DNA of 64,000 nt from positions 2,294,001 to 2,358,000 of the forward strand of contig NZ_CP120997.1 of the NCBI RefSeq assembly GCF_030719295.1, read 5' to 3'. The stretch is from Streptomyces sp. Mut1. Lineage in GTDB: Bacteria; Actinomycetota; Actinomycetes; Streptomycetales; Streptomycetaceae. This document shows, piece after piece, positions 1 to 64,000 of the stretch. Under the pieces are notes generated by a model, which saw nothing but the letters and a program-made list of their open reading frames with translations, made no database searches and was not told the DNA's origin. Both the position numbers and the translations under genes were made by a program. Numbering within the stretch: position 1 is the first letter of the stretch; each line of letters starts with the position of its first letter.

Positions 1-98
1 TGCCGCTCGGTGAGCGCCTTGGAGCCGACGGGCTCCTCGGTTCCGACGTAGTCCTGAACGATGGCGCGCAGCACTTCGAGTCTGCGTTCGCTGAGCAT
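1..98 (-). CDS. hrcA: Heat-inducible transcription repressor HrcA (5' end only)
   Basis: Only the first 32 or so codons are in the window. The reverse strand reads [19 protein letters not shown] and continues with EEPVGSKAL, the winged-helix N-terminus typical of HrcA. HrcA represses class I heat-shock genes by binding CIRCE operators. The ATG at 98 has a strong ribosome-binding site (GGAGGTG) about 7 nt upstream. A CIRCE element lies 59 bp upstream of the start, so autoregulation is expected. From family knowledge, dnaJ usually follows hrcA in Streptomyces, which would be outside the window to the left. Confidence 0.93.
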
Positions 99-156
99 CG
101 CGCACACCTCCAGCTGTCTACCTCGGTGGTTCTCGGGCCGTTCCCGGGATTCCTCC

Positions 157-181
157 TGGCACTCGGTGCGTACGAGTGCCA
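157..181. promoter_or_regulatory. CIRCE operator upstream of hrcA
   Basis: Perfect inverted repeat TGGCACTC-N9-GAGTGCCA. This matches the CIRCE consensus (TTAGCACTC-N9-GAGTGCTAA) in its core GCACTC/GAGTGC and 9-nt spacer. It lies between hrcA and the divergent MBL-fold gene. It is expected to be bound by HrcA to control hrcA and the genes after it; whether it also affects the rightward gene is unknown. Confidence 0.92.
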
Positions 182-270
182 ACGATCCCCGGTCAGTGTA
201 CGGCGACGGGGTGGTGCCCTAGCAAGGGCGACCGGCCACACCACTGCGGGAGCGCGCGGGCCGATGCCGA

Positions 271-276
271 TAGCGT
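271..276 (+). promoter_or_regulatory. Candidate -10 element for a leaderless MBL-fold transcript
   Basis: The hexamer TAGCGT fits the actinobacterial TANNNT -10 pattern. It ends 6 nt before the ATG at 283, which would place the A of ATG at +1. No ribosome-binding site is visible before that ATG. No good -35 was found. Confidence 0.4.
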
Positions 277-282
277 CGCCGT

Positions 283-1014
283 ATGGACGCCTCTTGGGAA
301 GACTTCGGGTGGGAGCGGCTCGGTCACGGAGTGGGCCGTCGGCGCCTTCCGGTGTGGGACGCGACGGCCCTGCTGGTGGCCGGGGCGGACGGGGTGCTGC
401 TCTGCGACACCGGTGCGTCGCTGCGTGAGGGGGTGGAGCTGCGCACCCAGGCGCAGGCGCTGCTCGGCCGGAGGGTGACGCACATCGCACTCAGCCACCC
501 CCATTTCGATCATGTGCTGGGCACGGCGGCCTTCGCCGGGGTGCGCGTGTACGGCGCGGCGGGCACGCGGGACCTGATGCGGCGGGGGGCGGAGGAGCTG
601 TACGCCGACGCGGTGAGCCAGGGCCTGCCCGAGCCGGACGCGGCCGAGTCCACCGATGTGCTCGTGGCCCCGGGCCACGAGGTGTCCGGGGAGAGCGCGC
701 TCGATCTGGGCGGCGGCCGGAAAGTGCTGCTGGTGAACGTGGGCGCGGCGCACAGCGGCCACGACCTCGCGGTGCTGGTCCCGGGCTCCTGCGGCTCGCC
801 CGCCCTCGTGTTCTGCGGCGACCTGGTCGAGGAGGCCGGTGAACCGCAGGCGGGCCCGGACGCCCGCCCCGCCCGCTGGCCGGGCGCGCTGGACCGGCTG
901 CTGGCACTGGGCGGCGAGGACGCGCTGTACGTGCCGGGGCACGGCGCCGTGGTGGACGCGGCGTTCGTCCGGGCACAGCGCGAGGCACTGGCGGAACGGT
1001 TCGGCGTGTCGTAG
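283..1014 (+). CDS. MBL-fold metallo-hydrolase
   Basis: A 243-residue protein with the metallo-beta-lactamase signature SHPHFDH at residues 71-77 (HxHxDH, two-metal site), a later GHD-type histidine (HSGHDLAVL) and C-terminal PGHGAVVD. This is the layout of a small stand-alone MBL hydrolase, and the substrate cannot be read from the sequence. It is divergent from hrcA across the CIRCE region and followed 24 bp later by the DUF3097 gene. The ATG at 283 was chosen because it opens the conserved frame and has a TANNNT hexamer 6 nt upstream, which suggests a leaderless mRNA. Confidence 0.85.
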   Translation: MDASWEDFGWERLGHGVGRRRLPVWDATALLVAGADGVLLCDTGASLREGVELRTQAQALLGRRVTHIALSHPHFDHVLGTAAFAGVRVYGAAGTRDLMRRGAEELYADAVSQGLPEPDAAESTDVLVAPGHEVSGESALDLGGGRKVLLVNVGAAHSGHDLAVLVPGSCGSPALVFCGDLVEEAGEPQAGPDARPARWPGALDRLLALGGEDALYVPGHGAVVDAAFVRAQREALAERFGVS

Positions 1015-1026
1015 CCCTTCCCCGCT

Positions 1027-1032
1027 TATCGT
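1027..1032 (+). promoter_or_regulatory. Candidate -10 element for a leaderless DUF3097 transcript
   Basis: TATCGT ends 6 nt before the ATG at 1039, the same geometry as the candidate promoter of the preceding gene. No Shine-Dalgarno sequence precedes this ATG. If real, the DUF3097 gene has its own promoter just after the MBL stop codon. Confidence 0.4.
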
Positions 1033-1038
1033 CGTGCG

Positions 1039-1857
1039 ATGCGCAGCTACCAGCCGGATCTGACCCCGCCGTGGAAGAAGTCCGCCCCCGTCCCCGAGGT
1101 GCCCGCCGAGCCCGATCTGGTGGTGGAGGACGTCGCCACCGGCTTCTGCGGGGCGGTGATCCGGTGCGAGAAGACCGCCGAGGGGCCGACGGTGACGCTG
1201 GAGGACCGCTTCGGCAAGCAGCGGGTCTTCCCGATGGCGCCGCGCGGCTTCCTGCTGGAGGGCCGGGTCGTGACGCTGGTGCGCCCGTCGGCCGGCGGGC
1301 CGGTGCGGCCCGCGCGTACGGCCTCCGGCTCGGTGGCGGTGCCCGGGGCGCGGGCGCGGGTGGCTCGGGCCGGGCGGATCTATGTGGAGGGGCGGCACGA
1401 CGCGGAGCTGGTGGAGCGGGTCTGGGGCGACGACCTGCGGATCGAGGGCGTGGTCGTCGAGTACCTGGAGGGCATCGACGACCTGCCGGCGATCGTGCGG
1501 GAGTTCGCGCCCGCGCCGAACGCGCGGCTCGGGGTGCTGGTCGACCATCTCGTGCCCGGTTCCAAGGAGTCCCGGATCGCGGCGCGGGTCTCGGACGGTG
1601 ACGTCCTGGTGGTCGGCCATCCCTACATCGACGTGTGGGAGGCCGTGAAGCCGTCGTCGGTGGGCATCCCGGGCTGGCCGGTGGTGCCGCGCGGCCAGGA
1701 CTGGAAGACGGGCGTGTGCCGGGCGCTGGGCTGGCCGGAGAACACCGGCGCGGCCTGGCAGCGCATCCTGTCCTCGGTGCACTCCTACCGGGACCTCCAG
1801 CCCGAACTCCTGGGCCGGGTCGAGGAATTGATCGATTTCGTCACCCTTCCGGCCTGA
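1039..1857 (+). CDS. DUF3097 family protein
   Basis: A 272-residue protein starting MRSYQPDLTPPWKKS, which I recognise as the actinobacterial DUF3097 family of unknown function. A central block, RIYVEGRHDAELVERVWGDD (about residues 113-132), followed by a second segment with VLVDHLVPGSKESRIA, resembles a TOPRIM-like fold (acidic residues after hydrophobic strands); this is inference. In Streptomyces the gene is usually found between hrcA and hemW, as here. The stop codon overlaps an ATG (TGATG), so a translationally coupled downstream gene might be expected. Confidence 0.85.
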   Translation: MRSYQPDLTPPWKKSAPVPEVPAEPDLVVEDVATGFCGAVIRCEKTAEGPTVTLEDRFGKQRVFPMAPRGFLLEGRVVTLVRPSAGGPVRPARTASGSVAVPGARARVARAGRIYVEGRHDAELVERVWGDDLRIEGVVVEYLEGIDDLPAIVREFAPAPNARLGVLVDHLVPGSKESRIAARVSDGDVLVVGHPYIDVWEAVKPSSVGIPGWPVVPRGQDWKTGVCRALGWPENTGAAWQRILSSVHSYRDLQPELLGRVEELIDFVTLPA

Positions 1858-1891
1858 TGTCCGGTGGATCCTCCAGGCCGCCGACGCCGGT

Positions 1892-2194
1892 GTGCCGGCC
1901 GCCGTGGACGCCCGGGTCGAGCAGATCGTGCGCCGGACCCGCCGGACCCACCGGGCCAACCTGCCGCGCCGGGTCCCCCTGAAGCTGCTCGAAGGGCGCG
2001 GCGAGACCCCGTACGACGCCGCCCTGGACCGGCGGGCCGGACGGCGCGGCCCCGGCACCTGGTGGGGCGCGTTGCTGGGGCTCGCCGTCGTCCGGCTGGT
2101 GACGACGTCCGGCCGCAGCCACGCCCGGATCATCTGCGGCCGCGCGGCCGGGAAGCGCGTCCTCACCCCGCCGGACTGCCTGCTGCCGAAGTGA
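1892..2194 (+). CDS. Small hypothetical protein, start uncertain, possibly frameshifted
   Basis: About 100 residues from GTG at 1892, arginine-rich, with WWGALLGLAVVRLV in the middle and ending LTPPDCLLPK. Not recognised. Third-position GC is near saturation and second-position GC is low across the frame, which argues for real coding. The same codon signature continues upstream to about 1859, where the frame has no ATG, GTG or TTG. The ATG overlapping the DUF3097 stop (1857) is in another frame. A one-base indel just after 1857 would join them, so this could be a gene with a frameshift, a remnant, or a gene with an odd start. No ribosome-binding site precedes 1892. Confidence 0.4.
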   Translation: MPAAVDARVEQIVRRTRRTHRANLPRRVPLKLLEGRGETPYDAALDRRAGRRGPGTWWGALLGLAVVRLVTTSGRSHARIICGRAAGKRVLTPPDCLLPK

Positions 2195-2204
2195 GCGCCC
2201 CGCC

Positions 2205-3446
2205 TCAGTCCACGAGGTCGCGCACCACGGCGTCGGCCAGCAGGCGTCCGCGCAGGGTGAGCACGGCCCGCCCGTCGTCGAACGGCGCCGGCTCCAGGAG
2301 CCCGTCGTCCACCGCCCGGCGGGCCGCCGCGAGACCGGCGGGGGCCAGCAGGGACAGCGGGCAGCCGTCCACGAGCCGCAGCTCCAGCAGGATGCGCTCG
2401 ACGCGGCGGTCCTCGGCGGAGAGGATCTCGCGCCCGGCCCCCGGGGAACGCCCCTCGGCGAGCGCCTGCGCGTACGCCCCGGGGTGCTTCACGTTCCACC
2501 AGCGCACGCCCCCGACATGGCTGTGCGCCCCGGGGCCGGCGCCCCACCAGTCGGCGCCGCGCCAGTACAGCTCGTTGTGCAGGCAGCGGCCCTCGGGGGT
2601 GCGGGCCCAGTTCGACACCTCGTACCAGGAGTAACCGGCCGCGGCCATCGCCTCGTCCGCGATGAGGTACCGGTCGGCGTGCGCGTCGTCGTCCGTCATC
2701 GGGATCTCGCCGCGCTTGATCCGGCGGGCGAGCCCGGTGCCCTCCTCGACGATCAGCGCGTACGCGGAGACGTGGTCGGGTCCGGCGCCGATCGCCGCGT
2801 CCAGGGAGGCGCGCCAGTCGTCGTCGGACTCGCCGGGGGTGCCGTAGATCAGGTCCAGGTTGATGTGTTCGAAGCCGGCCGCCCGCGCCTCGGCGACACA
2901 CGCCTCGGGCCGGCCCGGGGTGTGGGTGCGGTCGAGGATCTTCAGGACGTGCTGCCGGGCACTCTGCATGCCGAAGGAGATCCGGTTGAAGCCGCCCTCG
3001 CGCAGCTCGGCCAGGTAGGCGGGGCCGACGGACTCGGGGTTGGCCTCGGTGGTGATCTCGGCGTCGTCCGCGAGCCCGAACTCCTCGCGGACCGCGGCCA
3101 GCATCCGGACCAGGTCGGCGGCTGCCAGCAGGGTCGGCGTGCCGCCGCCGACGAAGACCGTGCGCACCGGCCGTGGGTCGTCGCCGAGCACCTCGCGGGC
3201 CTGGCGGATCTCGCCGACGAGGTGCGAGGCGTAGGTGTCGCGGGAGGCGAGCGCACCGCCGGAGCCGCGCAGCTCGGTCGCGGTGTAGGTGTTGAAGTCG
3301 CAGTAGCCGCAGCGGGTCGCGCAGTACGGCACGTGCAGGTAGAAGCCGAGCGGGCGGCCGGCTGCGCCTTCCAGGGCGTGGCGGGGCAGCGCCCCGTCGT
3401 CGGGCACGGGCTCACCATCGGGCAGTACGGAAGGCATACCGTCCAT
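2205..3446 (-). CDS. hemW: Radical SAM heme chaperone HemW
   Basis: A 413-residue protein of the HemN/HemW family. The radical-SAM cluster motif CATRCGYC (Cys42, 46, 49) is followed by GGGTPT, EANPES and the C-terminal HNELYW block. The overall length and the absence of the extra N-terminal coproporphyrinogen-oxidase features favour HemW, which inserts or hands over heme to client proteins, over HemN. This distinction comes from family knowledge. ATG at 3446 or the in-frame ATG at 3437 could be the start; neither has a clear ribosome-binding site. A divergent small ORF ends just left of its stop. Confidence 0.88.
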   Translation of the reverse strand: MDGMPSVLPDGEPVPDDGALPRHALEGAAGRPLGFYLHVPYCATRCGYCDFNTYTATELRGSGGALASRDTYASHLVGEIRQAREVLGDDPRPVRTVFVGGGTPTLLAAADLVRMLAAVREEFGLADDAEITTEANPESVGPAYLAELREGGFNRISFGMQSARQHVLKILDRTHTPGRPEACVAEARAAGFEHINLDLIYGTPGESDDDWRASLDAAIGAGPDHVSAYALIVEEGTGLARRIKRGEIPMTDDDAHADRYLIADEAMAAAGYSWYEVSNWARTPEGRCLHNELYWRGADWWGAGPGAHSHVGGVRWWNVKHPGAYAQALAEGRSPGAGREILSAEDRRVERILLELRLVDGCPLSLLAPAGLAAARRAVDDGLLEPAPFDDGRAVLTLRGRLLADAVVRDLVD

Positions 3447-3491
3447 TGTCGCGCGCCGCCCGGCAACCGGACGCCACGCCCGTGCCCCCGC

Positions 3492-5465
3492 CTACTCGGC
3501 CTGGAGGACCAGCAGCGCCAGATCGTCGTCCGGCGGGCGCTCGGCGAAGGCGTGCACGGCGTGTTTGATGCGGTCGGCGATCTCCTCGGCGTTCAGCCCG
3601 GCGCAGCCGGACAGGGCGCGGGCGAGCCCGTCGCCGTCGTCGAACATCAGCGGGCCCGAGCGCCGCTCGGTGACCCCGTCGGTGACGCAGAGCAGGCTGT
3701 CGCCGGGGGCGAGGTCGAAGCTCTGGGTCTCGTAGACGGCGTCGTCCATGACGCCGAGCAGCAGCTGCGGCTCGGCGGCGGGCCGCACGGTGCCGTCGGG
3801 CCGCAGCAGCAGCGGCAGCGGGTGGCCCGCGCTGACCAGGGTGCAGCGGGCGCCGCCGCCGGGCAGCGGAACCAGCTCCCCGTACAGCAGGGACAGGAAG
3901 CGGGACTGGCCGCTGTCCGCGGAGTGCTGGCCGCCGGCGGCGGCGACCATGAGCGCGGCCGCCTCGGCGGCCTCCATCGCGTCGTCCAGGAGCAGCCGGT
4001 TGAGGCGGACCAGGACCTCGTCGGCCTGGAAGCCCTCGCGGGCCAGCAGCCGCAGCCAGGGGCGGGCGAGCCCGGTGACGACGGCGGCTTCGGGGCCGCT
4101 GCCCTGGACGTCGCCGAGCACGAAGCACCAGCGGTCGCCGGGGCACGGGAAGATGTCGTAGAAGTCGCCGCCGACGACCCCGTCGTCGCTCGGTTCGTAG
4201 ACCAGGGAGCTGGCGACGCCCGGTATCCGGGCGACCTTGCTGGGCAGCAGCCCGCGTTGCAGGATGCGGCTGATGGTGGCCTGCCGGGTGTAGGCGCGGG
4301 CCGCGCCGACGGCGAGGCCGACCCTGCGGACGAAGTCCTCTATGAGGGCGGTCAGCTCGTCGGGGACGCGCGCGGTCGACTCGCGGCCCAGGAGTACGGC
4401 TCCGAGGGTGCGGCCGCCCGAGGTGATCCGGTAGGCGAGCGCGACGCCCTCGGCCTCGTCCTTCTCCGGCGTCCCGCCGTCCTCGGCGCCGCCGGGCCAC
4501 GGCATGGAGACGGCGCCGGTGCCGACCCGCTCGGGGAGCCGGAGCGGGTCCCCCTCCAGAAGGGCGCGCAGCGGCGGGATGCGGTCCTCGTCCACGTGCC
4601 AGACCTTGGCGAGGCGCGGGACGGCCGAGGGGCCGCCGCTCTCGGGCTCCAGCCAGATCGCGCACCAGTCGGCGAGCCGGGGGACGAGTAACTGTCCGGC
4701 GAGCGCCGCGACGATGTCCTCGTCCAGCTGTCCGGCCAGCAGGTCGGATGCCTCGGCGAGGAAGGAGAGCGCGCCGCGCCCGGCCCAGTCCCCGTCGTCG
4801 CGCAGGGCGCGCCGCGCGGTGGGGGCGAGGAGTTCGGCGGCGCGCAGTCCGCGTTCGAAACCGGGCTCGGCGCCGGCGTCGGGGAAGGGGTTCCAGTCGT
4901 CCACGGGGAGGCGGGCCCAGACGGTCTTGAGGCCGGTGCGGTAGGTGACACCCCAGCGTTCGGCGAGGGTGGCGACGATCTCCAGGCCGCGCCCGTAGTC
5001 GGCCGGCTCGCCCGCGCCCTCGTCGCCGCTCCCGTGGTCGCTGCGCAACGCGCGGGCCGGGTGGTGGTCGGAGACCTCCAGGACGAGGGCGGACGCCTCC
5101 TCCTCGGTGGCCTCCTCCAGCCGGAAGAGCAGTTCGACGGTGGTGCCGGCGTGGACGACGGCGTTGGTGACCAGCTCGCTGACGATCGTCGCCGCGTCGT
5201 CAGACAGCCGGTCGCTGAACCCCACGGCGGCGGGCAGTCCGAGCCCGCTCCACTCGGCGATCGCGGCGGCGACGAACCGCCGGGCCGCGGAGGGCGCGAG
5301 GAGGTTCCCGGGCAGGCTGGTCCGGGCGGCCGGCTGTGTGCCGGTGGAAGCGGCGGTGGTTCCGGGACGCTGCACGATGTCCCGCTGCAAGGGAATGGAC
5401 CCCACAGGGCGGCTCCTGACCTGTTCTCGCTCTGCCTGTTCTCCGTTATGCGCCGCTGACGACAC
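3492..5465 (-). CDS. SpoIIE-type PP2C phosphatase with HATPase and GAF-like domains
   Basis: 657 residues with three parts. Residues 60-170 form an anti-sigma-factor-kinase-like HATPase (N box ELVTNAVVHAG, G1 VSDHHP). About 195-390 is a GAF-like sensory region. About 415-655 is a SpoIIE/RsbU PP2C phosphatase (GGDFYDIFP metal motif, FVLGDVQGSG, LCVTDGVTE). Such proteins usually control an anti-sigma/anti-anti-sigma switch, here combining kinase-like and phosphatase modules in one chain. The ligand and partner are unknown and no sigma factor gene lies nearby. It starts at GTG 5465. No transmembrane segment is seen, so it should be cytoplasmic. Confidence 0.85.
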   Translation of the reverse strand: MSSAAHNGEQAEREQVRSRPVGSIPLQRDIVQRPGTTAASTGTQPAARTSLPGNLLAPSAARRFVAAAIAEWSGLGLPAAVGFSDRLSDDAATIVSELVTNAVVHAGTTVELLFRLEEATEEEASALVLEVSDHHPARALRSDHGSGDEGAGEPADYGRGLEIVATLAERWGVTYRTGLKTVWARLPVDDWNPFPDAGAEPGFERGLRAAELLAPTARRALRDDGDWAGRGALSFLAEASDLLAGQLDEDIVAALAGQLLVPRLADWCAIWLEPESGGPSAVPRLAKVWHVDEDRIPPLRALLEGDPLRLPERVGTGAVSMPWPGGAEDGGTPEKDEAEGVALAYRITSGGRTLGAVLLGRESTARVPDELTALIEDFVRRVGLAVGAARAYTRQATISRILQRGLLPSKVARIPGVASSLVYEPSDDGVVGGDFYDIFPCPGDRWCFVLGDVQGSGPEAAVVTGLARPWLRLLAREGFQADEVLVRLNRLLLDDAMEAAEAAALMVAAAGGQHSADSGQSRFLSLLYGELVPLPGGGARCTLVSAGHPLPLLLRPDGTVRPAAEPQLLLGVMDDAVYETQSFDLAPGDSLLCVTDGVTERRSGPLMFDDGDGLARALSGCAGLNAEEIADRIKHAVHAFAERPPDDDLALLVLQAE

Positions 5466-5548
5466 CGACAGAGTGACAGATCGGCCCTCCCGATACGCGC
5501 CGAGTTACCGAAGTGGGTGGTGAAGACGGCGCGGCCTGAACGCGCCGG

Positions 5549-5574
5549 CCCCCCGCGCCGGAGCACGCGGGGGG
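5549..5574 (-). terminator. Intrinsic terminator after the acyl-CoA ligase gene
   Basis: Stem of CCCCCCGCG and CGCGGGGGG with an 8-nt loop, 48 bp beyond the stop of the leftward acyl-CoA ligase gene. It lacks a T run, as is usual in Streptomyces. Confidence 0.65.
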
Positions 5575-5621
5575 CTTGCAGGGGGCGTACGAGAGTGGGC
5601 GAGCGCCGGGCGAGGCGCCCG

Positions 5622-7511
<1,890 letters not shown>

Positions 7512-7580
7512 GACATCCTCCGGGCCTGCGGCAGTACTTCACGACCGGCTGCTGGTTGCGGTGCGCTCTCCGCCTGTGGG

Positions 7581-7622
7581 TGCTTGCTGCTGCTTGCTCT
7601 GCGTGCTGAAATCCTGCTTGCT
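7581..7622. repeat. Three short direct repeats upstream of the acyl-CoA ligase gene
   Basis: TGCTTGCT occurs at 7581-7588, 7591-7598 and 7615-7622 (AGCAAGCA on the coding strand). The first two copies are 10 bp apart, about one helical turn. They lie in the 5' region of the acyl-CoA ligase gene. An operator role is a guess; slippage-derived sequence is the alternative. Confidence 0.4.
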
Positions 7623-7711
7623 TAACTGGCGAGTAACTACGAAGCCGTGATCAGGGTAGAGCGCCCGCGCGCCCCGCGTAAGAGGCAATCGGACCCCGCT
7701 TGATAACGAAC

Positions 7712-7750
7712 GGACCCCCGCTCCGCAGCGTTCCTGCGATGCGGGGGCCC
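7712..7750 (-). terminator. Intrinsic terminator after lepA
   Basis: Imperfect hairpin with outer arms GGACCCCCGC and GCGGGGGCCC and an inner GCAG/CTGC pairing, 44 bp beyond the lepA stop codon on the reverse strand. Confidence 0.65.
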
Positions 7751-7793
7751 GCGTACCTACCTGCCGGTAGGGCTCCTCGTTCTCTCGCGTGCC

Positions 7794-9668
7794 CTACTTC
7801 TTGCCCTTGCTCTCCCCTGCGGACTCGTCGGTCGACAGCACGGAGATGAACGCGTCCTGCGGCACCTCCACGTTGCCGACCATCTTCATCCGCTTCTTGC
7901 CCTCCTTCTGCTTCTCCAGCAGCTTGCGCTTACGGGAGATGTCGCCGCCGTAGCACTTGGCGAGGACGTCCTTGCGGATGGCCCGGACGGTCTCACGGGC
8001 GATGACCCGGGAGCCGATGGCCGCCTGGATCGGCACCTCGAAGTTCTGCCGGGGGATGAGCTTCTGCAGCTTGGCGACGAGCCGCACGCCGTACGCGTAC
8101 GCCTTGTCCTTGTGCGTGACCGCGGAGAACGCGTCGACCTTGTCGCCGTGCAGCAGGATGTCGACCTTGACGAGCTGGGCGGACTGCTCGCCGGTGGGCT
8201 CGTAGTCGAGGGAGGCGTAGCCCCGGGTCTTGGACTTCAGCTGGTCGAAGAAGTCGAAGACGATCTCGGCGAGCGGCAGGGTGTAGCGGATCTCGACCCG
8301 GTCCTCGGAGAGGTAGTCCATGCCCAGGAGCGTGCCGCGGCGCTGCTGGCAGAGCTCCATGATCGCGCCGATGAACTCGCTGGGCGCCAGGACCGTGGCC
8401 CGGACGACCGGCTCGTGCACCTTGTCGATCTTGCCCTCGGGGAATTCACTCGGGTTGGTGACGGTGTGCTCGGTGCCGTCCTCCATCTCGACCCGGTAGA
8501 CCACGTTGGGGGCGGTGGCGATGAGGTCGAGACCGAACTCGCGCTCCAGCCGCTCGCGGACCACGTCGAGGTGGAGCAGCCCGAGGAAGCCGACGCGGAA
8601 ACCGAAGCCGAGCGCCGCGGACGTCTCCGGCTCGTACACCAGGGCGGCGTCGTTGAGCTGGAGCTTGTCGAGAGCCTCGCGCAGGTCCGGGTAGTCCGAG
8701 CCGTCCAGGGGGTAGAGCCCGGAGAACACCATCGGCTTGGGGTCCTTGTAACCGCCGAGCGGCTCGGTCGCCCCGCCGCTCAGCGAGGTGATCGTGTCAC
8801 CGACCTTGGACTGCCGGACGTCCTTCACCCCGGTGATGATGTAGCCGACCTCGCCGACGCCGATGCCGTCGGAGGGGGTCATCTCCGGGGAGGAGACACC
8901 GATCTCCAGCAGCTCGTGGGTGGCGCCGGTCGACATCATCCGGATGCGCTCACGCTTGTTGAGCGAGCCGTCGACGACACGGACGTAGGTGACCACACCC
9001 CGGTACGAGTCGTAGACCGAGTCGAAGATCATCGCGCGGGCGGGCGCGTCGGCCTCGCCCACGGGCGCCGGGACGTCCCGCACCACGCGGTCGAGCAGCG
9101 CGTCCACGCCGATGCCGGTCTTCGCGGAGACCTTGAGCACGTCCTCCGGCTGGCAGCCGATGAGGTTGGCCAGCTCCTCGGAGAACTTCTCGGGCTGGGC
9201 GGCCGGCAGGTCGATCTTGTTGAGCACCGGGACGATGGTGAGGTCGTTCTCCATCGCCAGGTAGAGGTTGGCCAGGGTCTGGGCCTCGATGCCCTGCGCG
9301 GCGTCGACCAGCAGGACCGTGCCCTCACAGGCGGCGAGCGACCGGGAGACCTCGTAGGTGAAGTCGACGTGTCCGGGCGTGTCGATCATGTTGAGGACGT
9401 GGGTGCTGCCCTGGCCCTCGCCGGTGGTCGGCGCCCAGGGCAGCCGGACCGCCTGGGACTTGATGGTGATGCCGCGCTCACGCTCGATGTCCATCCGGTC
9501 GAGGTACTGAGCGCGCATCTGCCGCTGGTCGACCACCCCGGTCAGCTGGAGCATCCGGTCGGCGAGGGTCGACTTGCCGTGGTCGATGTGCGCGATGATG
9601 CAGAAGTTGCGGATCAGCGCCGGGTCGGTACGGCTCGGCTCGGGCACGTGGAGAGGAGTCGCGGGCAC
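7794..9668 (-). CDS. lepA: Elongation factor 4 (LepA, ribosomal back-translocase)
   Basis: 624 residues. The G1 loop [10 protein letters not shown] is followed by DTPGHVDF and NKID, then the EF-G-like domains and the LepA-specific C-terminus ([22 protein letters not shown]). LepA acts on ribosomes as a translational GTPase. The open frame runs to 10136, but family length and the conserved start [15 protein letters not shown] point to the GTG at 9668, which has AGGA about 8 nt upstream. It is divergent from rpsT, a conserved bacterial arrangement. Confidence 0.96.
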
Positions 9669-9778
9669 GCAGGGTCCTGATTCTTGAGACGCCGGACGCC
9701 GTGTCTCGGGTCGATGTCGGGTCGGGGCGGATCTGTACGTAGCTCCCATCGTCCCACGCCTGCGGGGCGGCGACCGGT

Positions 9779-9808
9779 TTGGGCCGGTCGGACCGCTCCT
9801 GCTACCGT
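9779..9808 (+). promoter_or_regulatory. Candidate rpsT promoter
   Basis: TTGGGC (9779-9784) and TACCGT (9803-9808) separated by 18 bp, 75 bp before the rpsT start. This is a plausible housekeeping-sigma promoter for an actinomycete. Confidence 0.5.
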
Positions 9809-9882
9809 GGGCAGCTGTGCCCCGTGGCTTTCGGGCCCCGCGGACACACCTAGAAATCCAACGAACCTGAAAAGGCTCTTTC

Positions 9883-10149
9883 GTGGCGAACATCAAGTCC
9901 CAGATCAAGCGGAACAAGACGAACGAGAAGGCGCGCCTGCGCAACAAGGCCGTCAAGTCGTCGCTCAAGACCGCGATCCGCAAGGCCCGTGAGGCCGTTG
10001 TCGCGGGCGACGTCGAGAAGGCCACCGTGGCCGTTCGCGACGCTTCGCGTGCCCTCGACAAGGCCGTCTCGAAGGGTGTCATCCACAAGAACTCCGCCGC
10101 CAACAAGAAGTCGGCGCTGGCTGCCAAGGCCGCCACCCTTCAGGGCTGA
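9883..10149 (+). CDS. rpsT: 30S ribosomal protein S20
   Basis: 88 residues, Lys/Ala/Arg-rich, starting [20 protein letters not shown] and ending in the helical S20 pattern. S20 binds 16S rRNA in the small subunit. The start is GTG at 9883 with AAGG 8 nt upstream. It is monocistronic: a terminator hairpin follows and holA is convergent. Confidence 0.97.
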
Positions 10150-10268
10150 GCATTCTGATGTAACCGCCGGAACGGACCACGCGGGCCCTCTCTCCCGCTC
10201 CTGCCCGGCACCCGCGCCGCACACCGAACCTGCGTTCGCCACGCGGGTGCGACGCACCAATTCTCACC

Positions 10269-10316
10269 CCGAGGCCCCGCCCGAGCCCTTCCCCAGGACC
10301 CGGCCGGGGCCTTCGG
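10269..10316 (+). terminator. Probable rpsT terminator
   Basis: CCGAGGCCCCG pairs with CGGGGCCTTCGG with one bulged base and a loop of about 25 nt, 120 bp after rpsT. It lies in the 310-bp convergent gap between rpsT and holA, which otherwise holds only the direct repeat described next. Confidence 0.5.
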
Positions 10317-10364
10317 CATGCGCCCACACGTCCCCCGCCCGAGCAACGCCCGCCCCGGCCACCG

Positions 10365-10433
10365 TCAAGCCCGTCCGGCGATCGAGGACACCCCGGACGG
10401 CAAGTTCAAGCCCGTCCGGCGATCGAGGACACC
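10365..10433. repeat. Two copies of a 28-bp dispersed Streptomyces-type repeat
   Basis: Identical 28-bp units begin at 10365 and 10406 (41-bp period), each starting TCAAGCCCGTCCGGCGATCG. From memory, sequences of the form CCGTCCGGCGATTGAGGAC are scattered through Streptomyces intergenic regions; their function is not known to me. Here they sit between convergent genes. Confidence 0.75.
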
Positions 10434-10460
10434 GCGGTCAGCCGGCACCCCACCGCACCG

Positions 10461-11447
10461 CTAGCGCGCGCTCCGCGCGGCGCCCGCCACAGCGACCACC
10501 GCCTTCTCCAACGCGTATTCCGGGTCGTCCCCGCCCCCCTTGACCCCCGCGTCCGCGTCCGCGACCGCCCGCAGCGCCACCGCGACCCCGTCCGGCGTCC
10601 AGCCCCGCATCTGCTGACGCACCCGGTCGATCTTCCAGGGCGGCATGCCCAGCTCACGCGCGAGATCCGCCGGCCGTCCCCCACGCGCCGACGACAGCTT
10701 GCCGATCGCCCGTACGCCCTGCGCGAGCGCGCTGGTGATCAGGACAGGGGCAACGCCCGTCGACAGCGACCAGCGCAGGGCCTCCAGAGCCTCCGCCGCC
10801 CGCCCCTCGACCGCCCGGTCGGCGACCGTGAAGCTCGACGCCTCCGCCCGCCCCGTGTAGTAGCGCCCGACGATCGCCTCATCGATCGTGCCCTCGACAT
10901 CCGCGGCCAGCTGCGACACCGCGCTCGCCAGCTCCCGCAGATCGCTGCCGATGGAGTCGACCAGCGCCTGGCACGCCTCGGGCGTCGCGGAGCGCCCCAG
11001 CGCGCGGAACTCGCCGCGCACGAAGGAGAGCCGCTCGGCCGGCTTGGTCGTCTTCGGGCACGCGACCTCGCGGGCCCCCGCCTTGCGGGCCGCGTCGAGC
11101 AGCCCCTTGCCCTTGGCGCCGCCCGCGTGCAGCAGGACGAGGGTGATCTCCTCGACCGGGTCGTCGAGGTACTTCTTGACGTCCTTGACGGTGTCCGCGG
11201 CGAGATCCTGCGCGTTGCGCACGACCACGACCTTGCGCTCGGCGAACAGTGAGGGGCTCGTCAGCTCGGCCAGCGTGCCCGGCTGGAGCTGGTCGGAGGC
11301 GAGGTCCCGAACGTCCGTGTCGGCGTCGGCGGCGCGCGCGGCCGCCACCACCTGGTGCACGGCGCGGTCCAGGAGCAGGTCCTCCTGGCCCACGGCGAGC
11401 GTGAGCGGGGCGAGCGGGTCGTCGGTGGAATTCCTTCTGGTGGCCAT
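10461..11447 (-). CDS. holA: DNA polymerase III subunit delta
   Basis: 328 residues matching HolA: N-terminal AAA+-like fold beginning DDPLAPLTLAVGQEDLLLDRAV, central VRNAQDLA and LVLLHAGGAKGKGLLDAARKAGA, and a C-terminal helical collar domain with GMPPWKIDRVRQQMRGW. Delta opens the sliding clamp within the clamp loader. The ATG at 11447 (MATRRNSTDD) has GGA 6 nt upstream and fits the family better than the ORF's first codon at 11465. It is convergent with rpsT. Confidence 0.93.
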   Translation of the reverse strand: MATRRNSTDDPLAPLTLAVGQEDLLLDRAVHQVVAAARAADADTDVRDLASDQLQPGTLAELTSPSLFAERKVVVVRNAQDLAADTVKDVKKYLDDPVEEITLVLLHAGGAKGKGLLDAARKAGAREVACPKTTKPAERLSFVRGEFRALGRSATPEACQALVDSIGSDLRELASAVSQLAADVEGTIDEAIVGRYYTGRAEASSFTVADRAVEGRAAEALEALRWSLSTGVAPVLITSALAQGVRAIGKLSSARGGRPADLARELGMPPWKIDRVRQQMRGWTPDGVAVALRAVADADAGVKGGGDDPEYALEKAVVAVAGAARSAR

Positions 11448-11530
11448 CGCCGTCCAGCATCCCACGGGCCACTGACAGCCCGGCTGCGGCCGGGTCCGCC
11501 GCGCCCCCGCCCGTACCCGAGAATGGGCGG

Positions 11531-11776
11531 GTGAGCGATGAGAGACACGTGCTGGTGCTGCCCGACCGCGACGCCGCCCAGGAAGTGGCGGACGAGCTCG
11601 CCGACCGCTTCGGGGTCACCGAGGAACCGCAGCTCGTGCGCGACGCGCTGGCCGGCGAGGACGACGCCGAGGACGCGCAGTGGCTGGTCGTCGTGGAGGA
11701 CCCGGACCGCCGGCTGGACTCCACGGCGCTCGACGCGTTCGCCGCGGAGTACGAGGGGTGGCTGGAGGCGCCGTAG
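11531..11776 (+). CDS. Small acidic conserved protein
   Basis: 81 residues from GTG 11531, strongly acidic (many Asp/Glu), with the pattern VLVLPDRDAAQEVADELADRFG followed by WLVVVEDP and ending YEGWLEAP. No transmembrane segment or cysteine. I recognise it only as a protein commonly found near holA in Streptomyces; function unknown. It is divergent from holA and convergent with the YceI gene, 17 bp away. GGGCGG just before the GTG is a weak ribosome-binding site. Confidence 0.75.
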   Translation: MSDERHVLVLPDRDAAQEVADELADRFGVTEEPQLVRDALAGEDDAEDAQWLVVVEDPDRRLDSTALDAFAAEYEGWLEAP

Positions 11777-11793
11777 CCCGGCCGCCCAACAGG

Positions 11794-12678
11794 TCAGCCC
11801 TTCGGGACGATCTGGATGTCCATGTCGATGGAGATGCTGGGGCCGACCACCGCGATGCCCCGGGCCAGCATCGTCTGCCAGGTCAGCGTGAAGTCCTCGC
11901 GGTGCAGCTGCGTGGTGGCACGGCAGGCCGCCCTGGTCTCGCCCTCCAGCCCGTTCCCGAGGCCGAGGTACTGGGTGTCCAGCGTCACCGTACGGCTCAC
12001 CCCGTGCAGGGTCAGCGCCCCGCTCACACCCCAGCGCGTCCCGCCCCGGTGCACGAAGCGGTCGCTGTAGAACTCCAGCGTCGGGTAGCGGCCGACATCG
12101 AGGAAGTCGCTGGAGCGCAGGTGGTCGTCGCGCATCTGGACGTTCGTGTCGATCGACGCGGCGTCGATGATCACGTGCATCGCCGACTCCTCCATGCGGT
12201 CGGCGATCCGCACCGCTCCCGCGAAGGTGTTGAACCGGCCGTGGATGCGGGCCATCCCGATGTGCCGGGCCGTGAAGCCGATCTGGGAGTGCGTCGGCTC
12301 GATCTCCCAGTCGCCCGGGTCGGGCAGCTGCGGCGGCGTGGTGACCTGGAGGGTCACATCGCCCAGGCTCGCGTGACCGCCCTCGGTGACCGTGGCCGAG
12401 CCGTGGAAGGGGGTGAACCCCTCCGCCGTGACGGCAAGCCGGTACTCGCCCGCCGGCACCGTGGCAAGCACACTGCCGTACGGGTCCGTCTCGCCCCCGA
12501 CCACCTTGCGGCCCGCCCGGTCTGTCAGCACGAACTCGGCCTGCGGCACCGCCTCGTTGACCGGGTCGAGCACCCGGCAGCTGAGTACGCCCGCCGAGTC
12601 CGGTACCACCAGTCCGGCCAGGGCGTTGCCGCGCGCGGCACCCGTCGCAGTTTTGTTTCCGAACCAACGTCCGAACAT
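11794..12678 (-). CDS. YceI-family protein with N-terminal carboxypeptidase-regulatory-like domain
   Basis: 294 residues. About residues 20-105 form a Big/carboxypeptidase-regulatory-like beta domain (GLVVPDSAGVLSCRVLD, YGSVLATVPAGEYRLAVTAEGF). About 120-294 form a YceI lipocalin-like domain (WEIEPTHSQIGFTARH, MARIHGRFNTFAGAV, DVGRYPTLEFYSDRF, LTLHGVSRTV). YceI domains bind isoprenoid or other lipophilic ligands in known members. No signal peptide is visible, so this version may be cytoplasmic. The start is ATG 12678 with GGGAG 9 nt upstream; the frame stays open upstream but lacks family similarity. Confidence 0.85.
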   Translation of the reverse strand: MFGRWFGNKTATGAARGNALAGLVVPDSAGVLSCRVLDPVNEAVPQAEFVLTDRAGRKVVGGETDPYGSVLATVPAGEYRLAVTAEGFTPFHGSATVTEGGHASLGDVTLQVTTPPQLPDPGDWEIEPTHSQIGFTARHIGMARIHGRFNTFAGAVRIADRMEESAMHVIIDAASIDTNVQMRDDHLRSSDFLDVGRYPTLEFYSDRFVHRGGTRWGVSGALTLHGVSRTVTLDTQYLGLGNGLEGETRAACRATTQLHREDFTLTWQTMLARGIAVVGPSISIDMDIQIVPKG

Positions 12679-12824
12679 CTCCACACACTCCCGGGCGCGC
12701 TTCCACCTCGGGCCGAAGGGCAGACGTCGTTGTCGGAGCAGCGGCCCGCCGACGAGCATGCATTCGACCACCCTTGAGGCGTTCGAGGCAAACAGAGCAT
12801 CTCGCAGTGGCTTGGGTGCAGGTG

Positions 12825-13637
12825 TTACCGAAGGTCCGAATTGACGGGCAGCCGGTCCAGGCGCACTCCGAAATGCTCTCGGTAGGCGGCCAGCACCTCC
12901 TCGTCGCTCTCCAGGGGCGTCTCGCGCCGCTCGGTGCCCACCGTCGTGAGCAGCTTGCGGCCGGTGAGCGTGATCCGGCCGTCGTCCGTGCAGCGCGAGC
13001 AGACCGGGGCCCGGGTGAAGTGGGAGTCGGGCGAGGTGCGGTGATACCAGGCGCCGGCCCGGAAGTCGGCGAGCACCCGGGGCCGCGTCTCCAGGCGGAG
13101 CCGGGGCTTGCCGTCGCACAGCACGTCGAGGTCCCCGAAGTCCTCACCTCCCCCGGCCGCGATCGGCGTGATCCGGAAGACGCCGCCCGGGTCCTCCTGG
13201 TCCGTGCGGTCATCGAGCGCGAGGGGGTGCCGGGCGTGGTCGCCGAAGCCGACGTCGGCGAGCCACGGCCCGGTCCCGTCGTCCGTCTCGACCCGCAGCG
13301 CCATGTGGTCGTACGGAATGCCGAGCCGGCCATCGTCCGAGTGGACCCGCGCCTGGAGCAGGGTGACGCGGAAACCGAGCGCCCGCAGCAGTACGGCGAA
13401 GGCCCCGTTGAGTTCATAGCAGAAGCCGCCGCGCCGGCCGGCCACGATCTTGTCCAGGAGCGAGTCCTCCGCGAGCACCATGTCCTCGCCGAGATGGATC
13501 GAGAGGTTCTCGAAGGGCACGGTGAGCAGGTGGCGCAGTTGCAGTTCGCGCAGAGCCGGGGCGTCGGCGCGGGCGGGTACGGCCGCGCCGACGCGTTCCA
13601 GATAGGCGTCGATCGTCTGCGGCAGGTGCGGGTCCAT
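12825..13637 (-). CDS. Arylamine N-acetyltransferase
   Basis: 270 residues of the NAT family. The catalytic cysteine lies in RRGGFCYELNGAF (about residue 71), the histidine in YDHMALRVE (about 111) and the aspartate in LADVGFGDH (about 128), completing the Cys-His-Asp triad. NATs transfer acetyl from acetyl-CoA to arylamines or hydrazines; the native substrate here is unknown. The gene starts at ATG 13637, facing away from the flavin/F420-type gene across a 100-bp gap. Confidence 0.9.
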   Translation of the reverse strand: MDPHLPQTIDAYLERVGAAVPARADAPALRELQLRHLLTVPFENLSIHLGEDMVLAEDSLLDKIVAGRRGGFCYELNGAFAVLLRALGFRVTLLQARVHSDDGRLGIPYDHMALRVETDDGTGPWLADVGFGDHARHPLALDDRTDQEDPGGVFRITPIAAGGGEDFGDLDVLCDGKPRLRLETRPRVLADFRAGAWYHRTSPDSHFTRAPVCSRCTDDGRITLTGRKLLTTVGTERRETPLESDEEVLAAYREHFGVRLDRLPVNSDLR

Positions 13638-13738
13638 GGGCCCAGTCTGGTCCGGCGCCGCATGACCGCGCCATGAGCCACTGGTCCTAGGTCCGGTGAC
13701 GGTGTTGCGGCTGGCGCCCGGCGGCTAGCGTGCGGTGC

Positions 13739-14194
13739 ATGCCCCGTCCGGAACCGGCTCGCAGCCGCGAACAGCGCAAGCAGGACGTACTCGATCGCCT
13801 GGAGAAGGACAAGGACGCCTGGGTGTCGACGGCCTCCGCCGACGGTGTTCCGACCCTGGTGCCGCTGTCGTTCGTGTGGGACGGGGAGACCCTGCTGATG
13901 GCCACCCGGCGCACCAACCCGACAGCGGTCAACGTGACACCGGACGGCCGGGCCCGGATCGCGCTGGGCCACACCCGCGATGTGGTCCTCATCGAGGCGA
14001 CGGCCGAGATGGTGGAGGGCGCGGATCTCCCGAAGGCGTCGGGTGACGCCTTCGCCGCGAAGTTCGACTGGGATCTGCGGGGGCGCGCCGCCTGGGTGTA
14101 CCTCCGCTTCACTCCGCACGCGGTCAGGGCGTGGCGGGAGTCCAACGAGCAGCCCGGCCGCGACCTGATGGCCGACGGCCACTGGCTGGTCTGA
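13739..14194 (+). CDS. Pyridoxamine 5'-phosphate oxidase-fold (FMN/F420-dependent) protein
   Basis: 151 residues with a split-barrel pattern: AWVSTASADGVPTLVPLSFVWDG (about 27-49), LLMATRRTNPTAVNV, RARIALGHTRDVVLIEATAEMV. This is typical of the PPOX-class F420- or FMN-dependent oxidoreductases common in actinomycetes. Cofactor and substrate cannot be fixed from the sequence. The ATG at 13739 has no Shine-Dalgarno, but TAGCGT lies 7 nt upstream, so a leaderless transcript is possible. Confidence 0.8.
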   Translation: MPRPEPARSREQRKQDVLDRLEKDKDAWVSTASADGVPTLVPLSFVWDGETLLMATRRTNPTAVNVTPDGRARIALGHTRDVVLIEATAEMVEGADLPKASGDAFAAKFDWDLRGRAAWVYLRFTPHAVRAWRESNEQPGRDLMADGHWLV

Positions 14195-14310
14195 GGCCGG
14201 AAGCCCCGGAGAACGGGGAGCGGCCGAGGACACCACCCGCCGGGGAGCGGCCAACAGTTCCGCCGGCCGGGGAGCGGTCCGCGGCTCCCTCCGCCTGGGC
14301 ACGTACGCCG

Positions 14311-16857
14311 TCATGACCGTCCCACCGCCCGCAGCCCGCTCCCCGTGCCCGTCACCGCGATCGCACCGTCCTTGTCGGTACGCAGCACCACCGCCCCCTG
14401 CGCCGTAAGCGCGTCGACCGTCCGCGGCGCCGGATGCCCGTACGGGTTGCCCCGGCCCACACTCACCAGCGCGAACCTGGGCCGGACGGCGCGCAGCAGG
14501 GCACTGTCCTGGTGCGCGGAGCCGTGGTGGGCGACTTTGAGCACGTCCACCCGCGGCAATCCCGGGCGGCTGCGCAACAACGCCTGCTGGGCAGGGGGTT
14601 CCAGGTCCCCGGGGAGCAGCAGGGTGAGCCCGCCGGCCCGCACGAACAGCGTGACGCTGGCATCGTTCGGGTCCTGCGGCACGGGTCCGGCCACCGGGCC
14701 CGTGCCCGCCTCGCCCGGCGGCCACAGCACCTGCCAGTCCAGCGCCCCGATCCGCCGCCGCTCACCGGGGACGGCCCGCACCACCGGGACACGCGCCCGA
14801 GCCGCCGTTCTCCGGACGAACGCGGCCTGCTCCGGCGGTTCGTCCAGGCTCGTCGTCTGGATCGCGCCCACCGCTCTGCCCCGCAGCACACCGGGCAGGC
14901 CCCGCACGTGGTCGGCGTGGAAGTGGGTGAGCAGGAGCAGGGGGACGCGGCTGACGCCCAGTTCGCGCAGGCACCGGTCGGCGAGCCGGGGATCGGGGCC
15001 GGCGTCGACGACCACACCGGAGCCCCGGCCGACGGCGAGGACCAGCGCATCGCCCTGCCCGACGTCACACATCGCGAACGCCCAGCCGGGCGGCGGCCAT
15101 CCGGTCAGCACCCGGGTCAGCGGCACGGGGCGGAGCACGGCGAGCACGAGCAGCAGCACCGCGGCCGAGCACACCCAGGGCCGGCGCCCCACCCACCGGG
15201 CGGCCAACACCAGCACCGCGGTCAGCGCGGCCAGCAGCACGGCGCCGGACAGGCCGTCGGGCCAGTCGGTCTCCGCGCCGGGGAACGCCGCTCCGGTCCT
15301 GGCCACCGACGCGATCCACCCGGCCGGCCACCCCGCCACCCGGGCCGACAGCACGGCCACCGGCATCGCCACCGGCGCCAGGGCCAGCGCGGCGAACCCG
15401 AGCACCGTGGCCGGTGTCACCGCGAACTCGGCGAGCAGGTTGCACGGGATCGCCACCAGGCTCACCCGGGAGGCGAGCAGCACCACGACGGGCGAGCACA
15501 CCGCCTGCGCGGCTGCCGCGGCGGCCAGCGCCTCCGCCAGGCGCGACGGCACCCGTCGCCGTCGCAGCGCCTCGCTCCACCGCGGGGCGAGGGTCAGAAG
15601 GGCGCCGGTGGCCAGCACCGACAGGACGAAGCCGTAACTGCGCGCCAGCCAGGGGTCGTAGAGCACCAGGAGCAGAACGGCGGCGCACAGCGCGGGGATC
15701 AGGGTCCTGCGCCGTCCGGTGGCGATGGCGAGCAGCGTGATCAGCCCGCACGCGGCGGCCCTGAGCACACTCGGCTCGGGCCGGCAGACCAGGACGAAGG
15801 CGAGCGTGAGCCCGCCGCCGAGCAGCGCGGTCATCCGCAGCGAGATCCCGAGCCTGGGCGCCAGTCCCCCACGTTCGGCCCGCAGCGCCCTGCCGGGCGG
15901 TCCGATGAACAGGACGAGCAGGATCGCCAGGTTGGAACCGGACACGGCCATCAGGTGCGTGAGGTCGGTCGCCCGGAAGGCCTCGTGCAGTTCCGGAGTG
16001 ATCCGGGTGGTGTCACCGACGACCAATCCGGGCAGCAACGCCCGTGCGTCGGGTCCGAGTCCTTCGGTCGCCCGGCGCAGCCCGGCGCGCAGCCGTCCCG
16101 CCGTGCGCTGGAGGAGGCTGGGAGGGCCCGTGACGCGAGGAGGGCCCTTGCCCTCGGGCCGTAGCACCGCGGCGGCCCGCTCGCCCTTGTGGAGGGGCGG
16201 CGCCAGCCGTCCGGCGATCCGCAGCCTGGTGGAGGGGAGCAGTCGCTGCCATACCTCCGTCGCGCCGCCGGGCGGGACGATGACCAGCACCGGTGTGCGC
16301 AAGCGCACGGCCGTCCGGTCGGGCCGCGTCAACAGGGTGACCTCCGCGTCCAGGAGCAGGGACGCGGGCGTGCTGTGGTCGCCGCGCACCCGGGGGTACG
16401 TCCGCCGGGCATCGGAGGTGAGGGTGATCTCCACCTCGACCCGTGCGAACTGCCGGGCCAGGCCGGGCACCGGCCCCCGGCGCGTATCGGCACCGTGCAG
16501 CCCGGCGGAGGCCGCCCCGGCCGCCGCGCAGAGCAGCACCGCCACGACGGCCGCGACGCGCGCCCGCCGATGCGCTCGGGCCGCGGCGGCCCCGCCGTCC
16601 CGCGCCTCGTTGCCGCCCCGCCTGCCCGCCGCGCGGGCCCGGAGGAGGCCGGGCGCCGCGAGGAGGACCATGGCCGCCCCCAGGCAGAGCGCCACCGCCA
16701 TCGCCGTCCACTGCCCGGGGGCGCCCACCGCGAGCGCGGCACCGCCCCAGGCCGCGGCTGCCGGGGCGAGCAGCCGAAGGTCGGCCGGACCCTCCTGCCG
16801 CGGGTCGGAGACACCCAGTCGCAGGCCCGACGCCGCGTGGACGTCCGGGGCGCTCAT
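14311..16857 (-). CDS. comEC: ComEC/Rec2-type DNA uptake channel protein
   Basis: 848 residues. Several hydrophobic segments at the N-terminus and middle (competence domain, including DLTHLMAVSGSNLAILLVLF, about residues 295-315) are followed by a C-terminal metallo-beta-lactamase domain with THFHADHVRG at about residue 640 and AHHGSAHQDS. In competent bacteria ComEC carries single-stranded DNA across the membrane, and the MBL domain is thought to act on DNA. Its start codon overlaps the comEA stop by 4 bp, so the two form an operon. All key MBL histidines are present, so it looks intact. Confidence 0.93.
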   Translation of the reverse strand: MSAPDVHAASGLRLGVSDPRQEGPADLRLLAPAAAAWGGAALAVGAPGQWTAMAVALCLGAAMVLLAAPGLLRARAAGRRGGNEARDGGAAAARAHRRARVAAVVAVLLCAAAGAASAGLHGADTRRGPVPGLARQFARVEVEITLTSDARRTYPRVRGDHSTPASLLLDAEVTLLTRPDRTAVRLRTPVLVIVPPGGATEVWQRLLPSTRLRIAGRLAPPLHKGERAAAVLRPEGKGPPRVTGPPSLLQRTAGRLRAGLRRATEGLGPDARALLPGLVVGDTTRITPELHEAFRATDLTHLMAVSGSNLAILLVLFIGPPGRALRAERGGLAPRLGISLRMTALLGGGLTLAFVLVCRPEPSVLRAAACGLITLLAIATGRRRTLIPALCAAVLLLVLYDPWLARSYGFVLSVLATGALLTLAPRWSEALRRRRVPSRLAEALAAAAAAQAVCSPVVVLLASRVSLVAIPCNLLAEFAVTPATVLGFAALALAPVAMPVAVLSARVAGWPAGWIASVARTGAAFPGAETDWPDGLSGAVLLAALTAVLVLAARWVGRRPWVCSAAVLLLVLAVLRPVPLTRVLTGWPPPGWAFAMCDVGQGDALVLAVGRGSGVVVDAGPDPRLADRCLRELGVSRVPLLLLTHFHADHVRGLPGVLRGRAVGAIQTTSLDEPPEQAAFVRRTAARARVPVVRAVPGERRRIGALDWQVLWPPGEAGTGPVAGPVPQDPNDASVTLFVRAGGLTLLLPGDLEPPAQQALLRSRPGLPRVDVLKVAHHGSAHQDSALLRAVRPRFALVSVGRGNPYGHPAPRTVDALTAQGAVVLRTDKDGAIAVTGTGSGLRAVGRS

Positions 16858-18056
16858 GGCTGCACCCGGGGGCGCAGGTCCGCGAACCTGCGGTCGCCGA
16901 TCCCGTTCACCTCGCGGAGTTCGTCGACGGACCGGAATCCGCCGTGCTCGGTGCGGTACTCGACGATGTGCTGGGCGAGGACGGGGCCGACGCCCGGCAG
17001 GCCCTCCAACTGGTCCGCCGTAGCGGTGTTCAGGCTCACCGGCCCGGTGCCGCCCCCGGCAGCCGCCGGGCCGCCCGCGCCCGAGGCCGGAGCCGGAGCC
17101 GGTGGGGCGCCCACCACGATCTGCTCGCCGTCCATGAGCACCCGGGCCCGGTTGAGGCCCGCCAGGTCCGTCCCGGGGCGCGCCCCGCCCGCCGCGTCCA
17201 GCGCATCGTCCACCCGCGCCCCGGACGGCAGTCGTTGCAGTCCCGGGTTGCGCACCTTGCCGCTCACGTCCACCACGATCTGACCGCCCGCACCGGGCAC
17301 GGCCGCCGGACCCGGGGACGGCTCGGGCCGGCCGGTCGCGGCCATGTCCGCGTCCGGGTCCGTCACCGGGCCGGGCCCGTGCGCCGCCTCACCGACGACA
17401 TCCGGAGCCTCCACTCCCTCGGGACCGGCGGACCAGAAGTGGATCCCGGCGAACACGGCGGCGGCGACCAGGATCACGGCGAGCGCGGCAAGGGTCTTCG
17501 GCTCCAGGCCGCATCTGAGCTGCACCCACATCGGTAACCGCTCCCGCACCGCGAGAACCCCCGCCGCCCACCGCCCCATCGGAGCGGAAGCGGCGGACGC
17601 GACCGCCTCAGCCGAACCGGGAGCCCCGGCATCCGAGGGCGAAGCCGACGCCGGCACCGGGGCGGCCGAAGACGGGGGCGACGCCGAGGCCGGCACCGCC
17701 GGGGCCGGGGGCAACGCCGAGGCCGGGGGCAACGCCGGGGCCGAGGCCCGAGCCCGGCCCGGGACCGCCTCACCCGGCGGCCCCGCACCACCCTCCCCCG
17801 GCTCCGCGCCGTCCACTCCCCACCGCGCGACGCGCCCTCCGTACCCGCCCGCCATCAGCGCGTCCGCCCGGCTGCGGGCAGCCGCGGCCAGCGCCGCCGC
17901 CTCGGTGCGGCCCGTGGTCCGGCGCCGCCGGCCGGGGCCGGGGCCCGTCGCTCGCCGGAAGCGCCCGTCGGAAGCCGGGGCGCGTCCGGGCCCGCTGCCG
18001 GGTCCGGCCCCCGGTCCGCCGGGTCCGCTGGTTGCACGATGTGATCGGGAAGCCAT
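16854..18056 (-). CDS. comEA: ComEA-like helix-hairpin-helix protein
   Basis: 400 residues. A long Pro/Ala/Gly-rich cytoplasmic N-terminus (about 1-190) is followed by one transmembrane segment (LAALAVILVAAAVFAGIHFW, about 190-210), a SLBB-like domain (QIVVDVSGKVRNPGLQRLP) and a C-terminal HhH pair (LNTATADQLEGLPGVGPVLA, FRSVDELREVNGIGDRRF). ComEA binds incoming double-stranded DNA outside the membrane. The low-complexity N-terminus is much longer than in Firmicutes, so the true start could be downstream of 18056. Translation is coupled to comEC. Confidence 0.9.
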   Translation of the reverse strand: MASRSHRATSGPGGPGAGPGSGPGRAPASDGRFRRATGPGPGRRRRTTGRTEAAALAAAARSRADALMAGGYGGRVARWGVDGAEPGEGGAGPPGEAVPGRARASAPALPPASALPPAPAVPASASPPSSAAPVPASASPSDAGAPGSAEAVASAASAPMGRWAAGVLAVRERLPMWVQLRCGLEPKTLAALAVILVAAAVFAGIHFWSAGPEGVEAPDVVGEAAHGPGPVTDPDADMAATGRPEPSPGPAAVPGAGGQIVVDVSGKVRNPGLQRLPSGARVDDALDAAGGARPGTDLAGLNRARVLMDGEQIVVGAPPAPAPASGAGGPAAAGGGTGPVSLNTATADQLEGLPGVGPVLAQHIVEYRTEHGGFRSVDELREVNGIGDRRFADLRPRVQP

Positions 18057-18158
18057 GCCTCACGACGCTAGGCAGTTCCGCCAAAACCCGCTGAGCGCCA
18101 GTGATTTCAGTGGAAAACCGGATCGTTGTGCATAACTCGGCCACTCCGGAGAGTGAAG

Positions 18159-19004
18159 TCAGCGCGGCGAGACAACCGCGCCCAGCAGCCCCGGGCCGGT
18201 GTGCGCGCCGATCACCGCGCCCACCTCGCTGACATGCAGATCCACCAGCGCGGGCACCCGTTCCCGCAGCCGCTCGGCCAGCCGCTCGGCCCGCTCCGGA
18301 GCCGCCAGGTGGTGGACCGCGATGTCCACCCGCCCGCTGCCCGCGCGTTCGACGACGATCTCCTCCAGCCGGGCGATGGCCCTGGAGGCCGTCCGCACCT
18401 TCTCCAGCAGTTCGATCCGGCCGCCGTCCAGCTGGAGCAGGGGCTTCACGGCGAGGGCCGAGCCGAGCAGGGCCTGCGCGGTGCCGATCCGGCCGCCTCG
18501 GCGCAGGTAGTCCAGGGTGTCGACGTAGAAGTAGGTGGAGGTGCCCGACGCGCGCTTCTCGGCCGCCGCCACCGCCTCGTCCAGACCGCCGCCCGCCTCA
18601 GCCGTCTCAGCCGCCGAGAGGGCGCAGAAACCGAGGGCCATCGCGACCATCCCCGTGTCCACCACCCGCACCGGCACCGGAGCGTCCTTCGCCGCCAGCA
18701 GCGCCGCGTCGTACGTACCGGAGAACTCCGCGGACAGATGGAGCGAGACGATTCCGCTCGCACCGGCTTCGGCGGCGGCCCGGTATGTGCCGGCGAAGAC
18801 CTCGGGGCTGGGGCGCGACGTCGTCACGGAGCGGCGCTTCTGGAGGGCGAGGGCCAGGGAACGGGCCGAGATCTCGGTGCCCTCTTCCAGGGCCTGGTCG
18901 CCCAGGACCACGGTCAGCGGCACCGCGGTGATGCCGTGCCGCTGCATCGCGTCGGGCGGCAGGTAGGCCGTGGAATCGGTGACGATCGCGACATGGCGGG
19001 ACAT
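18159..19004 (-). CDS. DegV family protein (fatty-acid binding)
   Basis: 281 residues. The N-terminal VTDSTAYLPPDA, the middle RSVTTSRPSPEVFAGTYRAA and SLHLSAEFSGTYDAA, and the C-terminal GAVIGAHTGPGLLGAV are classic DegV signatures. DegV/FakB proteins hold a fatty acid for a fatty-acid kinase; no fakA-like gene is in this window. The start is ATG 19004 with a short upstream region. It is transcribed toward comEA, whose start lies about 100 bp further left. Confidence 0.92.
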   Translation of the reverse strand: MSRHVAIVTDSTAYLPPDAMQRHGITAVPLTVVLGDQALEEGTEISARSLALALQKRRSVTTSRPSPEVFAGTYRAAAEAGASGIVSLHLSAEFSGTYDAALLAAKDAPVPVRVVDTGMVAMALGFCALSAAETAEAGGGLDEAVAAAEKRASGTSTYFYVDTLDYLRRGGRIGTAQALLGSALAVKPLLQLDGGRIELLEKVRTASRAIARLEEIVVERAGSGRVDIAVHHLAAPERAERLAERLRERVPALVDLHVSEVGAVIGAHTGPGLLGAVVSPR

Positions 19005-19159
19005 GAGCGGGAGGTTACCCGCAGGGGCGGGGACTCGGCAGTCCGACCCCGCGCGATTGATCAGTCATGGTCGCTTCGCACCGCATCCTGCCACGCTCGG
19101 TCACCGATGGTCCCGGCGCACCCGGACGGTACCCGGGCGGGCCGGTCGCGGCAGCCGCG

Positions 19160-19253
19160 ACCGCACCACACGGCACCGCACCGCACCACACGGCACCGCA
19201 CCGCACCGCACCGCACGGCACCGCACCGCACGGCACCGCACCGCACCGCACCG
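19160..19253. repeat. Pentanucleotide tandem repeat (ACCGC/ACGGC/ACCAC)
   Basis: About 19 consecutive 5-bp units, mostly ACCGC with interspersed ACGGC and ACCAC. The array ends 4 bp before the stop codon of the leftward gene at 19258, so it occupies that gene's 3' flank, within the 253-bp gap before degV. Low-complexity ORFs across it are not credible genes. The length is likely to vary between strains. Confidence 0.9.
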
Positions 19254-19257
19254 ACGC

Positions 19258-19977
19258 TCAGTTCGTGGTCTCGGGCCGGGCCGCCTTCTGCCACGGGTAG
19301 GTGGTGTGCTGCCGGGGGTCCCGAGCCGTGATGGCCTCCGGCGGTGTCCGGTCCCCGCCCGGCGCGTCCGGGGCCTCCGGTTCCCCGCCCCGGCCGGCCG
19401 GGCGTCCGGGCCGGGCCGCCGGCTCGTCCGTCGTCCAGTGCCGCAGCGCCCCGGCCTCCATGTCGATCTGTGCGTTCAGCGTCGACAGGTCGTCGTCGGC
19501 GAACTGACGGGCCCGGTCCCGGGCGGCCCAGCGCAGCGAATCGGCGGACCCGGTGATCCGCTCGGTGCGTTCCTTCAGGCCCGGCAGCCGGGCCGCGACC
19601 GTCGCCTTGTCCGGCTCGCGCTCCAGCGCCTTCAGCTCCTCGTCCAGCTCCCGGCCGTGCACCCCGAGCCGCTCGAACAGGCCCAGGGACTCCGAGAGCG
19701 AGGCGTCCTCCGCCAGACCCGCCCGCAGCGCCTCCTGCGTGGCACGCATCGACGTACGCAGCGAGAGGCGGAGCTGCGCCAGCTCGGCGCCCACGCCCAG
19801 CTGTCCGTAGCTCTTCGCCCGCAGGGTGGTGTCCTCGACGGTGCGGCGGGCCTGCGTGATCGTCCGGTCCACGCCGCGCTTGGCCGCCCCGACGGCCTTG
19901 ACGGTCGCGTAGACGCCCAGAGCCATGAAGGCGACGACGAGCAGCCCCAGGATCAGGATCACGGCTTCCACTCCCAT
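19258..19977 (-). CDS. Membrane-anchored coiled-coil protein of unknown function
   Basis: 239 residues. An N-terminal transmembrane segment (AVILILGLLVVAFMALGVYA, residues 5-24) is followed by about 150 residues of charged, helix-forming sequence with heptad-like spacing and a Pro/Gly/Arg-rich tail ending TTYPWQKAARPETTN. The topology suggests a single-pass protein with a cytoplasmic coiled coil. Not recognised beyond that. ATG 19977 is preceded by GAGGGGCGCTC, an acceptable ribosome-binding site. A strong terminator separates it from leuS, so it has its own promoter. Confidence 0.8.
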   Translation of the reverse strand: MGVEAVILILGLLVVAFMALGVYATVKAVGAAKRGVDRTITQARRTVEDTTLRAKSYGQLGVGAELAQLRLSLRTSMRATQEALRAGLAEDASLSESLGLFERLGVHGRELDEELKALEREPDKATVAARLPGLKERTERITGSADSLRWAARDRARQFADDDLSTLNAQIDMEAGALRHWTTDEPAARPGRPAGRGGEPEAPDAPGGDRTPPEAITARDPRQHTTYPWQKAARPETTN

Positions 19978-20044
19978 GAGCGCCCCTCGGATCGTGTGAC
20001 GGCCTCCGGCACGCGTTCACCGGTCGCCTCCACCGTAAACGCAA

Positions 20045-20085
20045 CGGGCAGGTTGGGGGTCCTGTCCGAACCCCCAACCTGCCCG
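20045..20085 (-). terminator. Intrinsic terminator after leuS
   Basis: Perfect 15-bp stem (CGGGCAGGTTGGGGG and CCCCCAACCTGCCCG) with an 11-nt loop, 40 bp beyond the leuS stop on the reverse strand. Confidence 0.9.
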
Positions 20086-20124
20086 TAGGGGAAAGCCCTC
20101 ACGCCTTCCCCACCGCGGCCGTGG

Positions 20125-22998
20125 CTATGCGGGAACGATGTTCACCAGCTTCGGCGCCCGGACGATCACCTTGCGGATACCGGCCCCGTCCAGCGCGGCG
20201 ACGACGGCCGGATCGGCCAGGGCCAGTGCCTCCAGCTCCGCGTCCGTGACCGACGGGGAGATCTCCAGGCGCGCCTTGACCTTGCCCTTGATCTGCACCA
20301 CGCAGGTCACGGTCTCGTCCACGACGTACGCCGGGTCGGCCACCGGGAAGTCCTGGTGCACGACCGACTCCGTGTGGCCCAGCCGGTGCCACAGCTCCTC
20401 GGCGATGTGCGGGGCCAGCGGCGCCACCAGCAGCACCAGGGCCTCGGCGACGGAGCGGGGCAGCGGGCCGCCCGCCTTCGTCAGGTGGTTGTTCAGCTCG
20501 GTGACCTTGGCGATGGCCGTGTTGAAACGCATGCCGGCCATGTCGCCGCCGACGCCGTCGATCGCCTTGTGCAGCGCGCGCAGCGTGTCCTCGCCGGGCT
20601 CGCCGTCCACGACGGTGACCTCGCCGGTCTCCTCGTCGACGATGTTGCGCCACAGCCGCTGCAGCAGCCTGTACTGGCCGACGACCGCACGCGTGTCCCA
20701 GGGCCGCGACACGTCCAGGGGACCCATCGCCATCTCGTACAGACGCAGGGTGTCCGCGCCGTACTCGCCGCAGATCTCGTCGGGCGTCACGGCGTTCTTC
20801 AGGGACTTGCCCATCTTGCCCAGGACGCGGGAGACCTTCTCGCCCTGGTAGTAGTAGGCCCCGTCGCGCTCCTCGACCTCGGCCGCCGGGACCGCGATGC
20901 CACGGCTGTCCCGGTAGACGAACGCCTGGATCATGCCCTGGTTGTACAGCTTGTGGAACGGCTCGGCGGACGAGACGTGGCCCAGGTCGTGCAGCACCTT
21001 GGACCAGAAGCGGGCGTACAGCAGGTGCAGAACGGCGTGCTCCGCACCGCCCACGTACAGGTCGACGCCCCCGGTCGGCTGCCCCTCGCGCGGGCCCATC
21101 CAGTACTCCTCGATCGCCGGGTCGACCAGCTTCTCGGAGTTGTTCGGATCCAGGTAGCGCAGCTCGTACCAGCAGGAACCGGCCCAGTTGGGCATGGTGT
21201 TCGTCTCGCGGCGGTACTTCTTCGGGCCGGCGCCGTCGCCCAGGTCCAGCGTGACGTCGACCCAGTCGGCGTTGCGCGACAGCGGGGTCTCGGGCTGGGT
21301 GTCGGCGTCGTCCGGGTCGAAGGTGCGCGGCGAGTAGTCGTCGACCTCGGGCAGCTCCAGCGGCAGCATCGACTCGGGCAGCGGGTGGGCGATGCCCTCC
21401 TCGTCGTACACGATCGGGAAGGGCTCGCCCCAGTAGCGCTGGCGGCTGAACAGCCAGTCGCGCAGCCGGAAGTTGACGGTGCCCTCGCCGACGCCGTGCT
21501 CCTTCAGCCACTCGGTGATCCGGGCCTTGGCCTCGGTGACGCCCAGGCCGTTCAGGGATGCCTCGTCGTTGGCGGAGTTCACCAGCTTCGCGTCGTACGA
21601 ACCGAAGGCGTCCTGCCACGTCGAGGCATCCGTGCCGCGGTCGTCGGACGGCTCGACCACACAGCGCATCGGCAGCTCGAAGGCGCGCGCGAAGGCGAAG
21701 TCGCGCGCGTCGTGCGCCGGTACGGCCATGATCGCGCCGGTGCCGTAGCCCATCAGGACGTAGTCGGCGATGAAGACGGGGATCTTCTCGCCGCTGACGG
21801 GATTGGTGGCGTACGCGCCGGTGAAGACGCCCGTCTTGTCCTTGGCCTCGGCCTGCCGCTCGACGTCGGACTTGGCCGCCGCCTGCTTGCGGTACGCGGT
21901 GACCGCCTCGGCCGGGGAGGCGTGGCCGCCCGTCCAGACCGGGTGCGTGCCCTCGGGCCAGGCGGCGGGGATGATCCGCTCGACCAGCTCGTGCTCCGGC
22001 GCCAGCACCATGTACGTGGCGCCGAACAGGGTGTCCTGGCGGGTGGTGAAGACGGTGATGCTGCCCGCGCCGTCGACCGGGAAGTCGACCCGCGCACCCT
22101 CGGAACGGCCGATCCAGTTGCGCTGCTGCAGCTTGATGGCCTCGGGCCAGTCCAGCCCGTCCAGATCGTTCAGCAGCCGGTCGGCGTAGGCCGTGATGCG
22201 CATGTTCCACTGGCGCAGCTTGGCCTTGAAGACGGGGAAGTTGCCGCGCTCGGAGCGGCCGTCCGCGGTGACCTCCTCGTTGGCCAGGACGGTGCCCAGG
22301 CCGGGCGACCAGTTGACCGGGGCGTCGGAGGCGTAGGCCAGCCGGTAGTCACCCAGCAGGTCCGCGCGCTCGGCGGCGCTCAGCTCGCTCCAGTCACGGC
22401 CGTCCGGGGTGGCGCGCTCGCCGCTCTCGAACTGGGCGACCAGCTCGGCGATCGGCCGGGCCCGGTCCGCCTCGGTGTCGTACCAGGAGTTGAAGATCTG
22501 CAGGAAGATCCACTGGGTCCACTTGTAGTACTCGGACTCGATCGTGGCGAACGAGCGGCGCTTGTCGTGGCCCAGGCCCAGCCGGCGCAGCTGCGCCGTC
22601 ATGTTCTCGATGTTGGCCTCGGTCGAGATCCGCGGGTGGGTGCCGGTCTGGACGGCGTACTGCTCCGCGGGCAGGCCGAAGGCGTCGAAGCCCAGGGTGT
22701 GCAGGACGTTGTGGCCGGTCATCCGCTGGTGGCGGGCGAAGACATCGGTGGCGATGTAGCCCAGCGGGTGGCCGACGTGCAGCCCCGCACCCGAGGGGTA
22801 CGGGAACATGTCCATGATGAACTTCTTCGGCTTGGCGGCCAGCTCCGGGTCGCCCGCCAGGTCACCGGTCGGGTTGGGCGCCTCGTACGTGCCCTCGGCG
22901 TCCCAGAAGTCCTGCCAGCGTGCCTCGATGTCGGCGGCCATCGCTGCCGTATAGCGGTGCGTCGCAGCGACGTCGGCTGCGGAATTCGTCTCGCTCAT
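20125..22998 (-). CDS. leuS: Leucyl-tRNA synthetase
   Basis: 957 residues of class I aminoacyl-tRNA synthetase. The HIGH motif appears as HVGHPLGY, the KMSKS motif as KMGKSLKN, and the CP1 editing domain with [13 protein letters not shown] lies between them. It charges tRNA-Leu. The start is taken as ATG 22998 (MSETNSAAD), which matches family length; an in-frame ATG 27 nt upstream is possible. The 5' region carries a leucine-rich leader peptide and a terminator, so expression probably responds to leucyl-tRNA level. Confidence 0.96.
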
Positions 22999-23064
22999 GA
23001 TCCTCAAAGCTCCATCGATCGTCATCTGCCGGCGCCCACGTTTACGGACACTCGTCCACGGAAA

Positions 23065-23090
23065 CGAAAAATCCCCTCGCACAGGAGGGG
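23065..23090 (-). terminator. Attenuator-type terminator in the leuS leader
   Basis: On the reverse strand CCCCTC-CTGTGC-GAGGGG is followed by ATTTTTCG, a 6-bp GC stem with a five-T run. That is unusually canonical for Streptomyces. It lies between the leader peptide and the leuS start, about 67 nt before the ATG, so it would terminate transcription inside the leader rather than at a gene end. Confidence 0.75.
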
Positions 23091-23135
23091 ACGCCGCGCC
23101 GATGCCGACCAGGCATTCTCACCGGTCGGGACTGA

Positions 23136-23174
23136 TCAGCGCGGCTCGCTAAGCAGAAGGCCTACGGCACGCAT
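23136..23174 (-). CDS. Putative leuS leader peptide (Leu-Leu-Leu)
   Basis: A 12-codon ORF on the reverse strand encoding MRAVGLLLSEPR then TGA. Codons 6-8 are CTT CTG CTT; CTT is rare in Streptomyces, so two of them around CTG in such a short ORF is striking. TACCCT ends 6 nt before the ATG, so the transcript may be leaderless. Downstream are mutually exclusive pairings (CCGACC/GGTCGG at 23105-23129, ATGCC/GGCAT at 23102-23116) and then a T-run terminator. This is the arrangement of ribosome-mediated attenuation. Function is inferred, not shown. Confidence 0.7.
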   Translation of the reverse strand: MRAVGLLLSEPR

Positions 23175-23241
23175 GGCGTCAGGGTACCGCACGGACCCGG
23201 TCCACCTCCGGGCGGTTGTCCCCGCCGGACTCCGCGCACAC

Positions 23242-23282
23242 GGAACAGCGGGCCATCCGAACCGGATGACCCGCTGTGTTCC
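23242..23282 (-). terminator. Terminator after the first tRNA-Ala
   Basis: GGAACAGCGGG pairs with CCCGCTGTGTTCC (one bulge), with an inner ATCCG/CGGAT stem, 11 bp beyond the 3' end of the leftward tRNA gene and upstream of the leuS leader. Confidence 0.8.
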
Positions 23283-23292
23283 TTCTTCACTG

Positions 23293-23365
<73 letters not shown>

Positions 23366-23479
23366 TCGTTGCGCCGCCCGGTCTCCCTGGCGACATCGAG
23401 AACAGTACCGGTCACCCCGGCCGTCCACCAAATCGATTCCGGTCCATCCGGTTTTCACCGGCCGGAGGCGGGGAAGCCG

Positions 23480-23713
23480 TCACGCCGTGGCGAAGGAGTA
23501 GAAGCGTTTGAGGGTGCAGTGCTCCTCCAGGAGCCGGCCGTAGATCGGCTCCCCCTCCAGTTCCCGGTAGGTCTCGATGGGGTCGCCCTTTATGATCAGC
23601 GCCCGCGCGCACTCCTCGCACCAGTACTGGTAGTCGGCGTTGACGGGGTCCATGTCCCTGACGATGGGCGTACCGCTGCCGCACCAGTCGCACTTCCGCC
23701 TGTGTGCACCCAT
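23480..23713 (-). CDS. Small zinc-ribbon-like protein
   Basis: 77 residues from ATG 23713 with two CxxC pairs (CDWC at about residues 8-11 and CEEC at 32-35), a likely four-cysteine metal site, and a C-terminal YGRLLEEHCTLKRFYSF. Function unknown. It lies directly upstream of the first tRNA-Ala on the same strand and may be co-transcribed with it. A 132-bp gap with no evident gene separates it from the end of the MFS gene. Confidence 0.8.
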   Translation of the reverse strand: MGAHRRKCDWCGSGTPIVRDMDPVNADYQYWCEECARALIIKGDPIETYRELEGEPIYGRLLEEHCTLKRFYSFATA

Positions 23714-23846
23714 GGGTCAGCTCCGGCTCCGGCGGACGAGTGGCGGCTTCGGGACCTCGTGGCGGCTCCCAGGCATCGCGCACACCCTCCCGTTCGGTCC
23801 GTCGCCCCCTCCGGCGGTCCGATTCTGCCATGACCCCGCGACACGG

Positions 23847-25325
23847 TCAGCCCGCCGCAGTCCGCACCGGCCGCCGTCGCCGTACGAACCCCGCCGCGGC
23901 ACCCACGCACGCGGCCCCCGCCAGCACCAGCTCGCACACCCACAGCGCCTCCCCCGACGCGTGCGGCCCAGGCACCGCAAGGCGGTTGAGGTAGAGCGTG
24001 CCGACCGTCGCGACACCGATGACCTGGCCCAGCTGCGTCACGGTGACCAGGACGCCACTGGCGTCGGCGGCGTCCTGCGGCCGTACGTTCGCCAGGGCAC
24101 CCGCGAGGTTCGGGCTGAACGCGAGCGCCATGCCCGCCCCCATGAGCAGGAAACCCGCGTACAGCACGGCACCCCCGCCTCCACCGCTCCGCAGCGCGAG
24201 CCCGACGAGCGCGGCACCGGCCGCCATCAGGACGAAGCCGCCGGGAACCAGCGCGCTCCGGAGCCCGGCGGGCCACCGCCGCCAGGTCAGCCCGGCCGCG
24301 CCGAAGACCACCGCGGTCGGCGCGCACATCAGCCCCGAGCGCAGCGCCGAGTATCCGAGACCGCCCTGGAGGTGCAGGGTCAGCGTGAAGAGGAAGCCCG
24401 CGTTGGCGGCCATCACCAGCAGGATGCGCAGGGCGGCCAGGGAGATTCCGGGCAACCGGAGCACACGGGGCGCGATCAGGGGCGCACCGCCGCGCGCGGC
24501 GAGCCTCGTCTCGTACAGCACGAAGCCGGTGAGGACCGCCGCGCAGGCGAGCAGGCTGATCCAGGTCCAGTCCGGCCAGCCCAGCTCCTGGCCGAGCACC
24601 AGCGGGACGGTCAGCAGGGTGACCCCCACGGCGAGCACGACGAGCCCCACCGGGTCGAAGCCGCGCGCCCGCGCCTCCTGCCTGGCCCGCCCGGTACGGG
24701 GTTCGCCCGGCAGCACCCGGACGCCGAGCCACAGCAGGGCCAGCCCGATCGGCACGTTGACCAGGAAGACCGGCCGCCAGCCCGCCCCGAACAGGTCGGC
24801 GCTCACCAGCACCCCGCCGACCACCTGTCCCGCCGCTGCCCCGACGGCCAGGACGGCGCTGTAGGCACCGATCGCGCGGACCCTGGCCGCCCCGGTGAAG
24901 TGCTGCTGGATCAGGCTGAGCACCTGCGGGATCATCACCGCGGCGCCCGCCCCCTGGATCACCCGGAAGGCGATCAACTGGCCCTCCCCCGACGCCAGTC
25001 CGCAGGCCAGCGAGGCCGCGGTGAACACCGCGAGCCCGGCCAGATGCGCGCGGCCGTGCCCGAACACGCCCCCGAGCCGGGCGCCGGCGACGAGCAGGAC
25101 GGCGTACGAGATGGTGTATCCGGCCACGACGAGCTGCAATCCGGCCGCGGAGGCGCCGAGTTCGGCGCGGATGGTCGGGGCGGCGACATTCACGATGAAG
25201 AGATCGAGCATGGCCATGAACTGGGCCGTCAGCACGACGGCGAGCAGCCGGCCGGGTCCCTTGTCAGTGGTGGGGTCTTTACTGGTGACGGAACGTGAGG
25301 CCGTCGTCTCGGATGTCGCGGTCAT
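23847..25325 (-). CDS. MFS drug/metabolite exporter (DHA2 type)
   Basis: 492 residues from ATG 25325 (MTATSETTASRSVTSKD) with about 14 hydrophobic segments. It carries the DHA2 antiporter features LDLFIVNVAAPTI in TM1, GARLGGVFGHGRAH (motif A region) and GAGAAVMIPQVLSLI (motif C region). It should export small molecules by proton antiport; the substrate is unknown. The frame is open far upstream, but similarity begins here and TTGAGG precedes the ATG. A divergent XRE-type regulator starts 102 bp away and probably controls it. Confidence 0.88.
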   Translation of the reverse strand: MTATSETTASRSVTSKDPTTDKGPGRLLAVVLTAQFMAMLDLFIVNVAAPTIRAELGASAAGLQLVVAGYTISYAVLLVAGARLGGVFGHGRAHLAGLAVFTAASLACGLASGEGQLIAFRVIQGAGAAVMIPQVLSLIQQHFTGAARVRAIGAYSAVLAVGAAAGQVVGGVLVSADLFGAGWRPVFLVNVPIGLALLWLGVRVLPGEPRTGRARQEARARGFDPVGLVVLAVGVTLLTVPLVLGQELGWPDWTWISLLACAAVLTGFVLYETRLAARGGAPLIAPRVLRLPGISLAALRILLVMAANAGFLFTLTLHLQGGLGYSALRSGLMCAPTAVVFGAAGLTWRRWPAGLRSALVPGGFVLMAAGAALVGLALRSGGGGGAVLYAGFLLMGAGMALAFSPNLAGALANVRPQDAADASGVLVTVTQLGQVIGVATVGTLYLNRLAVPGPHASGEALWVCELVLAGAACVGAAAGFVRRRRPVRTAAG

Positions 25326-25427
25326 GGCCTCAAGGCTGGTGCCGGGCTCATACGGGTAACGAGAGCCCGTTGATGCTGGTACTGGCAGCACCTGGCAACA
25401 CCCGGGTGAAGCACCGACGATGGGGGC

Positions 25428-26390
25428 GTGACGACGGTGACGACACAACAGCACACACGACGGGACACCCAGGCCGGGCGCGGCCGGGACGGACACGGAC
25501 CGGCGCCCGGCCGGCGGCCCGAGCTCGCCGCCTTCCTGCGCAGCCGCCGGGCACGCGTGACCCCGGCCGACGTGGGCATGCCGCCGGGGCTGCGGCGCCG
25601 CACTCCGGGGCTGCGCCGCGAGGAGGTGGCCCAGCTCTCCGGCGTCGGCGTCACCTGGTACACCTGGCTGGAACAGGGCCGCCCGATCAACGCGTCCCCG
25701 CAGGTCCTGGACGCGGTGGCGCGGACGCTGCGGCTGGACCCGCCCGAGCGCGAGCACCTCTACCAACTGGCCGGGGTCGCCTTCATTCCGGGCCGGGAGT
25801 CCGACACGCTGGAGGTCGGCGAGGAGATCCAGGGCATCATCGACGCGCTCGACCCGCACCCGGCGGTCGTCTACAACGCGCGCTACGACGTGCTGGCGAC
25901 CAACGCCGCCTACCGAGACCTCTTCGGCGTCCCCCACATGGACGAGACCCGGGCGCGCAACGTGCTGTGGACGCTGTTCACGACGCCGGAGCGGACCTGC
26001 CCGGTCGTCCACCGCACCCAGGAGCTGCCCCTGATGGTGGCGACCCTGCGCAGTGGCTACGGACGCCATGCGGGCGAGCCGGCCTGGGAGTCGTTCATCG
26101 AGGCGCTCTCGGCGGCCAGCCCGTACTTCACGAAGCTGTGGCGCAGCGGGGACGTCGTCCCGCCGGGGCGGCGCGTGAAGACCTTCCGGCACTGGGCGGT
26201 GACCGGCGACATACGGCTGACGTCGGTCTCCCTGACCGTCAACGGACTGCCCGAGTGCCGGATCGTCGCGTACACACCGGCCGACGAGGACAGCGTGGGG
26301 CGGCTGGCGACGCTGCGCACGCGCCGTCGGGGGCCGTGCGGGACGGGGGCCCGGGAAGGGGGCGCGGCAAGCAGAAATCCCGCCCCCTGA
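25428..26390 (+). CDS. XRE-family regulator with MmyB-like ligand-binding domain
   Basis: 320 residues from GTG 25428 with GGGGG just upstream. A helix-turn-helix (about residues 55-110: LRREEVAQLSGVGVTWYTWLEQG, SPQVLDAVARTLRLDPPER) is followed by a PAS-like MmyB domain (about 125-290: ALDPHPAVVYNARYDVLATN, FRHWAVTGDIRLTSVSLTV). MmyB-type regulators often sit next to and control a divergent transporter or oxidoreductase, as with the MFS gene here. Some bind fatty acids (family knowledge). The 3' end of the gene overlaps the stem of the terminator belonging to the opposite-strand tRNA. Confidence 0.88.
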   Translation: MTTVTTQQHTRRDTQAGRGRDGHGPAPGRRPELAAFLRSRRARVTPADVGMPPGLRRRTPGLRREEVAQLSGVGVTWYTWLEQGRPINASPQVLDAVARTLRLDPPEREHLYQLAGVAFIPGRESDTLEVGEEIQGIIDALDPHPAVVYNARYDVLATNAAYRDLFGVPHMDETRARNVLWTLFTTPERTCPVVHRTQELPLMVATLRSGYGRHAGEPAWESFIEALSAASPYFTKLWRSGDVVPPGRRVKTFRHWAVTGDIRLTSVSLTVNGLPECRIVAYTPADEDSVGRLATLRTRRRGPCGTGAREGGAASRNPAP

Positions 26391-26407
26391 CCGGGGACGG
26401 GATTTCC
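26374..26407 (-). terminator. Terminator after the second tRNA-Ala
   Basis: GAAATCCCGCCCC pairs with GGGGACGGGATTTCC (near-perfect), starting 6 bp beyond the tRNA 3' end. It may serve both strands because the rightward XRE gene ends within it. Confidence 0.8.
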
Positions 26408-26412
26408 GATTG

Positions 26413-26485
<73 letters not shown>

Positions 26486-26602
26486 GCTGTCCGCTGTGTT
26501 TCCCTGCGCTTCCGCGCTGCGAACAAGAAGAACTCTAGCCTGTGACCAGCCGGAAAGTGAAATCCGGCCGCGGCCTCCCGGAGGCGGTCCGGGGAGGACC
26601 GG

Positions 26603-27256
26603 TCAGGCGTCGTCGCCGAGCACCGGCTGAGGCAGGGTGCCCGCGTTGTGCTCCAGCAGACGCCAGCCGCGGGCGCCCTCGCCCAGCACGGACCAGCAGC
26701 AGTTGGAGAGCCCGCCGAGCCCCTCCCAGTGGTGCGCCTCCAGGCCCAGCAGCCGGCCGATGGTGGTCCGGATGGTGCCGCCGTGGCTGACGACGACGAG
26801 CGTGCCGTCGTCGGGCAGTTTGTCGGCGTGCGCGAGCACCACGGGGGCGGCCCGGTCGGCGACCTCGGTCTCCAGCTCGCCGCCGCCGCGCCGCACGGGC
26901 TCGCCGCGCTTCCAGGCGGCGTACTGCTCGCCGTAGCGCTCCACGATCTCCTCGTGGGTCAGGCCCTGCCAGGCGCCCGCGTACGTCTCACGCAGCCCCG
27001 GGTCGTACGTGACGTCGAGCCCGGTGACCGCGGCGAGCTCGGCGGCCGTGGCCGCGGCCCGCCGCAGGTCGGAGGCCACAATCGTGTCCGGCTTCAGCGA
27101 GGCGAGCAGCCGGGCGGCCCGTCGGGCCTGGGCGAAGCCGGACTCGGTGAGATCGATGTCCGTCGAGCCCTGGAAGCGGCGCTCCAGGTTCCACGCGGTC
27201 TGGCCGTGCCGCCAGAGGACGATCCTGCGGCCCCTGCCGCTTCTGCTGCCGTTCAG
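26603..27256 (-). CDS. Histidine phosphatase superfamily (phosphoglycerate mutase-like), CTG start
   Basis: 217 residues of the phosphoglycerate-mutase-like superfamily. The phospho-histidine motif IVLWRHGQTAWN lies at about residues 12-23 and the second catalytic histidine in VVSHGGTIRTTIG. The substrate is unknown. The catalytic motif lies upstream of the first in-frame ATG/GTG/TTG (27079), so the gene must start earlier. The only fitting codon is CTG at 27256, whose last two bases plus A form the rsfS stop (CTGA overlap). GGAAGGGG lies about 8 nt upstream. This mirrors the usual GTGA/ATGA coupling, with C in place of G or A. Confidence 0.85.
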   Translation of the reverse strand: MNGSRSGRGRRIVLWRHGQTAWNLERRFQGSTDIDLTESGFAQARRAARLLASLKPDTIVASDLRRAAATAAELAAVTGLDVTYDPGLRETYAGAWQGLTHEEIVERYGEQYAAWKRGEPVRRGGGELETEVADRAAPVVLAHADKLPDDGTLVVVSHGGTIRTTIGRLLGLEAHHWEGLGGLSNCCWSVLGEGARGWRLLEHNAGTLPQPVLGDDA

Positions 27257-27684
27257 TGCTGGTCCCCTTCCGTACCGCCGTTGAGCTCCGCGTGCTCAGC
27301 GGCCTTGCCGCGGGTCTTCACCGCGTCCTCGGGCAGAGCGATCTCGGGGCAGTCCTTCCAGAGCCGCTCCAGCGCGTAGAAGACGCGCTCCTCGCTGTGC
27401 TGGACGTGGATGACGATGTCGACGTAGTCGAGGAGGATCCACCGGGCGTCGCGGTCGCCCTCGCGGCGGACCGGCTTGGCGCCGAGCTCCTTCTGGAGCC
27501 GCTCCTCGATCTCGTCGACGATCGACTTGACCTGGCGGTCGTTGGGGGCCGAGGCCAGCAGGAATGCGTCGGTGATCGACAGCACATCGCTGACGTCGTA
27601 CGCGATGATGTCGTGCGCGAGCCGGTCGGCGGCCGCCTGCGCGGCGGCGTTGATGAGCTCGATGGAGCGGTCCGTGGCGGTCAC
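27253..27684 (-). CDS. rsfS: Ribosomal silencing factor RsfS
   Basis: 143 residues of the RsfS/Iojap family: LAHDIIAYDVSDVLSITDAFLLASAPNDRQVKSI, then GDRDARWILLDYVDIVIHVQH. RsfS binds L14 of the 50S subunit and blocks subunit joining in poor conditions. It starts with GTG 27684 and is coupled to the histidine phosphatase gene. It is preceded by the LCP-like gene, from which a perfect terminator separates it. Confidence 0.94.
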   Translation of the reverse strand: MTATDRSIELINAAAQAAADRLAHDIIAYDVSDVLSITDAFLLASAPNDRQVKSIVDEIEERLQKELGAKPVRREGDRDARWILLDYVDIVIHVQHSEERVFYALERLWKDCPEIALPEDAVKTRGKAAEHAELNGGTEGDQH

Positions 27685-27780
27685 AAGCAGGCTTTCGTCG
27701 TCGGTCGGATAGACCCCTAGGGTCTCACGGGGAACCGACAGTCCACGCAGTCGTATTCCGGGGAGGCCCGGAAGCCTCTC

Positions 27781-27822
27781 GCGGGGAGGGCCGGGGCCGA
27801 GCCCGGCCCCGGCCCTCCCCGC
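27781..27822 (-). terminator. Strong terminator after the LytR/LCP-like gene
   Basis: Perfect 18-bp stem (GCGGGGAGGGCCGGGGCC and its complement) with a 6-nt loop, starting 6 bp beyond the stop codon. Confidence 0.9.
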
Positions 27823-27827
27823 CGCGG

Positions 27828-29606
27828 CTACTCGGCCTTGGCCTTGACCTTGTAGTCCTGGCCGAGGAGGACGGACACGTCCGCGTTCCCGGCCGGCTTG
27901 CCCTTCTGCACCGTGCTCGTCGGCAGTCCGAGGGTCTTGGCGACCTCGGTCGCCTTCTCCTTGTCCGCCGCCTCCGCGTAGACGACCTGCGAGGTGGCCA
28001 CCGCGTCGGCCGTCCCGCCGTTGACGAAGGCGAAGCCGCCGTTGACCAGCTTGCCCCGGGCGGACTCGGTGCCGCCGGTGTCACCGGTGGCGTTCTTGAT
28101 CCCGACCCGGATCACCCCGTCCGCGGAAGGCGCCTTGACCGCGCCGCCCAGGATGTCCTTGACGACGCTCTCCGTGGCCGCGTCGGTGAGGGTGCCGTCG
28201 TCCTGGACCGGCAGCACCGCCGTCTTGTAGGCGCCGATCTTGGCGTGTTCGGCCAGCTTCGCCAGCGAGGCCCCGAGGTCCTTCTCGGGCAGCGACGGGT
28301 CCAGGATCTGGGCCAGCGTCTGCACGGTGACCGTCGCGGCCTTCGGGTCGTCGGACAGCTTCCGCAGCACCCCGCGTATGACCTGCCCGAACCGCGTCAG
28401 CTGCTTGGTCTCGGCCTCGTCGGAACCGCGGTACGTGGCGTAGGCGACGGCCATCGTGCCGCTGAGGGTCTGCCCCTCACCCTTCTCCACCAGGTCGCCC
28501 TCGCCCTTCTTGGCGCCCGGCACAGCGGTGTCGGTGTCGACCTCGATGTTGCCCACCAGGTCGACGAGGTTCTCCAGGTACGGGGTGTCGAGCCGCCAGG
28601 TGCCGCTGATGTCGGTGCCGAGCAGCGTGTCCAGGGACTCCCGGGTCCCGGACGTCCCGTCGTCCTCCACCGACTTGCCGAGCGTGGTGGTGGTCCCGTC
28701 CTCGTCGGAGACGGCGAGGGAGTTGGGGAGCAGGACGGTGGTCCCCTGCTTGGTGGTGACGTTGTCCACGAGCAGGGCGGTGGACGTGCCGCCGCCCTTG
28801 GTGTTGTGGAGGTGGACCACGATGACGTCCCGGCGCTGCGGACCGGTCGTCGCGGTGTTCTCCTTCTCCCCGCCCGACATGCCGGGGAGTTTGTCCGCGG
28901 ACCACAGGTAGCCGACGCCGCCGAGCACGGCCAGGGCCGCCACGACGATCAGCGCGACGATCCGGTTGCGGCCCCGGCGGCGCGCTTCCTCTCGGCGCTC
29001 GCTGCGGCTCTCGGTGAACTTGAGCCAGTCGATGACGTCTTCGGAGTCCTCGTCGGGCTCCTCGATGAAGGAGAACTGCTCGGTGCGGTAGTCCTGGTCC
29101 TGGCCCGCGCGCCGCTGCCCGGGGACGGCCGCCTCGGGCGCCGGCTGCGGTTCGGGCTCCGGAGGGGCCGCCGGAGCCTCGGGGGCGGGCGCGGGGGCCT
29201 GCTGCGGGACGCTCCACTGCTGGGTCGTGTCGACAGCGGCGGGCTGCTGCCCGGTGTCGTAGCCGTATCCGTCGTAGCCGTAGCCCTGCTGCGGCGCCTG
29301 GTGGTGCTGCGGGGGCGCGTAGGGGTCGTACTGCTGCGGCGGCGGGGCCGGGGGCTGCTGCTGGGCGTACGGGTCGTACCCGTATCCCTGGCCGCCGCCC
29401 TGCGGGGCCTGCTGCGGAGGCTGCTGGTACTGCTGTTGCTGATGAGGCTGCTGATCCTGATGAGGCTGCTGCTGATGAGGCTGCTGGGCGTACGGGTCGT
29501 ACTGCTGCTGACCCGGCTGCTGGTACACCGGCTGCCCGTACTCGTCGTAGCCGATGATCTGCGGCTGCTGGTAGTACGGGTCGTACGGGTTCTGTCGGTC
29601 GTTCAC
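27828..29606 (-). CDS. LCP-like protein with LytR_C domain and Gln/Tyr-rich N-terminus
   Basis: 592 residues from GTG 29606 (MNDRQNPYDPYYQQ; AGGGGC upstream). Residues 1-165 are a Gln/Pro/Tyr-rich disordered cytoplasmic region with repeated YDPYAQQ-like units. One transmembrane segment follows (IVALIVVAALAVLGGVGYLW). Then comes an LCP-like domain and, from about residue 490, a LytR C-terminal domain (VIRVGIKNATGDTGGTESARGKL). LCP enzymes attach glycopolymers to peptidoglycan, but here the usual arginine-bearing motifs are replaced (LLPNSLAV, YATYRGSD), so catalysis is doubtful. A strong terminator follows; nadD lies 20 bp upstream. Confidence 0.85.
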   Translation of the reverse strand: MNDRQNPYDPYYQQPQIIGYDEYGQPVYQQPGQQQYDPYAQQPHQQQPHQDQQPHQQQQYQQPPQQAPQGGGQGYGYDPYAQQQPPAPPPQQYDPYAPPQHHQAPQQGYGYDGYGYDTGQQPAAVDTTQQWSVPQQAPAPAPEAPAAPPEPEPQPAPEAAVPGQRRAGQDQDYRTEQFSFIEEPDEDSEDVIDWLKFTESRSERREEARRRGRNRIVALIVVAALAVLGGVGYLWSADKLPGMSGGEKENTATTGPQRRDVIVVHLHNTKGGGTSTALLVDNVTTKQGTTVLLPNSLAVSDEDGTTTTLGKSVEDDGTSGTRESLDTLLGTDISGTWRLDTPYLENLVDLVGNIEVDTDTAVPGAKKGEGDLVEKGEGQTLSGTMAVAYATYRGSDEAETKQLTRFGQVIRGVLRKLSDDPKAATVTVQTLAQILDPSLPEKDLGASLAKLAEHAKIGAYKTAVLPVQDDGTLTDAATESVVKDILGGAVKAPSADGVIRVGIKNATGDTGGTESARGKLVNGGFAFVNGGTADAVATSQVVYAEAADKEKATEVAKTLGLPTSTVQKGKPAGNADVSVLLGQDYKVKAKAE

Positions 29607-29625
29607 CGGTGCCCCTTTCCGTGGC

Positions 29626-30243
29626 TCACTCGCCGCGGTACAGCTGGCGCTTGTCGATGTAGCGGACCACACCGTCCGGCACGAGATACCAGACCGGCTC
29701 CCCCTCGGCCACCCTCGCGCGGCAGTCCGTCGAGGAGATCGCCAGCGCGGGCACCTCCACCAGGGAGACGCCGCCCTTCGGCAGCCCGTCGTCCGTGAGC
29801 ACATGGCCCGGCCGGGTCACACCGATGAAGTGCGAGAGCGAGAACAGTTCGTCGGCGTCGCGCCAGGTGAGGATCTGGGAGAGCGCGTCGGCGCCGGTGA
29901 TGAAGAAGAGGTCCGCGTCGCCGTGGACCGCGCGCAGATCCCGCAGGGTGTCGATCGTGTACGTGGGGCCCTTGCGGTCGATGTCGCTCCGGCTGACCGA
30001 GAACTGGGGGTTCGACGCCGTCGCGATGACCGTCATCAGATAACGGTCCTCCGCCGGGGAGACGTGCTTGTGGCTCTTCTGCCACGGCTGCCCGGTCGGC
30101 ACGAAGATCACCTCGTCGAGGTGGAACTGGGCGGCCACTTCACTGGCCGCCACCAGGTGTCCATGATGGATCGGGTCGAATGTCCCGCCCATCACGCCGA
30201 GTCGGCGTTTTCCGGGGCCGGTAGGCACTTCCTGCTCTCCCAT
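29626..30243 (-). CDS. nadD: Nicotinate-nucleotide adenylyltransferase
   Basis: About 205 residues with the nucleotidyltransferase motif [15 protein letters not shown] (GxFDPxHxGH), and later [12 protein letters not shown], the NadD counterpart of the ISSTxIR motif. It makes nicotinate adenine dinucleotide for NAD synthesis. ATG 30243 lacks a ribosome-binding site. An in-frame GTG at 30228 has GGGAG 8 nt upstream and may be the true start. It is transcribed with the LCP-like gene. Confidence 0.92.
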
Positions 30244-30281
30244 GCGTGCAGAGCCTACTGGCACAGCTGTACGCCTCGGCC

Positions 30282-30446
30282 TCAGCGGTCGCGGTTGAAG
30301 CGCGTGGTGATCCACAGAAGGAGGAGAAGCGCGACAAACGCACCGCCGCCGGTGAGGAGCGGCTGGAGGCTGTTGTGGTTACCGCCGTGCTCCGCGCCCT
30401 CGGCGGCGACGGTGACCAGCTGGTGTGCGGTGCTCGTGAGGCTCAT
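30282..30446 (-). CDS. Small single-pass membrane protein (54 aa)
   Basis: On the reverse strand ATG 30446 opens a 54-codon frame starting [17 protein letters not shown], with a C-terminal hydrophobic stretch ([16 protein letters not shown]) and a basic end (RFNRDR). Third-position GC is high. It is too small for usual gene finders. It lies just upstream of nadD, 38 bp away, on the same strand. Function unknown; a small membrane protein or regulator is the best description. Confidence 0.65.
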
Positions 30447-30529
30447 CTTCGGCAGGACCTATCGATCGGGAGTCGGGGGAAGACGTCGCGGACATCGTAT
30501 GCGGGGGCCTCGGGCACGCTCACGCCGAC

Positions 30530-30682
30530 TCAGTCGTTGGTGTCGTCGTTGCGGTATCCGCGCAGCAGGAACCAGGCCAGCAGGGCGGCTCCCACGAGGG
30601 AGACGATGAGCACGATACGAATCGTGTTGCCCGGCCCCTGCTCGTCGGACGCGGCGGCGAGCAGAGCAACGGTATGCGGCAT
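30530..30682 (-). CDS. Small single-pass membrane protein (50 aa)
   Basis: ATG 30682 with a strong GAGGAGA ribosome-binding site opens a 50-codon frame: MPHTVALLAAASDEQGPGN, then a transmembrane segment (IVLIVSLVGAALLAWFLL), then a charged tail ending NDDTND. It is co-directional with the 54-aa protein and nadD, and divergent from the M48 peptidase, whose start is 113 bp away. Not recognised. Confidence 0.72.
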   Translation of the reverse strand: MPHTVALLAAASDEQGPGNTIRIVLIVSLVGAALLAWFLLRGYRNDDTND

Positions 30683-30794
30683 GTCGGGCGTCTCCTCAGT
30701 TATCCACAGCCCCCCGCACACCGTAGCCCCAGCGCCTAGGCTGGGCGGCGTCAGGGGGCGAGCGACGTCTCGTACGAACACAGGGGGCCCATCC

Positions 30795-31922
30795 ATGACC
30801 GACAGCAGCCACGAGAACCACGAGCGCGTGCCGAGCAGGCAGCGCAAGCGTTTCCCGGGGATCTCCTCCCGGGCCTACGAGCACCCCGCGGACCGCTCGG
30901 CCCTGGTCGCCCTGCGCAAGCTGAGCGGCTTCGACACCGTCTTCAAGGCGCTGAGCGGGCTGCTGCCGGAGCGCAGTCTGCGACTTCTCTTCCTGTCGGA
31001 CTCCGTCCGGGTGAGCGACGCCCAGTTCTCGCATCTCAACGACATGCTGCGCGACGCCTGCTACATCCTGGACCTGGAGAAGGTCCCGCCGATGTACGTC
31101 AACCAGGACCCCCGGCCCAACGCCATGTGCATCGGACTCGACGAGCCGATCATCGTGGTGACCACCGGGCTGGTGGAACTGCTCGACGAGGAGGAGATGC
31201 GGGCGGTCGTCGGCCACGAGGTCGGGCACGCCCTCTCCGGCCACGCCGTGTACCGCACGATCCTGCTCTTCCTCACCAGCCTGGCGCTCAAGGTGGCGTG
31301 GATTCCGCTGGGCAACGTCGCGATCATGGCGATCGTGACGGCGCTGCGCGAGTGGTTCCGCAAGTCGGAGCTGTCGGCGGACCGGGCCGGGCTGCTGGTC
31401 GGGCAGGACTCGCAGGCGTCGATGCGCGGCCTGATGAAGATCGCCGGCGGCAACCACCTCCACGAGATGAACGTGGACGCCTTCCTCGCCCAGGCCGACG
31501 AGTACGAGAAGGCAGGCGACCTGCGTGACTCCGTCCTCAAGATCCTCAACGTGCTGCCGCGCTCGCACCCCTTCACCACGGTCCGCGCGGCGGAGCTGAA
31601 GAAGTGGTCCGAGACCCGCGACTACCAGCGGATCATGGACGGCCACTACCCGCGGCGCGACGAGGACAAGGACACCTCGGTGACGGACTCGTTCAAGGAG
31701 TCCGCCTCGCACTACGCCGATTCGGTGCGCAACAGCAAGGACCCGCTGATGAAGCTGGTCGGCGACATAGCCGGTGGCGCCGGGGACCTGGGCGGGAAGC
31801 TGCGGGACAAGTTCACCGGCGGGGGCGGTGGCGCCAAGGGCGGTGCTACGGGCGGCTCCGCGCCGTCGTCGGAGACGGAGGGCCCGGAGGATTCCCAGGG
31901 GCCCGGGACGGCAGGGAGCTGA
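30795..31922 (+). CDS. M48-family membrane metalloprotease
   Basis: 375 residues from ATG 30795. The zinc motif HEVGH is at about residues 140-144, followed by a hydrophobic region (TILLFLTSLALKVAWIPLG, NVAIMAIVTAL) and SELSADRAGLLVG, which carries the third zinc ligand. The C-terminus is Gly-rich and low-complexity. M48 proteases (HtpX-like) cleave membrane proteins; the target is unknown. The last 77 bp overlap the 3' end of the opposite-strand gene. Confidence 0.9.
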   Translation: MTDSSHENHERVPSRQRKRFPGISSRAYEHPADRSALVALRKLSGFDTVFKALSGLLPERSLRLLFLSDSVRVSDAQFSHLNDMLRDACYILDLEKVPPMYVNQDPRPNAMCIGLDEPIIVVTTGLVELLDEEEMRAVVGHEVGHALSGHAVYRTILLFLTSLALKVAWIPLGNVAIMAIVTALREWFRKSELSADRAGLLVGQDSQASMRGLMKIAGGNHLHEMNVDAFLAQADEYEKAGDLRDSVLKILNVLPRSHPFTTVRAAELKKWSETRDYQRIMDGHYPRRDEDKDTSVTDSFKESASHYADSVRNSKDPLMKLVGDIAGGAGDLGGKLRDKFTGGGGGAKGGATGGSAPSSETEGPEDSQGPGTAGS

Positions 31923-32973
31923 CCTCCAGCGTCCCGCAGAGCGCGGCCACGGGCCGGCCCGTGGCGTACGGGTCGGTGCCCGCCGGGCCCCGGGACGCCG
32001 CCCGCTCGCCCGCCAGCAGGGGGCGCAGCGCGGCCGCTGTGTCGGCGGGGCAGGACTGCGGTCCCGCCTGGAGGTAGCTGGTCAGCACCTCCAGGCGGTG
32101 CAGCCGCAGGTCCTCCCGGTCGAACCGGAAGCGCAGCTCCCGCCGCACGGTGAACAGCGAGGCGCCGCCCTCCTGCCGGGGCCCGGAGACGGCGGGGCGC
32201 AGCGCGTACGTGAAGGTGTGGTCGGAGACCACCTCCAGGGTGTCGGTCCCCGTCTGGGCGTAGCGCAGGGTGCCCCGGACCCTGACCTCGGGGTCCGGGG
32301 TGACCTTGGCCGGGTCGAAGCGTACGAGCCAGCCGGTCGCGGCGTGCTGCCCGTCGTCGTAGGGCTCGGAGACGCTGCGGTCGAACTGCTCCATCTGGTC
32401 GGGGTCGAGCAGTGCTTCCACCGGGCGCACCACGTTCCCGCTGAGCACGTCGGGGTCGAGCGAGGAGGCGACCAGGTAGTCCTTGGCGGTGGCCAGGGCG
32501 GCGGTGACCTGGTTCTCGGAGAAGTCAGCCGTGCCCCGGGCGGCCGGGGCGTTGATGCCGTCCTTGCCCTTCGGGTATTCGGCGGCGGCGCTGCTCGCGA
32601 AGAGGGCGGCCGGGGTGCCGGCGGGGACGGTGCCGCGGGGGGCGAGGGGGACGACGGTCATCCGCAGCGGTTCGGCCCGCCGGCCCGCCGGGCTCTCGTA
32701 GGGGTGGCGCAGGCCCATGAAGACGGCGGTGCCGAAGGCCATGGCGATCAGGATCATCAGGGCGAGCGCGAGCCGGGAGCCGTTGCGAAAGGACCGCCCG
32801 TGCAGGCTGCGGACGGCGCGGGCGTGCTCGCCCATGCGTTCCTGGGCGGAGAATTCCTGCAGCCGGGCGGCTCGCACGAAGGACTCGTCGAAGACGAGTG
32901 AGCCGTATTCGTCGTCCTGACCGCTCGCGCCGTTCTCCGCCGGGCCATCGGGTGGGTCTCCGCGGTGTGCCAT
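31846..32973 (-). CDS. Membrane protein with FDExFVRAA motif and extracytoplasmic domain
   Basis: 375 residues. The cytoplasmic N-terminus carries DEYGSLVFDESFVRAARL (about 22-39), followed by one transmembrane segment (LALALMILIAMAFGTAVFMGL, about 67-87) and a roughly 280-residue external domain without a recognised fold. The next gene upstream encodes a shorter protein with the same motif. Its C-terminal codons overlap the convergent M48 gene by 77 bp. From memory, a membrane protein of the equivalent S. coelicolor interval (SCO2584) was reported as a partner of the spore-wall synthesis complex; which gene here matches it is not settled. Confidence 0.75.
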   Translation of the reverse strand: MAHRGDPPDGPAENGASGQDDEYGSLVFDESFVRAARLQEFSAQERMGEHARAVRSLHGRSFRNGSRLALALMILIAMAFGTAVFMGLRHPYESPAGRRAEPLRMTVVPLAPRGTVPAGTPAALFASSAAAEYPKGKDGINAPAARGTADFSENQVTAALATAKDYLVASSLDPDVLSGNVVRPVEALLDPDQMEQFDRSVSEPYDDGQHAATGWLVRFDPAKVTPDPEVRVRGTLRYAQTGTDTLEVVSDHTFTYALRPAVSGPRQEGGASLFTVRRELRFRFDREDLRLHRLEVLTSYLQAGPQSCPADTAAALRPLLAGERAASRGPAGTDPYATGRPVAALCGTLEVSSLPSRAPGNPPGPPSPTTARSRP

Positions 32974-33108
32974 GACTTCTCCCGACTCCGTGAGAAGTCC
33001 CCTCGTCGAGCGCGTGAGGGGTCATACCTTCAGGGTGGGTCGATCACGACGACCGTAAACGCGACGACGGCCGGCAACCACCGGAGAGTCTCGCCGGGTG
33101 CGCGGGGC

Positions 33109-33705
33109 TCAGGGGGTGCGCGGGACGGCGGAGACCATCGGGCGGGAGTGGCCGTTCGCGTCGGAGGGGGCGGAGGTGGCTCCCGGGGCGCTGTCCACGC
33201 CCGTGGTGGCGGGCGGCGGGGCGGGGTCCTGGCGGTCGCCGGAGGTGTTGCGGTAGACGGCGCTGAAGGCGAGGGCGACCATGCCGACGCCCATCAGGAC
33301 GGCGAGCAGCCAGGCGATCGGCCGGTGCCAGCGGGCCGCACCCCGGTAGGGGCGCAGGGAGCCGCCGTGGCGGCCGTAGGGCCCGTCGTCGTAGGCGCCG
33401 TCCTCGTCCGCGTCGAGCCGGTCGTCGTAGCCGTACGGGCCGCCGTAGCCGCCCGGTCCGTAGCCGTCGTCGTACAGCTCGTCGTCCGGGGGGCCGCCGC
33501 GGGCGCCGGCGCGCCGGGCATCGGCCTCGGCGCGCGCTTCGGCGGCCGCCAACAGCCGCTCGACGGCGGTCGGTTCGTGGAACTCGGCGGCCCGTACGAA
33601 GTCCTCGTCGAACACCACGGAGGCGAAGTCCTCGTCCGCGCCTCCGCGGTCGTCGTCGGGCTCCCAGCCGTTCGGATACGGCTTGCCCCCCACGTCGTCC
33701 GGCAC
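33109..33705 (-). CDS. Membrane protein with FDExFVRAA motif (shorter paralogue)
   Basis: 198 residues. The N-terminal EDFASVVFDEDFVRAAEF (about 25-42) parallels the downstream gene's motif. An Asp/Gly/Tyr-rich linker (DDGYGPGGYGGPYGYDD) follows, then a transmembrane segment (PIAWLLAVLMGVGMVALAF, about 129-147) and a short Pro/Ser/Ala-rich external tail. ATG 33705. It shares strand and motif with the 31846-32973 gene, and the two are probably one transcription unit. Function unknown. Confidence 0.75.
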   Translation of the reverse strand: MPDDVGGKPYPNGWEPDDDRGGADEDFASVVFDEDFVRAAEFHEPTAVERLLAAAEARAEADARRAGARGGPPDDELYDDGYGPGGYGGPYGYDDRLDADEDGAYDDGPYGRHGGSLRPYRGAARWHRPIAWLLAVLMGVGMVALAFSAVYRNTSGDRQDPAPPPATTGVDSAPGATSAPSDANGHSRPMVSAVPRTP

Positions 33706-33769
33706 GACTTCAGACTAGCCCCGGCGGGGCGCTTTGGGCAGGGAGACGGCGCATTCGCGCCTCACGGGC

Positions 33770-35053
33770 TCACCTCACGTGGCCGTCGCCGGTCACGATG
33801 TACTTCGTGGACGTCAGTTCCGGCAGCCCCATCGGGCCCCTGGCGTGCAGTTTCTGTGTGGAGATGCCGATCTCGGCGCCGAATCCGAACTGGCCTCCGT
33901 CGGTGAAGCGCGTCGAGGCGTTGACGGCGACCGTGGTCGAATCCACCAACTGGGTGAAGCGGCGGGCCGCGGCCTGCGAGGTGGTCACGATCGCCTCGGT
34001 GTGCCCGGAGGACCAGAGCCGGATGTGCGCCACGGCCGCGTCCAGCGACTCCACGACGGCCGCCGCGATGTCGTACGAGAGGTACTCGGTCTCCCAGTCC
34101 TCCGGCGTCGCCGCCACCACGGTGGCCTTGGAGCCCTCGGCGTACTCCACCACCCTTTCGTCGCCGTGCACGGTCACCCCGGCCTCGGCCAGGGCGTCCA
34201 GGGCGCGCGGCAGGAAGGCGTCGGCGATGTCCTTGTGGACGAGGAGGGTCTCGGCGGCGTTGCAGACGCTGGGGCGCTGGGCCTTGGAGTTGACCAGGAT
34301 CTCGACGGCCATGTCGAGGTCGGTCCGCGCGTCCACGTACACGTGGCAGTTGCCGGTGCCGGTCTCGATGACGGGGACGGTGGACTCCTCGACCACTGTG
34401 CGGATCAGCGAGGCGCCGCCGCGCGGGATGAGGACGTCGACCAGTCCTCGCGCGCGCATCAGCTCCCGCACGGAGTCGCGGTTCTCACCGGGCACCAGCT
34501 GCACCGCGTCGGCCGGGAGGCCGGAGCCGCCGACCGCGTCGCGCAGCACCCGCACCAGGGCGGTGTTCGAGGCGAAGGCGGAGGACGAGCCGCGCAGCAG
34601 GACGGCGTTGCCCGACTTCAGGCAGAGGGCCGCGGCGTCCACCGTCACATTGGGCCGGGCCTCGTAGATGATCCCGACGACGCCGAGCGGCACCCGGACC
34701 TGGCGCAGGTCGATGCCGTTGGGCAGGGTCGAGCCGCGCACGACCTCGCCGACCGGGTCGGGCAGCGCGGCGACGTCCCGTACGTCGGCGGCGATGGCGC
34801 GGATGCGCTCCGGGGTGAGGGTCAGCCGGTCGACGACCGATTCGCTGGTCCCCGCCTCACGGGCGCGCGCCACGTCCTCGGCGTTGGCCTGGAGGATGTC
34901 GCTCGTCCGTACTTCGAGCGCGTCAGCGATCGCCAGCAGCGCGTCGTCCTTCGCCGCGCGCGGAAGTGGCGCGATGTCGGCGGCTGCGGAGCGGGCCCGG
35001 TAGGCGGCCTGGGCCACCGGAGACATGTTGTCGTACGGCGAAAGCGTGGTCAT
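33770..35053 (-). CDS. proA: Gamma-glutamyl phosphate reductase
   Basis: 427 residues of the ALDH superfamily. The catalytic cysteine lies in [14 protein letters not shown] (about residue 265), with [19 protein letters not shown] and the ProA-type C-terminus [15 protein letters not shown]. It reduces gamma-glutamyl phosphate to the semialdehyde in proline synthesis. proB, its partner kinase, is on the same strand 720 bp upstream, with one small gene between them. ATG 35053. Confidence 0.96.
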
Positions 35054-35134
35054 GCCCGCAGAGTAGTGCGCACGCTGCGGGCATTCCTCACGTATCCCGT
35101 GATGCGAGACGGCCGTCCCGCGACGGCCGCCGCG

Positions 35135-35479
35135 TCAGTACGGGTGGACGCCGACCGGGGCCGCCGGGGGCGGTCCGTATCCCTCGGCGACGCGCTGGTG
35201 GTAGGTCTCGCGGTCGATGACTTCGAGGCCGACGATCACCCAGGGCGGCAGGCCGGCGCTGGAGCGGTGCTCGCCCCACAGCCGCAGGGCCACCGCCGCC
35301 GCGTCGTGCAGGTCGCGGGCCTCCTCCCAGTAGCGGATCTCCGCGTGGTCGTTGGCATAACGGCTGGTCAGCAGGAACGGGTGGTCGTGCGCGAGCTGTT
35401 CGAGGCCGCGTCTGATCTCCTTCAGCGGGAACTCGGTCCCGGAGACGCAGAGCGTGACGTGCCACAGCTTCGACTGCAC
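35135..35479 (-). CDS. Small conserved actinobacterial protein between proB and proA
   Basis: About 114 residues from GTG 35479 (MQSKLWHVTLCVSGTEFPLKE), with AHDHPFLLTSRYANDHAEIRYWEEARDL and GLPPWVIVGLEVIDRETYHQR. The alternation of strands and helices suggests a compact alpha-beta domain, but the family is unnamed to me. AGGAG lies 3 nt before the GTG. The frame is open to 35635, but the extra 52 residues are low-complexity. The following 297 bp up to proB contain no other gene; the part at 35640-35770 is relatively AT-rich and may hold the promoter. Confidence 0.75.
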   Translation of the reverse strand: MQSKLWHVTLCVSGTEFPLKEIRRGLEQLAHDHPFLLTSRYANDHAEIRYWEEARDLHDAAAVALRLWGEHRSSAGLPPWVIVGLEVIDRETYHQRVAEGYGPPPAAPVGVHPY

Positions 35480-35776
35480 GTGCTCCTGGCCGGCCGGTGT
35501 CGGCTCCGGCCGGGCGGTGTGCTCGTCCCTCCGGTCCGCGGGTCCGCTCCCCTCGAAACCGGTCCCCGCTCCCACGCTGGTCAGGGTGCGGCCACCCGTT
35601 CCTCGGGGCGGCGCCCCCGGGCGCGCTCGTCTCACCGGCGGCCTCCTGTGATGTGTTGCTTTGCTGTACCCCGCAGTTTCCCTGCTACAAAGTGGACCAG
35701 TCCGGGGCCCGGTGTGGGGTGGTTTTCGTGAAGCTCTCTGTCCGATGGCTGGACTTTCAGCCGTTTCAGGGGTCCG

Positions 35777-36910
35777 TCAGGCGTGCAGGACGACGAGATC
35801 GTCCCTGTGTACGACCTCGCGTTCGTAGGCGGGGCCGAGGTCCCGGGCGAGGTCGCGGGTGGAACGGCCGAGGAGCTGCGGGATCTCCTTGGCGTCGAAG
35901 TTGACGAGCCCGCGTGCCACCGGCCGGCCGCGCAGATCCCGCAGCTCCACCGGTTCACCCGCGGTGAACTCGCCCTCGACCGCCGCGATCCCGGCCGGCA
36001 GCAGCGAGCTGTGCCGTTCCACGACCGCCTCGACGGCGCCGTCGTCCAGGGTGAGCGAGCCCTGCGGGGTGGAGGCGTGGGCGAGCCAGAGCAGCCGGCC
36101 GGCCGAGCGGCGTCCGGTGCGGTGGAAGTAGGTGCCGGTGTCGCGTCCGGCCAGCGCGTCGGCGGCGTGGCTCGCGGAGGTGAGGACGACCGGGATGCCG
36201 GCGGCCGTGGCGATCCGGGCGGCCTCCACCTTGGTGACCATGCCGCCGGTGCCGACGCCCGCCTTGCCCGCGCTGCCGATGCTGACGCCCGCCAGGTCGG
36301 CGGGGCCGGTGACCTGGGCGATGCGGGTGGTGCCGGGGATGCTCGGGTCGCCGTCGTAGAGGCCGTCCACGTCGGAGAGCAGGACCAGCAGGTCGGCGCG
36401 GACGAGGTGGGCGACGAGCGCGGCGAGCCGGTCGTTGTCGCCGAAGCGGATCTCGTCGGTGGCGACGGTGTCGTTCTCGTTGACGACGGGCAGCGCGCCC
36501 ATGTCCAGGAGCTGGTCGAGGGTGCGGTAGGCGTTGCGGTAGTGGGCGCGGCGGCTGGTGTCGTTGCTGGTCAGCAGGACCTGGCCGACGCGGACGCCGT
36601 AGCGGGCGAAGGAGGCGGTGTAGCGGGCGACGAGCAGTCCCTGGCCGACGCTGGCGGCGGCCTGCTGGCGCGCCAGGTCCCTGGGCCTGCGGTGCAGTCC
36701 GAGCGGGGCGAGCCCGGCGGCGATGGCGCCGCTGGAGACGAGGACGACCTCCCGCTCGCCGCCGTCTCGGACCTTGGCGAGTACGTCGACGAGGGCGTCG
36801 ACCCGGTCGGCGTCGAGGCCGCCCGCGGCGGTGGTGAGGGAGGAGGAACCGACCTTGACCACGACCCTGCGGGCTTCCGTGACGCCCTGCCTTGCCCCTG
36901 ACACCCGCAT
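35777..36910 (-). CDS. proB: Glutamate 5-kinase
   Basis: 377 residues. The amino-acid kinase domain (VVVKVGSSSLT at about 15-25, VSSGAIAAG, VVNENDTVATDEIRFGDND) is followed by a C-terminal PUA domain (from about 290: GSLTLDDGAVEAV, RGLVNFDAKEIPQLLG). It phosphorylates glutamate for proline synthesis and is typically feedback-inhibited by proline. ATG 36910 is chosen by family length; the open frame extends to 37279. It is divergent from the rhamnose 3,5-epimerase gene. Confidence 0.95.
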   Translation of the reverse strand: MRVSGARQGVTEARRVVVKVGSSSLTTAAGGLDADRVDALVDVLAKVRDGGEREVVLVSSGAIAAGLAPLGLHRRPRDLARQQAAASVGQGLLVARYTASFARYGVRVGQVLLTSNDTSRRAHYRNAYRTLDQLLDMGALPVVNENDTVATDEIRFGDNDRLAALVAHLVRADLLVLLSDVDGLYDGDPSIPGTTRIAQVTGPADLAGVSIGSAGKAGVGTGGMVTKVEAARIATAAGIPVVLTSASHAADALAGRDTGTYFHRTGRRSAGRLLWLAHASTPQGSLTLDDGAVEAVVERHSSLLPAGIAAVEGEFTAGEPVELRDLRGRPVARGLVNFDAKEIPQLLGRSTRDLARDLGPAYEREVVHRDDLVVLHA

Positions 36911-37099
36911 CCCCCAAGGTTCGCTCGCTGGACCCCGCAATCTACGCGAGAGCGGAAAACGACGCCTTCGCATTCCGTACCGTGGACCCCGTTTCGCCCT
37001 CTTCGTCCCGTTCCGTGTCTGTTCGCCCCTACGGCTCGTTGCAGATGAGGTACCGGTGCCGTCCGAAGGCCCGGCTGATGGGGAAGAGGATGTGATCGC

Positions 37100-37753
37100 A
37101 TGCGCCGGCTCTCCGTACCCGGGGCCTGGGTGCACGAGCCCGAGGTCATCCCGGACGGCCGCGGCAGCTTCCACGAGTGGTTCAGGGCGGCGGATCTCGC
37201 TGCGGCGGCCGGCCACGCGCTGGGGCTCGCGCAGGCCAACTTCTCGTGCTCGCGCCGGGGCACGCTGCGCGGGATCCACTTCGCGGACGTGCCGCCGGGT
37301 CAGGCGAAGTACGTGAAGTGCGTGCGGGGTGCGGTGCTCGACGTGATCGTGGACGTGCGCACCGGCTCACCCACGTACAGGCGGTGGGAGGGCGTGCGGC
37401 TCGACGACACCGATCACCGGGCGGTCTACCTCGCCGAGGGGCTGGGCCACGCCTTCGTGGCGCTGACGGACGACGCGTGCGTCCTCTACCTCTGCTCCGA
37501 GGGCTACGCGCCCGAGCGCGAGCACGGCATCGACCCGCTCGATCCGGACCTGGGCATCGAGTGGCCCGGGGACGTCGCGCCGCTGCTCTCCCCGAAGGAC
37601 GCCTCGGCCCCCTCGCTCGCCGAGGCCGAGGCGCGGGGTCTGCTCCCCTCGTACGCCGCCTGCGAGGCGTACTACGCGCGGCTGCGGGTGGGTGGTCCCG
37701 CGCTCCCCGGGGTCCGGGCCGGCGAGCCTTCGCTCACCTCGCCCCGGCGCTGA
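37100..37753 (+). CDS. rfbC: dTDP-4-dehydrorhamnose 3,5-epimerase
   Basis: 217 residues of the RmlC cupin family: GRGSFHEWFR, GTLRGIHF with the catalytic histidine, GHAFVALTDDACVLYLCSEGYAPERE, and GIEWPGD near the end. It epimerises C3 and C5 of dTDP-4-keto-6-deoxyglucose. It is alone on the plus strand, and its last 20 bp overlap the convergent rfbD. ATG 37100; GAAGAGG lies somewhat far upstream. It completes the four-enzyme dTDP-L-rhamnose set with the leftward rfbA-rfbB-rfbD operon. Confidence 0.92.
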   Translation: MRRLSVPGAWVHEPEVIPDGRGSFHEWFRAADLAAAAGHALGLAQANFSCSRRGTLRGIHFADVPPGQAKYVKCVRGAVLDVIVDVRTGSPTYRRWEGVRLDDTDHRAVYLAEGLGHAFVALTDDACVLYLCSEGYAPEREHGIDPLDPDLGIEWPGDVAPLLSPKDASAPSLAEAEARGLLPSYAACEAYYARLRVGGPALPGVRAGEPSLTSPRR

Positions 37754-38636
37754 GCGGACGTTCGGCGGCGAGCAGCGCGGGGAAGGCCTCGCCGATGGCC
37801 GTACGCCAGTCGCGGAGGGGTTCGATCCCGGCGGCCGCGAACCGGTCGTGCGCGAGCACGCTGCAGGCGGGCCGGGGCGCGGGGCGGGCGAAGGCGGCGC
37901 TGCTGGTCGGGCGGACGCGGTCCGGGTCGGCGCCCAGCAGCCGGAAGACCTCCCGGGCCAGCCCGTACCAGGTCGTCGAGCCGCCGTTGGTGCCGTGGTA
38001 GACGCCCGCCGGGGCGGTGCCGTCGAGCGCGGCACGGCCGAGGCGGACCAGCTGGGCGGCGAGATCGACGGTCCAGGTGGGCTGCCCGCGCTGGTCGTCC
38101 ACCACGTCGAGGGTGTCCTTGGCCCCCTCCAGTTTGATCATCGTACGGACGAAGTTGGCGCCGCCCGCGCCGTACAGCCAGGCGGTGCGCACGACGTGGC
38201 CGGTGTCGGGCAGGGTTGCGAGGACGGCGCGTTCGCCGGCCAGTTTGGTGCGTCCGTAGGCGCTGCGCGGGGCGGTCGGGGCGTCCTCCGCGTAGGGCAG
38301 GACGGCGTCGCCCGCGAACACGTAGTCGGAGGAGACGTGCAGCAGGACGCTGCCGTACTCGCGGCAGGACGCGGCGAGTACGGCGGGTCCGGTGCCGTTG
38401 ACCCGCAGCGCGGCCTCCTCCTGGCTCTCGGCGTCGTCGACGGCGGTCCAGGCGGCGCAGTTGACGACGACGGCGGGCCGGTGGACGGCGAACGCCTCAC
38501 GGACCCGGGCCGGGTCGGCGATGTCCAGGGCCGCCCGGTCGGCGGCGACGACGGCGGCGTCCTCGCGGGCGAGCGCGGCCGTCAGGTCCCGGCCGAGCAT
38601 GCCGCCGGCCCCGGTGACCAGCCAGCGGGGGCTCAC
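37734..38636 (-). CDS. rfbD: dTDP-4-dehydrorhamnose reductase
   Basis: 300 residues from GTG 38636, with the Rossmann motif LVTGAGGMLGRDL at the N-terminus, HVSSDYVFAGD, and YGRTKLAGE as the YxxxK catalytic pair. It reduces dTDP-4-keto-L-rhamnose to dTDP-L-rhamnose. The start overlaps the rfbB stop (GTGA), so the rfbA-rfbB-rfbD genes are translationally coupled. The open frame continues upstream but lacks similarity. Confidence 0.94.
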   Translation of the reverse strand: MSPRWLVTGAGGMLGRDLTAALAREDAAVVAADRAALDIADPARVREAFAVHRPAVVVNCAAWTAVDDAESQEEAALRVNGTGPAVLAASCREYGSVLLHVSSDYVFAGDAVLPYAEDAPTAPRSAYGRTKLAGERAVLATLPDTGHVVRTAWLYGAGGANFVRTMIKLEGAKDTLDVVDDQRGQPTWTVDLAAQLVRLGRAALDGTAPAGVYHGTNGGSTTWYGLAREVFRLLGADPDRVRPTSSAAFARPAPRPACSVLAHDRFAAAGIEPLRDWRTAIGEAFPALLAAERPLSAGAR

Positions 38637-39625
38637 AGGGCGGCCCTCTCCTTGAGCGGCTCCCACCAGGACCGGTTCTCGCGGTACCAGCGCACGGTCT
38701 CGGCGAGGCCGGTGCGGAAGTCCTTGCGGGGCGCGTAGCCCAGCTCCTCGCGGATCTTGGCGCAGTCCACCGAGTAGCGCCGGTCGTGGCCCTTGCGGTC
38801 CTCGACGTGGGTCACGTCGGTGTCCCAGTCGGCGTCGCACGCCTCCAGGAGCAGCCGGGTGAGTTCCTTGTTGGACAGCTCGGTGCCGCCGCCGATGTTG
38901 TAGACCTCACCGGGGCGGCCCTCGGTGCGGACGAGTTCGATGCCCTGGACGTGGTCGTCGATGTGCAGCCAGTCGCGTACATGGGCGCCGTCGCCGTAGA
39001 GCGGTACGGGCCGGCCCTCCAGGAGGTTGGTGACGAAGAGCGGGACGACCTTCTCGGGGAAGTGGTGGTGGCCGTAGTTGTTGGAGCAGCGGGTGACCCG
39101 CACGTCGAGGCCGTGGGTGCGGTGGTAGGCCAGGGCGATGAGGTCGCTGGATGCCTTGGACGCGGAGTACGGGGAGTTGGGCGCGAGGGGTTCGTCCTCG
39201 GTCCAGGAGCCCTCGTCGATGGAGCCGTAGACCTCGTCGGTGGAGACGTGGACGAAGGTGGCGATGCCAGCCTCGTGCGCGGCGTGGACCAGGGTGTGGG
39301 TGCCGACGACGTTCGTACGGACGAAGGCCGCGCCGCCGTCGATGGAGCGGTCGACGTGGGACTCGGCGGCGAGGTGCACCACCTGGTCGTGCCGGGCCAT
39401 GAGGCGCGCGGCCAGGCCGGCGTCGCAGATGTCGCCGTGCACGAAGGCGAAGCCGGGGTGGCCGCGGACCTCCGCCAGGTTGGCCGGGTTGCCCGCGTAG
39501 GTGAGCTTGTCCAGGACGGTGACGGTGACGTCGCCGGGGCCGTCGGGGCCCAGCAGCGTGCGGACGTAGTGGGAGCCGATGAAGCCGGCGCCGCCGGTGA
39601 CGAGGATGCGCGTGGGGTCGGTCAT
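38633..39625 (-). CDS. rfbB: dTDP-glucose 4,6-dehydratase
   Basis: 330 residues: ILVTGGAGFIGSHYV, HLAAESHVDRSI, STDEVYGS, then the catalytic YSASKASSD, and CSNNYGHHHFPEKVVPLF. An NAD-dependent short-chain dehydrogenase that makes dTDP-4-keto-6-deoxyglucose. ATG 39625 overlaps the rfbA stop by 4 bp. Confidence 0.96.
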   Translation of the reverse strand: MTDPTRILVTGGAGFIGSHYVRTLLGPDGPGDVTVTVLDKLTYAGNPANLAEVRGHPGFAFVHGDICDAGLAARLMARHDQVVHLAAESHVDRSIDGGAAFVRTNVVGTHTLVHAAHEAGIATFVHVSTDEVYGSIDEGSWTEDEPLAPNSPYSASKASSDLIALAYHRTHGLDVRVTRCSNNYGHHHFPEKVVPLFVTNLLEGRPVPLYGDGAHVRDWLHIDDHVQGIELVRTEGRPGEVYNIGGGTELSNKELTRLLLEACDADWDTDVTHVEDRKGHDRRYSVDCAKIREELGYAPRKDFRTGLAETVRWYRENRSWWEPLKERAAL

Positions 39626-40692
39626 GAGGAGATCTGCACCTTGCTGTGGTCGCCGAGGACGAGACGGTGGGCGGACGGGCTGCGGGGCGCGGGGGTCACC
39701 TCGACGTCATGGCCGATCAGCGAGGCCTCCACGCGCCGCACCCCGTCGATCGAGGCGCCCCGCAGCACGATGGAGTACTCGATCTCGCTGTCCTCGATCC
39801 GGCAGTTCTGGGAGATGGAGGTGAACGGGCCGACGTAGGCGTCGCTGATGACCGAGCCGGTCCCGATGATGGCGGGCCCGACGATCCGGCTGCGGGTGAC
39901 CCGGGCGCCCGGTTCGATCAGCACCCGGCCGATGATCTCGCTCTCGCCGTCGACGTGGGCGCCCTCGGTGCTCGGCTCCACGCTCTCCAGCACGGTCCGG
40001 TTGACCTCCAGCATGTCGGTGACGTTGCCGGTGTCCTTCCAGTAGCCCCGGATCGTGGTGGAGCGCACGTCGCGCTGCTGGTCGATGAGCCACTGGATGG
40101 CGTGGGTGATCTCCAGCTCGCCGCGCCAGGACGGCCGGATCGAGCGGACGGCCTCGTGGACGGCCCGGGTGAAGAGGTAGACGCCGACGAGCGCGAGGTC
40201 GCTCTTGGGGTACTCGGGCTTCTCCTCCAGGGCCACCACCCTGCCGTCCCCGTCCAGTTCCGCGACGCCGAAGGAGGTCGGGTCGGGCACCCGGGTCAGC
40301 AGGATCTGGGCGTCGGGCCGGTCCGCCCGGAACTCCTCGACCAGGCCGGCGATCCCGCCGACGATGAAGTTGTCGCCCAGGTACATGACGAAGTCGTCGT
40401 CGCCCAGGAAGCGGTGGGCGACCAGGACCGCGTGGGCGAGGCCGAGGGGCTCGGACTGCCGGATGTAGGTGACGTCGATGCCGAAGCGCGAGCCGTCGCC
40501 GACCGCCGCGCGGATCTCCTCCTCGGTGTCGCCCACGATGATGCCGACCTCGGTGATTCCGGCTTCCGCGATGGCCTCCAGGCCGTAGAAGAGGACCGGT
40601 TTGTTCGCCACCGGGACCAGTTGCTTGGCCGAGGTGTGGGTGATGGGGCGGAGCCGGGTGCCTGCCCCACCGGCGAGTACGAGAGCCTTCAC
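39622..40692 (-). CDS. rfbA: Glucose-1-phosphate thymidylyltransferase (long, StrD-like form)
   Basis: 356 residues. The nucleotidyltransferase domain (MKALVLAGGAGTRLRPITHT, FVMYLGDNF, EKPEYPKSDLALVGVYLF) is followed by a left-handed beta-helix-like tail (about 250-340: GARVTRSRIVGPAIIGTGSVI). The tail marks the long StrD type rather than the short RmlA. It makes dTDP-glucose. GTG 40692 has GGGGG 8 nt upstream. It opens the leftward rfbABD operon; the 284-bp gap to the divergent TagF-like gene should hold both promoters. Confidence 0.92.
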   Translation of the reverse strand: MKALVLAGGAGTRLRPITHTSAKQLVPVANKPVLFYGLEAIAEAGITEVGIIVGDTEEEIRAAVGDGSRFGIDVTYIRQSEPLGLAHAVLVAHRFLGDDDFVMYLGDNFIVGGIAGLVEEFRADRPDAQILLTRVPDPTSFGVAELDGDGRVVALEEKPEYPKSDLALVGVYLFTRAVHEAVRSIRPSWRGELEITHAIQWLIDQQRDVRSTTIRGYWKDTGNVTDMLEVNRTVLESVEPSTEGAHVDGESEIIGRVLIEPGARVTRSRIVGPAIIGTGSVISDAYVGPFTSISQNCRIEDSEIEYSIVLRGASIDGVRRVEASLIGHDVEVTPAPRSPSAHRLVLGDHSKVQISS

Positions 40693-40976
40693 AGTTTCTG
40701 CCCCCACGATGAGATGTGGCCGATGAGACGGCGGTCCTGTCGCGGCTGCGACCTACCGGCGACCTTACTGAGATCTATCGCCCCATCCAGGACAAAACGT
40801 CACCGGCCCACCCATTGCCGACACATCCGGAGGAAAAGTGGCGATCTCCCGTAACCGGCCGGCCGTGACCGGCACCGCGCGTATGCATGGACATGGCAGA
40901 TGGTTGCGTGCGGAGGCCCGTTTCTCACAAAGTCTTCACTCTTGTCTCATCATCGGATTGACTGAGTTTCCCTACG

Positions 40977-43136
40977 GTGATGTCCGAACCCCCCGCTCGT
41001 CCGAACCCCCGCTCGTCCGGACCCGGCCGGACGCCGCCGCCGCCCCCACGGCGCACGCACAGGAGCCTGAGCTCTTTTGGAGTCCCACCCGTGCCACCAC
41101 TTCTCCCCCCTCTGCGGTCCGCCGCCAGGGCCCTCCCCCTCGGCCTGCTGGTAGTCGCCCTCACCGTCCAGGCAGCGGCGGCCGTCGAGCCCCACCTCGT
41201 CCTGCTGATCGTGGCGACCGCGGCCGTCCTGTGCGCCGAAGCCGCCCTGCACCGATGGCTGCCCGGCCAGGTCACGCTGCTCGCCAGGGTGCGCGCGGAC
41301 ACCATGGTCCGCCGCCTGGCCTGCGATCTCCTGCTGCTCGTCGGAATGATCAGGATGCCGGGCGAACGGAGCGAGGCGGTCTACCTGCCGCTGGTCCTCG
41401 GCCTCCTCCTCTTCTACGCGCTGCACCTCGCCACCCACGCGGCGGCGATCCGGGTACGCCAGTCCCGCACCCTGCCCCTGCTCACCCGCAACATCGACGC
41501 CTCGGCCCTGCGCATCACCCCGGCTCCCCGGGCCCTGCTGACCCGCCGCCACGGCCCCCGCCTCATCCTCTTCGGCCTGCCGCTCACCGCGGGGCTGCTG
41601 GTGACCGCCACGAACGACCGGCCGCAGTACGCGGCCATGGGCATCGCGGTCTCGGTCGGCCTCGCCGCGGTGTCGCTCGGCACGCTGGCGCGGTGCCTGC
41701 TGCGCCGCGGGCCGGCCACGCCCGACGAGGTGCAGGAGTGGTTCGACGCCTGGCTCGCCGACTACCGGCCCACCGTCGGCATGTACTTCTCGGGCGGGGC
41801 CTCGTCCGCGTACCAGGCCAACATGTGGCTGGACGCGCTGGCCTCGCTCGACGGCCGGCCGGTCATCCTGCTGCGCGAGCGCTTCATGATGCAGCGCATC
41901 GGCGCCACCGACCTCCCCGTCATCTGCCTCCCGAAGGTCTCCCAGCTGCTGCGCCTGGAACAGTCCAGCCTCAAGATGCTGATCCACCCGGCGAACTCCG
42001 GCAGGACCTCGCAGGTCCTGCGCGTCCCGACGATCAAGCACGCCTTCGTCAACCACGGCGAGAGCGACAAGCTGTCCAGCTGCAACCCGTACGCGAAGGC
42101 GTACGACGAGGTGTGGGTCGCGGGCCCCGCCGCGCGCGAACGCTACGCCCTGGCCGACGTCGGCGTACGGGACGGTGACGTGGTGGAGATCGGCCGCCCC
42201 CAGCTGGCCCCGATCGCCCCGTACGCGGGCCCTCCCACCGGCCCGTACACGACGGTGCTCTACGCCCCCACCTGGGAGGGCTGGGACGGCAACCCCGGCA
42301 ACACCTCCGTCGTCCTGGCCGGCGAGAACATCGTCCGGGAACTGCTCGCCGACCCCGGAGTCCGGCTCCTCTACAAACCGCACCCCATGACGGGCTCGGT
42401 CGACCCGCGAGCCGGCGCCGCCGACGCCCGCATCCAGGAACTGATCCACGCGGCCAACCGCGCCCGCCCCGGCCCGCGCCCCGCCCCCGGGGCCGCCGCC
42501 GAACTGGCCCGGCGCACCGCGGAGCTGGACGCCCTGACCGCCTCCGCCTTCCGCCCCGACGCGGACGACGCCGAACGGATGCTGGCCCAGGGCACCCCCG
42601 AGCCCGGCCGGGCGGCGGCGGTCGACGCGGCGACGGCGGCATGGGAGGCGGCCCACTGGGCGTCCCTGCCCGAAGGGGAGCACCAGATCGTCACGTCGGA
42701 CAGGCCCGCGCTGTACGCCTGCTTCAACGCTGCGGACCTGCTGATCAGCGATGTGTCGAGCGTGGTCAGCGACTACCTGGCCGGCGAGAAGCCGTACGCC
42801 GTGGCGAACACCGGGGCCCTGTCCGACGCGGAGTTCCGGGAGGCCTTCCCGACGGTCTCGGCGGCGACCGTCCTGACCCCGGACGCGGCGGGCGTCCCCG
42901 CCCTCCTCGCCTCGGTGCGCGACCCCGGCGGCGACGGGCTCGCCCCGGCCCGGGCGGACCTGAAGCTCCGGCTCCTCGGCCCGTCCGACCCGCCGTCCGC
43001 CGTCCGGTTCGCCGACGCGGCGCGCGAGCTGTGCCGGGCCGCGGACACGCACCGCCGGCGGATGGAGGAGCGGCTGCTCCCCGGCATCCCCGCCCAGCGC
43101 CGCGCGGAGGCGGCGAAACCGGCGCGGGAGCCCTGA
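40977..43136 (+). CDS. Membrane-linked TagF-like (CDP-glycerol glycerophosphotransferase-type) transferase
   Basis: 719 residues. After a Pro/Arg-rich start, several hydrophobic segments occupy about residues 50-90, 115-160 and 195-235. A GT-B-like transferase domain follows, with VGMYFSGGASSAYQ (about 267), VNHGESDKLSSCNPYAKAYD (about 355), TVLYAPTWEGW, LLYKPHP and LLISDVSSVVSDYLAGEK (about 587). These resemble the CDP-glycerol transferase family that polymerises teichoic-acid glycerol phosphate. A glycosyltransferase role is the alternative. GTG 40977 or the adjacent ATG 40980 is the start. It stands alone and ends in a perfect terminator. Confidence 0.78.
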   Translation: MMSEPPARPNPRSSGPGRTPPPPPRRTHRSLSSFGVPPVPPLLPPLRSAARALPLGLLVVALTVQAAAAVEPHLVLLIVATAAVLCAEAALHRWLPGQVTLLARVRADTMVRRLACDLLLLVGMIRMPGERSEAVYLPLVLGLLLFYALHLATHAAAIRVRQSRTLPLLTRNIDASALRITPAPRALLTRRHGPRLILFGLPLTAGLLVTATNDRPQYAAMGIAVSVGLAAVSLGTLARCLLRRGPATPDEVQEWFDAWLADYRPTVGMYFSGGASSAYQANMWLDALASLDGRPVILLRERFMMQRIGATDLPVICLPKVSQLLRLEQSSLKMLIHPANSGRTSQVLRVPTIKHAFVNHGESDKLSSCNPYAKAYDEVWVAGPAARERYALADVGVRDGDVVEIGRPQLAPIAPYAGPPTGPYTTVLYAPTWEGWDGNPGNTSVVLAGENIVRELLADPGVRLLYKPHPMTGSVDPRAGAADARIQELIHAANRARPGPRPAPGAAAELARRTAELDALTASAFRPDADDAERMLAQGTPEPGRAAAVDAATAAWEAAHWASLPEGEHQIVTSDRPALYACFNAADLLISDVSSVVSDYLAGEKPYAVANTGALSDAEFREAFPTVSAATVLTPDAAGVPALLASVRDPGGDGLAPARADLKLRLLGPSDPPSAVRFADAARELCRAADTHRRRMEERLLPGIPAQRRAEAAKPAREP

Positions 43137-43155
43137 GGGGCCGAAGGACACACGT

Positions 43156-43190
43156 GGGGCCCGGCACCGACGAGAGCGGTGCCGGGCCCC
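43156..43190. terminator. Bidirectional terminator between the TagF-like gene and galE
   Basis: Perfect 13-bp stem (GGGGCCCGGCACC/GGTGCCGGGCCCC) with a 9-nt loop, 19 bp after the rightward gene and 16 bp after the leftward galE. Confidence 0.88.
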
Positions 43191-43206
43191 GCGTACCGGA
43201 CCGTGC

Positions 43207-44178
43207 TCAGGGGTGGCGCAGGCGCCAGCCCTGCCAGGCGGACTCGATCATCTCGTCCAGGCCGAACCGGGCCGACCAGCCCAGCTCCTCGCGGATGCGG
43301 TCGGCGCCCGCGACCACCCGGGCCGGGTCGCCGGGGCGGCGGGCGGTCACCTCGGCGGTGACGGCGCCGTTGTCCGTGACCTTGAGGATGCGGTCGACCA
43401 TCTCGCGCACCGAGCTGCCCTCGCCGCGGCCGATGTTCAGCGTGAGGTCCGTGCCGGGCTCGGCGTCCTGGAGCCGGCGGGCGGCCGCGAGGTGGGCGGA
43501 GGCGATGTCCTCGACGTGGATGTAGTCGCGGACGCACGTGCCGTCGGGGGTCGCGTAGTCGTCGCCGAAGATGCGCGGGGACTCGCCCGCCTCCAGGCGC
43601 TCGAAGACCATCGGGATCAGGTTGAAGACCCCGGCGTCGGCCAGCTCCGGAGACGCGGCGCCCGCCACGTTGAAGTAGCGCAGCGAGGCGCAGCGCAGCC
43701 CGTGGGCCCTGGCGGCGGCGTGGATCAGCCACTCGCCGATGAGTTTGGTCTCCCCGTAGGGACTCATCGGCGCGCACGGGGTCTGCTCAGTGACGAGATC
43801 CACGTCGGGCATGCCGTAGACGGCGGCCGACGAGGAGAACACCAGCCGGTCGACGCCACCGGCGACCATGCTCTCCAGCAGGACCTCCAGGCCGGTGACG
43901 TTCTCCTTGTAGTAGTGGAGGGGGCGCTCGACGGACTCGCCGACCTGCTTCTTGCCGGCGATGTGCACCACCCCGGTCACCCCGTGGTCCCGGATCGCCG
44001 CGTCGAGGGCCCCGCGGTCGAGAACGCTGCCGGTCACCAGGGGTACCCCGGCGGGTACCTTGTCGGCGCTTCCGGTCGACAGGTCGTCGAACACGACCAC
44101 CTGCTGACCACCCGCGAGCATCGCGCGCACCACGTGCGCACCGATGAACCCCGCCCCGCCCGTAACCATCCAGGTCAT
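43207..44178 (-). CDS. galE: UDP-glucose 4-epimerase
   Basis: 323 residues: MVTGGAGFIGAHVVRAM, HIAGKKQVGESVERPL, FSSSAAVYG, YGETKLIGE (YxxxK), ASLRYFNVAGA, and RRPGDPARVVAG. It interconverts UDP-glucose and UDP-galactose, with NAD bound by the N-terminal Rossmann fold. Here it lies between two polymer transferases and probably feeds a galactosyl donor. ATG 44178; divergent from the GT2 gene. Confidence 0.93.
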   Translation of the reverse strand: MTWMVTGGAGFIGAHVVRAMLAGGQQVVVFDDLSTGSADKVPAGVPLVTGSVLDRGALDAAIRDHGVTGVVHIAGKKQVGESVERPLHYYKENVTGLEVLLESMVAGGVDRLVFSSSAAVYGMPDVDLVTEQTPCAPMSPYGETKLIGEWLIHAAARAHGLRCASLRYFNVAGAASPELADAGVFNLIPMVFERLEAGESPRIFGDDYATPDGTCVRDYIHVEDIASAHLAAARRLQDAEPGTDLTLNIGRGEGSSVREMVDRILKVTDNGAVTAEVTARRPGDPARVVAGADRIREELGWSARFGLDEMIESAWQGWRLRHP

Positions 44179-44367
44179 GTCGTGCGTCTCCCTGTCAGAT
44201 GCTGTACCCGTCAGCGTTCCACCCTACGTGGACGGCCCGAGCCACCCTCCGGGAGCGGCCGGGGCGATCAATTACGCTGTCCGGGTGCCGGACGCACCCC
44301 ACTGTTCCACGGTGCCGACCGCGCCCCTCGCACAAACCCTGCGGAAGCTCTCTGGAACTGGTGGACG

Positions 44368-46599
44368 ATGCCTCGACTGACACTCATCGTGCCTGCGTAC
44401 AACGTGCAGGGGTACATCGGGGAGTGTCTGGACTCCGTGCTCGGGCAGGACTTCACCGACTTCGAAGTCATCGGTGTCGACGACTGCTCCCCCGACGGTT
44501 CCGGCGCGATCCTGGACGCCTACGCGGCCCGCGACCCCCGGATCCGTGTGCTGCACCTCACGGAGAACGTGGGCCTGGGCCGCGCGCGCAACGCGGGTCT
44601 CGACCTGGCGACCGGTGACTACGTCCTCTTCCTCGACAGCGACGACACCCTGGCGCCGGGCTCCCTGGCGGCCATCGCGGCGCGGCTCGACGCGGCGGAC
44701 GACCCGGACATCCTGGTCTACGACTACACCCGCGCCTACTGGGACGGGCAGCTGTTGCGCAACAAGCGCTCCGACCTGATGTCCGAGGCCGACCCGAAGG
44801 TCTTCTCCCTCGCGGAGCGGCCACAGCTGCTGGACCTGCTGCAAATCGTCTGGAACAAGGCCTACCGGCGCGATTTCGTCACCCGCCACGGACTCCGTTT
44901 CCCGCCCGGTTACTACGAGGACGCGCCCTGGACGTACAGCGCGATGATCGCGGCGGAGCGCATCGCCGTGCTCGACCGCTCCTGTGTGCTGTACCGGCAG
45001 CGGCGTGAGGGCGGGAACATCCTCCACACGGTCAGCCGGAAGCATTTCGACGTCTTCGACCAGTACGACCGGGTCTTCGCGTTCCTCGACGAGCGGCCGG
45101 AACTCGATCGCTGGCGGCCGGCGCTGTTCAGGAAGATGGTCGACCACTTCCTGACCATTCTGGAAAGGCCGGGCCGGCTCCCGCGCAACGCGCGCGCCGA
45201 ATTCTTTCACCGGGCGGCCAAGGACTACCGCGGCCGCCTCCCGGAGGGCTTCGAGCGGCCGCCGGGCGGGCGCGGTTACAAGTACGCGCTGCTCGGGGTC
45301 GACTCGTACTCCGCGTTCTTCGGCGTGACCCGCGCCAACAACGTGCGCCACCGCGCCCGGCAGGGCGGTCAGGCCCGTATCGGCCGGGCCAAGCGGGCCG
45401 CCCTCGGCATGTTCTACCGGTCGCAGCTGCGGATGCCGCTGGACGAGAACCTGGCGGTGTTCTCCGCGTACTGGGGGCGCGGCTACTCCTGCAACCCGGC
45501 GGCCATCGAGGCCGAGCTGGGCCGTCTCGCGCCGGGCGTGCGCCGGGTCTGGGCCGTGCGCTCCGAACACCGCGACCGGGTGCCCAAGGGCGTCGAGAAG
45601 GTGATCGTCGGCTCGCGCGAGTACTGGGCGGTCATGGCCCGCGCCAAGTACCTCACGAACAACGTGAACTTCGGCGACACCATCGTGAAGCGCGAGGGGC
45701 AGATCCATCTCCAGACCCATCACGGCACCCCGCTGAAGACGATGGGGCTCGACCAGGCCCAGTACCCCGCGTCCACCAACATGGACATGGAGCTGCTGCT
45801 GCGCCGGTGCGACCGCTGGGACTACAGCCTGACCTCCAACCGGTTCTCGACCACCGTCTGGGAGCGGGTCTACCCCTGCCGGTACACCACGCTGGAGACC
45901 GGCTACCCGCGCAACGACGTGCTGCTCCGCGCCACCGCCGCCGACGTCGTGCGGGCCCGGCACGACCTGGGCCTCGCGGACGGCTCGACCGCGTTCCTGT
46001 ACATGCCGACGCACCGCGAGTACGAGAAGTCCTTCGCCCCCAGGGTCGACCTGCCGAAGCTGGCCGAGGCGCTGGGCCCCGACGTGACCCTGCTGGTGCG
46101 CGGGCACTACTTCTACAAGCCGACCGGCCGCCTCGCCGAGCTCCAGGCCAGCGGCCGGGTCATCGACGTCTCCGCGCACGGCAACGTCGAGGAGCTCTAC
46201 CTCGCGGCCGACGCCCTGGTCACCGACTACTCATCGGCGATGTTCGACTACGCCAACCTGGACCGGCCGATCGTGATCTACGCGGACGACTGGGACACCT
46301 ACCGGGTCGTGCGCGGCACCTACTTCGACCTCATGGCCGAGCCCCCGGGCGCCGTCGCGACCTCGCAGGAGGAGCTGACCGCCGTCCTGGGCTCGGACGC
46401 GTGGCGCGACGAGAAGGCGGCGGAGCTGCGCGCCGCGTTCCGGGAGCGCTACTGCGACTACGACGACGGGCACGCCGCCGAGCGCGTGGTGCGCCGGGTG
46501 TTCCTGGGCGAGGAGGCCCTGCCGCCGGTCGTCCCGCTCGCCGAGCGCACCCCGGCCCCCTCCCCCGCCGAGGCACTGGAGCGCGCCGGGCGGGTCTGA
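44368..46599 (+). CDS. Two-domain GT2 glycosyltransferase and CDP-glycerol glycerophosphotransferase
   Basis: 743 residues from ATG 44368. Residues 1-230 are a GT2 (GT-A) domain: LTLIVPAYNVQGYIGECLDS, VLFLDSDD at about 85-92 (the DxD metal motif) and YYEDAPWTYSAMI. From about 345 to 700 is a TagF-like domain: LQTHHGTPLKTMG at about 448, YMPTHREYEKSF, and VTDYSSAMFDYANLDRPIV at about 617. This fusion suggests it both primes or decorates and extends a polyol-phosphate chain at the inner membrane face. A terminator follows. Confidence 0.88.
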   Translation: MPRLTLIVPAYNVQGYIGECLDSVLGQDFTDFEVIGVDDCSPDGSGAILDAYAARDPRIRVLHLTENVGLGRARNAGLDLATGDYVLFLDSDDTLAPGSLAAIAARLDAADDPDILVYDYTRAYWDGQLLRNKRSDLMSEADPKVFSLAERPQLLDLLQIVWNKAYRRDFVTRHGLRFPPGYYEDAPWTYSAMIAAERIAVLDRSCVLYRQRREGGNILHTVSRKHFDVFDQYDRVFAFLDERPELDRWRPALFRKMVDHFLTILERPGRLPRNARAEFFHRAAKDYRGRLPEGFERPPGGRGYKYALLGVDSYSAFFGVTRANNVRHRARQGGQARIGRAKRAALGMFYRSQLRMPLDENLAVFSAYWGRGYSCNPAAIEAELGRLAPGVRRVWAVRSEHRDRVPKGVEKVIVGSREYWAVMARAKYLTNNVNFGDTIVKREGQIHLQTHHGTPLKTMGLDQAQYPASTNMDMELLLRRCDRWDYSLTSNRFSTTVWERVYPCRYTTLETGYPRNDVLLRATAADVVRARHDLGLADGSTAFLYMPTHREYEKSFAPRVDLPKLAEALGPDVTLLVRGHYFYKPTGRLAELQASGRVIDVSAHGNVEELYLAADALVTDYSSAMFDYANLDRPIVIYADDWDTYRVVRGTYFDLMAEPPGAVATSQEELTAVLGSDAWRDEKAAELRAAFRERYCDYDDGHAAERVVRRVFLGEEALPPVVPLAERTPAPSPAEALERAGRV

Positions 46600-46608
46600 G
46601 CACGCGAA

Positions 46609-46643
46609 ACGGTCCCGGCTCCCCGAGGGGGTGCCGGGACCGT
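46609..46643. terminator. Terminator between the GT2-TagF gene and obg
   Basis: 11-bp perfect stem ACGGTCCCGGC/GCCGGGACCGT with a 13-nt loop between two convergent genes. Confidence 0.85.
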
Positions 46644-46693
46644 CGTCGTTGCGGGGCTTCGCCGTTGCGGGCTTCGCCGTCAGCGGCTCACGC

Positions 46694-48133
46694 TCACGCG
46701 AACGGGTCGAACTCCTGGTACTCCTTGACGGCCTCGTCGCGCTGCACCTCGCGGTCACGACGGCGCTGGGTGGCCGGACGCTGCTCCTCCAGGCGGTGGT
46801 CCTCGCCCCGGCGGCCGAGCATCTCCGCACCGGCCGACACGGTCGGCTCCCAGTCGAAGACGACCGCGTTGTCCTCGGCGCCGATCGCCACGCCGTCGCC
46901 CGCGCGGGCTCCGGCCTTGCGCAGCGCGTCCTCGACGCCCAGCCGGTTCAGCCGGTCCGCGAGGTAGCCGACGGCCTCGTCGTTGTTGAAGTCGGTCTGG
47001 CGGACCCAGCGCTCCGGCTTCTCGCCGCGCACCCGGTAGATGCCGTCGTCCTCCAGGGTCACGGTGAACCCGGCGTCGTCCACGGCCTTGGGCCGGATGA
47101 CGATACGGGTGGTCTCCTCCACCGGCTTGGCCGCACGGGCCTCGGCGATGATGCCGGCCAGCGCGAAGGACAGCTCCTTGAGCCCGGTCCTGGCGACAGC
47201 GGACACCTCGAAGACGCGGTAGCCGCGGGCTTCCAGGTCGGGCCGGATCATGTCCGCGAGGTCCTGGCCGTCCGGGATGTCGATCTTGTTGAGGACGACG
47301 ATCCGGGGCCGGTCCTCCAGCCCCCCGTACAGCTTCAGCTCCTCCTCGATCATGTCGAGGTCGGAGACCGGGTCACGGTCGGACTCCAGCGTCGCCGTGT
47401 CCAGGACGTGGACGAGGACCGAGCAGCGCTCGACGTGGCGCAGGAACTCCAGGCCGAGGCCCTTGCCCTGGCTGGCGCCCGGGATCAGCCCCGGGACGTC
47501 GGCGATGGTGTAGACGGTGCTGCCCGCGGTGACCACGCCCAGGTTCGGGACGAGGGTGGTGAACGGGTAGTCGGCGATCTTCGGCTTCGCGGCCGACAGC
47601 ACGGAGATCAGCGAGGACTTGCCGGCGCTCGGGTAGCCCACCAGGGCGACGTCGGCAACGGTCTTGAGCTCCAGGACGATGTCCCGCGCCTCGCCGGGCT
47701 CGCCGAGCAGCGCGAAGCCGGGGGCCTTGCGCCGGGCGGAGGCCAGCGCGGCGTTCCCCAGGCCGCCGCGGCCGCCCTGGCCGGCGACGAAGGCGGTGCC
47801 GTGGCCGACGAGGTCGGCGAGCACATTGCCGTCGCGGTCGAGGACGACGGTGCCGTCCGGCACGGGCAGGACCAGGTCCTGGCCCTCCTTGCCGGTGCGG
47901 TTGTCGCCCGCGCCGGGCTGGCCGTTGGTGGCCTTGCGGTGGGGGTGGTGGTGGTAGTCGAGGAGCGTGGTGACGGCCTGGTCGACGACCAGGGTCACAT
48001 CGCCGCCACGGCCGCCGTTGCCGCCGTCCGGGCCGCCGAGCGGCTTGAACTTCTCACGGTGAACGGAGGCACAGCCGTGGCCTCCGTTACCCGCGGCGAC
48101 ATGCAGTTCGACGCGGTCCACGAAGGTGGTCAT
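46694..48133 (-). CDS. obg: GTPase Obg/CgtA
   Basis: 479 residues. The glycine-rich Obg fold ([43 protein letters not shown], about 4-47) is followed by a G domain ([26 protein letters not shown]) and a C-terminal OCT domain plus a charged tail ending EYQEFDPFA. Obg binds the 50S subunit and, in Streptomyces, has been linked to the onset of differentiation (established knowledge). It is transcribed with rpmA and rplU upstream, though a hairpin lies between. Confidence 0.96.
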
Positions 48134-48201
48134 GGATGAATCCTCCAGTTACATACGTGCAGAAAAGTGCTCGTGCAGCCCTCATAGGTGCAACACGCGA
48201 A

Positions 48202-48241
48202 AGGCGGACCCACTTCCCCTAACAGGAAGTGAGGTCCGCCT
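48202..48241 (-). terminator. Hairpin/terminator between rpmA and obg
   Basis: AGGCGGACC/GGTCCGCCT outer arms and ACTTCC/GGAAGT inner arms, 33 bp after rpmA. It may give partial termination or processing, because obg follows on the same strand. Confidence 0.8.
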
Positions 48242-48273
48242 CCACGTCATACCGCTCGACGAGCGCCGGGAAT

Positions 48274-48531
48274 TCAGCCGGCGATCGGAACGATGTTCAC
48301 CACGTTACGGCCACGGTGCGTGCCGAACTGGACCGCGCCGGCGGCCAGGGCGAACAGCGTGTCGTCGCCGCCGCGGCCGACGCCCGTGCCCGGGTGGAAG
48401 TGGGTGCCGCGCTGGCGGACCAGGATCTCACCGGCATTGACGGCCTGACCGCCGAAGCGCTTCACGCCGAGCCGCTGAGCATTGGAATCGCGCCCGTTCC
48501 GGGTGGACGATGCGCCCTTCTTGTGTGCCAT
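48274..48531 (-). CDS. rpmA: 50S ribosomal protein L27
   Basis: 85 residues: [38 protein letters not shown], and [12 protein letters not shown]. The N-terminus begins directly with the mature-type AHKKG, so no processing extension of the Firmicute kind is present. ATG 48531 has a GAGGA-type site. 14 bp separate it from rplU. Confidence 0.97.
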
Positions 48532-48545
48532 GTCTCCTCAGTCCC

Positions 48546-48866
48546 TTACTTCGCAGCCGCGGGAATACCGGTGACCTTGATCGCCGTGTACTGCTGGCGG
48601 TGACCCTGGCGACGGCGGTAGCCGGTCTTGTTCTTGTAGCGAAGGATGTCGATCTTCGCGCCCTTGTGGTGGTCCACGATCTCGGCCTGGACCTTGATCC
48701 CGTCCAGCACCCACGGGTCGCTGGTCACGGCGTCGCCGTCGACAACGAGCAGGGTAGAGAGCTCTACCGTGTCGCCAACCTTGGCGGTGGGAATCTTGTC
48801 AACCTCAACGATGTCGCCGACAGCAACCTTGTGCTGGCGGCCACCGCTGCGCACGATGGCGTACAC
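48546..48866 (-). CDS. rplU: 50S ribosomal protein L21
   Basis: 106 residues: [44 protein letters not shown]. The start is GTG 48866 with GAGTGAGA just upstream. It heads the rplU-rpmA-obg cluster, the standard arrangement. The 5' leader holds two GC-rich hairpins (separate entry). Confidence 0.97.
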
Positions 48867-48913
48867 GCGGATCTCACTCTCACTCGAAGCGGAAACCCCT
48901 GATGCCAGCCGCT

Positions 48914-48978
48914 CACACGGGTCCGGGGACCCGTGACGATCCGGATTGGACGAGCGGCCTCTCCCGTACGAGCGGGAG
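48914..48978 (-). promoter_or_regulatory. Two hairpins in the rplU 5' leader
   Basis: On the reverse strand, CTCCCG-6 nt-CGGGAG (48961-48978) precedes CACGGGTC-4 nt-GACCCGTG (48914-48933 region), about 50-110 nt before the rplU start. A possible -35 TTGACC lies further upstream at about 49016. They could be an L21 autoregulatory leader or simple structured RNA; nothing decides it. Confidence 0.35.
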
Positions 48979-49025
48979 GTCAGTGCTCAGAGGTGTGGCG
49001 AACAAACGCCGAGGGTCAAGATTAC

Positions 49026-49067
49026 GGGGCCCCGGACAACCGGTCAAACCGGGTCCGGTACGGCCCC
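49026..49067 (-). terminator. Terminator after the glycerol-1-phosphate dehydrogenase-like gene
   Basis: GGGGCC-CCGGAC and GTCCGG-(3 nt)-GGCCCC, two stacked 6-bp stems with a 15-nt loop, 8 bp beyond the stop. It closes the galU-nucleotidyltransferase-dehydrogenase unit. Confidence 0.8.
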
Positions 49068-49074
49068 GCCCCGC

Positions 49075-50136
49075 TCAGACCGCGGCGTTCCTGACGTACT
49101 CGGCGTACGCGTCCCTGATCCCGTCCCCGGACAGGTTCAGGTGCTCCAGGATCGTGTACCGGCCCGGCCTGGTCCGGGGGGCGAACTCGACCACCGAGAC
49201 GAACTCGTCCACGTCGAAGCCCATGTCCTCGGCCGTCACCGGCAGACCGTGGCGCCGCAGCACCTCGGTCATCCGTACGGATTCCTGCACGGCGCCGCGC
49301 AGATGCATCGCGAAGGCCGCGCCGAGTCCGCACTGCTCGCCGTGGCTGGCGGCGCGCTGCGGGAAGAGCAGGTCGAAGGCGTGGTTGATCTCGTGGCAGG
49401 CGCCGGAGGCGGGCCGGCTGTCACCGGCCACCGACATCGAGATCCCGGTGAGCACCAGGCCCTCGGCCAGCACCTGGAGGAACGCGTCGTCGTCCAGGCT
49501 CCCGGGGTGGCGCAGCACGGCCTCACCGGCCTGCCTGGCCATCCCGGCTGCCAGGCCGTCGATGTCCTCGCCGTTGACCCGGTGGGCCAGCTCCCAGTCC
49601 GCCACGGCGGAGATGTTCGACAGCGCGTCCCCGATCCCGGAGCGGACGAAGCGGGCCGGGGCCTCCCGGATGACGTCGAGGTCGATGACGACGGCGATCG
49701 GGTTCGGCACACCGTACGAGCCGCGGCCCGCGTCGTTGTCCAGCGTCGCCACCGGGGAGCACAGGCCGTCGTGGGACAGGTTCGTCGCCACGGCGACCAG
49801 CGGCAGCCCGACGCGCGCGGCGGCGAACTTCGCACAGTCGATGATCTTGCCGCCGCCGAGGCCCACCACGGCGTCGTACCGCCCGGACTTCATCGCCTCG
49901 GCGAGCTTGACGGCGTCGTTCAGCGTGCCGCCGCCCACCTCGAACCAGGAGGCGCCCGGCAGGCTGTCCGAGAGCCGCTCGCGCAGCGCCCGGCCGCTGC
50001 CCCCGCTGATCGCCACCGCCAGCTTGCCCGAGCCGGAGATCCGCTGATCGGCGAGGACACTCGCCAGATCCGCCAGAGCGCCGGGCCGGATGTCGACGAC
50101 GACCGGTGCGGGTATCAGCCGGGTCAGTACTGGCAC
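49075..50136 (-). CDS. sn-Glycerol-1-phosphate dehydrogenase-like (EgsA/AraM family) enzyme
   Basis: 353 residues from GTG 50136. The iron/zinc-type dehydrogenase fold shows VVGLGGGKIIDCAKFAA (about 89-105), ATNLSHDGLCSPVATL (about 113-128), and metal-binding histidines in CHEINHAFDLLF (about 240) and SHGEQCGLGAAF (about 258). This pattern is that of archaeal/Bacillus G1P dehydrogenases, which reduce dihydroxyacetone phosphate to sn-glycerol-1-phosphate. Another polyol phosphate is possible. It overlaps the nucleotidyltransferase gene by 13 bp, so the two act together. From memory this pair is not between rplU and rne in S. coelicolor. Confidence 0.8.
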   Translation of the reverse strand: MPVLTRLIPAPVVVDIRPGALADLASVLADQRISGSGKLAVAISGGSGRALRERLSDSLPGASWFEVGGGTLNDAVKLAEAMKSGRYDAVVGLGGGKIIDCAKFAAARVGLPLVAVATNLSHDGLCSPVATLDNDAGRGSYGVPNPIAVVIDLDVIREAPARFVRSGIGDALSNISAVADWELAHRVNGEDIDGLAAGMARQAGEAVLRHPGSLDDDAFLQVLAEGLVLTGISMSVAGDSRPASGACHEINHAFDLLFPQRAASHGEQCGLGAAFAMHLRGAVQESVRMTEVLRRHGLPVTAEDMGFDVDEFVSVVEFAPRTRPGRYTILEHLNLSGDGIRDAYAEYVRNAAV

Positions 50137-50876
50137 GCGATCTTCCTGCCCTTGGCCAGGTCCTCGTGGTTGTCGATCTCGACCCACTTCACGTCGCCGA
50201 TCGGCTCCACGTCGACCGTGAAGCCGCGGTTGACGAGTTCCTGGTAGCCGTCCTCGTAGTACAGGTCCGGGTCGCGCTCGAAGGTGGTCTTCAGCGCGTC
50301 GGCCAGCTCGGCGGCGGCCTCGCCCTCGATCAGGGTGACGCCGATGTACTCGCCGGTCGCCTCGGCCGGGTCCATCAGCTTGGTGATCCGGCGGACGCCC
50401 TTGCCGTCCTCCACGACGACCTTCATCTCCTCGTCGGCGAGCTGCTTCACCGTGTCGAGGGCGAGGATGATCTTCTTGCCGTCGCCACGGGCGGCCAGCA
50501 GCGTCTTCTCGACGGAGACCGGGTGCACGGTGTCGCCGTTGGCGAGGATGACGCCGTCCTTGAGGGCGTCCCGGCCGCACCACAGGGAGTAGGCGTTGTT
50601 CCACTCCTCGGCCTTGTCGTTGTCGATCAGCGTGATGCTGACGCCGTACTTGGCCTCCAGCGCCGCCTTGCGCTCGTACAGGGCCTCCTTGCGGTAGCCC
50701 ACGATGATCGCGACCTCGGTCAGGCCGACCTCGGCGAAGTTGCCGAGCGTCAGGTCGACCACGGTCAGGCTCTCCTCGTCGCCCTCGGGGCCGACCGGCA
50801 CCAGGGCCTTGGGAAGCGTGTCGGTGTAGGGGCGCAGGCGGCGGCCGGCGCCGGCCGCCAGAATCATGCCGATCAT
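50124..50876 (-). CDS. Sugar/polyol-phosphate nucleotidyltransferase (LicC-like)
   Basis: 250 residues from ATG 50876 behind GGAG. MIGMILAAGAGRRLRPYTDT and LPKALVPVG form the nucleotide-binding loop. VILANGDTVHPVSVEKTLLA and WVEIDNHEDLAKGRKI are typical of small nucleotidyltransferases related to choline-phosphate cytidylyltransferases. It may activate the phosphate made by the overlapping dehydrogenase to a CDP-polyol; the nucleotide and substrate are inferred. It lies 74 bp downstream of galU. No CDP-alcohol phosphotransferase gene is present nearby. Confidence 0.78.
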   Translation of the reverse strand: MIGMILAAGAGRRLRPYTDTLPKALVPVGPEGDEESLTVVDLTLGNFAEVGLTEVAIIVGYRKEALYERKAALEAKYGVSITLIDNDKAEEWNNAYSLWCGRDALKDGVILANGDTVHPVSVEKTLLAARGDGKKIILALDTVKQLADEEMKVVVEDGKGVRRITKLMDPAEATGEYIGVTLIEGEAAAELADALKTTFERDPDLYYEDGYQELVNRGFTVDVEPIGDVKWVEIDNHEDLAKGRKIACQY

Positions 50877-50950
50877 GGGGTTCTCCTTGGTCCTTGGTGC
50901 GGTGTTGCGGATGTCCCGGGGCGGGCGTGCGTACGGGCCCGGCGGGCGGG

Positions 50951-51841
50951 TCAGAGCTCGGCCGCCACGTAGGCGCGCAGCCAGCTGCGGAAGTCGGGGC
51001 CCAGGTCCTCGCGCTCGCAGGCGAGGCGGACGATGGCACGCAGGTAGTCGCCGCGGTCGCCGGTGTCGTAACGGCGGCCCCGGAAGACGACGCCGTGCAC
51101 CGGGCCGCCGAGCTTCTCGTCCGCGGCCAGCTGCTGGAGCGCGTCGGTCAGCTGGATCTCGTCGCCCCGGCCCGGCGCGGTCTCCCGCAGGACGGCGAAG
51201 ACGGCGGGGTCCAGGACATAACGGCCGATGACCGCCAGATTGCTGGGCGCGTCGCCCGGCTCCGGCTTCTCGACCAGCCCGGTCACCCGGACGATGTCGC
51301 TGTCCAAGGTGGGCTCCACCGCCGCGCACCCGTACAGATGGCTCTGTTCGGGCGCCACCTCCATGAGTGCGACGACGCTGCCGCCCTCGCGCTCCTGGAT
51401 CTCGGTCATCCGGGCCAGCAGCGGGTCGCGCGGATCGATCAGGTCGTCGCCGAGCAGCACCGCGAAGGGCTCGTCCCCGACATGGGGCTCCGCGCACAGC
51501 ACGGCGTGGCCGAGGCCGCGCGGGTCGCCCTGGCGGACGTAGTGCATGGTCGCGAGGTCGCTCGACTCCTGGACCCGCACCAGCCGGGCGGCGTCGCCCT
51601 TGCGGGTCAGCGCCGACTCCAGCTCGTAGTTCCGGTCGAAGTGGTCCTCAAGTGCCCGCTTGTTGCGCCCCGTGATCATCAGCACGTCGCTCAGCCCCGC
51701 GGCGGCGGCCTCCTCCACGACGTACTGGATCGCCGGCTTGTCGACGACGGGCAGCATCTCCTTGGGAGTGGCCTTCGTCGCCGGAAGGAACCGGGTGCCG
51801 AGCCCGGCGGCCGGTATGACGGCCTTCTGGATCTTGCGCAT
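50951..51841 (-). CDS. galU: UTP-glucose-1-phosphate uridylyltransferase
   Basis: 296 residues from ATG 51841 (MRKIQKAVIPAAGLGTRFLP), with KEMLPVVDKPAIQYVVEEA, QGDPRGLGHAVLCAEP and GDEIQLTDALQQLA. It makes UDP-glucose, the substrate for galE at 43.2 kb. It lies 105 bp after the rne stop on the same strand and may be read from the rne promoter. The ORF is open to 51886, but that extension lacks similarity. Confidence 0.92.
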   Translation of the reverse strand: MRKIQKAVIPAAGLGTRFLPATKATPKEMLPVVDKPAIQYVVEEAAAAGLSDVLMITGRNKRALEDHFDRNYELESALTRKGDAARLVRVQESSDLATMHYVRQGDPRGLGHAVLCAEPHVGDEPFAVLLGDDLIDPRDPLLARMTEIQEREGGSVVALMEVAPEQSHLYGCAAVEPTLDSDIVRVTGLVEKPEPGDAPSNLAVIGRYVLDPAVFAVLRETAPGRGDEIQLTDALQQLAADEKLGGPVHGVVFRGRRYDTGDRGDYLRAIVRLACEREDLGPDFRSWLRAYVAAEL

Positions 51842-51946
51842 GTGGGGGGCTTTCGTGTCGGGGACGGGAGCGGCCCGGGGCCTCAACGCAGCCGGCCGGT
51901 CCCGCGGGGGGACCGGCCCGACTGCGTCGCGCGCGGTGCGAGGAGG

Positions 51947-54900
51947 TCAGGCCTCGTCGGCCGTGGCCGTGACGGGCGACGCGGTCTGCTGCTCCGCCGC
52001 CACCGTCTTCTTCGCCGCCGCCTTCTTGGCCGTCGTCTTCTTCGCCGCGGTCTTCTTGGCCGCGGTCTTCTTGACGGCCGCCTTCTTGGCCGTGGCCTTC
52101 TTGGCGGTCTTGCGGGCCGCCTTCTTGGCCGGTGCCGGCTCGGCCTCGGCCTCCGCCTCGGGGGCCTCCACCACGACGACCGCGGCCTCCTCGGCCCCCG
52201 CGGGGGGACCGGCGGGCGCGCTGACCTTACGGGTGGCGCGGCGCCGGACACGCGGCGGCGCGGCCGGCTCATCGGCCGGGACCTCCTCGTGCGCGGCCTC
52301 GACCACCGGGTCCTCGGAGGCGACCGGGTCGGGCCCGGACGCCGGCTCCTCGGCGGCCGGAGCGGGCTCGGCGGGCTCCGCCATGACCGGCTCGGACACG
52401 ACCGCTTCGGCCGGGGCGGGCGAGCCCGCGGGGGCGGTCGCCTTACGGGTCGCCCGGCGGCGCGTACGGCCCTGGGGCGCCTCGGCAGGTGCCTCGGCGG
52501 GCGTCTCGGCCACCGGCTCCGGGGCCTTGACGGGCTCCGGCTCCGCGACCGGCTCGGCCACGGTCTCCTCGGCCGGGGCGGACGCGGACTTCGGGGCGCC
52601 CGCCGGGGCGGACGCCTTGCGGGACGCCCGGCGGCGGCCACGGCCGCGCGCAGCGGCCTCGGCCTCGGCGGGGCTGCTGTACAGCTCCTCGTCCGCGACG
52701 AACTCCGGCTCGGGCAGCGCCACCGGGGCGGCGGCCTCCGCCGCCACCTCGGCCTCGGTCTCGGCCTCGGTGTCGGAGACGTGCTCGTGGCCGTGGTCGT
52801 GCTCGTGGTCCTGGCCGGACCCGCCGCGGCGCTTCTTCGAGCGCTTGCCGCCGCCACCGCCGCCCACCGACGCGGGCTGCTCCATGTGCACGATCACGCC
52901 GCGCCCGTTGCAGTGGACGCAGGTCTCGGAGAAGGACTCCAGCAGACCCTGGCCGACCCGCTTGCGGGTCATCTGGACCAGGCCCAGCGAGGTGACCTCG
53001 GCGACCTGGTGCTTCGTACGGTCGCGGCCCAGGCACTCCAGCAGGCGCCGCAGCACCAGGTCCCGGTTGGACTCCAGCACCATGTCGATGAAGTCGACGA
53101 CGACGATGCCGCCGAGGTCGCGCAGCCGCAGCTGGCGCACGATCTCCTCGGCCGCCTCCAGGTTGTTCTTGGTGACGGTCTCTTCCAGGTTGCCGCCCTG
53201 GCCGGTGAACTTGCCGGTGTTGACGTCGACGACGACCATCGCCTCGGTCTTGTCGATCACCAGCGAGCCGCCGCTCGGCAGGTAGACCTTGCGGTCCAGT
53301 GCCTTCATGAGCTGCTCGTCGATCCGGTACGTCGCGAAGATGTCGACCTCGGAGGTCCACCGCGACAGCCGGTCCGTCAGGTCGGGCGCCACGTGCGAGA
53401 CGTAGCCGTAAATGGTCTCCCACGCCTCGTCGCCGCTGACGATGACCTTGGAGAAGTCCTCGTTGAAGATGTCGCGGACGACCCGGACGGTCATGTCCGG
53501 CTCGCCGTACAGGAGCGTCGGCGCGTTGGAGCTGCCGGTGCTCCTGGACTTCTTCCGGATGTCCTCCCACTGCTGCTGGAGCCGCTCGACGTCACGGCGC
53601 AGCTCGTCCTCGCTCGCGCCCTCGGCGGCGGTGCGGACGATGACGCCCGCGTCCTCGGGGACGATCTTCTTGAGGATGGTCTTGAGCCGGGCGCGCTCGG
53701 TGTCGGGCAGCTTGCGGCTGATCCCCGTCATCGAGCCCTCGGGCACGTAGACCAGGTAGCGGCCGGGCAGCGAGACCTGGCTGGTCAGGCGGGCGCCCTT
53801 GTGGCCGATCGGGTCCTTCGTCACCTGGACGAGGACGGACTGGCCGGACTTGAGCGCGGTCTCGATGCGGCGCGGCCCGTGGGCCATGCCGAGCGCCTCG
53901 AAGTTGACCTCACCGGCGTACAGGACGGCGTTGCGGCCCTTGCCGATGTCGACGAAGGCGGCCTCCATGGACGGCAGCACGTTCTGGACCTTGCCCAGGT
54001 AGACGTTGCCGACGTAGCTGGTGGCCTGCTCCTTGTTGACGTAGTGCTCCACGAGCACGTTGTCCTCAAGGACGCCGATCTGGGTGCGCTCGCCGCTCTG
54101 GCGGACGACCATGACGCGCTCGACGGCCTCGCGGCGGGCCAGGAACTCGGCCTCGGTGATGATCGGCACCCGGCGGCGGCCCTGCTCGCGGCCCTCGCGG
54201 CGGCGCTGCTTCTTGGCCTCCATGCGGGTCGAGCCCTTGATGGACTGGACCTCGTCGAAGCCGGTGCCGAGCTCCCGCTCCTCCTTCTTGCGGGGCTCGC
54301 GGACCTTGACGACCGTGCGCTCGGGGTCGTCCGTGCCGTTCTCCGCGTCGGACCCGGCGTCACCGCTGCGACGACGGCGGCGCCTGCGACGGCGGCTGCT
54401 GCTCGACCCGGAGGCGGCGCCCTCGTGGTCGTCCTGCTCCTCGTCGCCCTCGTCGTCGGACTCCTGGGCGGCCTCGGGCTCGTCCTCGGTGTGCTCGGCG
54501 GCGGACTCGTCCTGGTGCTGCTGCTCGGCGGCGTCGTCCTCGGAGGACTCGCCGCGACGGCGGCGGCGGCCACCCCGACGGCGGCGGCGCGACGGCCGGT
54601 CACCGTACTCGTCGGTGTCCTCGCCGTCGTGCTCGGAGTCGTTCTCGCCCGCGGGTTCGTGCTCGTCCTCGGCGGGCTGCTCCTGGGCCGGGGCCACCTG
54701 CTCGACGGGCTCGGCGTCGGCGGCCTCACCGCGACGGCGGCGACGGCGGCGCGATCCGCCCTGCGGGGCGGCCTCGGCGGGGGCGGTGTGCTCCTCGGCC
54801 GTGGTGATCTCCTCCTCGGGCTCCTCCTCCTGCGAGGCGGGGCCCGCGGCGGCAGCGGCGGCGGCCGCGGTCTCCGGGGTCTGGAACATCGGCTCGGCGA

Positions 54901-56164
54901 AGACCGGCGCCTGGAAGACGGCCACGGCCGGGCGCGTCGCCCGGCGGCTGCGGCGCGCGGGCTCCTCCGTCTTGGCGGTGAACTCGGGGCGGCCCGCGGC
55001 GGCGGTGGCGCGGCGGCGCTGACGGCCGCGCGGGGCGGCCTCCTCGACCTCGGCGACCTCGGCGGCCAGCTCCTCGACGGCCTCCTCGGGCAGGCTCTCG
55101 CCGGTCTGGACCTCGGCGCGCTCCTCGGTGGCCTGCGGGGCGCCGGCCGGGGCGGTGGCCTTACGGACGGCACGGCGACGGCCGCGCGGCGCCTCGGCGA
55201 CGGGCTCGGCCTGCTCGGCGGCCTCGGCCGTTTCGGTGACCTCGTCGGCGGGCGCGGTGGCCTCGTCGGCGGGCTGGGCGGCGGCCTGCGGGGCGCCGGC
55301 CGGGGCGGATGCCCGGCGGCGGGTGCGGCCGCGCGGGGCCTCGGCGGGCTCGGCGACCGGTTCCGCGGCGGCGGGCTCCGCGCTCTCGGCGGCGGCCGGC
55401 GCCTCCGCGACGATCTCGACGGGCTCGGCGGCCTTGGGCGCACCGGCCGGGGACGTTGCCTTGCGGACGGCACGGCGACGGCCGCGCGGCGCCTCGGCGA
55501 CGGGCTCTGCTGCGGGCTCGGGGCTCTCCACCACGGGGGCCTCCTCGACGATCTCGGCCGGCTCGGCGGCCTTGGGCTCGGCGGCCTTGGGCGCACCGGC
55601 CGGGGACGTTGCCTTGCGGACGGCACGGCGGCGGGCACGCGGCGCCTCGGCGACGGGCTCCTCCACGGCCTCTTCCACCGGCTCCTCGGCAGGCTCCTCG
55701 ACCGCGACCGGCTCCACGACCTCAGCGGCCTTGGGTGCACCGGCCGGGGCAGTCGCCTTACGGACGGCACGGCGGCGGGCACGCGGCGCCTCGGCGACGG
55801 GCTCAGCCACGGCCTCCTCCACCGGCTCCTCGGCAGGCTCCTCCGCTACGACCGGCTCCACGACCTCAGCGGACTCGGCGGCCTTCGGCGCACCGGCCGG
55901 GGCAGTCGCCTTACGAACCGCGCGGCGGCGGGAGCGGGCCGGGGCGGCGGTCTCGGCCTCGGCGGTGTTCTCGGTGCTGGTCTCGGACACTCCGGCGTCA
56001 ACGGCCGGTATGGCCGGCGCCTCGGAGGCCGCCCGCTCGCCCGCCGACGGCGGGCCCGCGGGGCGGGAGGCGGCGCGGCGCCTGCGGCGCGGCGGCAGCT
56101 TGTCCCCGGGGGTGTTGTTGTCTTCTGCGTTCCCGGTGGTGCCGGGTTCGTTCGGCTGGGGCAT
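51947..56164 (-). CDS. rne: Ribonuclease E/G with repeat-rich N- and C-terminal extensions
   Basis: 1,405 residues from ATG 56164. Residues 1-400 carry seven copies of a basic RRRAVRKATAPAGAPKAAE-like unit separated by acidic Glu/Pro/Ala/Val stretches. 400-650 is Arg- and Asp/Glu-block-rich. About 660-1,100 is the catalytic core: S1 domain (YVGNVYLGKVQNVLPSMEAA), the DNase I-like metal site in VVVDVNTGKF and VVVDFIDMV, and the zinc-link CVHCNGRG at about 1,081. Then come three more basic units and a Lys/Ala histone H1-like tail (about 1,343-1,388). It processes and degrades RNA; the extensions probably bind RNA and partners. Confidence 0.95.
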   Translation of the reverse strand: MPQPNEPGTTGNAEDNNTPGDKLPPRRRRRAASRPAGPPSAGERAASEAPAIPAVDAGVSETSTENTAEAETAAPARSRRRAVRKATAPAGAPKAAESAEVVEPVVAEEPAEEPVEEAVAEPVAEAPRARRRAVRKATAPAGAPKAAEVVEPVAVEEPAEEPVEEAVEEPVAEAPRARRRAVRKATSPAGAPKAAEPKAAEPAEIVEEAPVVESPEPAAEPVAEAPRGRRRAVRKATSPAGAPKAAEPVEIVAEAPAAAESAEPAAAEPVAEPAEAPRGRTRRRASAPAGAPQAAAQPADEATAPADEVTETAEAAEQAEPVAEAPRGRRRAVRKATAPAGAPQATEERAEVQTGESLPEEAVEELAAEVAEVEEAAPRGRQRRRATAAAGRPEFTAKTEEPARRSRRATRPAVAVFQAPVFAEPMFQTPETAAAAAAAAGPASQEEEPEEEITTAEEHTAPAEAAPQGGSRRRRRRRGEAADAEPVEQVAPAQEQPAEDEHEPAGENDSEHDGEDTDEYGDRPSRRRRRGGRRRRRGESSEDDAAEQQHQDESAAEHTEDEPEAAQESDDEGDEEQDDHEGAASGSSSSRRRRRRRRRSGDAGSDAENGTDDPERTVVKVREPRKKEERELGTGFDEVQSIKGSTRMEAKKQRRREGREQGRRRVPIITEAEFLARREAVERVMVVRQSGERTQIGVLEDNVLVEHYVNKEQATSYVGNVYLGKVQNVLPSMEAAFVDIGKGRNAVLYAGEVNFEALGMAHGPRRIETALKSGQSVLVQVTKDPIGHKGARLTSQVSLPGRYLVYVPEGSMTGISRKLPDTERARLKTILKKIVPEDAGVIVRTAAEGASEDELRRDVERLQQQWEDIRKKSRSTGSSNAPTLLYGEPDMTVRVVRDIFNEDFSKVIVSGDEAWETIYGYVSHVAPDLTDRLSRWTSEVDIFATYRIDEQLMKALDRKVYLPSGGSLVIDKTEAMVVVDVNTGKFTGQGGNLEETVTKNNLEAAEEIVRQLRLRDLGGIVVVDFIDMVLESNRDLVLRRLLECLGRDRTKHQVAEVTSLGLVQMTRKRVGQGLLESFSETCVHCNGRGVIVHMEQPASVGGGGGGKRSKKRRGGSGQDHEHDHGHEHVSDTEAETEAEVAAEAAAPVALPEPEFVADEELYSSPAEAEAAARGRGRRRASRKASAPAGAPKSASAPAEETVAEPVAEPEPVKAPEPVAETPAEAPAEAPQGRTRRRATRKATAPAGSPAPAEAVVSEPVMAEPAEPAPAAEEPASGPDPVASEDPVVEAAHEEVPADEPAAPPRVRRRATRKVSAPAGPPAGAEEAAVVVVEAPEAEAEAEPAPAKKAARKTAKKATAKKAAVKKTAAKKTAAKKTTAKKAAAKKTVAAEQQTASPVTATADEA
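54995..55945 (-). repeat. Tandem coding repeats in the 5' third of rne
   Basis: Seven units of roughly 150 bp, each ending in a basic ATAPAGAPKAAE-like stretch; the middle four are most alike in DNA. Three related units occur in the 3' part of the gene (about 52,190-52,640). The near-identity of neighbouring units suggests recent expansion. Confidence 0.8.
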
Positions 56165-56396
56165 GCGGGCGTTTCTCCCGTCGCGCTCCCGGGCGCCGCA
56201 CCTGATTCCGGTCCGGCTCGGTCCGCATGGTGGTCGCGGCACCGCCGTCCGGGGCGCGGGCGCCGCACGGGAGCTGAATGTCTGGCTCGCCGGTTCCGTA
56301 CGCGGTGTGCGAACGGCCTGGCGAAAGTCTTATGGGTCAGCGCGCGGCCCGGCCCAGGTGGCTCCCGAGCGCGAGGGCTGCGCTACAACGACCGCC

Positions 56397-57221
56397 TTAC
56401 GCGGAACCTGCACCTTCCGGCGCCGTCGCGACAGCTGTCCCGGTGGCCGTGGTTGATGCGGCCGGGGCTGCCTCGCGGTCGGGCGCGAGCGGGTCGGTCA
56501 CCGTGCCGGACTCCTCGTCGAAGAGCCCCTGCGCCAGCCTGGTCACCGCTGCGGCGACGGGCGGCGCCAGGTCGGCCACAACGCGGAGACCGGACAGGAC
56601 GTCGTCAGGCCGTACGGCAGGTGTCACGTGCCGAACAACCAGCCGCAGTATCGCACAGGCCCTGTCACCGGGCCTATCGGACGGAAGATCGACCGTCCTG
56701 AGCTCGACCACCGCCGCGCGGGCGTCGAAGGTCCGCATGCCGTTCTTCGTACGGCGCTCGACCTCGACGGTCTCGGCCGTGTTGAAGGCGGCCACGGCCT
56801 TCTCGGCCTCCTCCGGGCCGACCCCGTCCAGGCGCATCTCCCAGATGGAGGCGGTCAGCCGGTCGGCGAGGCCCGAGGTGCGGGCCTCCACGGCGTCCGT
56901 GATGTCCAGGCCGTCCGGCATCGAGTCATTGAGCAGCTCGCGCAGGACGTCCGGGTCACGCGCCTCGGTGAGGGCGATCTCCAGGAACTCGGCCTCGCTG
57001 CCCGTGCCGGTGGGGGCGGCATTGGCGTACGAGACCTTGGGGTGCGGGGTGAAGCCCGCCGAGTAGGCCATGGGCACCTGGGAGCGGCGCAGCGCCCGCT
57101 CGAAGGCGCGCTGGAAGTCGCGGTGGCTGGTGAACCGGAGGCGGCCGCGCTTGGTGTAGCGCAGTCGGATGCGCTGCACCGCCGGTGCGGGCGGCGGGCC
57201 TTCGGGCTGTCGCTTGCCCAG
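56397..57221 (-). CDS. TIGR03936-type radical-SAM-linked protein (DUF2344), CTG start
   Basis: 274 residues: QRIRLRYTKRGRLRFTSHRDFQRAFERALRR, PMAYSAGFTPHPKVSYANAAPTG. This is the DUF2344/TIGR03936 family, found fused to or next to TIGR03960 radical-SAM proteins; function unknown. No ATG, GTG or TTG in frame fits. CTG at 57221 opens GKRQPEGPPPAPAVQ and has GAGGAG exactly 8 nt upstream, so it is the likely start. The C-terminus is Ala/Thr-rich. rne follows on the same strand after about 230 bp. Confidence 0.85.
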   Translation of the reverse strand: MGKRQPEGPPPAPAVQRIRLRYTKRGRLRFTSHRDFQRAFERALRRSQVPMAYSAGFTPHPKVSYANAAPTGTGSEAEFLEIALTEARDPDVLRELLNDSMPDGLDITDAVEARTSGLADRLTASIWEMRLDGVGPEEAEKAVAAFNTAETVEVERRTKNGMRTFDARAAVVELRTVDLPSDRPGDRACAILRLVVRHVTPAVRPDDVLSGLRVVADLAPPVAAAVTRLAQGLFDEESGTVTDPLAPDREAAPAASTTATGTAVATAPEGAGSA

Positions 57222-57300
57222 TGGTTCTTCTCCTCGGTGCGGGGCGGACGCGGTGGCACGCCGCCCTCGAAATGCGGGTGGCCCGGGGGTCCGGACCGGC

Positions 57301-58566
57301 TCACCCCTGCTGGACGGATTTCTCCGGGAGCAGGGAGATCTCTGGTTCGGGCGCCACGCTGGGCACAGTCGTTGCACTGCCCAGAGTACGCGCAAGGGGG
57401 CTCCCGAGTTCCCCGGGCTCGGGTTGCACCGGCCCGCCGACCAGCGCGCGCCACGCGTCGCGTCTGGCCTGCCGGATCGTTTCGCGGGCCGCGCGCAGCG
57501 TCTGACGGGCCGTGCGGCCCACCGCGCGAAGGGCCCGCCCGGCGGGGGCCAGGACGGCATCGCGTACGAAACGGCCGGCCGGGACGCACACCGTGCGGTA
57601 CGCCCAGCGCACGGGCGCGCCGATCAGGTTCCGGGCCAGCCAGACCAGCGCCCGGCCCACGGCCCGCGAGAGAAATCCGGCGACGCGCCAGGCGACGCCG
57701 AACGCGACGGCGATCTCGTGGGCGACCGGGGTCAGGACGCGCCGGTACAGCCAGATGAGCGGCGTGACGAGCAGCACCACGACGAGCCACCGCAGCACGG
57801 CCCCGGCCCCCCGGAAGACGGCCTCGACGCCCCGGATCAGCAGATCGAGGAACCAGGCGATGCCCTGGCCCATCGGAGTGAGCACGTTCCGGTACACCCA
57901 CACCAGCGGCAGGACGAGCAGGTGCTCCACCAGCCACCCGACGGCCCGCCCCACCGGCACCAGGACATAGCGCCACAGCAGCACCACCGGCACCACGAAC
58001 AAGGCGGTGAGCAGCCACTTCACCGCCGTGCCGAGCCATCCCACCGCCGTGCCCAGCCACCGCACCCCCGTGGCGAGAGCGTGCCCGGCCGGGACCAGGA
58101 TCTCCCGGTACACCCACCGCAGCCCGTGTCCGAGCGGGGTGAGCACGTGCGCGTACAGCCACTGGAGCGGCACCACGATCCCGTACCGCACCCCGGGCAC
58201 CACGACGTACCGCCACAGGGCGACCCACGGCCATACGAACACCGCGCGGGCCAGCCACACCAGCCCGTGGCCCAGCGGGACGAGCACATGACGCCACAGC
58301 CACCGGGCCGGAACCGCCACCAGCACCTCGGCCAGCCATGCGAGCGCGCGGCCCAGCGGCCGCAGCAGCAGGCGGTCCGCGGCGCGGGCGGTCGCGACCA
58401 GGGCGTCCCACAGCAGGCGCACCGGCAGGACGATCACGAGCACCACGATCCGCACCGGAATCCGGATCAGCGTGGTGAGGCAGCCGTCACCGCTCTCGTA
58501 GTGCGCGGGCACCTGGTGCTTCCCGTACTCCGTCCGTACGGGTGCGCGGTGTCTTCCCTGTTCCAT
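57301..58566 (-). CDS. Repeat-built integral membrane protein of unknown function
   Basis: About 421 residues. After a polar N-terminus (about 1-30) the chain is almost wholly hydrophobic/amphipathic and contains some nine copies of a motif W-(L/V)-(W/Y)-R-x-V-(L/V)-(V/T)-P-x-G-(H/R/Q), for example WLWRHVLVPLGHG, WVYREILVPAGHA, LWRYVLVPVGRA, WVYRNVLTPMGQG and WLYRRVLTPVAHE. The tail (about 340-421) is basic, then acidic/Pro. Not recognised. It lies between the two radical-SAM-linked genes on the same strand. ATG 58566 (AGG upstream) or 58575 could be the start. Confidence 0.75.
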   Translation of the reverse strand: MEQGRHRAPVRTEYGKHQVPAHYESGDGCLTTLIRIPVRIVVLVIVLPVRLLWDALVATARAADRLLLRPLGRALAWLAEVLVAVPARWLWRHVLVPLGHGLVWLARAVFVWPWVALWRYVVVPGVRYGIVVPLQWLYAHVLTPLGHGLRWVYREILVPAGHALATGVRWLGTAVGWLGTAVKWLLTALFVVPVVLLWRYVLVPVGRAVGWLVEHLLVLPLVWVYRNVLTPMGQGIAWFLDLLIRGVEAVFRGAGAVLRWLVVVLLVTPLIWLYRRVLTPVAHEIAVAFGVAWRVAGFLSRAVGRALVWLARNLIGAPVRWAYRTVCVPAGRFVRDAVLAPAGRALRAVGRTARQTLRAARETIRQARRDAWRALVGGPVQPEPGELGSPLARTLGSATTVPSVAPEPEISLLPEKSVQQG

Positions 58567-58580
58567 GCACCTCATGACGC

Positions 58581-58617
58581 GAAGGCCCGGTCCGGGGTTT
58601 CCCCGGGCCGGGCCTTC
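58581..58617 (-). terminator. Terminator after the radical-SAM gene
   Basis: GAAGGCCCGG/CCGGGCCTTC 10-bp perfect stem, with an inner GG/CC pairing, 27 bp beyond the radical-SAM stop. Confidence 0.82.
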
Positions 58618-58644
58618 GTCACCGAGCTGTCACATGCCGGCGGG

Positions 58645-60570
58645 CTACTTCACGACCGTCAGCGGCAGGAGCTTCTTGCCGGTCGGGCCGATCTGGATGC
58701 TGGTGTCCATCTGCGGGCACACGCCGCAGTCGAAGCACGGGGTCCAGCGGCAGTCCTCGACCTCGGTCTCGTCGAGCGAGTCCTGCCAGTCCTCCCAGAG
58801 CCAGTCCTTGTCGAGGCCCGAGTCCAGGTGGTCCCAGGGCAGGACCTCCTCGTACGTCCGCTCGCGGGTGGTGTACCAGTCGACGTCCACGCCGAAGTCC
58901 GGCAGCGTCGCCTCGGCGCTCTTCATCCACAGGTCGTAGCTGAAGTACTCGCGCCAGCCGTCGAAGCGGCCGCCGGACTCGTAGACGGCGCGGATGACGG
59001 AGCCGACCCGGCGGTCACCGCGCGAGAGCAGGCCCTCGACGATGCCGGGCTTGCCGTCGTGGTAGCGGAAGCCGATCGAGCGGCCGTACTTCTTGTCGCC
59101 GCGGATCTTGTCCCGGAGCTTGCCGAGCCGGGCGTCGGTCTCCTCGGCGCCGAGCTGCGGGGCCCACTGGAACGGGGTGTGCGGCTTGGGCACGAAACCG
59201 CCGATGGAGACGGTGCAGCGGATGTCGTTCTGCCCGGAGACCTCGCGGCCCTTGGCGATGACGTTGACCGCCATGTCGCCGATCTGGAGGACGTCCTCGT
59301 CGGTCTCGGTGGGCAGCCCGCACATGAAGTACAGCTTCACCTGGCGCCAGCCGTTGCCGTACGCGGTGGCGACCGTGCGGATCAGGTCCTCCTCCGAGAC
59401 CATCTTGTTGATGACCTTGCGCATGCGCTCGGAGCCGCCCTCGGGGGCGAAGGTGAGACCGGAGCGGCGGCCGTTGCGGGTCAGCTCGTTGGCCAGGTCC
59501 ACGTTGAACGCGTCGACGCGGGTGGAGGGCAGCGAGAGGCCGACCTTGTCGTCCGTGTAGCGGTCGGCGAGGCCCTTGGCGATCTCGCCGATCTCGGTGT
59601 GGTCGGCGGAGGACAGGGAGAGCAGCCCGACCTCCTCGAAGCCGGTCGCCTTGAGGCCCTTCTCCACCATCTCGCCGATGCCGGTGATGCTTCGCTCCCG
59701 CACGGGGCGCGTGATCATGCCGGCCTGGCAGAAACGGCAGCCGCGGGTGCAGCCGCGGAAGATCTCCACGGACATCCGCTCGTGGACGGTCTCGGCGAGC
59801 GGGACCAGGGGCTGCTTGGGGTAGGGCCACTCGTCGAGGTCCATGACGGTGTGCTTGGACACCCGCCACGGCACGCCCGACCTGTTCGGTACGACGCGGC
59901 CGATGCGGCCGTCCGGGAGGTACTCGACGTCGTAGAAGCCGGGGACGTAGACGCCGCCGGTCCTGGCGAGGCGGAACAGCACCTCCTCGCGGCCCCCGGG
60001 GCGGCCCTCGGCCTTCCAGGCGCGGACGATCTCGGTGATCTCCAGGACGGCCTGCTCGCCGTCGCCGATGACCGCGCAGTCGATGAACTCCGCGATCGGC
60101 TCGGGGTTGAACGCGGCGTGCCCGCCGGCCAGCACGATCGGGTCGTCGATGCCCCGGTCCTTCGCGGCCAGCGGGATGCCGGCCAGGTCCAGGGCGGTGA
60201 GCATGTTGGTGTAGCCCAGCTCGGTGGAGAAGCTCAGCCCGAAGACGTCGAACGCCTTCACCGGGCGGTGGCTGTCCACGGTGAACTGCGGCACCTTGTG
60301 CTCGCGCATCAGCGCTTCCAGGTCCGGCCACACGCTGTACGTGCGCTCCGCGAGGACGCCCTGACGCTCGTTGAGCACCTCGTACAGGATCATGACGCCC
60401 TGGTTGGGCAGTCCGACCTCGTACGCGTCCGGGTACATCAGTGCCCAGCGGACGTCGCACTCGTCCCACGGCTTGACGGTGGAGTTCAGCTCACCGCCGA
60501 CGTACTGGATGGGCTTCTGCACATGCGGGAGCAGAGCTTCGAGCTGTGGGAAGACCGAATCGACAGACAT
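58645..60570 (-). CDS. TIGR03960-type B12-binding-domain radical SAM protein
   Basis: 641 residues. The N-terminal half resembles a B12-binding fold (VFGLSFSTELGYTNMLTAL, IVLAGGHAAFNPEP). The radical-SAM core has the motif CTRGCRFC at about 273-281, followed by LTFAPEGGSERMRKVINK. The C-terminal Cys cluster (CRWTPCFDCGVC, about 608-619) may hold a second cluster. The substrate is unknown. Its usual partner, a TIGR03936 protein, is encoded downstream but separated by a membrane-protein gene and a terminator. ATG 60570. Confidence 0.9.
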   Translation of the reverse strand: MSVDSVFPQLEALLPHVQKPIQYVGGELNSTVKPWDECDVRWALMYPDAYEVGLPNQGVMILYEVLNERQGVLAERTYSVWPDLEALMREHKVPQFTVDSHRPVKAFDVFGLSFSTELGYTNMLTALDLAGIPLAAKDRGIDDPIVLAGGHAAFNPEPIAEFIDCAVIGDGEQAVLEITEIVRAWKAEGRPGGREEVLFRLARTGGVYVPGFYDVEYLPDGRIGRVVPNRSGVPWRVSKHTVMDLDEWPYPKQPLVPLAETVHERMSVEIFRGCTRGCRFCQAGMITRPVRERSITGIGEMVEKGLKATGFEEVGLLSLSSADHTEIGEIAKGLADRYTDDKVGLSLPSTRVDAFNVDLANELTRNGRRSGLTFAPEGGSERMRKVINKMVSEEDLIRTVATAYGNGWRQVKLYFMCGLPTETDEDVLQIGDMAVNVIAKGREVSGQNDIRCTVSIGGFVPKPHTPFQWAPQLGAEETDARLGKLRDKIRGDKKYGRSIGFRYHDGKPGIVEGLLSRGDRRVGSVIRAVYESGGRFDGWREYFSYDLWMKSAEATLPDFGVDVDWYTTRERTYEEVLPWDHLDSGLDKDWLWEDWQDSLDETEVEDCRWTPCFDCGVCPQMDTSIQIGPTGKKLLPLTVVK

Positions 60571-60620
60571 CGCGAACTTTCGAGAGCCGGCAGGGGTGAC
60601 CATCCAGCGTACCGCGCTGC

Positions 60621-62144
60621 TCAGCCTCCGGACGCCCGCCGGACGTCCGTCCGGGCCGCTCGGCGCCAGGCCTTCGGCAGCGCGCGCTCGGCCTCCCGGG
60701 CCGCCGCCTCCTCCCGCCCGTACAGCAGTCCCCAGGTGAACGACGGCTCCCCCGCGCCCTGCGCCCGGACCGCCAGGGCGCGCAGGGTCTCGCGGGCGAC
60801 CACGCCGTCCCGGTGGTCGCCGAGGAGGCTCTGTACGGCCTTCAGCCGCTTGACGGACTTCTTGGCGGGCTTCCCGAGCGCGGGCCGGGCCGCCTCCGCC
60901 GCGTACCGGGCGCGTTTGGCCGCCTTGCGGGCGCGGTGCAGGGCGGCGTCGCGGTCCGGCCCCGGGGGCAGTGCGCGGGCGTGCGCGACGCGGGCGGCGA
61001 GGCGCTTGTGGTCCTTGTGGACGGCGCGGGCCAGCTCCTCGCCGGGCGCGGCGGCGGCCGCCGGCAGCAGGGGCGGCTGTGCGAGGAGCCGTTCCAGGGC
61101 GCGCAGCAGCGCCAGGTAGCGCGCGGAGTCCAGGACGGCGGCCGTGCGCCGGCGCGAGCCGCCGCGCCCCGCCACGGACCACAGTCTCAGCCGGGCCCGG
61201 ACCGGCCCGAGGACCAGGGCGCGGGGCAGCTCGTCCAGCCGGGCGCGCAGCCGGGCGTCCAGCACCTCCTGGTCCCGGTCGACGCCCAGCTCGGCCGCGA
61301 GCCACTTCAGCTCGGTGCCGAGGGGGCGGGTGGCCTCGCGGTCCAGGACGCGGCGGTACGTGCGCAGGGCGCTGCGCAGCCGCCGGGTGGCGACGCGCAT
61401 CCTGTGCACGGAGTCGGGCAGCCCCCGCCGCACGGCCGGGTCGAGCGCGACGATCGCCTCGGCATGACGGCGTACGTAGGCGAGGACGTGGTCGCCCGCG
61501 GTGCGCGGCTCGGCCGGCTCGTCCTCCCGGGGCAGCGTGGCGTCGGGCGCCGTCTCGGCCAGCGCGCGGGCGAGTTCGGAGGGGGCGGCGGAGGGCCGGA
61601 TGCCGGCCTCCTCAAGCGCGCGCCCGACGGTGCCGAGGAAGGCGGGGTCGCCGTCGTCGGCGAGTTCGACCTCGATCTCGGTCCAGGTGGCGGTGCGGTC
61701 GCCGCCGTGCAGCCGCTCGGCGTGGACCTCGTCGACGCCGAGTTCGGCGAGCGGCGTGCCGTCCGGTCCGGTGAGCACGTGGACGTCGCGGGCGGAGCGC
61801 AGCCGGACCACGGGGACGACGGAGGCGCCCAGGACGCGGGAGCGGATCAGCGCGGCGAGGCGGGGCGGCGGGGTGTCGGAGAGCGGAGCGCGGATCTCGT
61901 CGCGGACGCCCGCGGCGACCGGGAGCTTGAGGTGCCAGCCGGCGTCCGGGCCGCCGGTGCGGCGGCGCAGGGTGAGGTGGCCGGCGGCGAGGCGGAGGTC
62001 CTCGGTGTCGTAGTACACGGCGTCGAGTTCCATGAGGCCCTCGTGGCGGACCTCCCCGACCCCGGCCACCCGGCTCAGGTCGGGCAGCCGGGTGGCGTCG
62101 GTGGCTTCGTACTTCCGCTCGATCTCGCGCCTGGAGTCCGCCAT
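60621..62144 (-). CDS. CYTH and CHAD domain protein
   Basis: 507 residues. The CYTH domain (about 1-200) begins REIERKYEA (the ExExK signature) and continues VYYDTEDLRLAAGHLTLRRR. The CHAD domain (about 215-490) is a histidine/arginine-rich helical array: VRRHAEAIVALDPAVRRGLPDSVHRMRVATRRLRS. CYTH enzymes act on triphosphates (for example inorganic triphosphatase), and CHAD binds polyphosphate (family knowledge). The protein probably handles inorganic polyphosphate or triphosphate in the cytoplasm. ATG 62144. Confidence 0.92.
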   Translation of the reverse strand: MADSRREIERKYEATDATRLPDLSRVAGVGEVRHEGLMELDAVYYDTEDLRLAAGHLTLRRRTGGPDAGWHLKLPVAAGVRDEIRAPLSDTPPPRLAALIRSRVLGASVVPVVRLRSARDVHVLTGPDGTPLAELGVDEVHAERLHGGDRTATWTEIEVELADDGDPAFLGTVGRALEEAGIRPSAAPSELARALAETAPDATLPREDEPAEPRTAGDHVLAYVRRHAEAIVALDPAVRRGLPDSVHRMRVATRRLRSALRTYRRVLDREATRPLGTELKWLAAELGVDRDQEVLDARLRARLDELPRALVLGPVRARLRLWSVAGRGGSRRRTAAVLDSARYLALLRALERLLAQPPLLPAAAAAPGEELARAVHKDHKRLAARVAHARALPPGPDRDAALHRARKAAKRARYAAEAARPALGKPAKKSVKRLKAVQSLLGDHRDGVVARETLRALAVRAQGAGEPSFTWGLLYGREEAAAREAERALPKAWRRAARTDVRRASGG

Positions 62145-62175
62145 GTACCGAATCTACGCGCCGCCGGGTGACCGC

Positions 62176-63366
62176 TCAGGCCGTTATCGGCCGTTGCACC
62201 CGGATCGACTGGAGCAGCCCGATGGCCACCCAGACCGCGAACATCGAGGAGCCGCCGTAGGAGACGAACGGCAGCGGGAGACCCGCGACCGGCATGATGC
62301 CGAGCGTCATGCCGATGTTCTCGAAGGACTGGAAGGCGAACCAGGCGATGATCCCGGCGGCGACGATCGTGCCGTACAGCTCGGTGGTCTCGCGGGCGAT
62401 GCGGCAGGCACGCCACAGGACGACGCCGAGCAGGACCAGGATGAGCCCGGCACCGAGGAAGCCCAGCTCCTCACCGGCGACCGTGAAGACGAAGTCGGTC
62501 TGCTGCTCGGGGACGAACTGCCCGGTGGTCTGGGTGCCCTGGAAGAGGCCGGTGCCGTGCAGGCCGCCGGAGCCGATCGCGATGCGCGCCTGGTTGGTGT
62601 TGTAGCCGACGCCGGCCGGGTCGAGCGCCGGGTTGGCGAAGGCGGCGAACCGGGCGATCTGGTAGTCGTCGAGCAGCCCGAGCTGCCAGACGGCGACCGC
62701 CCCGGCCACCCCCGTGCCGAGAAGTCCGAAGACCCAGCGGTTGGAGGCGCCGGACGCCAGGAGCGCCCCGAGCACGATGACGACCATGACCATCACGGAG
62801 CCGAGGTCCGGCATCCCCATGACGACGATCATGGGCAGCGCCGCCAGGGCGAGGGCCTTGGCGACGGTCCGGTGGTCGGGGTGCAGCTGGTCGCCCGCGT
62901 CGACGCGGGCGGCGAGCAGCATCGCCATGCCCAGGATGATGGTGATCTTGGTGAACTCGGAGGGCTGGAGGGAGAACCCGCCCGGCAGCAGGATCCAGGC
63001 GTGGGCGCCGTTGACGGTGGCGCCCAGCGGGGTGAGGACCGCCATCACGAGGAGCACGGACAGCCCGTACAGGACCGGCACCGCGCCGCGCAGCGTGCGG
63101 TGGCCGAGCCAGATCGTGCCGATCATCAGCGCGATGCCGATGCCGGTGTTGAGGGCGTGCCGGAACAGGAAGTAGTACGGGTCGCCGTGGGTCAGCGAGT
63201 CGCGTCCCCGGGTCGCCGACCAGACGAGCAGCGAGCCGATGAAGGAGAGCGCGATCGCCGATCCCAGCAGCGGCCAGTCGAGCCGGCGCACGAGCGAGTC
63301 GCGTGCGACGAGCCGGCCCCAGGTGGAGCGCTCGGGGGCGTAGCGCTGGACGGAGAAGCCGGCCAT
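62176..63366 (-). CDS. sfr: FtsW/RodA/SpoVE-type peptidoglycan polymerase (sfr orthologue)
   Basis: 396 residues with about 10 transmembrane segments. It shows the SEDS signature LPFVSYGGSSMFAVW at about 365-380 and the region GLHGTGLFQGTQTTGQFVPEQQTDFVF. SEDS proteins polymerise glycan strands with a class B PBP. Its ATG overlaps the pbp2 stop by one base (TGATG), so the two are coupled. In S. coelicolor this pair belongs to the mre cluster for spore-wall synthesis (from memory). Confidence 0.92.
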   Translation of the reverse strand: MAGFSVQRYAPERSTWGRLVARDSLVRRLDWPLLGSAIALSFIGSLLVWSATRGRDSLTHGDPYYFLFRHALNTGIGIALMIGTIWLGHRTLRGAVPVLYGLSVLLVMAVLTPLGATVNGAHAWILLPGGFSLQPSEFTKITIILGMAMLLAARVDAGDQLHPDHRTVAKALALAALPMIVVMGMPDLGSVMVMVVIVLGALLASGASNRWVFGLLGTGVAGAVAVWQLGLLDDYQIARFAAFANPALDPAGVGYNTNQARIAIGSGGLHGTGLFQGTQTTGQFVPEQQTDFVFTVAGEELGFLGAGLILVLLGVVLWRACRIARETTELYGTIVAAGIIAWFAFQSFENIGMTLGIMPVAGLPLPFVSYGGSSMFAVWVAIGLLQSIRVQRPITA

Positions 63367-64000
63367 CAGTCGCGCCTCCCGAGGACCGCGGCGAGCGTCT
63401 GCTCGGTGGCCGGGTTCTGCGAGGCGGGGTTGTACGGCTTGATCGTCGGGGCGTCGATGGTGCCGTCCGTCCCGATCTTCGGCAGCCCCTTCTGGGGCGT
63501 CGGCAGGAGGGCCTTCTTGAGGTCCTGCTTGCCGGTGGCGTCGAGGCCGTAGAGCGCGTTGTAGATGTTGCGGACGGCGGGCCCGGACGCGCCGGAACCC
63601 GTACCGCCCTGGGAGATCGTCATGACGACCGTGTAGTCCTTGGTGTACGTGGCGAACCAGGAGGTCGTCTGCTTGCCGTAGACCTCGGCGGTACCCGTCT
63701 TGGCGTGCATCGGGATCTTGTCCTGCGGCCAGCCGCCGAATCGCCAGGCGGCGGAGCCGCGGGTCGCGACACCCGCGAGGGCTTCGTCTATCTCGTTGCG
63801 CGTCTTCCGGGTGAAGGGCAGCTTGCCGTGCGACTTGGGCTCGATCTTCTGGACGGTCTTGCCGTCGCCGCTGACGATCGCCTTGCCGACAGTGGGGTCG
63901 TAGAGCGTGCCGCCGTTGGAGATGGCCGCGTAGATGGTGGCCATCTGGATCGGGGTGACGAGGGTGTCGCCCTGGCCGATCGAGTAGTTCACGGAGTCAC
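63366..64000 (-). CDS. pbp2: Penicillin-binding protein 2 (3' end only)
   Basis: The window holds the C-terminal 210 or so residues. The transpeptidase motif HAKTGTAEV (KTG box) is present, with NYSIGQGDTLVTPIQMATIYAA before it and SWFATYTKDYTVVMTISQGG after. The SxxK serine motif lies outside the window. It works with the coupled SEDS polymerase sfr. Confidence 0.93.
   Translation of the reverse strand, partial: DSVNYSIGQGDTLVTPIQMATIYAAISNGGTLYDPTVGKAIVSGDGKTVQKIEPKSHGKLPFTRKTRNEIDEALAGVATRGSAAWRFGGWPQDKIPMHAKTGTAEVYGKQTTSWFATYTKDYTVVMTISQGGTGSGASGPAVRNIYNALYGLDATGKQDLKKALLPTPQKGLPKIGTDGTIDAPTIKPYNPASQNPATEQTLAAVLGRRD

Follow-up and report, generated by a model that had tools for sequence, protein, structure and literature searches.

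A probable leucine-responsive attenuator of leuS in Streptomyces sp. Mut1 with a conserved hairpin abutting the predicted terminator

Results and discussion

The leucyl-tRNA synthetase gene leuS of Streptomyces sp. Mut1 is preceded by a short element that is probably a leucine-responsive leader-peptide transcription attenuator, the counterpart of LeuL2 of Streptomyces lividans. It lies in a stretch of 64,000 nucleotides of contig NZ_CP120997.1, hereafter the window, and comprises a leader open reading frame with three consecutive Leu codons, a first hairpin designated P1 and a predicted intrinsic terminator hairpin designated T (Table 1). The accessible text of PMC8079986 describes LeuL2 of S. 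lividans TK24 (MRAVRLLLSEPR) before leuS, on a leaderless transcript which continues with a hairpin and uridines; in that of Seliverstov et al. (2005; PMC1262725), 'classical candidate attenuators' are predicted upstream of leuS in S. avermitilis and S. coelicolor. The element of the window shares with LeuL2, as described there, a 12-codon leader with three leucines directly 5' of the same gene and a hairpin followed by the U run, and its peptide is identical but for one residue (Gly where LeuL2 has Arg at position 5). The leuS attenuator instance is therefore essentially known, which settles the doubt expressed in an earlier, sequence-only reading of this DNA as to whether it had been described before. 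The present analysis adds the breadth of its spread and the architecture of abutting hairpins. In their accessible parts, neither the main text of the S. clavuligerus Term-seq paper nor the paper on attenuation in Mtb names leuS.

Table 1. Features of the leuS locus of Streptomyces sp. Mut1 (positions in the window).
Feature	Position	Strand	Basis
-10 box TACCCT, 6 nt 5' of leader ATG	23181..23186	-	sequence
Leader ORF leuL, MRAVGLLLSEPR and stop, 12 codons	23136..23174	-	sequence; kept among relatives
Control codons CTT CTG CTT (Leu 6-8)	23151..23159	-	sequence and codon counts
P1 5' arm GCCGCGCTGAT, spanning Pro and Arg codons and stop codon	23135..23145	-	fold and covariation
Variable inner hairpin CCGACC...GGTCGG within P1, missing from short-looped relatives	23105..23129	-	fold and alignment
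P1 3' arm ATCGGCGCGGC	23093..23103	-	fold and covariation
Predicted intrinsic terminator hairpin T, GTCCCCTC-CTGTGC-GAGGGGAT	23071..23092	-	fold, terminator scan, covariation
Terminator T run, TTTTT	23067..23071	-	sequence and terminator scan
Likely Shine-Dalgarno GAGGA of leuS	23001..23005	-	sequence
leuS, leucyl-tRNA synthetase, 957 aa	20125..22998	-	homology; NCBIfam

Organisation of the leader

The leader ORF that the sequence-only reading had noticed before leuS is present on the minus strand and reads ATG CGT GCC GTA GGC CTT CTG CTT AGC GAG CCG CGC TGA. The start codon of leuS was picked by homology, and the encoded protein scored 894.9 bits against the NCBIfam model TIGR00396 leuS_bact (cut-off 548.4). 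In the predicted fold, the two arms of P1 form an 11-bp stem which encloses a smaller hairpin; P1 ends at 23093 and T starts at 23092 with no nucleotide between them, and leuS begins 68 nt past the end of the T run. The pairing of CCGCGC with GCGCGG that had been pointed out earlier was located inside this stem (23144-23139 with 23099-23094), and the hairpin with its five-T run ahead of leuS was recovered as well.

A terminator scan of positions 22900-23400 returned two sites, both nested versions of one hairpin, namely T (shuffle mean 0.2), and a simple scan of the same interval for promoter-like sites returned none. Taken as a whole, the 177 nt have an ordinary fold energy (z -1.07; 27 of 200 shuffles equally good). 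The stretch from the last Leu codon to T was matched in stability by 16 of 1900 dinucleotide shuffles (95 distinct leaders, that of the window included), and the leader element is real, beyond chance. By analogy with LeuL2 of S. lividans, we infer that the leader RNA starts at or beside the A of the ATG, i.e. that it is leaderless.

The minus strand also carries a pair of tRNA-Ala(GGC) genes 3 kb from each other (23292-23365 and 26412-26485), which score equally in Rfam. The former is located a short way upstream of the promoter of leuS and has a GC-rich hairpin of its own behind it, placed by eye at about 23276-23246.

Conservation of the leader among leuS loci

The LeuS N-terminus was searched for in three overlapping sets of genomes, drawn from the genus (199 genomes), the order (99) and the class (148), and 140 distinct leuS loci were taken from them, mostly as best-scoring matches rather than as a random draw. 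A duplicate of the window (L001) was removed, and all counts over the 140 loci include the window's own locus (L002). A leader was accepted when a run of Leu codons occurred together with CCG[CT][GA] and a terminator-like hairpin, with a span of 0-11 nt searched between Leu and CCGCG. By these criteria, 106 of the 140 loci carry the leader and 34 are without the element; it is present at all 66 loci, the window's own among them, in which the LeuS N-terminus is at least 79% identical and at 40 of the 74 more distant ones.

The last Leu codon is CTT in 100 of the 106 leaders and CTC in the other six; among the 1019 Leu codons of the aligned leuS starts from these 106 genomes, CTT occurs only twice. 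Its distance to CCGCG is equally constant, with 6 nt in 105 leaders and 3 nt in one. In 101 of 106 leaders, the stop codon is reached inside the P1 arm or beyond it. As the remaining five stop ahead of CCGCG and keep this motif at unchanged spacing, CCGCG looks like a constraint on the RNA rather than on the peptide, and a peptide constraint on the conserved Pro-Arg end was rejected. All 106 leaders have an in-frame start preceded, at 6-7 nt, by a TAnnnT box, as compared to 131 of 5300 random positions, at which boxes 4-9 nt away were allowed; this test settles on whichever in-frame start first shows a box and is somewhat permissive. In two loci (L013 and L017), short repeats of the GTCCGTAGACGTG type, identified by eye, lengthen the interval between terminator and leuS.

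Covariation and geometry of the two hairpins

Of the 97 distinct leaders, 62 were selected by a script as candidates for the alignment, a set of 44 divergent leaders plus one in three of the close relatives. Seven of these (L081, L082, L088, L089, L097, L100 and L122) had long or unusual loops or were near-copies and were left out of the main alignment of 55 rows. In this alignment, P1 and T together show 95.9% standard pairs, and eight of 17 pairs are changed on both sides, in a total of 35 cells, a result reached by none of 500 shuffles. Restoring the seven leaders (62 rows) gave practically the same values, with 95.8% standard pairs, 8/17 pairs, 36 cells and again 0/500 shuffles. Sliding of the pairing partners abolished the signal of both hairpins in the 55 rows, and RNAalifold independently yielded P1 and T. 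The covariation is uneven, with 22 of the 35 double-change cells assigned to the outermost pair of T and only six to P1. The alignment across relatives that had been recommended as a check in the sequence-only reading thus retained the three leucines, the stems and the T run, with some compensatory changes.

The same reading had called the stems mutually exclusive. This was not borne out, as P1 and T adjoin and T is predicted in nearly all leaders and ribosome states; exclusivity through common bases was rejected, because the two hairpins have none in common. An extension of T into P1 is impossible in 97 of 97 leaders, and P1 can be extended into T by 1 bp in two of them and not at all in 95. 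The gap between P1 and T amounts to 0-2 nt in 95 of 95 leaders; the same gap arose in 58% of shuffled upstream halves, and the abutment is therefore not improbable for one sequence.

All 97 distinct leaders were folded in four states, namely without ribosome and with a ribosome halted at the first Leu codon, at the last one or at the stop codon, assuming a footprint of 12 nt beyond the first A-site base. The mean probability of T was 0.97, 0.99, 0.98 and 0.93, respectively, and values below 0.5 were obtained for 1, 0, 0 and 3 of the 97 leaders (L138 without ribosome; L026, L049 and L080 with a ribosome at the stop codon). For the leader of the window, T had a probability of 1.0 in all four states. 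P1 was formed in nearly all leaders unless it was masked (mean 0.98-0.99). As T is predicted across all ribosome states, equilibrium folding alone yields no switch.

Proposed mechanism and alternative explanations

Attenuation is commonly described as the formation of one or the other of two overlapping hairpins. In the trp attenuator of E. coli, antiterminator and terminator have a whole segment in common. The leuS leader resembles this system in its control codons, in a stop codon near the second segment and in its intrinsic terminator. It also has the run of cognate codons in a short leader ORF and the predicted terminator between leader and gene that characterise a classical overlapping attenuator, but among the candidates constructed here no well-supported antiterminator has nucleotides in common with the terminator, although one of another form may exist; the two conserved hairpins, found in many families, do not overlap.

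We propose the following sequence of events. The mRNA would start at or beside the leader ATG, as reported for S. lividans, and the ribosome would therefore load at the 5' end. With ample Leu-tRNA, it would proceed to the stop codon and cover the 5' arm of P1; with P1 blocked, T could form and transcription would end before leuS. When Leu-tRNA is scarce, the ribosome would stop on CTT CTG CTT, upstream of P1, and P1 could form while RNA polymerase passes and act as the antiterminator. With the control codons directly 5' of it and the stop codon inside its arm, P1 is the natural candidate for this role. As P1 and T have no base in common, P1 would presumably hinder the closure of T by crowding in the RNA exit channel and not by competition for bases, which is the weakest step of the scheme: T must close beside the RNA-DNA hybrid, and a helix of about 10 bp at its foot should hinder this closure. 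That P1 acts on T in this manner is a tentative suggestion which may well prove wrong. The synthesis of leuS is probably raised when leucine is scarce. If the suggestion holds, antitermination by the position of P1 alone would represent a different way of controlling intrinsic termination.

An adjacent pair of antiterminator and terminator, with mutants, was proposed for the 'fast' attenuator of ilvBNC in C. glutamicum in the accessible text of PMC11857589, according to which expression rose 7-8-fold in terminator mutants, while antiterminator mutants had moderate-to-weak effects. This attenuator resembles the leuS leader in that its leader peptide starts from about the RNA 5' end and the base of the antiterminator lies beside that of the terminator; its control codons are those for Leu and Val. 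However, its hairpins have a GCC trinucleotide in common and H1 was proposed as an anti-antiterminator, as far as this text goes, whereas the leuS set is without a shared trinucleotide. The attenuators of two species in the accessible part of PMC1262725 are described there as classical, with antiterminator and terminator hairpins, whereas the P1 and T described here do not overlap and extend to many more families.

We regard it as unlikely that the leuS leader works by classical four-segment attenuation, with CCGCGC as segment 1, GCGCGG as segment 2 and the terminator arms as segments 3 and 4. Stalling of the ribosome on the last Leu codon would then mask segment 1 and leave segment 2 to pair with segment 3 on its CCUGU side, which would block the terminator, while without stalling 1:2 and 3:4 would form. 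The short fixed spacing fits a masking of segment 1, the terminator loop is well conserved, and a weak GCGG.G/CCUGU helix appears in the folds of several leaders, including that of the window, if segment 1 is masked before synthesis of the 3' arm. Moreover, 88.1% of the 2:3 cells can pair as compared to 36.6-74.4% in slid versions, and just 19 of 500 shuffles matched the covariation score. However, this helix contains a single double-change cell and 130 of 500 shuffles pair equally well; its closing pair is lost in 16 and the next pair in 10 of the 55 rows, it does not occur in the folds listed for L062, L067, L070 and L087, and T prevails at equilibrium. The 2:3 antiterminator was consequently rejected as the main explanation and kept as a rival. 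Leucine-driven attenuation, as put forward in the sequence-only reading, remains the best interpretation and finds good support in anatomy and comparison, whereas the mutually exclusive stems described in that reading are unsupported and the classical antiterminator constructed here found little support.

It also seems improbable that P1 is a pro-terminator which stacks on T and stabilises it or pauses the polymerase, so that a ribosome on the leader would remove P1 and raise readthrough. The element would then report translation of the leader more than a shortage of leucine. Consistent with this explanation, P1 and T abut and co-exist in the predicted structures, and changes of the regulatory codons in the sibling ilvB leader of S. 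coelicolor were without effect, as cited from Craster (1999) in the accessible text of PMC1262725; nevertheless, regulation of a synthetase gene would have the wrong sign if the ribosome were not released rapidly at the stop codon, and the constraint on the CTT codon would be left unexplained. A riboswitch, T-box or protein-bound leader in which the ORF is incidental is most improbable. T-boxes are predicted for ileS of some actinobacteria in the accessible part of PMC1262725, but the inner loop of P1 varies freely whereas codons and spacing are fixed. At the gathering threshold, Rfam detected nothing but the two tRNAs in the window; below it (E up to 10), two weak matches over the leader were obtained, neither of them a T-box. 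A known RNA family was rejected, the best of these matches being sul1 on the other strand with 20.5 bits (gathering threshold 36.2).

Spread of the leuS element

An RNA model, R1, was built from the 55-row alignment of leuS leaders, so part of its matches are obtained by construction. In the genome of the window, R1 gave a single strong match (1.9e-18; next best 0.99). Matches with E up to 0.1 were found in 75 of the 148 genomes of the class sample, a number that includes chance matches, because among 14 further stretches around R1 matches off the leuS match list three (L184-L186) were chance-like. The 65 strongest matches (E up to 1.6e-6, one per genome) include 62 located directly upstream of leuS. 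Of the others, one precedes a LeuS-like start (G310), one lies at a contig end (G333) and one precedes a citramalate-synthase-like gene (G346). A survey by Lopatovskaya from 2010 may extend the known leuS cases.

The same leader precedes two types of LeuS with N-termini less than 50% identical (e.g. L135, L138 and L139). The 62 matches comprise 35 before a LeuS with an N-terminus at least 60% identical to that of the window and 27 before the second type (<50%), and the genomes of three of these 27, those of L135, L138 and L139, were part of the R1 training set. Two LeuS types behind one leader suggest that the gene was replaced behind a retained leader or that the leader is very old.

A scan of named genomes with an exact pattern, formulated so as to pass over the usual Streptomyces codons, yielded at least 120 stretches. 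Among the matches listed are Amycolatopsis, Actinokineospora, Kitasatospora, Jiangella, Catenulispora, Kineosporia, Serinicoccus, Nocardioidaceae and others; leuS follows directly downstream in 76 of the 80 matches listed, and the other four have 12-301 bases left. Also among the matches listed is a contig (L206) which bears the label of a Chloroflexi metagenome bin and carries the leader pattern with leuS behind it; this may reflect mis-binning or transfer.

Related leaders upstream of cimA, ilvB and probably ilvA

Leaders with a geometry like that of leuS precede cimA and ilvB and probably ilvA. As a rather speculative proposal, about which we have more doubt than confidence, leuS, cimA, ilvB and probably ilvA might belong to a class-wide family of compact leaderless branched-chain attenuators, in which control codons are followed within a few nucleotides (mostly 4-8) by a hairpin that abuts the terminator without a common base and acts by crowding of the polymerase exit channel, the leader being kept before two LeuS types. 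The common geometry predicts branched-chain control of cimA, ilvB and probably ilvA.

Although trained on leuS alone, R1 also gave weak matches in other genomes to leaders which precede other genes and have Ile or mixed codons. NCBIfam cut-offs were passed by the protein of L180 (cimA) and by those of L177 and L187 (ilvB); the other cimA cases found with R1 (L176, L178, L179, L181 and L183) were assigned by reading the translations. Abutting-hairpin leaders were thereby found before the acetolactate synthase gene ilvB and before a probable threonine ammonia-lyase gene (L182), the protein of which has threonine ammonia-lyases as best matches, below the cut-offs.

The genome of the window contains a cimA gene for citramalate synthase (NCBIfam 635 bits, cut-off 450), preceded by the leader VSSFVMIIGSRRAGPQ (L188, G000:C1:5676708) with a hairpin and then a terminator without a gap. 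In a class sample of 60 genomes with 30 cimA loci (L316-L345), 20 loci have a leader by the criteria applied and 10 have none. The gap to the terminator is 0-2 nt in 20/20 of these leaders, and the last control codon is 1-8 nt away from P1; further leader peptides are VALPLIIA and VTCATRLIIGLRVD. What precedes cimA in 20 of 30 class loci is probably a leaderless attenuator with Ile codons and a similar geometry. A search of the open-access literature for citramalate synthase and attenuation returned no description of a cimA attenuator and matched only archaeal work, a second search gave none by title among the matches listed, and cimA is not mentioned in the accessible text of PMC8079986 and PMC1262725.

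The ilvB leader of Streptomyces is similar in geometry to that of leuS and differs from it in its mixed Ile, Leu and Val codons. In the genome of the window, the ilvB leader peptide IlvL reads MRTRILVLGKRVG (L192); the last control codon is separated by 4 nt from the first paired base of P1, and the hairpin abuts the terminator with no gap.
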